35,525 nucleotides of DNA from positions 1-35,525 of the forward strand of contig JANTGK010000013.1 in NCBI GenBank assembly GCA_024762935.1, written 5' to 3'. The first letter of the stretch is position 1. Each line of letters starts with the position of its first letter. Position numbers and translations under genes: made by a program. A model generated the notes under the pieces. That model saw nothing but the letters and a program-made list of their open reading frames with translations. It was not told the DNA's origin and ran no database searches. This DNA comes from Candidatus Peregrinibacteria bacterium. Lineage in GTDB: Bacteria > Patescibacteriota > Gracilibacteria > CAIRYL01 > GCA-016699755. Positions 1 to 35,525 of the stretch are shown piece after piece.

Positions 1-97
1 TTGTAATTTGTAATTTGTAATTTGTAATTTGTAATTTGTAATTTGTAATTTGTAATTTGTAATTTGTAATTTGTAATTTGTAATTTGTAATTTGTAA
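1..97. repeat. Heptamer tandem array (TTGTAAT)n
   Basis: Thirteen perfect copies of TTGTAAT followed by six bases of a fourteenth fill the first 97 nt with no mismatch. The array is cut by the window edge, so the true copy number is unknown. It runs directly into the GTG at 98, and its last TAA (95-97) is an in-frame stop before the first gene. The array at the far end of the window has the same 7-bp period, the same length and a related AATTNNN-type unit. Function is unknown. Heptamer short tandem repeats are known from some bacteria, for example STRR elements in cyanobacteria. Confidence 0.97.
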
Positions 98-145
98 GTG
101 AGGTATTCCTTGATATTTCCCCCTCATCCATGGAAGAATATTCTT

Positions 146-568
146 ATGAATGTCTTTCAAGAATTTCCGGTTCTTATTCCTCTCGTAGCTGGGCTTATTG
201 CCGAAGGAGCAAAACTGATTGGAGTTCTCTATAAAAAATCAAAAATCGAATTTCAGGATATTCTTCAATCTGGTGGACTCCCCAGTGGACACACAGTTTT
301 TGTCTCTTCCCTTGCTACTACCGTTTATCTCATCGAAGGAGTCCGTTCCACATCGTTTGCCATTGTTTTTGTTTTAGCAATAGTAGTCATGTATGACGCC
401 ATGAAAATTCGCCGTGCTGCTGGTCGACATGCCGAAGAGCTCAACCGGATTCTTGGTGAAACAAAATATGTCGAACGACTCGGACACTCTCCATTTGAAG
501 TTATTATGGGCATTGTCATGGGAGTTGGAATCGCTGTGATTCTTTTTTCTTTCTCTTTTTCTATATGA
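146..568 (+). CDS. Divergent PAP2 family protein (DUF212, YuiD-like)
   Basis: A 140-residue membrane protein of the divergent PAP2 / acid phosphatase-vanadium haloperoxidase-related family. Family landmarks are clear: GGLPSGHT in the first third, a VMYDAMKIRRAAGRHAEELN block in the middle and LGHSPFEV near the end, followed by a hydrophobic C-terminal helix. Members resemble lipid phosphatases but lack parts of the classical PAP2 signature, and their substrate is not established. I chose ATG 146 because MNVFQEFPVLIPLVAGLIAE matches the usual N-terminal membrane segment. An in-frame GTG at 98, abutting the heptamer array, would add 16 atypical residues. The stop overlaps the next start as ATGA, so the two genes are probably co-translated. 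Confidence 0.85.
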   Translation: MNVFQEFPVLIPLVAGLIAEGAKLIGVLYKKSKIEFQDILQSGGLPSGHTVFVSSLATTVYLIEGVRSTSFAIVFVLAIVVMYDAMKIRRAAGRHAEELNRILGETKYVERLGHSPFEVIMGIVMGVGIAVILFSFSFSI

Positions 569-801
569 AACCGTGCTGCTCCAAAAGAACAAACAGGCAT
601 TGCTGGAAAATTCCTTTTTTTACAGGACTCCTAGCAGGAGGAATATATGGGATGCTCTTTACAAAAACTGCTGGTCCTGAACTACGAATGAAAATAAAAA
701 AATCAAAAAAACCATGTGCTGATCTTTTTATAGCTGGTGCAGAAATGGATATGAGTTTTATAAAATGGGTAATAAATGCTATAAGAAAAAAACTCTCTTG
801 A
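565..801 (+). CDS. Small YtxH-like membrane protein
   Basis: A 78-residue protein starting within the stop codon of the DUF212 gene (ATGA). A Cys-rich basic N-terminus (MKPCCSKRTNRHC) precedes one hydrophobic glycine-rich segment, FFTGLLAGGIYGMLFTKTAG, followed by a basic PELRMKIKKSKK stretch. The pattern G-x-x-A-G-x-x-x-G-x-L followed by PELR/K resembles the start of YtxH-domain proteins, which have one membrane helix and a cytoplasmic amphipathic tail. The match is short, so the family call is tentative, and no function is known. A second YtxH-like gene lies at 6242-6715. Confidence 0.6.
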   Translation: MKPCCSKRTNRHCWKIPFFTGLLAGGIYGMLFTKTAGPELRMKIKKSKKPCADLFIAGAEMDMSFIKWVINAIRKKLS

Positions 802-829
802 TCATGATCAATCTCTTATTCTCTCAACC

Positions 830-2071
830 ATGAAACAATCCTTTCTCGCAGCAAAAACAAATATGAACGCACCAGCAGATGCTGATTGTATAAATGCGAA
901 ACTCCTCACACAAGCAGGTTTTATAAAAAAAGAAATGGCAGGAGTGTATTCATACCTTCCTCTCGGATTTCGAGTTCTTGAGAAAATTAAAAAAATTATC
1001 GTCGAAGAAATGGATAATGTAGGAATGCAACAAACTCTTATGCCTGCCCTTACCCCTTTAGAGAATTGGAAAAAAACAGGTCGTGACAATGTTGATATTG
1101 CGTACAGACCAACAGAAAATACTGTCCTTGGATTTAGTCATGAAGAGATTGTCACTCCCTTGATAAAAGAAATTATGCGAAGCTATAAAGACTTTCCCAA
1201 ATGTCTCTACCAAATTCAAACAAAATTCCGAAATGAGGCACGGGCAAAATCAGGACTCCTTCGCGGACGAGAGTTCATAATGAAAGATGCCTATTCATTT
1301 CACACCTCAGAAGAAGATTTCAAGCAGTACTACGACAAAGTGGCTGAGGCATACTTCCGAGTATACGAGAGATGTGGTCTCGAGTCCTATAAAATTGAAG
1401 CCAGTGGTGGAATTATGAGTGGAGAAGAAAAAATATCACATGAATATTCAGTCGTTACAAAGGCAGGAGAAGACACCATGGTATTCTGCAAAAAATGTGG
1501 GTTTGCACAAAACATAGAAATTTCAAAAAAGAGAAAGGGTGATGATTGTCCAAATTGTAAAAATTCACTCAATGAAGAAAAATGCATAGAAGTCGGAAAT
1601 ATATTTGACCTCGGATCAAAGTATTCAGACGCATTTGGATTCCATTTCACTGATACAGACGGAAAACAGAAACCGGTACATATGGGGTGTTATGGTATCG
1701 GTGTTTCTCGACTTATGGGTACTATTGTAGAAGCAAGCCATGATGAAAATGGTATTATATGGCCACAAACAGTAGCCCCTTTTCAGCTACATATCCTTTC
1801 TTTGCGTGAAAATGAAAAGGCTGAAGAAATCACTTCCAACCTTGAAGAAGATGGCTTTGAAATTCTATATGATGACAGAAATGAATCCCCAGGGAAAAAA
1901 TTCGCCGACTCAGACCTCCTCGGAATCCCACTCCGCGTAGTAGTTTCAAAGAGAATGCTTGAAAAAGGATGTGTGGAACTTCGAAATCGAAAAACAGGAG
2001 AGACACAAGAAATACCCACACGAGAGCTTCAAAAATATATATCAACATATTTTATGCCCATAAAGAAATGA
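830..2071 (+). CDS. proS: Prolyl-tRNA synthetase lacking the INS editing domain
   Basis: Class II prolyl-tRNA synthetase, which charges tRNA(Pro) with proline. At 413 residues it is far shorter than typical bacterial ProS (about 570). Motif 2 is seen at FRNEARAKSGLLRGREFIMKD (about 133-153) and motif 3 at GCYGIGVSRLMG (about 287-298). The C-terminal anticodon-binding domain ends IPTRELQKYI. Where bacterial ProS carries the roughly 180-residue YbaK-like INS editing domain, only a short linker with two CxxC pairs remains (C220/C223 and C240/C243), directly before IEVGNIFDLGSKYS. Such INS-less enzymes are known, for example in alphaproteobacteria, and usually cannot clear Ala-tRNA(Pro) in cis. 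No separate editing protein (ProXp/YbaK) is visible here. The stop overlaps the aroD start (ATGA). Confidence 0.96.
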   Translation: MKQSFLAAKTNMNAPADADCINAKLLTQAGFIKKEMAGVYSYLPLGFRVLEKIKKIIVEEMDNVGMQQTLMPALTPLENWKKTGRDNVDIAYRPTENTVLGFSHEEIVTPLIKEIMRSYKDFPKCLYQIQTKFRNEARAKSGLLRGREFIMKDAYSFHTSEEDFKQYYDKVAEAYFRVYERCGLESYKIEASGGIMSGEEKISHEYSVVTKAGEDTMVFCKKCGFAQNIEISKKRKGDDCPNCKNSLNEEKCIEVGNIFDLGSKYSDAFGFHFTDTDGKQKPVHMGCYGIGVSRLMGTIVEASHDENGIIWPQTVAPFQLHILSLRENEKAEEITSNLEEDGFEILYDDRNESPGKKFADSDLLGIPLRVVVSKRMLEKGCVELRNRKTGETQEIPTRELQKYISTYFMPIKK

Positions 2072-2739
2072 CCAAGATATGTATTCCCATAAGAGAAAAA
2101 GAATCAGAACAAGTTCTTCAGAAAATTGCTCTTGCAGAACAGGCCGCTGCAGATCTTATTGAAATCTGGCTCGGAGAAATTAAGAAACCCGATATTAAGG
2201 AATATATAAGAGCAACAAAATTGCCGATTCTTGTAAACTGCAAAGGCCAAGAAGAACAAGGGAGTTTCACTGGAAAGAGCAAGGAAAAACAAGCACTCCT
2301 TTTAGACGCAATACAGGCAGGGGCATCCTATGTTGATATCAGTGCCGATTCAGATGAAGAAATAATCTCAGAAATCATCAAAAATAAAGGAGATGTAAAA
2401 ATAATTCTTTCAAAACATTATTTCTCTGGCACCCCTGGTCTCCCACACCTGACAACAGAACTTGCAAAAATCCAAAAATTTCAACCAGACATAGTAAAAT
2501 TTGCAGCAATGCCGAGAACATTTAAAGATGTTGTCACCATGATTCGCCTTGCCGAAAAGCTATCATCAAAACATATATCACACATTGTTATATCTATGGG
2601 AAAGCTCGGAAAAATTACTCGTATTGCTTCTCCTGTATTAAAAAATGAAATTATGTTCGCCTCTCTCGAACAAAACCCAGAAACAACATTAGGGCAAATT
2701 TCCATAAAAAACCTTCACAGAATATATAATTTATTGTAA
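2068..2739 (+). CDS. aroD: Type I 3-dehydroquinate dehydratase, divergent active site
   Basis: A 223-residue type I dehydroquinase, step 3 of the shikimate pathway (3-dehydroquinate to 3-dehydroshikimate through a Schiff base). By comparison with E. coli AroD, the catalytic His is in SKHYFSGTP, the Schiff-base Lys in DIVKFAAMP, the substrate-carboxylate Arg in GKITRIAS, and Gln in TLGQIS. The Glu equivalent to E46 is in LIEIWLGE. The residue two positions after E46 is Trp where E. coli has R48, and the position of R82 is Lys (NCKGQEEQG). Start 2068 was chosen because it overlaps the proS stop (ATGA) and gives the family-typical N-terminus MTKICIPI. No other shikimate gene lies in the window, so the pathway context cannot be judged. 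Confidence 0.85.
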   Translation: MTKICIPIREKESEQVLQKIALAEQAAADLIEIWLGEIKKPDIKEYIRATKLPILVNCKGQEEQGSFTGKSKEKQALLLDAIQAGASYVDISADSDEEIISEIIKNKGDVKIILSKHYFSGTPGLPHLTTELAKIQKFQPDIVKFAAMPRTFKDVVTMIRLAEKLSSKHISHIVISMGKLGKITRIASPVLKNEIMFASLEQNPETTLGQISIKNLHRIYNLL

Positions 2740-2763
2740 AATAGTACATTCATAAAATAAAAT

Positions 2764-3693
2764 ATGTACTCTCGAATTGCTCTCTGTTTTGCAGTTTTCT
2801 TCTGCACAGGATATTCATCAGCGAATGCTGGCAGTATTTTTGACATTTATAAAGCTTCAATTCCTATTCATTCGCAAAAACCACAAGAAGAAGAGCAGTT
2901 ACACCCTGTGTCAAATACGCTTCAAGAAATTTCTCTTCCAAATAATAAAAATATGTTTGCGAGCAGAGATATTACGAAAGAAGTTGATGAACGAAAAAAT
3001 TCATGGAAACTTTCGTCAAATTTTTGCTCACTGTTCACACACCCATCTGAAATACACTACTGTCAAAAAAATCTCTTAGAACAAAAAATTGAAATTGGCG
3101 AACGAACAAATATTATACAGCGAAGAAAAATGTGGAATCTCACCGAAAATTACTGCTTTGAACGTTCTTCATTCAGAAATTATGAATACTGTCTTCATCA
3201 ACTCCATCAGCAACAAGCCTATTGTCCATACCAAAAGACAGCGGGAAATCGCATTATAATAGACCTTGAAAATCAGATACTCTATGGTGTAAAGAATTGT
3301 CAACTCCAAGTCTACACTAAAATTACTACTGGAAAAAACTCTACACCGACCCCAACAGGTGAATATCATGTCTATCAAAAAAGAGGTCCACATTATATGC
3401 AGAATGAATGGTATGTAGATAAGGCTCTCTACTACTTCAGAGGCTATGCTATCCATGATGCAAAATGGCGAATAGGTCAATATTGGCGACCAGAAAACCG
3501 GAGAATATATGGATCTCACGGCTGCACAAATACACCAACAAAAATGATGGAGAAGATTTGGGATGAGTTTGGAGTAGGGGACACAGTTCAAGTTTTTCAA
3601 AGCCTTCCCGAGGATATTGCCTGGGAACTCAAACAAAAAGCAGGGAACAGGCTTCCATTTGACCCAGAAGAAATTACGGGAAACCAATTTTAA
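2764..3693 (+). CDS. Exported L,D-transpeptidase (YkuD domain) with duplicated Cys motif
   Basis: A 309-residue exported protein that probably makes 3-3 peptidoglycan cross-links or attaches proteins to the wall. An N-terminal signal peptide (MYSRIALCFAVFFCTGYSSANA) is followed by a linker. A Cys-rich region (about 80-155) contains two copies of a W-x-L-x-x-N-aromatic-C-x11-C motif (C88/C100 and C131/C143). The YkuD domain occupies about 160-280: IIIDLENQ, TPTPTGEYHVY, a His in YAIHDAK (H231) and the signature GSHGCTNTP with catalytic Cys254 and H252. It follows aroD by 24 nt on the same strand. With the class A PBP at 20066-23434 it gives this cell both kinds of peptidoglycan cross-linking enzyme. 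Confidence 0.88.
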   Translation: MYSRIALCFAVFFCTGYSSANAGSIFDIYKASIPIHSQKPQEEEQLHPVSNTLQEISLPNNKNMFASRDITKEVDERKNSWKLSSNFCSLFTHPSEIHYCQKNLLEQKIEIGERTNIIQRRKMWNLTENYCFERSSFRNYEYCLHQLHQQQAYCPYQKTAGNRIIIDLENQILYGVKNCQLQVYTKITTGKNSTPTPTGEYHVYQKRGPHYMQNEWYVDKALYYFRGYAIHDAKWRIGQYWRPENRRIYGSHGCTNTPTKMMEKIWDEFGVGDTVQVFQSLPEDIAWELKQKAGNRLPFDPEEITGNQF

Positions 3694-3763
3694 ACCTCAG
3701 ATAAAAACTGAAGATGCAATGTTTTCAATCAAGAGGAGTTTTTTCCTCTAAAAACATGATATT

Positions 3764-4492
3764 TCACAACAGACCACGTGTATCCTGCCTCAGGCACTCA
3801 CCAAATAAATCTTCTTCAGGAGAAATATGAGCATAGGTACAATCTTGTTTCTCATCAGTAAATGATACAGGTGCATCTTGAACGAGAACAAAAGGTACTT
3901 TTTCATCTGCTTGTCCAAAATATATTTGTGCAACCGAAGAAAGATTATCCGCGACAGCAATTTCAGAAACCTTCAATTCTTGTCCGTAAATATCTCTCTT
4001 CCCACGTTCATCTGAAATCCCCAAAAACCCTGACCATGCAAGAGCAATACTTGAAATTCCCCTCCGAAAAGGAAAGACACATGAATCGCAGATAATAACA
4101 CCAAAATTCTTTACCCCTGTTTTTTCTTGAATTCCCTTTCGAATCTCTCTTGCAGTAGATTCAGGATTTCGAGGCAAAACAATGGCAGTTCCTGGCTCTG
4201 CATTACTACAATCAATACCCGCATTCGGAAGTACGATTCCTTTTCTTTTTGTCAGATACATATCATATTTTTTAGACCTGCCAATAACCTCATCAGCCTC
4301 TTGTGAAATAATACTGAGAAAATTATTCCGAGAAGTACACGGTACAACTGATCCTTCTGAAACAGAAATAACTTTTGAAGTAACAATAAGAATATCTCCT
4401 TCCATGATGGTGTCATGATAAGCACCCAAAAAAACATCAACGATATTATCGTCTTTTTGGATGAGTGGAGATGGTATACCTCTCAGATTCAT
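3764..4492 (-). CDS. CofE-like gamma-glutamyl ligase (F420-0 ligase family)
   Basis: A 242-residue member of the coenzyme F420-0:gamma-glutamyl ligase family (PF01996), GTP-dependent enzymes that add glutamate by a gamma-amide bond. Visible family blocks are MNLRGIPSPLIQ at the N-terminus, GDILIVTSKVISVSEG (about 32-47), NAGIDCSN, AIVLPRNPESTAREIR and DIYGQELKVSEIAVADNLSS. The usual DTFGRPWR block reads DSCVFPFRRG, a clear departure. No F420 biosynthesis gene or F420-dependent oxidoreductase is in the window, so the true acceptor may be something other than F420-0. The gene starts 3 nt after the stop of the hibernation-factor gene and is surely co-transcribed with it. It is convergent with the L,D-transpeptidase gene. 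Confidence 0.85.
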   Translation of the reverse strand: MNLRGIPSPLIQKDDNIVDVFLGAYHDTIMEGDILIVTSKVISVSEGSVVPCTSRNNFLSIISQEADEVIGRSKKYDMYLTKRKGIVLPNAGIDCSNAEPGTAIVLPRNPESTAREIRKGIQEKTGVKNFGVIICDSCVFPFRRGISSIALAWSGFLGISDERGKRDIYGQELKVSEIAVADNLSSVAQIYFGQADEKVPFVLVQDAPVSFTDEKQDCTYAHISPEEDLFGECLRQDTRGLL

Positions 4493-4495
4493 GTG

Positions 4496-4798
4496 TCATG
4501 AGTTCTTATTTTTATGCTTCTCAATCTGGGGTCTTATTTCTCTCTCCAGTTCATCCATAATGGAAACAACATTTTTTTCTTCCTCTGCTTCTGCCCTAAG
4601 AATATTTCCTGGGAGAGAAATAGTGATACTTCCTTTTATCAACTCTTTTCGTTTCGAAACTAATTCAAATTCCAAACGAATATTTGTGGATTCATCAGCC
4701 ATATCCTTTGCGAGATGTAGAAGTTTTTCTGCTTTTGCTTCAATCTTTTCTTGATCCCACTCAGGAAGAACAAAATTCTTTGCGTGTACGCTAATCAT
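4496..4798 (-). CDS. hpf: HPF/RaiA-like ribosome hibernation factor (short form)
   Basis: With ATG 4798 this is a 100-residue protein with the shape of the short ribosome hibernation promoting factor. It has an N-terminal beta strand MISVHAKNFVL, a helix EAKAEKLLHLAKDM, a strand NIRLEFELVSKR, a strand GSITISLPGNILRAEAEEE and a final helix VSIMDELEREIRPQIEKHK. The AEAEE...IDELE-type ending is the most recognisable part (compare A-E-A-x-x-E-D-x-Y-x-A-I-D-x-L in HPF). These proteins bind the 30S decoding region and stop translation in starved cells. The frame is open upstream to an ATG at 4912, but that extension is hydrophobic/basic and outside the family. Only the short N-domain is present, with no dimerisation domain. 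It is first of a two-gene unit with the CofE-like ligase. Confidence 0.72.
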   Translation of the reverse strand: MISVHAKNFVLPEWDQEKIEAKAEKLLHLAKDMADESTNIRLEFELVSKRKELIKGSITISLPGNILRAEAEEEKNVVSIMDELEREIRPQIEKHKNKNS

Positions 4799-4913
4799 CG
4801 GAGTAAAAATATATAAAAAAAATCGTAAATTAATTTTTACAAATTTTTTCGCCGAAGGAAAGATTGATTTTTTTTTATCTTTCATCCAGAATACGAGAAA
4901 GTCTATTTTCATT

Positions 4914-6236
4914 ATGCATCAGCAATATTTCATATCAATCATCATTTTTGGACTCACAATTTTTACATTTTCTGGCTGTACAGAAAGAAATGCAGAAATA
5001 CATATACCACCTTCAGAAATTCAAGAGAAGCAAGTCATTACAAAAGAAGGGACTATTAGAGCAAAAGAAATTACACGATTTGAAGAGGGTACACATACAT
5101 TCACCACTACTGCTCCTGAGCAAAAAGAATATTTTCTCAATAGCAAAATAATTGATCTTTCTCGTTACGAAAATAAAAATGTCCGTATCACTGGTGAAAT
5201 TCTTAAAAATCCTTCTCTCGATAAAGCACCGGTCATAACAGTTTACTCAATAGATTCATTACTCGAAGATCCTGAAATCAGAGATTCAATTTTTACAGAA
5301 GCAGATTATTCTTTTGCAGCTACACTTCCAGGAGACTGGATGCGAACTATCAACAAAGATGGTGAGATAGAATATAGTCCAGAGGAAAATGATACCATCA
5401 TTCGAGTCTCTCAATTGAAAGAGGGAAGTAAAGAGATGAAAAAATGGCAAAAAGAAATGATCTCGGGGTCGCCTGTAAACATTGGAGGAAAATCAGCCTG
5501 GCAAATTATTCGAAGTGGTGGAAAAATCGACATCATTATCCCAATGCCGGAAAAAAAATCTATCATTCTCTTTCAATTCAACCCAGGAGAAAAACCAAAT
5601 TATGAAAAGGTCATATATTACCAAATGCTCACAGGACTCCAATGGATAGAAGATACAAAGGAGAAAACATCTGAAAAGACAGGAGAAGAAAAAATATTCT
5701 GTGGAGGAGTAGCTAAAAAATTGTGTCCAACTGGATATCGATGTGAACTCTCAAGCTTTGAAAAAGATGCAACTGGAGTCTGTGTTGATGCAACACTCCC
5801 TCCAAATGAAATATCAAAAATATTACAAGAAGACCATCAGACTCCTGAATTAATAGCTCACAAGCAAAAGGAGGAAACTGCAACTTCAATATCATTGGAA
5901 CAGCTCCCCTCGATTCCAGTTGATTGGAAAGAATATAGACGTGAACGTTTTTCCTATTCTTTTTCGGTTCCTAAATCATGGTGGTGGAAAGAGTCTGGAG
6001 GAAGTGGAAATACTATTTCACAAGTTGACATAGCAACTGAAGAAGTAACTGATACAAATAAGATTATCTCAATAAAGATTGTTTCTTCACCAACTCAAGA
6101 GTATTCAGAGGTCAGAACACCATCGTCAATTGAGGTATCTCTTCCAAGAAATGAAAATACCTCTTTTCTGGTTTCCGGAAAAATGGAATACTCTCAGCAG
6201 GTGATACAAATTGCCTCATCTCTTTCTTCTTTTTAA
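4914..6236 (+). CDS. Lipoprotein with two PsbP-like domains and a Cys-rich linker
   Basis: A 440-residue predicted lipoprotein. The signal peptide ends in a lipobox (IFTFSGC, Cys22), so it should be anchored on the outer face of the membrane. Residues about 43-115 look like a small beta-rich domain (KEYFLNSKIIDLSRYENKNV, then VRITGEIL), possibly OB-like. Residues about 130-245 resemble a PsbP-like fold (DYSFAATLPGDWMRT near the start, LLTGLQWIE-type end). A Cys-rich segment (CGGVAKKLCPTGYRCE...GVCVDA, about 263-292) follows, then a second PsbP-like copy, FSYSFSVPKSWWWKE to IQIASSLSSF. The domain names rest on pattern only. Function is unknown. It is divergent from hpf/cofE and only 5 nt from the next gene. 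Confidence 0.75.
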   Translation: MHQQYFISIIIFGLTIFTFSGCTERNAEIHIPPSEIQEKQVITKEGTIRAKEITRFEEGTHTFTTTAPEQKEYFLNSKIIDLSRYENKNVRITGEILKNPSLDKAPVITVYSIDSLLEDPEIRDSIFTEADYSFAATLPGDWMRTINKDGEIEYSPEENDTIIRVSQLKEGSKEMKKWQKEMISGSPVNIGGKSAWQIIRSGGKIDIIIPMPEKKSIILFQFNPGEKPNYEKVIYYQMLTGLQWIEDTKEKTSEKTGEEKIFCGGVAKKLCPTGYRCELSSFEKDATGVCVDATLPPNEISKILQEDHQTPELIAHKQKEETATSISLEQLPSIPVDWKEYRRERFSYSFSVPKSWWWKESGGSGNTISQVDIATEEVTDTNKIISIKIVSSPTQEYSEVRTPSSIEVSLPRNENTSFLVSGKMEYSQQVIQIASSLSSF

Positions 6237-6241
6237 TTTTT

Positions 6242-6715
6242 ATGAAAAAACTTCTCCTTGGACTTATCGCAGGAATATCAGCTGGACTTCTCTTCGCACC
6301 GAAATCTGGAAAAAAATTACGAGAACAGCTCAAAAATTCTGATGAACGGTTTGTTGATTTCGGAAATGCACTTCTTGATGCTACAAAAGATGCTGGATCT
6401 GAAGTCAAAGACCTCTTAGAATCAGACGAAATAAAAGACATGCTTACTTCTGGTAAAAAATCTGTTGAAGATTTTGCCAATGTTATTGAAGAGAAGGGGA
6501 GCGAACTGAGTAAAAGAGCGCAAAAAGAACTTGATACACTTGTCGAAGATGCCATTGACACTGCAAAAAAAGCAAAAACAAATGTAAAGAAAAAGGCAAA
6601 AATAATTAAAAAGAAAGCAGGAGTCATTAAAAAAACAGCAATAAAAAAAGCAACGACAGTAAAAAAGAGGATTACAAAAAAGGCACCAGTAGCAAAAAAG
6701 AGTTCAAAAAAATAA
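6242..6715 (+). CDS. YtxH-domain protein with lysine-rich, histone-H1-like tail
   Basis: A 157-residue protein. The N-terminus MKKLLLGLIAGISAGLLFAPKSGKKLREQL is a textbook YtxH start: a glycine-rich membrane helix, then APKSGKKLRE. The middle (about 40-105) is amphipathic helix with many Asp, Glu and Lys. From about 108 on, the sequence becomes almost purely Lys/Ala/Ile/Val/Thr, for example KKAKIIKKKAGVIKKTAIKKA, and ends APVAKKSSKK, like the C-terminal domain of histone H1 or bacterial H1-like proteins. A membrane anchor plus a nucleic-acid-binding-type tail suggests a role at the membrane-nucleoid interface, which is inference. It follows the lipoprotein gene by 5 nt and is closed by the hairpin at 6741-6774. 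Confidence 0.8.
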   Translation: MKKLLLGLIAGISAGLLFAPKSGKKLREQLKNSDERFVDFGNALLDATKDAGSEVKDLLESDEIKDMLTSGKKSVEDFANVIEEKGSELSKRAQKELDTLVEDAIDTAKKAKTNVKKKAKIIKKKAGVIKKTAIKKATTVKKRITKKAPVAKKSSKK

Positions 6716-6740
6716 TTCTTCATAAGAAAGATAATTCCTC

Positions 6741-6774
6741 AAAAACTCCTTTGTTGTACAGCAAAGGAGTTTTT
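6741..6774. terminator. Strong intrinsic terminator, probably bidirectional
   Basis: A perfect 13-bp inverted repeat: AAAAACTCCTTTG (6741-6753) and CAAAGGAGTTTTT (6762-6774) around an 8-nt loop. The GC-containing stem flanked by A-tract and T-tract makes it work from both strands. It ends the lipoprotein/YtxH unit on +. It could also stop minus-strand read-through from rlmE, 190 nt away. Confidence 0.88.
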
Positions 6775-6939
6775 GATAATACAAACAAAATCCATACCTT
6801 TCCTCTTTTCAGAAGAACACATTACCATAAAAAAACTGTCTGATATGCAAAAGAAATGACATACTTAATATATTTACATTACTCCTGCCCATCAAATCTA
6901 ATAAAAAAATACTATAAGACAATGTATTATGTAATATTT

Positions 6940-6968
6940 TAAAAAGAGTAATCCCAAATTATTACTCT
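6940..6968 (-). terminator. Intrinsic terminator overlapping the rlmE stop codon
   Basis: On the minus strand, AGAGTAAT (6968-6961) pairs perfectly with ATTACTCT (6952-6945) around an 8-nt loop and is followed by a run of T down to 6940. The 5' arm contains the rlmE stop codon (TAA). The stem is AT-rich and so weak, but its placement right at the gene end and the T-run support the call. Confidence 0.55.
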
Positions 6969-7555
6969 CGATTACCTTGATACCCCTCCCCGACAAGAAA
7001 AGTTTCTCGACTCCGATCACGACTAGCATCAGGCTTATATATCTTTGCTTTCTTGAATGAATTTTTGAATTGCCTCCAAAAGGGGTCAAAATCAGCTCCG
7101 ACGAATATTTTTAAAAGAAGGTTTCCACCAGGTCTAAGAATATGAGAAGAGAGATCAAGAACACGCTCACAAAGCTCTACCGAATGAAACTGGTCACTAT
7201 CAGGTATACCTGTTGTTTTTGGTGCCATATCGCTCGTAATAACATCAAATTTCCCGTAAGAAAAGAGTGTTTGAGCAATTTCCTCAGAAAAAATATCCCC
7301 TTGATGAATAAGGGCATGAGAAACAGAATCTGTTTTTTGAAGATCGACTCCAACAAGTTTCCGTGGAGATTCCTGTGAAAGAACCTGAAGAAAACTCCCA
7401 GGATAACACCCAAGATCAAGGACTGAATCATTTTTCTGAAGAAATTTCGGAAATTTCTTCAGAATAGATTGCAGCTTAAACGCACTTCTCGCACGAAAAC
7501 CTTGTTTTTGTGCTTTTCTAAAAAACACATCCTGAGGATTAAATCGTTTTGTCAT
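6962..7555 (-). CDS. rlmE: RlmE/FtsJ-family rRNA 2'-O-methyltransferase
   Basis: A 197-residue SAM-dependent RNA 2'-O-ribose methyltransferase of the RrmJ/FtsJ family. E. coli RlmE methylates U2552 of 23S rRNA late in 50S assembly. The catalytic K-D-K-E tetrad is present: Lys27 in ARSAFKL, Asp109 in ITSDMAP, Lys149 in NLLLKIF and Glu184 in SRETFLV. The SAM loop reads VLDLGCYPGSF where DLGAAPGG is usual. I start at ATG 7555 (MTKRFNPQDVFFRKAQ), giving the usual short N-terminus; an ATG at 7573 would add six hydrophobic residues. The gene stands alone on the minus strand, divergent from the 7696 gene. Confidence 0.9.
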   Translation of the reverse strand: MTKRFNPQDVFFRKAQKQGFRARSAFKLQSILKKFPKFLQKNDSVLDLGCYPGSFLQVLSQESPRKLVGVDLQKTDSVSHALIHQGDIFSEEIAQTLFSYGKFDVITSDMAPKTTGIPDSDQFHSVELCERVLDLSSHILRPGGNLLLKIFVGADFDPFWRQFKNSFKKAKIYKPDASRDRSRETFLVGEGYQGNRE

Positions 7556-7666
7556 ATGAAAAAAGAATACCAAAAGAAAATTTCTTTTGCATTACTGATT
7601 ACAACACCAAAAAACAGACTACAATGCATAACAACACTTTCAATATTCACGATTGGGTAATTTATG

Positions 7667-7672
7667 TATAAT
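7667..7672 (+). promoter_or_regulatory. Candidate -10 element (TATAAT)
   Basis: A perfect TATAAT lies 23 nt before the ATG at 7696. A TG directly precedes it, close to but not exactly the TGn extended -10 form. No good -35 is visible: the best is TTCACG at 7646 with a short 15-nt spacer. The predicted transcript start would leave a leader of about 17 nt. Confidence 0.45.
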
Positions 7673-7695
7673 AAGAAGGTACATAGTAAAATGAC

Positions 7696-8361
7696 ATGTC
7701 TGAAGGAAACTCTCATCACGAATCACTCTATGGCGCCCCACAAACAGGGGAACAAGCATCTGAGACACAAGAGCAATTTTCTGAAAGATACAAAAAGGCA
7801 CAAGCAGCCATCAAACAAATACAAAAAGAAGAAACAAGAAAAAAACAAGATGATGATGCACTCGCTAAGCTTATCGTTCAATTTCTTGGTCAAGGGAAAA
7901 CAGTCTACTTCCTCTTAATTTCACGACTTATTGCCAAGAATATTCCAAGTGACTTCATTCTCTCCATTATTGCCCTTGTGTATGTACCAGCAAAACAAGT
8001 GATATCAAAAAAAATAATAGAGCATCAGCTTCAGTCATCAGATGTAAATCAAGAAGAATCTTCAGCACTTTTCCAGCCAGAGGAAAAACAAGAAATTGAC
8101 ATATGGACAGCAAATATTATGAGCATCAGTAAAAAAGAGTCCAAAAGAATCCTAAAAACATGTACTGATTCAGGACAAATGTGTGATGAAGGTATTCGAC
8201 TTTTTTCAGAAATACTCCGAGAATATCTAGAGAATTTCAATCATGAAAATTTAAGAATGGACAATCTCCAGTCATTTGGAAAAGCTTTTTTTCAAAAAGT
8301 TATTCTCCATCTCACAGAAGAGAACAAGGATATTTCTTTCTCCCAACATCACCATGAGTAA
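7696..8361 (+). CDS. Unknown protein overlapping ribH
   Basis: A 221-residue protein that I do not recognise. The first 55 residues are polar, rich in Gln, Glu and Lys, and probably helical (AQAAIKQIQKEETRKKQ). Residues about 57-108 are mostly hydrophobic (IVQFLGQGKTVYFLLISRLI, then FILSIIALVYVPAKQVI) and could be a helical bundle or one or two membrane-associated helices. The C-terminal half is helical and soluble (DIWTANIMSISKKESKRIL to AFFQKVILHLTEENKD) and ends in a His-rich HHHE. Its last 8 nt overlap the ribH start, so the two are probably translationally coupled. A link to riboflavin chemistry is suggested only by that position. Confidence 0.75.
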   Translation: MSEGNSHHESLYGAPQTGEQASETQEQFSERYKKAQAAIKQIQKEETRKKQDDDALAKLIVQFLGQGKTVYFLLISRLIAKNIPSDFILSIIALVYVPAKQVISKKIIEHQLQSSDVNQEESSALFQPEEKQEIDIWTANIMSISKKESKRILKTCTDSGQMCDEGIRLFSEILREYLENFNHENLRMDNLQSFGKAFFQKVILHLTEENKDISFSQHHHE

Positions 8362-8806
8362 TTGGAATGCTGATCAGCCAAAAGCAAAGAAAGAATTTCG
8401 CGTGGGGATTGTTGCTGCTCAATTTAACAACACCTATGCTGATGCCCTCCTTGGTCGGACTCTTGAGGGACTGATAGAATATGGGCTTACAGAAGAAACA
8501 ATTGATGTCATACGAGTACCAGGAAGTTTTGAGCTCCCTTTTGTTGCTAAAAAACTCATGGATTCAAAAAGTTATGATGGAATCATATGTCTTGGGGTCA
8601 TTATTCGAGGAGATACGCTTCATTTTAATCTCGTAGCAGATAATACTGCCCGAGGACTGACGATGCTCAATACAAAAGGGAAAATCCCTGTCATTTTTGG
8701 TGTTCTTGCCTGTGAAAATAAAGATCAAGCACAAGCACGAATTGAACTTGGACTCGAACATGCAAAAACTATGGTCGAAATGATGAATCTTCAAGATGAA
8801 ATCTAA
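8354..8806 (+). CDS. ribH: Lumazine synthase (RibH), atypical C-terminus
   Basis: A 150-residue 6,7-dimethyl-8-ribityllumazine synthase-like protein, the penultimate enzyme of riboflavin synthesis. Conserved blocks are VGIVAAQFNN (substrate aromatic F), VPGSFELPFVAKKL, GVIIRGDTLHFNLVADNTARG with the catalytic His in TLHF, and IPVIFGVLACENKDQAQAR with the active-site Arg. In typical RibH the next stretch is AGTKAGNKG. Here it is replaced by a shorter IELGLEHAK, losing about five residues and the conserved lysine close to the phosphate site. No ribA, ribB, ribD or ribE is in the window. I start at ATG 8354 inside the previous gene's end; the frame is open further upstream. It may be a working enzyme, a shell-forming relative or a repurposed flavin-binding protein. 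Confidence 0.88.
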   Translation: MSNWNADQPKAKKEFRVGIVAAQFNNTYADALLGRTLEGLIEYGLTEETIDVIRVPGSFELPFVAKKLMDSKSYDGIICLGVIIRGDTLHFNLVADNTARGLTMLNTKGKIPVIFGVLACENKDQAQARIELGLEHAKTMVEMMNLQDEI

Positions 8807-8832
8807 TATTACTGATTACATACTCAAAGATG

Positions 8833-9576
8833 CTAAGAAAATTTTTCGAGCAAATCTGCTGAAATATTAAAATTTGTTGCAACGCTCGACACATCATCAT
8901 CATCTTCAAGTAACTGAATCAATCGAATGATTCTCTGTGCCACTCCCTCATCTGTTACCTCTATTGTATTGTCAGGAACGAGTGTGATTTCTGCAGACTC
9001 AATCTGAGCAGATGCATCTTCGAGAGCCTTCTTAACAGCAAAAAGATTCGTTGCACCAGTTGTGATTTCAAGCTGCCCTTCTTCTTGGATAACATCATCT
9101 GCACCTGCATCAATAGCAGCTAGCTCAAGATCTTCACTTGGATTAGAAACAATGATTACTCCCTTTTTTGAGAAGAGAAATGAAACCGATCCTGATTCTC
9201 CAAGATTTCCTCCATTTTTTGAAAAAATAGAACGAATACTCGAAACCGTACGGTTCTTGTTATCCGTCAGAGTTGAAACAAGTACAGCAACTCCACCTGG
9301 AGCATATCCTTCATATGTACTTTCAACATACTGAGCACCATCTTTATCCTCACCAGTTCCTTTCTTAATAGCTCTGTCAATATTTGCATTTGGCATATTC
9401 TCTTTCTTTGCGTTGTCTATAGCAAGACGAAGTCCAGGATTGACATCAGGATCACCGCCTCCATCACGAGCAGCAATAGTTATAAGTTTTGCATGTCTCG
9501 TAAAAATCTTACCGCGTGCTGCGTCAGCCGCTCCTTTTTTATGACGAATGGAGTGCCACTTACTATGTCCTGACAT
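8833..9576 (-). CDS. yebC: YebC/PmpR/TACO1-family protein
   Basis: A 247-residue full-length member of the YebC family, starting with the signature MSGHSKWHSIRHKKGAADAA. Other blocks are IFTRHAKLITIAARDGG, ENMPNANIDRAIKKGTGE, YVESTYEGYAPGGVAVLV, LTDNKNRTVSSIRSIFSKNGGNLGESGSVSFLF and the DEGVAQRIIRLIQLLEDDDDV ending. Family members act as transcription regulators (PmpR) or as translation factors that relieve ribosome stalling on difficult motifs (YebC2/TACO1). I cannot tell which applies. The frame is open upstream to 9726, but the family start is at 9576. It lies downstream of the split clpC pair after a 209-nt gap that seems to hold its own promoter. Confidence 0.95.
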   Translation of the reverse strand: MSGHSKWHSIRHKKGAADAARGKIFTRHAKLITIAARDGGGDPDVNPGLRLAIDNAKKENMPNANIDRAIKKGTGEDKDGAQYVESTYEGYAPGGVAVLVSTLTDNKNRTVSSIRSIFSKNGGNLGESGSVSFLFSKKGVIIVSNPSEDLELAAIDAGADDVIQEEGQLEITTGATNLFAVKKALEDASAQIESAEITLVPDNTIEVTDEGVAQRIIRLIQLLEDDDDVSSVATNFNISADLLEKFS

Positions 9577-9587
9577 AATATATCTTA

Positions 9588-9624
9588 AAAAAATATTATC
9601 CAAAGTATGCCTGACAGTGCCTGA
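9588..9624 (-). promoter_or_regulatory. Candidate yebC promoter with direct-repeat operator
   Basis: On the minus strand a GATAAT -10 (9600-9595, 5/6) lies upstream of yebC and would start transcription near 9588, leaving a leader of about 12 nt. Two perfect copies of TCAGGCA (9624-9618 and 9614-9608) sit just upstream, exactly 10 bp apart, overlapping the -35 position where no good consensus exists. Two half-sites on one DNA face in place of a -35 look like an activator or repressor site. Confidence 0.35.
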
Positions 9625-9785
9625 TAAATCAATCATTGCTTCCGTTTCTCGATTCTCACTCAGGCAGCACACTGAGGAATCTGCAGATTTTAAACAACAT
9701 CTGTATAAACATAGCCCTTCCTTCACATATCAAACACGATATTGCTCAAGAGAGGAAAGTTCTCTTCTTCAAGAATATATTTTTC

Positions 9786-10721
9786 TTATTCTTCCTGCTT
9801 GTTTTTATTAAACATTTTCGAGAAAAATGTTTTTTTCTTACCACTATTATCACTTTCTTCTTTCTCATCCACAGGATTTTGTTCCATATCACCGTCAGCA
9901 GCATCCTTTTTTTCCTCAATATCATTTTCACCTTCTTCTAGAGCTTCATCCGCTTCTTGATTTTCCTCTGAAATATTTTCATTTTCTTGTTTTTTGACAT
10001 GCTCCTGATCTTCTTGTTCATCTATTTCCGCATAAGGGTCGAGATCAGATTGATTTTTCTCATCAGCAATATCTTTCTGAAAAGAAAGTCCATCTTTTGC
10101 TTCATTTATGTCAATAAAAACAGTATCACCACTGACAAATTCATCTCCCAAGAGCGCATCTGAAAATGGGTCTTCTACATATTTCTGGATAGTTCGACGA
10201 AGCGGCCGAGCACCAAAGGCAGGGTTATATCCTTTTTCTGAAAGGAAAGATTTTGCAGCATCAGAGAGACGAAATTCTATATTCTTTTCACGGAGCATTT
10301 CTCTTGGCTCCCGAAGCATAATATCAACAATAAGTTCTAGATCTTTTTTTCGTAATGGATGAAAAAAAATAAGATCATCAAAACGGTTGAGAAGTTCAGG
10401 ACGAAAGAATTTCATAAGAGTTGGAAGGACTAATTCCTTTGTTCTCTCCTGAAACTCTTGTTCTGGAGTTTTTGAAAAGTCACTTTCACCATCACTCTCA
10501 TTAACTTCACCAACAATTTCATCAACTGTTTTTTCCGTATTTGTTTGCTTATCTTCAGTCTCTTCCAAAGGACCTTCTTCCGCAGTGTTTTCTGTATCTG
10601 AATCCTGAGCCCCCTCTTCAGATTCGCCCCTTTCTTTCTTGGCATTTTCAGAGTTTTCAGGAGATGATTCCTTATCCTTTGTCTCATCAACTGGTGGATT
10701 AATTTTATTTTCGTCTGTCAT
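9786..10721 (-). CDS. ClpC-like AAA+ unfoldase, C-terminal part of split D2
   Basis: A 311-residue protein that supplies the end of a ClpC/ClpB-type second AAA+ domain. Residues 1-88 are acidic low complexity, rich in Glu, Asp, Ser and Thr. Homology starts at about 89 (QEFQERTKELVLPTLMKFFR). It contains the D2 arginine finger in FRPELLNRFDD (106-116), the sensor-2 motif FGARPLRRTIQKYVEDP (169-185) and the D2 small domain ending near 207 (DTVFIDIN). A second acidic tail (about 224-292) follows, then a basic-aromatic end, GKKKTFFSKMFNKNKQ. It has no Walker A or B, so it cannot bind and hydrolyse ATP alone. It lies 35 nt after the stop of the N-terminal partner in another frame, with its own ATG and an in-frame TAA 15 codons upstream. 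Confidence 0.9.
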   Translation of the reverse strand: MTDENKINPPVDETKDKESSPENSENAKKERGESEEGAQDSDTENTAEEGPLEETEDKQTNTEKTVDEIVGEVNESDGESDFSKTPEQEFQERTKELVLPTLMKFFRPELLNRFDDLIFFHPLRKKDLELIVDIMLREPREMLREKNIEFRLSDAAKSFLSEKGYNPAFGARPLRRTIQKYVEDPFSDALLGDEFVSGDTVFIDINEAKDGLSFQKDIADEKNQSDLDPYAEIDEQEDQEHVKKQENENISEENQEADEALEEGENDIEEKKDAADGDMEQNPVDEKEESDNSGKKKTFFSKMFNKNKQEE

Positions 10722-10756
10722 TTGTATATCAAAAGAGGGAATATCACTAAAAAGTA

Positions 10757-13258
10757 TTACTCTTTAGGAGTGATAAAATTTTTAAGAAAATCGTTATCTT
10801 CAGATTTTTCTGAAGCACCAGGAATTACCGTACCTGGAGGAATTTTGCTTGGAGGAATGAGATTCTCTTCTTGAGCAGGAACTTGAGAAGATTTCTCGGA
10901 AGATTTTCCATCCTGAGATGCTTCTTGTTGAGAATCACTATTTTCCTCTTCTGAGGATTCTGACACACCACTTGCTTCAGATTCTTTATCAGACTCCTTA
11001 GTGCTATCCTTTTCAGAATTCTCACTTCCTTTCTCATCTTCTGTTTTCATTTCATCTTTTACATCCTCTGCAATCTTTTCTTCTTCACGCTTCATTTCTT
11101 CTTCAACACCTTCGTTATGCTTCCAGAATTCGGCATATTTTTGTGCGATCAGACGTGATGCAAGGTTAGAAGTACAAATAATGATGGTGTGTTTAAAACC
11201 AACAAGTCGTCCATGATTATCTGTCAAACGCCCATCGTCAAGAATTTGAAGAAGAATATGAAAAACAGCAGGATGTGCTTTTTCAACCTCATCCATCAAG
11301 ACAATTGAATATGGTTGTTTTCTTACCGCTTCAGTGAGTTCTCCTCCCTTCTCATATCCAACATATCCAGGAGGTGGCCCAGTAAGACGAGCTACCGCAT
11401 GTTTTTCCATGAATTCTGACATATCAAACCGAATCACAAGATCATCACGTCCAAAAAGAGTTTCCGCAAGAGTTTTAGCAAACTCAGTTTTACCGACTCC
11501 AGATGGTCCCATAAATAAAAATGATCCAATCGGTCGTTTTGGCTTACGAATCCCTGATCGACCACGACGGATAGCAGCTGAAACTGCTTTTACAGCATAG
11601 TCTTGACCAATAAGACGCTTATGAAGAACATCTTCAAGTTTCAAGAGACGATTTGCTTCTGAACCAGCAATGTGTTCCATTGGAACCCCACTCCAACGAG
11701 AGATAACTCGAGAAAGATGCTCCTCTTTAATCTCATCATGACTTCGGGACTGCTCATCTTCATGTTCAGCTCGAACCTCTTCCAGTTTCTTTACTTTTTC
11801 ATTAATATTCTGCTCTAAACGGGTAAGCTCTTCAATATTCACAACTCCTTTTGCACGCTCTTGCTCAGCTCGGAGTTTTTGAATCTCTTTTTGAAGCTTT
11901 TTTTCTCTCCCAGGAGCCGATATTCCTGGCATACGAGCCATGGCAGCTGCTTCATCTATCAGGTCAAAGGCTTTGTCCGGAAGAAACCTGTTACTGATAT
12001 ATCGCATAGAAAGTGTGATAGCCATACGAAGAATATCATCAGATATTTTTACTTTATGAAAAGCTTCATATTTATCGCGAGACCCTTGAAGAATTTGCAA
12101 AGTCTCATCAAAAGACGGCTCTGCAATAAAAACTGTTTGGAATCTTCGTGCAAAGGCAGCGTCTTTCTCAATATGCTCATGATGCTCAGCTGTAGTTGTG
12201 GCTCCTATTAAATGGATTTCACCACGAGCAAGAGGGGGTTTTAAGATCTGTGCTGCATCGCCTGATCCACTACTAGAAATAAGAGTATGAATCTCATCAA
12301 CAAAGAGAATGATTTCACCACTACTCTTTATGGCCTCTTTAACTATTCCTTCCAATCGCTGTTCAAATTCACCACGCTTACTCGCCCCAGCAACAATGGT
12401 GTTAATGGCAATGGCAATGATTCTTTTTCCCTTTAAAACATCAGGAACATCACCACGGACGATTCGATTGGCAAGTCCTTCAGCAATAGCCGTTTTTCCA
12501 ACACCAGGCTCTCCAATTAAAAGAGGATTATTTTTTCGTCTTCTCGCAAGAATATGAATAGTACGCTCTATTTCATCACTTCTTCCGATAACCGGATCTA
12601 CCTTTCCTTCACGTGCCATTTGACAAAGGTCAACACCATACTTATCAAGCATTGGAGTATACTCATTTACCAGAACATCTTTTTTTTGACCAACGCCAAC
12701 TACATTTTTAATTTGATTTTCAAGAGGCTCCTGGGTAATTTCGTGTTTTTTTAATATCTTTGCTGCCACCCCATCTCCCTTTGAGAGAGCAACTAATAAA
12801 TGCTCACCAGCAGTAGCATGGTGACGAAGTTTCCTTCTCTCAACATCTGCTTGAATAAGTATATTTTTTGTTCGTACAGAAAAGGGAAGGAATTTGGCAG
12901 GATTCTTATTGTTTCCCTCCCGAATTTCCTTCTTTGTTTCTTCTTTTAATGCCTCAACATCAATCTCCATCTTTTCAAAAATCTGATGAAGAACAGCATC
13001 TTTTTCTGCATTTCTCAAAATACCCATTAACAGATGTTCCGTATCGATGTCCTCAGCATGAACCTTTCGGGCTTCTTCATTTGCAAAAATTAAAATTCTT
13101 CGCATTGAATTACTGAAGAACTCATCAAGATTCTGGAGTGAATTTGCAGGTATGACATTTGGAACCTCTTCCTCAGTATTCTGTGGATTTTTGGATTCTG
13201 TATCCTTTTTTACAGAAATATTTTTTTGGGGCGGGGCCTTTTTCTTTTCATCAGGCAT
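10757..13258 (-). CDS. clpC: ClpC-like AAA+ unfoldase, N-terminal part (N domain, D1, first part of D2)
   Basis: An 833-residue protein. It has a Clp N domain (about 50-185, with [11 protein letters not shown] and [14 protein letters not shown] repeats). D1 has Walker A GEPGVGKT (249-256), Walker B ILFVDEIH (317-324) and finger DAAFARRF. A coiled M domain follows (about 450-515). D2 has Walker A GPSGVGKT (584-591), Walker [12 protein letters not shown] (652-662), pore loop GYVGYEKGG and sensor 1 ICTSN (Asn698). Homology stops at about 720, just after sensor 1. The rest is an acidic Ser/Glu/Lys tail of about 115 residues ending in a proline-rich stretch ([14 protein letters not shown]). The arginine finger and sensor 2 of D2 are on the next gene. 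The D1 pore loop reads AGASKRGEF where AGTKYRGEF is usual. The ClpP-docking VGF position reads AEF (709-711). No clpP is in the window. Confidence 0.93.
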
Positions 13259-13286
13259 TTTTATGTTTGTAAAATATTTTCTTATT

Positions 13287-13315
13287 ATTATTACATTTTT
13301 TATTACTTATTTCAA
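13287..13315 (-). promoter_or_regulatory. Candidate promoter of the split clpC pair
   Basis: Minus-strand TTGAAA (13315-13310, 5/6 to the -35 consensus), a 17-nt spacer and AATAAT (13292-13287, 5/6 to the -10). Transcription would begin near 13280 with a leader of about 22 nt before ATG 13258. The region is very AT-rich, so chance matches are possible. I see no CIRCE (HrcA) or CtsR-type operator here. Confidence 0.4.
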
Positions 13316-13350
13316 CCTATTTTTATGGTCAAAGAAAGAGGGGAATTAAA

Positions 13351-13379
13351 TTGACATAAGTTAATATTTATTTTATTAA
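13351..13379 (+). promoter_or_regulatory. Promoter giving a nearly leaderless transcript
   Basis: A perfect TTGACA (13351-13356), a 17-nt spacer and TATTAA (13374-13379, 4/6). The predicted start site is about 13386, which is the A of the ATG of the next gene, so the mRNA would be leaderless or almost so. Confidence 0.55.
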
Positions 13380-13385
13380 TACACT

Positions 13386-14147
13386 ATGAAAAAATTTATA
13401 TTTTTGATGGGAACGATACTATCTGCACTCTTTCTCATATATTATTTTTTTAGTAGCAAAGATGAAATAAAAGATAATAATTTTATAAAAACAACCGATC
13501 AAGAAACAATAGAAATAACAACAAAACAACGAAAGCCAAATACAGACTTTCAAACAAAAGCAGGTACTAAAGGAGCACTGTTTATTGCTCTGGCGTATGA
13601 GACTGTACAAAGAGGTGAGGATAAATATTCAAAATCTATGGCTCTTGTTAAAAAAATGCAAAATATCCTTCAGGGGAGTATACGAGAACAAATCCTCAAG
13701 AGTAACGACCCCCGCCAAACGCTTGAAGAAATAGAATCTACACTAAAAAAACTGGAAATATCTGGGAAGAATTCTATTGATTCCATTAAGAGCTTTCTAT
13801 CAACAAATCAGCAAGAAATAAATAACAAAAAAAAACAGATACAAGTAAAAGAAAAGCAATTTTTTCTCGCCCTCAATCAAAACAAAGAAGCATACTCAAA
13901 TGTACTTTTTGAAGAGTTTATTCAAGAAAAAAATAAACTTATTCGACTTCAGGCAGAACACGGAAGAGCGAAAAGCATAGGAAATAAAATCCTAAAGTAT
14001 TATTCAATGATTCAAGAAAAACAAAAGGCAATTTCACACAATAGAGAAGCACTTATTGCTGGTGTTAAATTTGATATGGCAACGGCAAAAAATGTTGATT
14101 TAGCAAAAGAAAAAAGTGAAATTGCAGAGGATGAAAAAGAAAAATAA
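13386..14147 (+). CDS. Membrane-anchored coiled-coil protein, unknown function
   Basis: A 253-residue protein that I do not recognise. An N-terminal hydrophobic segment (MKKFIFLMGTILSALFLIYYFF) is a signal anchor or uncleaved signal peptide. A polar linker follows, then long helices rich in Lys, Glu and Gln (about 75-250: MALVKKMQNILQGSIREQIL, IESTLKKLEISGKNSIDSI, NKKKQIQVKEKQFFLALNQN) with few prolines or glycines. This is the pattern of an extended coiled coil on the outer side of the membrane. It is preceded by a strong -35 with an almost leaderless start, and 106 nt separate it from the next gene on the same strand. Operon membership with that gene is possible. Confidence 0.75.
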   Translation: MKKFIFLMGTILSALFLIYYFFSSKDEIKDNNFIKTTDQETIEITTKQRKPNTDFQTKAGTKGALFIALAYETVQRGEDKYSKSMALVKKMQNILQGSIREQILKSNDPRQTLEEIESTLKKLEISGKNSIDSIKSFLSTNQQEINNKKKQIQVKEKQFFLALNQNKEAYSNVLFEEFIQEKNKLIRLQAEHGRAKSIGNKILKYYSMIQEKQKAISHNREALIAGVKFDMATAKNVDLAKEKSEIAEDEKEK

Positions 14148-14253
14148 TAGCGAGAGGAAAAAAGAAGGAAGCACATCATCATAATATCCCTTTTTTATTA
14201 ACAAGAGCACTTGTTTTGTTGTGAAAAAATTGGCAATATCTTCCTGATTTTTT

Positions 14254-16128
14254 ATGTGTATGGGCTTAAAATTATTTTCTTCAATTCATGAGGGAGGAAA
14301 AGAGGGGAGCGAAACACGATTTTATGAGAAACAGATTGGAATGAATCATCTTTGGATTCTGACTCTCCTACCGATTTCAAATTCAAAAGTTGAAGAGATC
14401 ATGAAGCATCTCCAGATTCTCTTGAGTTCAAAATTACTCGACTCGACCACCACGGAAGATGTTGAAGAAAATTTTGAACGAGCATTGAAAGATTTAAATG
14501 ATACCCTTCCAGAAGTAATCGGTGAAGATGCAGAAACTATACTGCGAACAGGTGCTATGATTATTGGATATCTCCATGATGAAGAACTCCTTGTTTCCAG
14601 TTTTGGTCAAGGGGAAGTGTTCCTTCTTCGAAATAGATCACTCATGGAAATATCAGAAGGATTATCACCCACTGATACAAAAGCTGAATTTTTTCAAAAT
14701 ATAAGTAGTGGGGATGTGCAGGATGGTGATAAACTCATTTTTTCTACATACCGACTGAAGCGATACATAACAGAGAGACAAATCATTACAGCCCTTGAAG
14801 ATGGTGTTACAGAAGCCATGGAAGGAATTACATCTACTATAGATACGAGTGAAAACGGAAACATCTTACTCCTCAATGTAAAAATATCTGAGCCTCTCTC
14901 TTTTGAACAAAAAAATGAAAAGGCAAAAATTTCAAGAGATATCTTTCAAAATACTTGGAACCAAATATGTAACACCGGAAAGAATCTCTTTCAAAAAACA
15001 CAGAGGGTATTTCCTAAACTAAAAAAATCACATGCGCTCCTCATCGGTGCTGGAGCAATCGCTCTTCTTCTTCTATTCCTCTTTTTTAATCTCCTTTCTG
15101 GTCAAAATAATAAAAAGGAGAACATAGAATATACTGAATTCATTAATACTATTGAACAACAATTATCAACAGTAGAAACAAGATTTATTGAGGGAAAAAT
15201 TGATCAAGCAAACCTTATTCTTGATCGAATTGAAGATCAAGCAAGTGAGATGCTACAAAAGAGAGTTGATGTCGTGAAGGCTGACCAAATTCTTGCAATC
15301 GTGCGGAGCAAAAGAGAATACGTAAATCGAATTATGCGTATTACTAATCCTGAAGTTATGGCTGATCTCAGTGCCATTAATTCTGAAATAGAATCACGTG
15401 GGTTCTTTTTTCTAAAAAATGAGATTATCACTTTTGACAAGGATTCCCTCTATAGAACACTAATCTCTGGGACAAAGGCTGAAGGTCTTGGAAAAATAAC
15501 AGATAACGGAGAGCTCACCATGGGAGTATCCTTTCCTGCAAAAGATGAAGGTGTCTTTATGACAAAAGGAGGAAATGTTTTAGAATGGGAAAATGGTCAA
15601 ACTATTACAGCTGATACAGCAGATGCCACATGGAAGCCAGCGAGAGAAATAAAAACGTTCTCTAAATTTCTCTATTTTCTCGACAATCAATCAGGACAGA
15701 TTTGGAAGTATGAACGACGAGAAAGTGGATTTACTCTTGCAGAGGGGTGGGCAACAACAGGAAAGGAAGTCTTAAAAGATGCTGTTTCATTTGCCATTGA
15801 CGGAAGTATATTCGCCCTCACCAAATCAGAAGGAATCGTAAAATTCCATCTCAATGAAAAAGTAGACTATGAACTCAAAGATGTACCCAACGGAACACTG
15901 AAAGGAGATAAGATATACACTGATGCTGATCTCGGTTCACTTTTTGTTCTTGATAAAGAAGATCACAAAGTGCTCATTTTTTCAAAATTTGAAAACGAAG
16001 CCGTCTACAAAAAACAAATCATCCTTGAAGGAACAGAAGGACTCGTTGATCTTTTTGCGACAGAAAATAAGCTCTATGTTCTCGGAAAACAGAGGATATA
16101 TGAAATTGCTCTTAACGGCGACGAATAA
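14254..16128 (+). CDS. PP2C-like pseudophosphatase with TM helix and propeller-like C-terminus
   Basis: A 624-residue single-pass membrane protein. Residues about 4-210 follow the PP2C phosphatase pattern: LWILTLLPIS, a helix with TEDVEENFERALKDLNDTLP, GAMIIGYLHDEELLVSSFGQGEVFLLR, and DGDKLIFSTYRLKRYI (where PP2C has GD-x-L-L-L-x-S-D-G-L). The metal-binding aspartates are not preserved: the usual GDSR turn reads GQGE, and no N-terminal DG motif is seen, so it is probably catalytically dead. One TM helix (about 261-283) follows. The outer part has a helical stalk (about 290-370) and then beta-rich repeats (GGNVLEWENG, KFLYFLDNQSGQIWKYER, GSLFVLDKEDHKVLIF, NKLYVLGKQRIYEI), like a beta-propeller. 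Start is ATG 14254 or ATG 14260; the second gives MGLKLFSS. Confidence 0.75.
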   Translation: MCMGLKLFSSIHEGGKEGSETRFYEKQIGMNHLWILTLLPISNSKVEEIMKHLQILLSSKLLDSTTTEDVEENFERALKDLNDTLPEVIGEDAETILRTGAMIIGYLHDEELLVSSFGQGEVFLLRNRSLMEISEGLSPTDTKAEFFQNISSGDVQDGDKLIFSTYRLKRYITERQIITALEDGVTEAMEGITSTIDTSENGNILLLNVKISEPLSFEQKNEKAKISRDIFQNTWNQICNTGKNLFQKTQRVFPKLKKSHALLIGAGAIALLLLFLFFNLLSGQNNKKENIEYTEFINTIEQQLSTVETRFIEGKIDQANLILDRIEDQASEMLQKRVDVVKADQILAIVRSKREYVNRIMRITNPEVMADLSAINSEIESRGFFFLKNEIITFDKDSLYRTLISGTKAEGLGKITDNGELTMGVSFPAKDEGVFMTKGGNVLEWENGQTITADTADATWKPAREIKTFSKFLYFLDNQSGQIWKYERRESGFTLAEGWATTGKEVLKDAVSFAIDGSIFALTKSEGIVKFHLNEKVDYELKDVPNGTLKGDKIYTDADLGSLFVLDKEDHKVLIFSKFENEAVYKKQIILEGTEGLVDLFATENKLYVLGKQRIYEIALNGDE

Positions 16129-16430
16129 ATAGTGACATTCACATTATGGTGTATGAGCAAGATTTACGCTTCCGGTATATATCCAGATTTCTTAAGAGTT
16201 CTTATTAAAAACAGGGGAGCACAAGAAGTCTTTGGAAGCCTATTTATTATTTCTGAGACACCTGCCTGTAAATCATAATTTATATTTTCAATCTCTATTG
16301 CAGAAGAATCATTATAGTACACACTTATGAATCATTCTCCTGATCTTCTGTTTACATATCTATCTGTCATGCCACTCTCTTAGCTCTTGTAGAGTATATT
16401 CTCAGAGGAAATGTTTTATGAATTTTTTAT
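16129..16430. other. Intergenic region with no recognised feature
   Basis: A 302-nt gap between the convergent ends of the pseudophosphatase (+) and antiporter (-) genes. I see no convincing ORF (the longest start-to-stop I tried, from 16146, is about 20 codons), no tRNA-like cloverleaf and no clear hairpin plus T-run. Base composition matches the neighbouring gaps. Confidence 0.6.
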
Positions 16431-18578
16431 TTACTGCATATCATCAGCCAATGCATTTACTCTAATTTTTTCCATCCTCTTCTTAATCGATTCCTGAAGA
16501 AGGACATATACTTTTTGAGTAATAATGTCTCGTTCAAAAAAGTTTTCTATAAGTGTCCGCTCCATCTCAAGACAATTGCGTTTTGTAAAGTAGAGCTTCC
16601 TATCCTTTAAAAACTCTGAATGTTTTTTTTCGAGCGCATGTTGTCTATTGGTAGCATTTTTATGCCAAAGCGTATATTGCTCATAAACCTTGTCTAAAAT
16701 TCCCTCTTCATGAAAGAGTTGATTCTCTTTTAACTCTTCAAGATGTTCTAAAACACTCCAGGCAGAAATCCTTCGAGACCGATACCGTTCATGTTTCTCA
16801 ATAATACTATTCTTCTTCCACCGCATGATAATTTTCTGAAAAATAGAATATCGAGCAAGGGGACCTAAATATTTTCGAAAGAGTTTTTCAGATCTTTTTA
16901 AACGTTCCTCAAAGGGAACAGGGGATCTTCGTTTTGACTGTTTCTCAGAAAACATCAATCGTTCCTTTTGACGTTCTGTGCTGGCAGTAAGCTCAGCAAG
17001 TGTATGCTCTGAAATTTCTTCTGCAGCATAGAGTTGGTGAAATACTTTTCTTTCCACTCCAAGACAATGTTTTTTGAGAATTAAAAGAATTTCATGCTCT
17101 GAAAAAACAACTTTCTTGCGAAAAAGAGAATGAATCTTCTTATTCGCTTTTGACTCCGATTTTTTATAGCTCATTGAGATACGCTGAAAAACATCATCAG
17201 TGATGTACCGCTTCCGATGTATTTTTTTTAAATGCTCCTGCATAGAATGTGCCACAAGAACATGACTTTCTTCTGCTTCTAATACATCAACAGGAGTAAA
17301 ACTCATAAGCCCCAAACGAACAAGGAGCCACCTAATAGTCGTCGCATTAAAGAGAAAGAGAAAAATAATAACAGCAACAGTCATCGATTGAAACATCTCG
17401 AGATACTGATAATTATCAGGTATCAGTAAAAGCATTACAACCGCTAACGCACCTCGCAGACCACCATGTGAAATAACTATTTGCCAACGAAACGGTACTC
17501 TTTGATCTTTTTTGAGAAATGGATTTAATCCAGAAAGAACAGGGATAACCGAAACAAATCGAGCAAAAATAACAACAAAAACGGCTATCAAGGAAGGAAA
17601 GAAAAAATCCAAAGATGCAGAATGGGCAATAGAAATTCCAATAAGAATAAAGACAAGAGAATTTACTACAAATGCCATATGATCCCAAAAGTGCTGCATC
17701 GTCTCAAGAACAGCCGGAGAAATCTTATTTCGTCCATAATTCCCCAATATGACACCTGCCATAACAGTAGAAATAATCCCTGAAACATGAATATGTTCCG
17801 CAAATAAAAAAGTAGCATGCGCAAGAATCACCGCAAGAGTCATCTCTACATTCCTATTCTCTCGTACTAAATGAATCCATTTGGAAAATGTATATCCCAA
17901 TAGACCACCAAAAAGGATGCCTCCAAAAACCTTATAGAGGATATCTCCAATCCCACCAGTATAAAAAGAAACATCTTTAAAACTTGAATCCGTAGCAAGA
18001 GAAAGCATAAGACCAAAGACAACAAGTGCCGTTCCATCATTAAAAAGACTCTCTCCTTCAACTATAGTTCGAAGACGACGAGGAGCACCAACTTCCTTAA
18101 ATATCCCAAGAACCGCAACGGGATCTGTTGCAGAAATAAGAACACCAAAAAGAAGAGCAGCAGTGAGTGGAATTCCAATAAGAAAATGAATACAAACACC
18201 AATAACCGTCATTGAAATAAGAAGGGTGATGACCGAAAGGGCAGTAATAGCACTAATGCTTTGCTTGAGTTGTGCGACCCTAAGATTAAAGGAAGACTCA
18301 AAAACAAGAACTGGCAAAAAGATATAAAAAACCACCTCAGGAGAAAGGGCAAACCCCCCAATTCTTTCAATAAATGTTTGTGAAAAGGAGTATACATCTG
18401 AATGTATAAAGAATTTATGTTCTAAGAACCCTGACCACATAGCCAGAAGAACACCAAAAAGAACAAGGAGGAGTGAAAATGGAATACGAGTCAACTTGCT
18501 TACCAACTGAAGAACTGCTCCCGAGAGGAGAAAAACTAAAAGAGCAAGTATGACGAAAAAAAATTCACTTTCCTGCAT
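16431..18578 (-). CDS. CPA1-family Na+/H+ antiporter (NhaP-like) with long cytoplasmic tail
   Basis: A 715-residue cation/proton antiporter. Residues about 5-430 form about 12 hydrophobic segments typical of CPA1 exchangers, with ISATDPVAVLGIFKEVGAPRRLRTIVEGESLFNDGTALVVFG (about 148-189) holding the transport-site Asn180-Asp181 pair. ND at this position is typical of electroneutral exchangers. Other blocks are HVSGIISTVMAGVILGNYGR and WQIVISHGGLRGALAVVMLL. The C-terminal 280 residues are soluble, strongly basic and helical (KKIHRKRYITDDVFQRISMS, EHTLAELTASTERQKERLMF, KWEEL-type helices) with no CNMP or TrkA domain that I can see; this tail is probably regulatory. ATG 18578 lies inside a short overlapping ORF with a good ribosome-binding site (18565-18600). 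Confidence 0.9.
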   Translation of the reverse strand: MQESEFFFVILALLVFLLSGAVLQLVSKLTRIPFSLLLVLFGVLLAMWSGFLEHKFFIHSDVYSFSQTFIERIGGFALSPEVVFYIFLPVLVFESSFNLRVAQLKQSISAITALSVITLLISMTVIGVCIHFLIGIPLTAALLFGVLISATDPVAVLGIFKEVGAPRRLRTIVEGESLFNDGTALVVFGLMLSLATDSSFKDVSFYTGGIGDILYKVFGGILFGGLLGYTFSKWIHLVRENRNVEMTLAVILAHATFLFAEHIHVSGIISTVMAGVILGNYGRNKISPAVLETMQHFWDHMAFVVNSLVFILIGISIAHSASLDFFFPSLIAVFVVIFARFVSVIPVLSGLNPFLKKDQRVPFRWQIVISHGGLRGALAVVMLLLIPDNYQYLEMFQSMTVAVIIFLFLFNATTIRWLLVRLGLMSFTPVDVLEAEESHVLVAHSMQEHLKKIHRKRYITDDVFQRISMSYKKSESKANKKIHSLFRKKVVFSEHEILLILKKHCLGVERKVFHQLYAAEEISEHTLAELTASTERQKERLMFSEKQSKRRSPVPFEERLKRSEKLFRKYLGPLARYSIFQKIIMRWKKNSIIEKHERYRSRRISAWSVLEHLEELKENQLFHEEGILDKVYEQYTLWHKNATNRQHALEKKHSEFLKDRKLYFTKRNCLEMERTLIENFFERDIITQKVYVLLQESIKKRMEKIRVNALADDMQ

Positions 18579-18600
18579 TTTTCAAAAAATCGGTAAACAT
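18565..18600 (-). CDS. Possible 11-codon leader peptide overlapping the antiporter start
   Basis: On the minus strand, AAAGGAGGAGA stands directly before an ATG at 18600 that opens an 11-codon ORF (MFTDFLKNAGK) ending TGA at 18567-18565. It overlaps the antiporter ATG (18578) in another frame. This is the only strong Shine-Dalgarno-like match I saw near a start, though the spacing is short. It could couple or attenuate antiporter translation. The evidence is one short ORF, so the call is speculative. Confidence 0.25.
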   Translation of the reverse strand: MFTDFLKNAGK

Positions 18601-18668
18601 TCTCCTCCTTTCTCTTTGTTTTGAAAAGTCTTTTCTAGTCCCGAGGAATTTCACGAGAGAGAATCCAA

Positions 18669-18697
18669 ATGACAACAACACTGAATTTTGGTATCCT
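18669..18697 (+). promoter_or_regulatory. Candidate trpS promoter
   Basis: ATGACA (18669-18674, 5/6 to -35), a 17-nt spacer and TATCCT (18692-18697, 4/6 to -10). Transcription would start near 18704, giving a leader of about 15 nt before ATG 18719. No T-box-like leader fits in that space. Confidence 0.4.
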
Positions 18698-18718
18698 AGT
18701 GGTGATTTTTCAATATAA

Positions 18719-19684
18719 ATGAGAGCACTAACAGGTATTCAACCAAGTGGATCTGCCCATCTCGGAAATCTCTTTGGAGCAATGCTTCCTGCCATACATT
18801 TGGCAGAAAAATATGAAAATTCTATTATTTTTTTGGCTGATCTCCACGCTCTCACCACGGTGCATGATGCAGAAAAACTCCATACATTAACGATAAACCT
18901 AGCAACAGATCTCCTTGCCCTTGGGCTCAATCCAGAAAAGACAATACTCTTTAAACAATCAGATGTACCAGCACACTCAGAACTGAGTTGGATTCTCAGT
19001 ACCATTGCTCCTATGGGACTCCTCCAAAGAGCCCATAGCTATAAAGATAAAACAGCAAAAGGAATAGATGCCTCAGTCGGGCTCTTTACCTATCCTATAC
19101 TCATGGCCGCTGATATTCTCTTGTATGATGCAGAGATTGTTCCCGTCGGAAAAGATCAAAAACAACATCTTGAAATAGCCCGAGATTTAGCTGAAAAATT
19201 TAATCATCTCTTTGGAGAGACCTTAACGCTTCCGACCCCACAGATTCAGGAAGAGACAGCAGTTATTCCAGGAATAGACGGAAAAAAAATGAGTAAAAGT
19301 TACGGAAATACTATTGAAATTTTCGCTGATAAAAAAACACTGAAAAGACAGATCATGCAGATTGTAACTGACTCTGCTGCTGTAGATGATCCAAAAGTTC
19401 CCGAAGGAAACAGTATTTACGAAATATATAAACTCTTTTCCACAAAACAGGAACAGGATGATTTCGCACAAAAATTTCGGAATGGGGGAATGGGATATGG
19501 AGACGCAAAAAAAATTCTTTTTGAGAAGGCAGAAGCATTTCTTGCCCCCCTTCGAGAGAAACGAGAACAGCTCCTACGAGAGACCCAAAACATTGAGAGC
19601 GTCTTACAAAATGGAGCACAAAGAGCAAATAAAATCGCCAATAAGAAGTTGGAACAAGTAAAAAAACAAATAGGGGTCAGATAA
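18719..19684 (+). CDS. trpS: Tryptophanyl-tRNA synthetase
   Basis: A 321-residue class I aminoacyl-tRNA synthetase of normal bacterial length, which charges tRNA(Trp). The N-terminal GIQPSGSAHLGNLFGAM holds the HIGH-equivalent HLGN (14-17), and KMSKSYGNTIEIF holds KMSKS (190-194). Also visible are TYPILMAADILLYDAEIVPVGKDQKQHLEIARD, typical of TrpS substrate-pocket helices, and a C-terminal helical anticodon domain ending AQRANKIANKKLEQVKKQIG. It stands alone on +, divergent from the antiporter gene. Confidence 0.97.
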   Translation: MRALTGIQPSGSAHLGNLFGAMLPAIHLAEKYENSIIFLADLHALTTVHDAEKLHTLTINLATDLLALGLNPEKTILFKQSDVPAHSELSWILSTIAPMGLLQRAHSYKDKTAKGIDASVGLFTYPILMAADILLYDAEIVPVGKDQKQHLEIARDLAEKFNHLFGETLTLPTPQIQEETAVIPGIDGKKMSKSYGNTIEIFADKKTLKRQIMQIVTDSAAVDDPKVPEGNSIYEIYKLFSTKQEQDDFAQKFRNGGMGYGDAKKILFEKAEAFLAPLREKREQLLRETQNIESVLQNGAQRANKIANKKLEQVKKQIGVR

Positions 19685-19700
19685 CAACCGTAAAAAATAG

Positions 19701-19728
19701 TTGACAAATTATATATATATTTTATTAT
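19701..19728 (+). promoter_or_regulatory. Promoter of the small gene at 19749
   Basis: A perfect TTGACA (19701-19706), a 16-nt spacer and TATTAT (19723-19728, 5/6). The start site would be near 19735, leaving a leader of about 14 nt. This is one of the best consensus promoters in the window, so the small gene may be well expressed. Confidence 0.6.
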
Positions 19729-19748
19729 GAATATAATTTTTTTCTCGT

Positions 19749-20042
19749 ATGCACGAAAAACTTTCATCTTATTATTTAGACACAGAGGATCCTACTCCAG
19801 CAAGAGTAAATTCTGTGAGAAGCGTTTCTTCTCATGAACGCATTAGATGCGCTGCATTTATGAACACACTCATGCCAAAGCTATACGCATGGGGTTTTAA
19901 TGACTCACCGAATGAACAACCAAAAAATACAGATCATACCAGCGTAGGATTTGGAAATTTTTCTCCGCCCAACAAAGACAGATATCCCGAAGATACAAAA
20001 ACAAAAAAGGGGAAGGGGAAGGGGAAGGAGAATAAAAAATAG
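19749..20042 (+). CDS. Small unknown protein with Lys/Gly tail
   Basis: A 97-residue protein that I do not recognise. It has no signal peptide or membrane segment. The first 50 residues have a mixed, folded-looking composition (ERIRCAAFMNTLMPKLYAWGF). The second half is polar and Pro/Asn-rich (FGNFSPPNKDRYPEDTKTKK) and ends in an alternating Gly-Lys run, GKGKGKENKK, encoded by a GGGGAA repeat (20009-20028). A good promoter 20 nt upstream supports it as a real gene, against its short length and lack of homologues known to me. It is convergent with the PBP gene, 23 nt away. Confidence 0.6.
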   Translation: MHEKLSSYYLDTEDPTPARVNSVRSVSSHERIRCAAFMNTLMPKLYAWGFNDSPNEQPKNTDHTSVGFGNFSPPNKDRYPEDTKTKKGKGKGKENKK

Positions 20043-20065
20043 AAAAGACTATTATCTATACTGTC

Positions 20066-23000
20066 CTAATCCTGAAATTCAACGGATACCTTTGAAGATG
20101 TTCTTCGAGAATCACCAGCAAGAATAGCTTTCACATAAAATTTCCATTGACCACATACTTGGGGAGAAAAGTTTGTTTCGAAAAAGCCTGTTGTGGAAAG
20201 CTTGAAAAATTCAGAAATTTTCATTTTTCCCCGAGAGGGATTTTCTGCCCAAATCTCCAAACTCTCAAAGTCACCCCTCATATCCTCATTAATACTGGCA
20301 ACAATAACTTCCGATGTGGAACAAGGAAAAGAAGCACCTTCCTCAGGAGACGAAATACCAAAAGTTTTTGAAAGAGCACGCTTCTGGACTTCAAAAGGAA
20401 CACTTTTTGTAGCGGTATTACCTGCGCGATCATAAGCAACGACCCGCAATGAATGTTCTTGAGATACATTCGGGCTCTCCCACTTTTGCTGATAAGGCGT
20501 AAATAAATCTGCCCCAACCTTCTTTCCGTCAATATAAAATTCTACTTTTTGTATAGCGCCAATTTTATCGGAAGCCTCTGCAGAAAACATGATTGTTGAT
20601 CCACCAGGGATACTTTCATGTTTTTTTGGTCGAAGGATGGAAACTTCAGGTTTATCAGTATCCTTACCAATGTTAACCTCAATACTCTTTTCTATCGTAT
20701 ACAAGAGGGAATCAACAACTTGAACAGTAATGGTATTAGTATCTGTTGCACTCCGAGGTATCGGAATGACAAAGGAGGTATCCATTGTATTAAAAGATTT
20801 AATAATACGCCCATTCCACTGGAAGACAATTTTCTCTAGACCATTTTTTGCAGTTACATCAAGAACAATAGTACTCTTTGGTGCAGCAACAGTTCCCCCA
20901 GGAGCAGGACTGACAAAAGATACAGTAGGTGACATTTTTTTAGTTTTTTTAGTATGAACATCATCTCTCTCAGTCGGCACTTCTGAAAGAATATCATTTC
21001 CAATATCAAATTTTTGTAAAAATTCTTCCTTATGCTCTTGTATCCATTCTTGAACGGGATCCTCCCATTTTGGCCAATCAGGATAAAAAGCATGCATATT
21101 TAGAACTGCTTTTTCCTCTCGAGCCGCTTTTGGAGTCATCTCTGTTGGCAGCTTTCCAGAAACAGTATCAATTTCGACAAAGGATAAAGAAGAATCATTT
21201 GTATTAGGAATATTAAGGTTCGCAAAAATTTCACTCGTAATAAGATTTTGTTTTGTTCCCGGAATCGGCAAAAGTCCAGAAAGCTTAGAGACCTGAAGAC
21301 GTGAAACTGTTGAGGGAACGTCAAAATTTTCTACCGGCTCATCCTCAAGAGCATCACTCATAAATTGATGCCATATTGGTGCTGCGATTTCAAATCCGCT
21401 TGCTCTCCGTCCGAGAACTTCTCCTGTAGTATTTCCTGTCCACACAGCAGTCATAAGCTGTGGAGTGCCACCAATTGTCCAGCAATCAGCAGGCCAGGGT
21501 ACATCATTTTTCTTCTTATCTGCAGTTCCAGTCTTAGCAATATTTTCTCTTCCAGAAAGCTGAAGCCTACTATTCCATCCTGGCCCTCGAGCAGCAGTAT
21601 CAGAAAGCATATCTGCAATAAGGTATGCTACGCCCGAATCAAGAACTTCCTCTGGTGGCTGATTTTCTTGCTCAGCAGAATAGAGAAGATTTCCGTATCG
21701 ATCTTCCACACGAAGAATTGTAATAGGTTCTATTTTTTTACCTCCATTTGCAAAAGTAGAGAAGGCGAGTGCCATATCAAGTGGACGAGCCTCTGCCCCG
21801 CCAAGTGCAATAGCTGCTCCATAAAAATCTGAATCAAAATCAAAGTGAACACCCATTCTCGTTGCCAAATCATAGACATTTTGCACTCCTGCAATAATAG
21901 TGGCTTTTACTGCTGGAATATTCAACGAATGACCAAGAGCTATTCGAAGAGAGACAGGACCCTGGAATTTCCCATTATAATTTTGTGGAACCCATCCATC
22001 ACCGAAATCCGTTTTTACATCAAAAAGAACAGAGGCTGGAGATAGCTTTCCCGTTAAAAAAGCAGCAGCAAATGCAATGGGTTTAAAACTGCTTCCCGGA
22101 AGTCTTTTTTTAAGAATAACATTCACCTTTCCATCAATCTCTTCGTTCCAGTAATCTACTGATCCCACAAGAGCACGAACATATCCTGACTGAGGGTCCA
22201 CTGATACAAGGGCAGCATTTTTTGCTTGAAATTCCTCAGTATTTCTCTGAATATTTTTGGAAATAGCCTCTTCAGCTTTCTTCTGAAGAGAAAGGTCAAG
22301 GGTGGTATACACCTTTAAACCACCTCTCTCAACCAATTCAGAATCAAACTGTTCTTCCAATTGATTTCGGACCCACATCACAAAATGAGGTGCGATAATA
22401 GTTTGACGAAATTCATCAAATCTCATTTGACGCAACTCCTTTTTCGAAGCTTTAAATTTTTCATCGGAAAGGAACCCAAGGTCATTCATTCGCCATAAAA
22501 CCCAATCTGATCGACCAGGAAAATAATCAGTAGCACCATCTGCCAGTTCTATCTCTTTGCCAATAAGTCCCTGTCTCCACGTATTATCTCCATAACTATC
22601 CACTTGATCAAAAGAAGTAAAGCCATTTTTTTGAACAACTTCTTTCGAGAGAAGAATTCGTGAGTAGACATTCTCTCCAAAAGGAGAATATTTTGTTGGA
22701 GCTTTAGGTATTGCAGCAAGAACCGCTGCCTGTGCAGGAGAAAGGTTTCGGACAGAAGTCTTAAAAAAAGCCTGACTTGCTGTTTCAACTCCACTAAGAT
22801 TGGATCCAAAAGAGATACCATTTAAATAGATTTCAAGAATTTTTGATTTCGGGTATTTTTTTTCAATCTTATACGAAAGAACAAGCTCTCGAAGTTTTCG
22901 AGTAAGGGTGCGTTCTGATGATAAGAAAAAATTTTTTACTAACTGTTGGGTGAGAGTACTTCCTCCACGAGGTGGACAGAGTCCTCCCATGTTTCCCAGA

Positions 23001-23434
23001 ATCTCATGACAAAAGGCCATTGTTATTCCACCAATATCAAAACCAGTATGAGCAAAGAATTGATCATCCTCAGCAGCCATTATTGCTGAAACTATGTTAT
23101 GACTCATCTCCTCAATAGGCACTATTTTTCTATTCTGGTCCCCATGAACAGAATAGAGCTGCGTCTTACCCGTACTATCAAAGATAACAGTGGATTCCGA
23201 AAAAATAAGTTTCTCTTCATCTATAGGGGGAAGATCTTTGAGAATCACTAAAAGAAGAATCGAAAAAAGAAGAATGCCAAAAGAAATACAAAATAAGACC
23301 CCCAAAAAGAAGATTCTCTTCCAAGAAATATCTTTTCTCGGAGACCATGACTGTTCCTTTATACGTGCAAATGACCATTTTCGAAGGGACTCCTCTGGAT
23401 TTCGCCGAACTGATTTTTTTTTAAAGGGCTTCAT
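20066..23434 (-). CDS. Class A penicillin-binding protein with C-terminal Ig-like domains
   Basis: A 1122-residue bifunctional peptidoglycan synthase (PBP1A-like). It has a basic cytoplasmic head, a TM helix (about 41-65) and a GT51 glycosyltransferase domain with catalytic Glu122 in AAEDDQFFAHTGFD, GGSTLTQQLVKNFF, RKLRELVLSYKIE and KILEIYLNGISFG. The transpeptidase domain has PGSSFK (active Ser448, Lys451), SLN (503-505) and KTGT (634-637). Beyond about 800, three Ig-like beta domains follow: VSFVSPAPGGTV onward, VSILRPKKHESIPGGSTIMF onward with KVEFYIDGKKVGAD, and a final one starting FGISSPEEGASFP with a likely Cys pair. Extra Ig-like domains make it about 300 residues longer than usual and may bind wall or surface polymer. 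It lies 30 nt after the LRV lipoprotein gene, same strand. Confidence 0.93.
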   Translation of the reverse strand: MKPFKKKSVRRNPEESLRKWSFARIKEQSWSPRKDISWKRIFFLGVLFCISFGILLFSILLLVILKDLPPIDEEKLIFSESTVIFDSTGKTQLYSVHGDQNRKIVPIEEMSHNIVSAIMAAEDDQFFAHTGFDIGGITMAFCHEILGNMGGLCPPRGGSTLTQQLVKNFFLSSERTLTRKLRELVLSYKIEKKYPKSKILEIYLNGISFGSNLSGVETASQAFFKTSVRNLSPAQAAVLAAIPKAPTKYSPFGENVYSRILLSKEVVQKNGFTSFDQVDSYGDNTWRQGLIGKEIELADGATDYFPGRSDWVLWRMNDLGFLSDEKFKASKKELRQMRFDEFRQTIIAPHFVMWVRNQLEEQFDSELVERGGLKVYTTLDLSLQKKAEEAISKNIQRNTEEFQAKNAALVSVDPQSGYVRALVGSVDYWNEEIDGKVNVILKKRLPGSSFKPIAFAAAFLTGKLSPASVLFDVKTDFGDGWVPQNYNGKFQGPVSLRIALGHSLNIPAVKATIIAGVQNVYDLATRMGVHFDFDSDFYGAAIALGGAEARPLDMALAFSTFANGGKKIEPITILRVEDRYGNLLYSAEQENQPPEEVLDSGVAYLIADMLSDTAARGPGWNSRLQLSGRENIAKTGTADKKKNDVPWPADCWTIGGTPQLMTAVWTGNTTGEVLGRRASGFEIAAPIWHQFMSDALEDEPVENFDVPSTVSRLQVSKLSGLLPIPGTKQNLITSEIFANLNIPNTNDSSLSFVEIDTVSGKLPTEMTPKAAREEKAVLNMHAFYPDWPKWEDPVQEWIQEHKEEFLQKFDIGNDILSEVPTERDDVHTKKTKKMSPTVSFVSPAPGGTVAAPKSTIVLDVTAKNGLEKIVFQWNGRIIKSFNTMDTSFVIPIPRSATDTNTITVQVVDSLLYTIEKSIEVNIGKDTDKPEVSILRPKKHESIPGGSTIMFSAEASDKIGAIQKVEFYIDGKKVGADLFTPYQQKWESPNVSQEHSLRVVAYDRAGNTATKSVPFEVQKRALSKTFGISSPEEGASFPCSTSEVIVASINEDMRGDFESLEIWAENPSRGKMKISEFFKLSTTGFFETNFSPQVCGQWKFYVKAILAGDSRRTSSKVSVEFQD

Positions 23435-23464
23435 TCCTAAGCAACGAAAGAAGAATGCAATAAT

Positions 23465-24136
23465 TTATTGTGTATTGGACTGTATATCTCCTGCACCCTC
23501 TGAAGAGAGAGATTCTTGACTCTCTATGGCTTTCTGTATCTTTTCTTCTGTGCGTCCCTTTAAAACAATCATCACTGATTCTGGAATATCCTCTCTTTTT
23601 AAGAGCTCAACAGCAATGGTTGCCGGAGCAACTTCAGCAACCTTCATCATTACCTCCACAGTAATAGCTTCATTAGAAATGAGTTTCAAAAGGACTTGAG
23701 GGCTTTCATCTTCTGCCAATTTTAAGAGAATTTCTTCCGGAGAATTTGGATTTTTAGCGACAGTCCAGCGAACACGATGATCAGAATCATCAGAAAGTAT
23801 CTGAGCAACACTCGAATCTATACTACGATTTGCCCCCAAATAATTTCTCACCATCCAATTCTTATCATCAACAAGAGTCTTCTGAATATCAATCGGAAGA
23901 GCAGAATTTTTAGCAACATCACTTCTCACTCCCTCATTATCATTCTCAGAGAGCTCTCGCAGGAGTGCAACATCTGTTGTCTCTTTTGCCATATCCATAA
24001 GCTCTTTGGGTGATTTCCCTTTTAGATGATACTCTGACAACTCATCTTTTTGCTGCGGAGTCCAATCTGGAACAGAACATCCAGAAAAAAAGAAGAAGAG
24101 AAATAACACCGATAGGATTCGAAAATACATACTCAT
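23465..24136 (-). CDS. Lipoprotein with LRV-type (variant leucine-rich) repeats
   Basis: A 223-residue predicted lipoprotein. The signal peptide ends FFFFSGC (Cys20). The mature part has repeats of about 24 residues with the LRV pattern D-x-x-x-x-V-R-x-x-V-A-x-N-x-x-x-P-x-x-x-L-x-x-L: EGVRSDVAKNSALPIDIQKT, NWMVRNYLGANRSIDSSVAQ and HRVRWTVAKNPNSPEEILLK, plus a looser SPQVLLKLISNEAITVEVMM. Such helical solenoids usually bind other proteins. The canonical LRV Fe-S cysteines are not present. Start is ATG 24136 or 24130. Its position 30 nt before the class A PBP gene suggests an outer-face PBP partner, analogous in concept to LpoA/LpoB but unrelated in sequence; that role is inference. Confidence 0.8.
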   Translation of the reverse strand: MSMYFRILSVLFLFFFFSGCSVPDWTPQQKDELSEYHLKGKSPKELMDMAKETTDVALLRELSENDNEGVRSDVAKNSALPIDIQKTLVDDKNWMVRNYLGANRSIDSSVAQILSDDSDHRVRWTVAKNPNSPEEILLKLAEDESPQVLLKLISNEAITVEVMMKVAEVAPATIAVELLKREDIPESVMIVLKGRTEEKIQKAIESQESLSSEGAGDIQSNTQ

Positions 24137-24244
24137 ATATCATAAAATAATTCAATGATGAGTCTGCTCTTTTTTTTTAAAGGAATCAAGAACTGACATT
24201 GCTCTTTATAAAGCATTTCCCACAGATACCTCTCCCTATTTCTG

Positions 24245-24973
24245 TTATTCCTGAAAAAGTTTTTGTACTTGAGCTGTATTTAATTTTTTCCACTGACCCT
24301 CTTGAAGATGTAAATCATCAAGATATAAGTGTCCCACAGCAATACGACGAAGTTTTTTTACACCATTATTGAGTGCACGAAAAAGCCTACGAATATGTCG
24401 ATTTTTTCCTTCTGTCAAAATAATTTCGATACGACTTCCGCCAAGCTTTCTTACCTGAGCTGGTCGAACTTTTTCACCCATGATTCGTACAGTCCCTTTG
24501 CGTATCTTTTCGAGAGACTCATCATCTATCGGCTTGTGCAGAAGGACATGATAGGTTTTTGTGTGGAGAAATTTTGGATGAGTAAGACGAAAAGCCAGTT
24601 CTCCATCATTTGTTAAAAGAAGAAATCCTGAGCTCTCTTTGTCTAATCGACCAACAGGAAAAAGTCGAGGAAAGTCTTGAGGAAGAAGATCAAAAACAAT
24701 ATCTTTTTCTACCGCTGTTGTTTTTGTGCTCGTTACATATCCCACTGGTTTCCACAAGACGATGGTCATTTTTTCATCTTCTTTTTTTTTCAGAGCTTGT
24801 TGATTCACTTCAATAGAGTCCTTGAGAGGGTCAGCCTTTGTGCCAAGCTCGGTAACGACTCTTCCATTTACCCGAACGTATCCTGCAAGAATTAATTTTT
24901 CCGATTCTCGCCGCGACGCAACTCCTCTATGAGCCAATATTTTCTGAAGACGAATCAGTTGAGCATTACCCAC
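24245..24973 (-). CDS. RsuA/RluB-family 16S/23S rRNA pseudouridine synthase
   Basis: About 242 residues. An N-terminal S4 RNA-binding domain (IRLQKILAHRGVASRRESEK, VRVNGRVVTELGTKADP) precedes the catalytic domain: WKPVGYVTS, then LFPVGRLDKESSGFLLLTND with catalytic Asp in GRLD, KTYHVLL, and LTEGKNRHIRRLFRALNNGV. This is the RsuA/RluB/RluE/RluF group; the exact uridine target cannot be read from sequence. The start is uncertain. GTG 24973 (VGNAQLIRLQ) gives the family-typical short N-terminus. The only upstream ATG is at 25012, which would add 13 mostly hydrophobic residues (MILFFYSFFFSDF). It is the first of three minus-strand genes, 108 nt before the LRV lipoprotein. Confidence 0.9.
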   Translation of the reverse strand: MGNAQLIRLQKILAHRGVASRRESEKLILAGYVRVNGRVVTELGTKADPLKDSIEVNQQALKKKEDEKMTIVLWKPVGYVTSTKTTAVEKDIVFDLLPQDFPRLFPVGRLDKESSGFLLLTNDGELAFRLTHPKFLHTKTYHVLLHKPIDDESLEKIRKGTVRIMGEKVRPAQVRKLGGSRIEIILTEGKNRHIRRLFRALNNGVKKLRRIAVGHLYLDDLHLQEGQWKKLNTAQVQKLFQE

Positions 24974-25152
24974 AAAGTCAGAAAAAAAGAAAGAATAAAA
25001 AAACAGTATCATATTTATCCATATCCCGGAACAAAAGCTCTATCTTTTTTCCTTTATAAAAAAACAGAACTATCCCCATAAAGAACGAGGAGGAAAAGAA
25101 AAAATTTGAATTCATTTTGGAATTTTGAAGTTTTTTTGGCAGACTTGGTGTG

Positions 25153-27183
25153 ATGAATCGAAAAACAAAAGATATACGATACGGCCAAAAAAAAATTCTT
25201 ACTCCTTTTACAACACGTACAAAAAGAAAGGGGAACAATAATCCCCGGACAGTATTTCAGATTGGGTCTGGTTTTCGAATATCATCCTTTAAAAAAAGGA
25301 TAGATTTTCAGAAACAAAAAAGAATAAGGAAAAGGAGTCCATCTCAATCCGTATTCTTCATAATAGGGATCGTTCTTTTGAGTCTTATTGCCATTGCAGG
25401 AAAAAATGCTCTTGCGAAAAAACAAGAAGTAGAGGATATCAAAGATCAAATGAAGATTGAGTTTCAAAGTGGAATACAGCAGCTCACTCAACAAAAATTC
25501 ACAGAATCAAGAAAATCTTTCCAAAATCTTGAAAACTTATCTTCAACAATGAGATCAGTCATAAATCCAATTCTTATGGATGTTCGATACCAACAAGATT
25601 CTCCTGATGTATTTGGAACATTTCTTATTCTCTCTGACACCCTCGCAAAAATTGGGCAAGACATATCGAAGATGGGACCAAAAATACTAGACATACCAAA
25701 TCTCTTACTGGAAGGAAACGGAGAAGAAGTCCTTCCGATACTCAGGAGTCTCTCAGCAGATACGCAGACCATATATACTCTGCTTCCAAACAGCAAAAAA
25801 GTTATCGAAAAAATACGTTCTTTTCCTTTTCTCCCAAAGGAAATAGAAGACTCCATCAATACAATCCAACCACTTCTTTCTGAAACAGAAAAGTCTGTCT
25901 CTCTCTTACGAGAATTTTTTCCAGCAGCTCGTGCTCTTCTCGGTGAGCAAAAAGTCCACACAATTGCCATCCTCTTTCAAAATTCAGGAGAAATAAGAGC
26001 AACTGGTGGTTTCCCCGGATCTTTAGCGATTATCTCGTCAGATTCAGGAAACATTGAGGCAAAATTTTATGATATCTACGCTCTCTCCTGGAAAATAAAA
26101 GAAGAAAAACCGCCACCACCAGGATTTGAGCGTCTTACAAAAAAATTAACATTGCAGGATGCCAATTATTCTCCAAATTTTCCCACCTCTGCCAAAACAA
26201 TACAAGAAATGCTCAGCAAAGCTGATATCCCAATGCCAGATACTATCCTCACTATAACAGATGATCTTCTCACTGAAATTCTTAAATATGTTGGTGGCAT
26301 TCCTATTCCTGGAACGACAGCTACTCTAACAGAAAAAAACACAGGAACACTTCTTTCTTTTTTTGTTGAATCCAAAGCCTCTGGAATTCATACGCCGAAA
26401 GAAACAATGAAATTACTCCTTCCAGAACTAGTGACACGAGTAAAAAAACTTTCTCCAGAAACACTTTTTCACATAGTCAATTCATCCATCCGAAAACGAT
26501 GGGTACTCGCTTATTCAACTGATCCAAACGTTAAAAAACTTATCACAGCCCTTGGCATCTCGGGAGAAATTCAACAACCAAATACTGAGGATTACCTGGC
26601 CATTTTTTCCGCAAATGTTGGAGGAAATAAATCTGACAGATTCCTATCGGAAGATATTCATATTGAATCTGCTATTGATGTAAATGGAGCAGTTGTAAAC
26701 ACCGTGCATATAAAAAGATCACATCTCTGGGGAGAGGAGGAAGACCACTATGTTGACACTCTCATACAGACATATGGACACTACAATGCGCTTCCTCATC
26801 TCCTAAAAAATATACTTGGAGCTGGTGAAAATCATTCTTGGACACAAGTAATGACACCAAAAGGCTCAATACTTCTTTCAGCCACAGGTATACCAGAACA
26901 AGGAATATCTCGTTATCAAGAATCAGGAAAAAGTGTTTTTGCCTTTCGTTTTCCAAAAGTGGCACCAGGAAAATCTCAATCTATTTCTCTTCAGTATAAA
27001 CTCCCTCGTCAGCTTGTCTTCCCAGGATCTTTTGATCTCTATTATCAAGTCCAACCAGGCAGAAAATCCACTCATGTTACTCGGGAAATTCTTGTTGAAT
27101 CAGGAATTCACCTCACAAATAAATCCAATATCGATGCCCATCTCATAAATGATGGTGTCTTTCAGTCACAAATCTCCCAGTAA
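25153..27183 (+). CDS. DUF4012 membrane-anchored protein
   Basis: About 676 residues. A long basic cytoplasmic head (RKTKDIRYGQKKILTPFTTR) precedes one TM helix (about 66-84, VFFIIGIVLLSLIAIAG) and a large outer part. Helices cover about 90-250. Then comes the DUF4012 core: IAILFQNSGEIRATGGFPGS, a beta block, PPPPGFERLTKKLTLQDANYSPNFPTSAKTIQEM (the conserved R-D-A-N-x-S-P-D-F-P-like motif reads QDANYSPNFP), then GGIPIPG. The C-terminal third is beta-rich. DUF4012 proteins are common in Gram-positives and Patescibacteria and often sit with cell-surface or polysaccharide genes; the function is unknown. Start is GTG 25150 or the adjacent ATG 25153, and I prefer ATG. The stop overlaps ruvX by one base (TAATG). 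Confidence 0.9.
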   Translation: MNRKTKDIRYGQKKILTPFTTRTKRKGNNNPRTVFQIGSGFRISSFKKRIDFQKQKRIRKRSPSQSVFFIIGIVLLSLIAIAGKNALAKKQEVEDIKDQMKIEFQSGIQQLTQQKFTESRKSFQNLENLSSTMRSVINPILMDVRYQQDSPDVFGTFLILSDTLAKIGQDISKMGPKILDIPNLLLEGNGEEVLPILRSLSADTQTIYTLLPNSKKVIEKIRSFPFLPKEIEDSINTIQPLLSETEKSVSLLREFFPAARALLGEQKVHTIAILFQNSGEIRATGGFPGSLAIISSDSGNIEAKFYDIYALSWKIKEEKPPPPGFERLTKKLTLQDANYSPNFPTSAKTIQEMLSKADIPMPDTILTITDDLLTEILKYVGGIPIPGTTATLTEKNTGTLLSFFVESKASGIHTPKETMKLLLPELVTRVKKLSPETLFHIVNSSIRKRWVLAYSTDPNVKKLITALGISGEIQQPNTEDYLAIFSANVGGNKSDRFLSEDIHIESAIDVNGAVVNTVHIKRSHLWGEEEDHYVDTLIQTYGHYNALPHLLKNILGAGENHSWTQVMTPKGSILLSATGIPEQGISRYQESGKSVFAFRFPKVAPGKSQSISLQYKLPRQLVFPGSFDLYYQVQPGRKSTHVTREILVESGIHLTNKSNIDAHLINDGVFQSQISQ

Positions 27184-27617
27184 TGAAAATTCTCGCTATC
27201 GACTTTGGCACAAAAAATATTGGGTTCGCAATGGGAAATACACGAACCGGAATTGCTTTTCCACGAGATATTCTTAAAAATTCAGAGATTATTAATCCAA
27301 CCATTCTCCAGATGTGCACAGAGGAGCAGATTGACAAAATAATTGTAGGGCTCCCTCTTCTTCCTCTTGGGAAAGAGACGGAAGAAACAAAAAATGCCAA
27401 ACGATTCTCAGACGAACTTGAAGACTATCTGCTTAAGCAAGATATGCATATTCCTGTCGATATGTTTGATGAGAGGTATAGCTCTAAATCTGCAAGAGAT
27501 TCTCTTCATTTCTATGGATATCGAAACAAGAATATGAAAGGAAAAATTGATAATTCAGCAGCAGCTATTTTTCTTCAGACATATCTCGATACTCTTGAGA
27601 ACAAACAGAAAGAATAG
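27183..27617 (+). CDS. ruvX: RuvX/YqgF-family Holliday-junction resolvase-like nuclease
   Basis: A 144-residue RNase H-fold protein. It has the first catalytic Asp in ILAIDFGTKNIGFAMG, the VGLPL block (IIVGLPLLPLGKETEETKNA), the DER motif as FDERYSSKSARD (DERLTT in many members) and the last Asp in KIDNSAAAIFLQTYLD. Family members are implicated in 16S rRNA 5'-end maturation (E. coli YqgF) and in Holliday junction cleavage. Length and all acidic positions are normal. The start shares its A with the DUF4012 stop (TAATG), so it is translationally coupled to that gene. Confidence 0.93.
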   Translation: MKILAIDFGTKNIGFAMGNTRTGIAFPRDILKNSEIINPTILQMCTEEQIDKIIVGLPLLPLGKETEETKNAKRFSDELEDYLLKQDMHIPVDMFDERYSSKSARDSLHFYGYRNKNMKGKIDNSAAAIFLQTYLDTLENKQKE

Positions 27618-27652
27618 ATTTCACTTTCTTGTGAAATATGATAGAATCATAT
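27618..27652 (+). promoter_or_regulatory. Extended -10 promoter embedded in two inverted repeats
   Basis: In the 64-nt gap before the subtilase gene are two adjacent perfect inverted repeats: ATTTCAC/GTGAAAT (27618-27624 and 27631-27637, 6-nt gap) and ATATGAT/ATCATAT (27636-27642 and 27646-27652, 3-nt gap). The extended -10 TGATAGAAT (27639-27647; TAGAAT is 5/6) falls inside the second. The predicted start is near 27654, leaving a leader of about 28 nt. The layout suggests a repressor operator over the promoter. The first repeat could alternatively be a weak terminator for ruvX, though no T-run follows it. Confidence 0.45.
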
Positions 27653-27681
27653 GATGTATTCTTGTCTTCTTCGTATTCCAC

Positions 27682-29832
27682 ATGAAACAAAAAAAAATAT
27701 TCGGTGCTCTCGTTTTTATTCTTTGTTTCTGTCTTTTAATAATAAAGATGGATTCATCAGTAGCGATGTTCATTGATGAGAAGATGAAACAAACACTTCC
27801 AGAGCACGTGCCTCATGAAGTACTCGTAAGCTTTTCTGAACAATCAACAGTACTTCAAACAAATATAAATACAACAAATAGCGTAAGCATAGGAAGAGGA
27901 AAGAGTAATCATACTGCAAAGAGCATTATCGAAAGCAATATAAAAAATAAACTCCAACAGAAAATCGGAGGAGATGATCTCACCATCTCACCGATGATTG
28001 CTTTTCAAAAAAAATCAAATGGAATCAATAGTCTCAGTAATTCAAGTACTGAACTCATCATGGCAAAAGTTCAGAGTACACATAAAACAACACAAGATCT
28101 CATTGATGCCCTCAAAAATGATGCTGAAATTAAATATGTAGAGCCAAATTATATATTTCATCATACGGCAGAAAACGCCGATGACCTTTGGGGAATATAT
28201 GATTCTGGGGAAAATGCAGGAGTTGATGCAGACAAAGCATGGGCAATGGGTGCAACAGGAAAAGGAGTCGTTATTGCGAATATAGACACTGGTGTCGATC
28301 GCACTCATAAGGATTTGACTGCCAATATTTGGAAAAATCCAAATGAGATAAATTGTACTGATGGAAAAGATGATGACAACAATGGTTTTATAGATGACTG
28401 CTGGGGATGGGATTTTGCACTTAATAATAATGACCCAAGCCCAGGACATTTTCATGGAACACATACTGCTGGAACAATGGCAGCGGTAAAAGATAATAAA
28501 GGAGTTGTCGGAGTTGCTCCAGATGCAAAAATCATGGCCCTCAAAGTATTTGATGACAGTGGGCAAGCAGCGAATATGGATGATATTATTCATGCTATAG
28601 ATTATGCAGCTCTCAATGGTGCAGATATCATTTCTATGAGCCTTGGAGGAGAAGAAATATGTATCGGAGGATCAATAATGGCTCAAACAACGCAAGCAGC
28701 GAATGCAGCTGGCATAACACTTATTGCTGCTTCAGGAAATAGTGGAGGTGGGGTTCCGGGAAGTCCTGCAAGTTGCCCAAAAGTATATGGTGTCGGCGCA
28801 ACAGATAAAAATAAAGAACTCGCAGAATTTAGTAGCTATTGGCAAGATATGGTCGACTTTGTTGCTCCTGGAGTTTTTATAGAAAGTACAATGCCGAATA
28901 ATGAGTATGGAACCCTTTCTGGAACATCAATGGCAGCACCAAATGTAGCTGGTATTGTTGCCCTCATGCTCAGTCACAATCCAAATTTATCACCCGATGA
29001 AGTGGGGCAATTGATGTGTGATCAGGCAGAAGATCTTGGAGACCCAGGGAGAGATGAAAAATTTGGATGTGGACTCTTGAATGCAGAAAGAATTCTTCTT
29101 GCTATGGGAGATGCTCAAAAAGCACTAAAGGTAAATCCATCTCTTCAAACGATTACTGCTGGCGATACTCCTGAGCCAGTTGTCGCCACTGGTGGTACAA
29201 ACTACTCGTATCAGCTTGTTTCAAATAGTACGGGAATCAAAACTGCAGCAAGCTGCACAGAAGGAGCAAACGATACTTGTGCCTTTACAAAATCAACAGC
29301 ATCAGGAAAAGCAATACTCACTGTTAAAGATGGGAATCGAGAAGTAACATCAACAATTATTGTAAATCTTCCAGGTTTTGGAGATGATGACGACGATGAT
29401 GACTTGTGCACACTGATAAATCAAACATACGATTTTGTAAATGACACCCGATTTGCACCAGCAATAAATTTCTTTTCCGGGAGTACATTAAGCACAATAA
29501 ATGCTTATGCATGTGGAGGAAAAATAAAAATTGAAGGAGGGGACGGAAGTGATATCCAATATATATGGAAAGACCTCTATGTAGCAAAAGAAGGAGGGGA
29601 CTGGAAGCCTCATTCTTACACATTTGAGGGGGGCATACTGGGAAATGGATGGGGAGTACAAAAAGGTGAAGTACTCATAGATATCCCAGATGAAGATCTT
29701 CAAAAGAAGAATTATGTTGCCTCATACATTTGCACATGGGCGGACGACCAATGGAAATGTGGGTGCAGAGATGCGACATGTACTGGAGATTCTGCAAAAA
29801 AATGGAGTCTTCAGGTATTTGGAAAAAAATAA
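27682..29832 (+). CDS. Exported subtilisin-like serine protease (S8)
   Basis: A 716-residue exported protease. It has a signal peptide (KKIFGALVFILCFCLLIIK) and an I9-like propeptide (about 43-158, VPHEVLVSFSEQ to IKYVEPNYIFH). The S8 catalytic domain (about 165-475) has the full triad: Asp202 in IANIDTGVDRTH, His258 in HGTHTAGTMA, Ser416 in SGTSMAAPNVAG, and oxyanion Asn353 in AASGNSG. An insertion CTDGKDDDNNGFIDDCWGWD (225-244) has an Asp-rich, calcium-loop-like pattern flanked by two Cys. An Ig-like domain (about 485-563), an acidic linker GFGDDDDDDD and a Cys-containing C-terminal domain (about 576-716) with no family that I recognise follow. It may process surface proteins or degrade external or host protein. 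The next gene starts 1 nt after its stop. Confidence 0.95.
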   Translation: MKQKKIFGALVFILCFCLLIIKMDSSVAMFIDEKMKQTLPEHVPHEVLVSFSEQSTVLQTNINTTNSVSIGRGKSNHTAKSIIESNIKNKLQQKIGGDDLTISPMIAFQKKSNGINSLSNSSTELIMAKVQSTHKTTQDLIDALKNDAEIKYVEPNYIFHHTAENADDLWGIYDSGENAGVDADKAWAMGATGKGVVIANIDTGVDRTHKDLTANIWKNPNEINCTDGKDDDNNGFIDDCWGWDFALNNNDPSPGHFHGTHTAGTMAAVKDNKGVVGVAPDAKIMALKVFDDSGQAANMDDIIHAIDYAALNGADIISMSLGGEEICIGGSIMAQTTQAANAAGITLIAASGNSGGGVPGSPASCPKVYGVGATDKNKELAEFSSYWQDMVDFVAPGVFIESTMPNNEYGTLSGTSMAAPNVAGIVALMLSHNPNLSPDEVGQLMCDQAEDLGDPGRDEKFGCGLLNAERILLAMGDAQKALKVNPSLQTITAGDTPEPVVATGGTNYSYQLVSNSTGIKTAASCTEGANDTCAFTKSTASGKAILTVKDGNREVTSTIIVNLPGFGDDDDDDDLCTLINQTYDFVNDTRFAPAINFFSGSTLSTINAYACGGKIKIEGGDGSDIQYIWKDLYVAKEGGDWKPHSYTFEGGILGNGWGVQKGEVLIDIPDEDLQKKNYVASYICTWADDQWKCGCRDATCTGDSAKKWSLQVFGKK

Positions 29833-29833
29833 T

Positions 29834-31600
29834 ATGAAAAGTGTAATAAAAGTAATTGGAGCCACATTTCTTTTCTTATTCCCTCTTGGAATAGGGCATG
29901 CTGATAAAGGAGAAAATTGTAGCGTAGACATTACTTCAAACTTTAGAATAGAAAACGACTGGCGATCAGCGGATGTGGTAAGAGGATCAGATGGATATAC
30001 TTGGAAACGAGCCACTATCGGCTCACCAAGTTCTGTTCTAGAAATAGAAGAAGGGGTGCCATCTCAAATAAAGGGAATTGCAGAGTCACTTTCAGATGTT
30101 CAAATACTTATTTTTGCACCAGATATTGACACCTCCGGAAACGTAAAAAAGCCAGGGCTCGGAAGCTGTTTTGATGCTGGAATTTCTACGACCTCTGGAA
30201 CATACTCATTTGAAATTAATGCACGAATGCTCTGGGGTGCCATAGAAGATTCAGTTGTAATAGATACCTATTATAAAACAGATACACCGTGGGAAATAAT
30301 GACACAAGAAAAAACAAAACAATCAAATCAAACTTTTTTTATCGGATCGACTCTCCCTCCAAAAATCCTAAAAATAGAAGGAAAGTTTCAAGAAAATCAG
30401 GAGGGGTGCTCTATTATGTGTGAGAGTGCGGGAATGCTAAAAGGTCTCTCTCTTGATATAAAAAATATAAGTGCCGAACTCCTCGGAAACAACCTAGATG
30501 CAATTGGTGGGGAAAAAATAGTCCTCGGAAGAAAACCAGGACCACACACTTTTTACATCAGTGTTGATGGACAGACACCACCAACGGATACTTGGATAAT
30601 CCTCCAACGAGTCGTTTACAAGGCTCTTGGAATGGAATCCCTGAAACGTACACTTTTAGCAAATCCCAATACAAATGGCATCCCCTCTGGACTTCCTGAA
30701 TTTCGTGCCGATCTTCTTATTGAAGCTGCAAATGGTCAGGGGAGTTATTCCAGTCGTACACAAGAGTTAGTAAAAAATATCAAGACAATACTCATCTCTA
30801 GAGATTTTTCTACCCGTGAAGAAGCCGCACAAAAAATAAGTACCCTTGTAGGTGAACAAAATAATCAATCTCTTTTTCGAGCGAGTCTTGTTCGTGAAGT
30901 ACTCATTCCAGACGTCAGCACAGAATCAACATGGGCAGATGATTTTGTTGAAATAATGCGATTCTGGTCCGGAAAAAATATTCAAAATACATGCCTTATG
31001 GAAGATGATGATGAACTTTGGAAAAACTACATAAGTGCCAATACACAAATGTCTGGAAATATCTGTTCATTCATGTTTATTAATGGACAAACGCCGACAC
31101 TCACACTCTATACCGATGAACAAATAAAACTAGAACCAAAATTCTCTCAAACAAGAATTACCTTCGCTGACAAAATCTTTCAGCCCTCTCAAGAATGGGT
31201 GTTTAAAAAAGACGAAAAAAAGACAGTATCATATCTCTATAATTTTTTACGACCTTTCCACCCACTCCTTGGTGAAAAGTCATGTCTGAAGAAAAAAGAT
31301 ATCGATACATACACACAAAATATTAAAAAAGCATTCGGACTCCTTGATTCAGAAGGAGAGATCGTTAAAAAAGAACTCTCCACTGCTATTTCTACTGAGA
31401 AAAAAACATATGAGGTACACCTTGCAAATCCAAAAGATATACAAACAAGATTCGCCTGGGTTGGAAACGGGAAACCTCTCCATCTTCTTCAACTTTTCTT
31501 TCAAATACGAGAAAAGGAATGCCTCCCATTTATAACAGATAATTTTAACGCAGAGATGAGAAGCATAAAAAGAGACGGATTTGAGGCAGGAATACTCTAA
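29834..31600 (+). CDS. Unknown exported protein in an operon with the subtilase
   Basis: A 588-residue exported protein that I do not recognise. The signal peptide is MKSVIKVIGATFLFLFPLGI followed by GHA, with cleavage likely after Ala23. The first 250 residues are beta-rich, with Cys29, a Cys in GLGSCFDAG and two more in GCSIMCESAG. They read like a jelly-roll or carbohydrate-binding-type domain (TSGTYSFEINARMLWGAIED). After about 260 the sequence is more helical (LIEAANGQGSYSSRTQELVK) and mixed to the end, with no C-terminal membrane anchor or sorting signal. Start ATG 29834 sits 1 nt after the subtilase stop; the frame is open further upstream inside that gene. It may be a substrate, partner or inhibitor of the protease, which is inference. 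Confidence 0.78.
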   Translation: MKSVIKVIGATFLFLFPLGIGHADKGENCSVDITSNFRIENDWRSADVVRGSDGYTWKRATIGSPSSVLEIEEGVPSQIKGIAESLSDVQILIFAPDIDTSGNVKKPGLGSCFDAGISTTSGTYSFEINARMLWGAIEDSVVIDTYYKTDTPWEIMTQEKTKQSNQTFFIGSTLPPKILKIEGKFQENQEGCSIMCESAGMLKGLSLDIKNISAELLGNNLDAIGGEKIVLGRKPGPHTFYISVDGQTPPTDTWIILQRVVYKALGMESLKRTLLANPNTNGIPSGLPEFRADLLIEAANGQGSYSSRTQELVKNIKTILISRDFSTREEAAQKISTLVGEQNNQSLFRASLVREVLIPDVSTESTWADDFVEIMRFWSGKNIQNTCLMEDDDELWKNYISANTQMSGNICSFMFINGQTPTLTLYTDEQIKLEPKFSQTRITFADKIFQPSQEWVFKKDEKKTVSYLYNFLRPFHPLLGEKSCLKKKDIDTYTQNIKKAFGLLDSEGEIVKKELSTAISTEKKTYEVHLANPKDIQTRFAWVGNGKPLHLLQLFFQIREKECLPFITDNFNAEMRSIKRDGFEAGIL

Positions 31601-31684
31601 TAAGAAGTGATCCACCATTGAGAAACAGAAGAAATTGACGTAGCAAAGTTCTTACGGCAAGATTTAGTCATTATTTTTTATACT

Positions 31685-33244
31685 ATGAAATTTCTTAATA
31701 ATCAGTGGGGGTGGGACGTAACACAAACACCTCCGTTTTTAGCTTTCCGGTCTCTTCGTCGAAAAGCTGCCGATATTCATGGCGAGGCCAAAATCCTCGA
31801 CCTCTCACAAGGAGAACCAGGATATGGTTTTGCGCCTTCTACTCGGAGTCGTCGATTCTACTCTTATCTCATGATGGTGGACACTGAACTGAATAACAAT
31901 CAAACCAACATGCACTTTGGAGAAAAAACAGAGGAAGAATATCCTGAAATTCAAAAAACTCTTGAGGACATAGCACACAAGTATTATTCTGCCAAAATTG
32001 CAGCAGAACTCATTATCGACCTCGAGGATTTTTTAACCGAACTAGAACGAATTTGCACATCTCAAGGGCACACAAAAAATCGATTTGAAATTCTTTTTGA
32101 AATATTTAAATTTTCTATAATTTCTGGAGGACGATATCCAAATTCATGGGGAGAAATGGTGTGCCGAATGGCAATAGCTGAAGAGAGGACCGAAGAATTT
32201 CAATATCCTGTCAATTTTGAAGATGTTATTATTGTAAATGGAGCTTCACACGGGGTAGGGATGTTCTTCAAAGGGTTTGGTGAAGAAGGAGTTGGTTTTT
32301 TAGGCAAAGGAGACACTGTCCTTATGGTTTCCCCTGTATATGCACCATATACACAAATTGTAGAGGAAAGAGGAATGAAACTGGTAAATATCTCTATAGA
32401 CCCTCAAACCGGAAAATTAAATGAAGAAAGTTTTGAAAAGGCAAAAAATAATCCTGAAAGGATTAAGGCCATTGTTCTGATCAATCCAAACAACCCAACT
32501 GGTTTTCCATTGGAAAAAGAAGTGCTTGAAAAGATTGCAGATATTGCTCAGCAGCATAATTCTCTGATTTTATCAGATGATGTCTATGCACAGTTTTTTG
32601 AGGGAAATACAAGTATTGTACAAATTGAAAAGGCAAAAAAACGAACGATTCGCCTGAATGCCCTTTCTAAAATCGAACGTGCCACCGGAGTACGTTTTGG
32701 AGATGTATATTTGGCACCAGAAGCACGTGATTTTATTGCAAAAGAAATTATTGAAAAAGATTGCCCTGGTTTTGTAGAAAAATATCAGGATGCAAGATGG
32801 TTTCTATTTCTCACTAAATCTGTTGCAGGAAGCAATATCGGAGTATTTCAGCACATTTCTGGAACGCCAGGTCTTTCACAAATCATCGGACTCGTACACA
32901 TCGTTCTCGGCAAAAAGGAACGAGCCGAATATCTTTCTATGCTCCGCAAAAAAGTAGATACATTTTATGAGGCAATGCAACTCCCAAAACCTAAAAATAA
33001 CTACTATGGAGTCATTGACCTTCGCCCACTAGAAGGAGAAAAAACCGCAAAAAAACCAATCGAACAAATACTCACTGAAATTGCAGAAAAAGGAGTGGTC
33101 GTGATGCCAGCCTATCGGTTCTTTAGTGAGGCTGATCGAAAAACCGATGATCGTCGTCGCTTTATTCGTGTTTCCCTTCCAAATCTTTCAGTCGAAAATA
33201 CAAGAAAGGCAGGAGAGATTATTCTTGAACATATCAAACAGTAA
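31685..33244 (+). CDS. Fold-type I aminotransferase with large N-terminal insertion (AspD-like layout)
   Basis: A 519-residue PLP enzyme of aminotransferase class I/II. It has LDLSQGEPGYGF, VIIVNGASHGVGMFFKGF, GDTVLMVSPVYAPYTQIVE, the PLP-site motif NPNNPTG (267-273), ILSDDVYAQFF (Asp and Tyr to PLP), the Schiff-base Lys329 in NALSKIERATGVRFG and the substrate-carboxylate Arg in FIRVSLPNLS. Ordinary class I enzymes are about 400 residues. Here about 100 extra residues fill positions 55-175 (FYSYLMMVDTELNNNQTNMH and following helices). That size and layout recall bifunctional aspartate aminotransferase/aspartate 4-decarboxylase (AspD, about 530 residues), but I cannot confirm it. It lies 1.3 kb before a Glu-type dehydrogenase, so joint amino-acid nitrogen metabolism is plausible. 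Confidence 0.85.
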   Translation: MKFLNNQWGWDVTQTPPFLAFRSLRRKAADIHGEAKILDLSQGEPGYGFAPSTRSRRFYSYLMMVDTELNNNQTNMHFGEKTEEEYPEIQKTLEDIAHKYYSAKIAAELIIDLEDFLTELERICTSQGHTKNRFEILFEIFKFSIISGGRYPNSWGEMVCRMAIAEERTEEFQYPVNFEDVIIVNGASHGVGMFFKGFGEEGVGFLGKGDTVLMVSPVYAPYTQIVEERGMKLVNISIDPQTGKLNEESFEKAKNNPERIKAIVLINPNNPTGFPLEKEVLEKIADIAQQHNSLILSDDVYAQFFEGNTSIVQIEKAKKRTIRLNALSKIERATGVRFGDVYLAPEARDFIAKEIIEKDCPGFVEKYQDARWFLFLTKSVAGSNIGVFQHISGTPGLSQIIGLVHIVLGKKERAEYLSMLRKKVDTFYEAMQLPKPKNNYYGVIDLRPLEGEKTAKKPIEQILTEIAEKGVVVMPAYRFFSEADRKTDDRRRFIRVSLPNLSVENTRKAGEIILEHIKQ

Positions 33245-33277
33245 GAAGAGATTGATTATATATTTTGAGTCCAAGAT

Positions 33278-33307
33278 GCACAGGATGTCATACATCACAT
33301 CCTGTGC
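33278..33307. terminator. Perfect hairpin between convergent genes, no T-run
   Basis: GCACAGGATGT (33278-33288) pairs perfectly over 11 bp with ACATCCTGTGC (33297-33307) around an 8-nt loop. It is one of the two longest perfect stems I found in the window and relatively GC-rich. It starts at the stop codon of the minus-strand gene and lies 33 nt after the aminotransferase stop. No T-run follows on either strand, so it may be a non-canonical bidirectional terminator or a 3'-end protecting structure. Confidence 0.55.
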
Positions 33308-33819
33308 TAGTTGATGTCTGTATTTTCAATAAAATAGGGAAGTCCCACACTCTGAAGATTTTTACGATTCTCTGCCTCAGTAAGACCAAAGCGAGAAAGA
33401 GCGGTTTCATAATCTACCTTATTTGTTACACACCAAATGACATTTTCATGTCCCCGTGAAAAGGGGGCATCCATAACTATTTGTCCAGTATCAGCAAAAG
33501 TCGGAAACACAACATCGAGTAATGTTTTCTGCTCTTCGAAATGTGGAACTTGAGCTTTATATGTATCGATTGGTACACCTAAAAATGATATCTGACTTCC
33601 ATGTTCTCTCAAAACCTCCTGCAACTGAGAGAAATCCTCCGATCCAATATTGTAGAGTACTGACATAAAATAGAAGGCAATATGGGGGCCGTAGCTGAGA
33701 TTTGAATCATTACGGGCGAGTGATTGATAAGACTCTAAACAAGCAATAATATACTGCTTATCTTCTGGGGCAAGTTCATCATGTGACCGTGTTGTTTCTA
33801 AATTTTTTTTCAAAGCCAT
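33307..33819 (-). CDS. Unknown cytoplasmic protein
   Basis: A 170-residue soluble protein that I do not recognise. The first half looks helical (ELAPEDKQYIIACLESYQSL, HIAFYFMSVLYNIGSEDFSQ). The second is mixed alpha/beta with a notable QIVMDAPFSRGHENVIWCVTN and the end FGLTEAENRKNLQSVGLPYF. There is no signal peptide or membrane helix. I start at ATG 33819 (MALKKNLETTRSH) because the promoter at 33837-33865 predicts a transcript start near 33830, downstream of the alternative ATG 33834. It is a single gene, convergent with the aminotransferase and divergent from the dehydrogenase. Confidence 0.75.
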   Translation of the reverse strand: MALKKNLETTRSHDELAPEDKQYIIACLESYQSLARNDSNLSYGPHIAFYFMSVLYNIGSEDFSQLQEVLREHGSQISFLGVPIDTYKAQVPHFEEQKTLLDVVFPTFADTGQIVMDAPFSRGHENVIWCVTNKVDYETALSRFGLTEAENRKNLQSVGLPYFIENTDIN

Positions 33820-33836
33820 ATAAAAGATGTACATCT

Positions 33837-33865
33837 ATTACACCCATTCTTTTTATTTATGTCAA
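33837..33865 (-). promoter_or_regulatory. Promoter of the unknown gene at 33307-33819
   Basis: Minus-strand TTGACA (33865-33860, perfect), a 17-nt spacer and TGTAAT (33842-33837, 5/6). The predicted start near 33830 leaves a leader of about 11 nt before ATG 33819 and argues against the upstream ATG at 33834. A second TTGACA (33891-33886) with TATAAA (33871-33866) lies upstream, but its 14-nt spacer is poor. Confidence 0.6.
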
Positions 33866-34002
33866 TTTATAATATATAAATATTTTGTCAAATAAAAACG
33901 GCGATAAAACATGCTCTCCTGTATTTCTTTTTGAAACATTTTGTTTTACACTCTGTATCCAAACTTTCCACAACTCGTAATCGTTATTTTTTAAATAATC
34001 TC

Positions 34003-35301
34003 ATGTCTCTCTTTGCTCAAACCCTAAAACAAATGGAAGATGCTTCAAATCTTCTTGGACTCACAAATGATGCTCAACGAATCCTCGAATATCCCGAACG
34101 AATTCTTCAGGTCTCCATTCCTGTTCGAATGGATAATGGAGAGATAAAAGTATTTGAAGGCTACCGAGTTCAACATAGCACTATTAGAGGACCAGCAAAA
34201 GGAGGGGTTCGTTTTTCTCCTCAGGTCGATATCGATGAAGTAAAAGCTCTTGCCGCATGGATGTCTATTAAATGTGCTGTTGTAAATATTCCACTAGGAG
34301 GAGGAAAAGGAGGTGTAGCGGTAAACACAAGAGATCTGTCAAATCGTGAGCTCGAAAGACTATCACGAGGGTATATTCGAGCCATTGCACCAATAGTAGG
34401 ACCAAAAAAAGATGTTCCAGCACCTGACATGTACACGAACCCCCAGATAATGGCATGGTTTGCTGATGAATTTTCAATGCTACAGGGGCATAACACCCTT
34501 GGAGTAGTAACAGGAAAACCAATTGAAGTTGGTGGTTCAGCAGGAAGAGGGGCAGCAACAGCTCAGGGAGGTGTCTACGTATTGGATAAATACATCAAAG
34601 AAACAAAAGGGAATCCAAAAACAGCAATCGTACAGGGGTTTGGGAATGCTGGTTATCATGTCGCGAGAATGCTTCATGAAAAAGGAATAAAAGTAATAGC
34701 AGTCTCTGATTCAACAGGTGGAATTTTTGATGAAAAAGGAATTGATCCATACGCAGTACACACATCTAAGGTAGCCCATGGAAGCGTCCAAGATCTTCCA
34801 AATGTCAAAAAAATAAGAAATGATGATCTTCTGGCTCTCCCTTGTGATGTCTTATTTTTGGCGGCAAAAGAAAATGAGATTCATAAAGATAACGCTCGAT
34901 CAGTACAAGCAAAAATTATTGTAGAACTTGCAAACGGCCCCATTACACCAGAAGGAGATAAAATTCTCGCTCAAGCCGGAACAGTAGTAATACCTGATAT
35001 TCTTGCAAATGCTGGGGGAGTAACGGTTTCCTACTTCGAACTCATTCAAAATGAGATGAATTTTTATTGGAGTGAAGAGGAAGTACAAGAGAGACTGAAG
35101 GTCATTATGGAAAAAGCACTCGATGAGGTTCTCGATACTCAACGTCGATGTTATTCATATTCTGAACTCGACAATACAGGAGAATACATTAAGCATGCAA
35201 AACAACCAGACATGTGTCACCGTATTACATTACGACAGTCTGCATTTATCCGTGCTCTCCAAAGAATTGAAACATCCATGAAGTTAAGAGGAAAAATCTA
35301 A
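34003..35301 (+). CDS. Glu/Leu/Phe/Val-family dehydrogenase (glutamate dehydrogenase-like)
   Basis: A 432-residue amino acid dehydrogenase, which interconverts an amino acid with its 2-oxo acid and ammonia using NAD(P). The substrate domain has RGPAKGGVRF, Lys90 in MSIKCAVVN, catalytic Lys102 in GGGKGGVAVN and Asp142 in VPAPDMYTN. The Rossmann domain has the dinucleotide motif GFGNAG (212-217) and a Ser-type VSDSTGGIFD. NAGGVTVSYFELIQN is typical of glutamate dehydrogenases of about 420 residues, which I favour over leucine dehydrogenase (about 360). I start at ATG 34003 (MSLFAQTLKQM); a TTG at 33931 would add 24 residues that do not fit the family. It is the last gene before the terminal repeat array. 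Confidence 0.93.
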   Translation: MSLFAQTLKQMEDASNLLGLTNDAQRILEYPERILQVSIPVRMDNGEIKVFEGYRVQHSTIRGPAKGGVRFSPQVDIDEVKALAAWMSIKCAVVNIPLGGGKGGVAVNTRDLSNRELERLSRGYIRAIAPIVGPKKDVPAPDMYTNPQIMAWFADEFSMLQGHNTLGVVTGKPIEVGGSAGRGAATAQGGVYVLDKYIKETKGNPKTAIVQGFGNAGYHVARMLHEKGIKVIAVSDSTGGIFDEKGIDPYAVHTSKVAHGSVQDLPNVKKIRNDDLLALPCDVLFLAAKENEIHKDNARSVQAKIIVELANGPITPEGDKILAQAGTVVIPDILANAGGVTVSYFELIQNEMNFYWSEEEVQERLKVIMEKALDEVLDTQRRCYSYSELDNTGEYIKHAKQPDMCHRITLRQSAFIRALQRIETSMKLRGKI

Positions 35302-35428
35302 AAAATCCTCAAGCTTTTAGTCATAAACCATAAGCACCTCAGTAAGACGAGCTTGTAGCTGGTTTTACTCTTTTGGATCTTCTCACATTCATTCCGTTGA
35401 ACCCTTCCTCTACTTATGATAGTAGGAT

Positions 35429-35525
35429 AATTCTCAATTCTCAATTCTCAATTCTCAATTCTCAATTCTCAATTCTCAATTCTCAATTCTCAATTCTCAA
35501 TTCTCAATTCTCAATTCTCAATTCT
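35429..35525. repeat. Heptamer tandem array (AATTCTC)n
   Basis: Thirteen perfect copies of AATTCTC plus six bases of the next fill the last 97 nt without mismatch and are cut by the window edge. The period (7 bp) and length (97 nt) equal those of the array at 1-97. In matching phase the two units read AATTTGT and AATTCTC, sharing AATT and differing in the other three bases. It lies 127 nt after the dehydrogenase stop. Confidence 0.97.

Follow-up and report, generated by a model that had tools for sequence, protein, structure and literature searches.

A Clp/Hsp100 unfoldase gene divided into two open reading frames within its second AAA+ domain in a Candidatus Peregrinibacteria bacterium

Organisation of the locus

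The window, by which the whole analysed stretch of 35,525 nt is meant, carries on its minus strand two adjacent open reading frames (ORFs) resembling the two parts of a single Hsp100 unfoldase. This raises the question of whether one AAA+ module is encoded here in two pieces and rebuilt from two chains, or whether the gene is simply an interrupted one. The locus belongs to a draft genome of 1.38 Mb in 82 contigs (completeness 95.8%), the one genome from which the split is known. The two ORFs lie in different frames, and the main segments are as follows.

10757-13258, minus strand: chain 1, 833 aa (ATG at 13258, TAA at 10757)
13133-13258, minus strand: N-terminal extension of chain 1 (residues 1-42), low-complexity and predicted to be disordered
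10760-11122, minus strand: C-terminal tail of chain 1 (residues 713-833, 121 residues, net charge -20)
10722-10756, minus strand: spacer of 35 nt between the chain 1 stop and the chain 2 ATG, T-rich (17 T of 35)
9786-10721, minus strand: chain 2, 311 aa (ATG at 10721, TAA at 9786)
10467-10721, minus strand: N-terminal tail of chain 2 (residues 1-85, net charge -20), predicted to be disordered
9789-10094, minus strand: C-terminal tail of chain 2 (residues 210-311, 102 residues), acidic, net charge -23

The tail of chain 1 is predicted to be helical up to residue 744 and disordered beyond it, and the C-terminal tail of chain 2 closes with a basic and hydrophobic KKKTFFSKMFNKNK patch.

The Pfam search assigned Clp_N, AAA with AAA_lid_9, and AAA_2 to chain 1, the last match ending at profile position 157 of 166, and ClpB_D2-small alone to chain 2. 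Chain 1 is thus laid out as N domain, D1, a short middle domain, D2 as far as sensor 1 and an acidic C-terminal tail, and chain 2 comprises a D2 helix, the arginine finger, the β5 segment, sensor 2 and the small domain, with acidic tails on either side. The full domain set of class I Hsp100/Clp proteins (N domain, D1, D2 and D2 small domain) is obtained only when both chains are combined, and the class trait of one polypeptide per subunit is not seen. This division agrees with an earlier note on this DNA, which had assigned the N domain, D1 and D2 up to sensor 1 (Asn698) to the first chain and the D2 finger, sensor 2 and small domain to a second chain 35 nt downstream in another frame; ORF coordinates, Pfam matches and motifs all bear this out. 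Chain 2 matches the C-termini of solved ClpB and ClpC D2 domains with an E-value of 3.5e-28 and has the same predicted fold, which places the two-chain match far beyond chance.

The split gene is one of three Hsp100 genes in this genome, the others being a ClpB-like gene (L001) and an intact clpC (L002) (G000:C3, C11). The genome also encodes ClpP (L179), and the ClpC of L002 contains an IGF loop. Near the split gene, at 14254-16128 on the plus strand, lies a gene whose product has a central transmembrane segment and a sub-threshold Pfam match to FtsH_ext only. The starts of chain 1 (13258) and chain 2 (10721; MTDENKINPP) are alike, 21 of 25 nt around the ATG being identical. The chain 2 start might conceivably derive from a duplicated 5′ end (post hoc DNA shuffle p of about 0.06).

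Catalytic residues, conservation and predicted structure

The catalytic and pore-loop motifs were located in the following positions.

Chain 1 residues 249-256, minus strand: D1 Walker A (motif position)
12362-12391, minus strand: D1 pore loop ASKRGEFE of chain 1, with Lys in place of the Tyr or Phe of other Clp proteins
Chain 1 Asp321/Glu322, minus strand: D1 Walker B (motif position)
Chain 1 Arg371/372, minus strand: D1 arginine fingers (motif position)
11486-11509, minus strand: D2 Walker A GPSGVGKT (chain 1 residues 584-591)
Chain 1 residues 631-634, minus strand: D2 pore loop GYVG (motif position)
11288-11293, minus strand: D2 Walker B Asp656-Glu657 (chain 1)
11165-11167, minus strand: D2 sensor 1 Asn698, the final D2 catalytic residue on chain 1
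10383-10385, minus strand: D2 arginine finger Arg113 of chain 2, within RPELLNR (107-113)
10206-10208, minus strand: D2 sensor 2 Arg172 of chain 2, within GARPLRR (170-176)

In both AAA+ sites the Walker A and B motifs, sensor 1 and the finger were all located, and the D2 finger and sensor 2 are found solely on chain 2. As had been claimed earlier, neither chain alone possesses a complete D2 site; the parts are complete between the two and are conserved as in intact relatives. Of the columns whose conservation among other Clp proteins reaches 90%, the split gene keeps 89 of 98 in D1, 63 of 70 in the large D2 subdomain and 12 of 13 in the chain 2 part, and the corresponding figures for the closest intact relative, G002:C56, are 92/98, 61/70 and 11/13. 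The two genes share 67.9% identity over D1 and the D2 large subdomain and 47.4% over the C-terminal part of D2. Identity of the C-terminal part is also lower in most other Clp pairs, so chain 2 does not seem to be decaying unusually fast.

In the predicted model of chain 2, the block means of pLDDT are 81-98 over residues 81-220, and the model superposes on ClpB NBD2 at 1.2-1.4 Å in several entries. The single-chain model of chain 1 has the N-D1-M-D2 fold of Hsp100 proteins, with a lower confidence for D2 than for D1 and with just two long helices between D1 and D2, at residues 450-472 and 475-505. The DDLIFF β5 segment is not a strand in the model of chain 2 alone. This, together with the less certain D2 of chain 1, is as expected for complementary fragments.

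Relatives of the split gene

A search for orthologues at the level of the order, across 353 genomes of the class, in 380 sampled from the phylum and in genomes of named species yielded one close orthologue set. It consists of three single ORFs, G002:C56 (1037 aa, 62% identity to chain 1), JACPHH010000020.1 (G249:C26, 888 aa) and G250:C88 (784 aa). The alignment used relied on truncated relatives. In the trees, the chain 1 region placed the split gene and these orthologues in a Gracilibacteria clade of four members with a support of 100/98, where the split gene and G002:C56 were sisters (100/99). In the tree of the shorter chain 2 region the same pair was recovered (97/85), and the clade of four was weak (49/89). 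The separate pairing of each chain with the G002 protein indicates that both ORFs are pieces of one ancestral gene.

The clade is also marked by its D1 pore loop. A lysine in place of the aromatic residue (degenerate ASKRGEFE pattern) occurs in exactly four of the 353 class genomes, the same four, and every other Clp protein among the motifs listed has Tyr or Phe before RG. The four Hsp100 proteins of the clade (the split gene, L005, L040 and L145) have a non-aromatic D1 pore loop, and the ClpP loop is absent from all of them, those of G002, G249 and G250 included.

The split is lineage-specific. The nearest genome of the same family, G001, encodes ClpC and has no close match to the split gene, and no second genome with a split was found among the matches listed for the 353 class genomes, a search that weak or distant splits could escape. 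Short ORFs resembling chain 2 in G272, G342, G038, G269, G346 and G252 lie at contig ends and the one in G268 adjoins an N-masked run, and they were rejected as splits; many further such ORFs were set aside as belonging to families with in-frame TGA. A scan of viral contigs with chain 2 gave no match.

The G002 orthologue lies directly downstream of a gene for a large TrbL/VirB6-like membrane protein (L084 62-3490), which has a long low-complexity tail and a Pfam match below the cut-off. In G249 and G250 (L145 5992-7668; L040 2-934) the orthologue is preceded by a gene whose uncharacterised product looks similar, the one from G249 being without a Pfam match.

Position of the cut and the junction

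The earlier note had proposed looking for the same two-ORF layout in close relatives and had taken uninterrupted ORFs as evidence against a two-chain D2; the three other clade members are indeed uninterrupted. Still, the split does not reduce to a simple artefact, since the relatives differ from it in length and in sequence at this place. From sensor 1 to the finger there are 247 residues across both chains, a feature beyond the earlier note, vs 37-46 in the three intact relatives. Most of these residues are the acidic tails, whose sequence is absent from the sensor 1-finger loop of the relatives. A simple frameshift in a gene of normal length is thus rejected, both tails being also coding-like in their own frames. 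Local alignments of one tail with another were no better than those of shuffles. The cut falls in a hypervariable D2 loop, the ClpP-docking position in ClpA and ClpC, which bears IGF in the genome's own ClpC; because the loop varies in length across the family, it is a permissive place to cut.

A different kind of interruption has to be considered more seriously. The gene might be one ORF with an acidic insert of about 200 residues at the ClpP-loop position, from which one base near the junction is missing, either in the assembly or in the strain; with a sequencing error the split would not exist, and with a real mutation the gene would just be broken. Upstream of its ATG the frame of chain 2 stays open over 42 nt, from 10763, that is, from upstream of the chain 1 stop, and a change of one base anywhere in some 7 nt (10757-10763) would be enough to fuse the ORFs. 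Each of the nearest relatives is a single ORF, and G002:C56 bears a long C-terminal extension, so that long extensions are tolerated in the clade. Read in the chain 2 frame, the spacer has positive log-odds by generic codons, a score that is ambiguous, lying at the 22nd percentile of coding and the 86th of open intergenic sequence. However, the permissive stretch spans very few bases, with no long homopolymer among them, and the spacer reads unlike the tails: on the tail model it scores below every one of 168 tail windows, and its T content exceeds that of all other 35-nt stretches in the tail region. The codon log-odds follow the chain 1 frame down to 10757 and the chain 2 frame from 10721 on, with the ATG placed exactly at the transition. 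Besides, for the tRNA-synthetase and ABC ATPase families, 26 matches in the same genome came without any reported internal stop. Taken together, this makes the loss of one base from a longer gene rather unlikely. Since few if any genes of the window carry a ribosome-binding motif, little can be concluded from the lack of one before chain 2.

It is less likely again that both proteins are made and D2 is not rebuilt, with chain 1, its D2 dead, acting as a chaperone or threading ring powered by D1 and chain 2 being a separate accessory protein or a decaying fragment. The D1 of chain 1 is complete, and ClpC1 truncated at the C-terminus retains ATPase activity without oligomerising (PMC3527473). 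But D2 keeps its Walker A and B motifs, GYVG, sensor 1, the finger and sensor 2, and the retention of invariant D2 positions at the rate of intact relatives would be unexpected if D2 had long been dead. The D1 pore loop without an aromatic residue also counts against this explanation, since D1 alone looks the weaker for it as a threading ring. A programmed frameshift or stop bypass fusing the ORFs in vivo is very improbable: the ORFs are adjacent and the chain 2 frame opens slightly before the chain 1 stop, but by inspection the 7-nt overlap (CCT AAA GAG TAA) has no slippery heptamer, and the spacer peptide would form an odd island between the tails.

Comparison with known systems

The intact genes of G002, G249 and G250 share with the split gene the orthologous clade, the SKRG-type D1 loop, the lack of the ClpP loop and the full catalytic set; they differ in being one ORF each and in lacking acidic tails in the loop from sensor 1 to the finger. 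ClpC and ClpE are alike in domain order, the short middle domain, D1 and D2 motifs and fold. In contrast to them, the split gene is cut inside D2, has the acidic tails and the cut in place of the IGF/IGL-type docking loop that ClpC and ClpA have between sensor 1 and the finger, and carries ASKRGEFE, like its clade, in place of the aromatic D1 pore loop (KYRG/KFRG). The label 'ClpC-type' given earlier is therefore correct as to architecture and too specific with the ClpP-docking loop absent. ClpB also has no ClpP loop, and the ClpB equivalog TIGR03346 is the top-scoring NCBIfam model for both chains, with 770.9 bits for chain 1 and 114.9 bits for chain 2, each below the cut-off of 1232.1; the split itself depresses both scores. 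The best match of chain 2 is NBD2 of Thermus thermophilus ClpB. Unlike the long four-helix middle domain of ClpB, that of the split protein is short.

Splitting of Hsp100 genes as such is known. In the algal plastids of Nannochloropsis and Trachydiscus, clpC is naturally divided into clpN, clpC1 and clpC2, and the plastid ClpC2 is also without a clear ClpP loop (PMC3999925, PMC4603697). The plastid cuts lie between domains and leave the AAA+ modules whole, whereas here the cut lies inside D2 and one active site is shared by two chains. A search of open-licence papers found no published split within an AAA+ module, in line with the earlier remark that no ClpC or ClpB split at this place had been described. 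An intra-module cut would thus be new if the split survives read-level checking.

Proposed assembly and function

It seems that the gene is a genuinely split member of an Hsp100 clade lacking the ClpP loop, whose two chains reassemble one D2 non-covalently; the probability of this reading is put at roughly 0.55. The two-chain D2 ring proposed in the earlier note stands as the simplest functional reading, and against it are the unsplit state of the relatives and the possible loss of a single base from a longer, fused gene. We infer that two separate proteins are expressed, assemble and are active. An ancestral single gene would have been cut within D2, in the surface loop that separates sensor 1 from the arginine finger, each new end bearing an acidic disordered tail, and the adjacent genes would now yield two chains. 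Chain 1 would contribute the N domain, D1 and the Walker motifs, pore loop and sensor 1 of D2, and chain 2 the D2 finger helix, strand β5 and the small domain that bears sensor 2. In the AAA+ topology the edge strand β5 lies beside the P-loop strand, and chain 2 would dock on the D2 core of chain 1 with its β5 in this position. In the hexamer, each D2 ATP site would be composed of chain 1, chain 2 of the same protomer (Arg172) and chain 2 of the neighbour (Arg113).

By motif, Arg172 and Arg113 of chain 2 correspond to R806 and Arg747 of T. thermophilus ClpB, respectively. Arg747 is the proposed finger of that protein, and the ATPase activity of NBD2 is almost abolished in the sensor 2 mutant R806A (PMC3940203). 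In ClpC1, C-terminal deletions lead to oligomerisation defects (PMC3527473). These effects suggest that chain 1 by itself would not be able to run D2 properly and would assemble poorly. To go by the title of Beinker 2005 as cited in PMC4239642, ClpB does not need NBD1 and NBD2 to be covalently linked in order to work. More tentatively, D2 ATP sites formed by three polypeptides might receive sensor 2 and the finger in trans from a chain 2 that can be withheld or exchanged, which would make D2 switchable by subunit supply; we regard this as doubtful at present.

The absence of the ClpP loop indicates that the ring is probably a ClpP-independent unfoldase, and its function might be unfolding or disaggregation. 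Proteolysis in this genome is probably served by ClpP and the intact ClpC rather than by the split ring.

To our knowledge, published work on Hsp100 proteins treats D2 as one continuous fold, in which Walker, sensor and finger residues move together. If the proposed reading is true, the D2 core and the lid of β5 and small domain can be separate proteins, and the locus provides a natural test of the contribution of the lid to the ATP cycle as well as a convenient site at which Clp or Hsp104 motors could be divided to make them controllable. If it is confirmed, two separate chains must meet for each unit of the engine. An Hsp100 clade without an aromatic D1 pore loop or a ClpP loop is a separate lead on the importance of D1 threading.

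Other Patescibacteria (L168-L178) encode a third Clp paralogue with an N domain, in which the D1 loop is aromatic. Some of these paralogues have a GF motif at the ClpP-loop position and others do not, and the frame of one of them, G497:C37, reaches 1300 aa.
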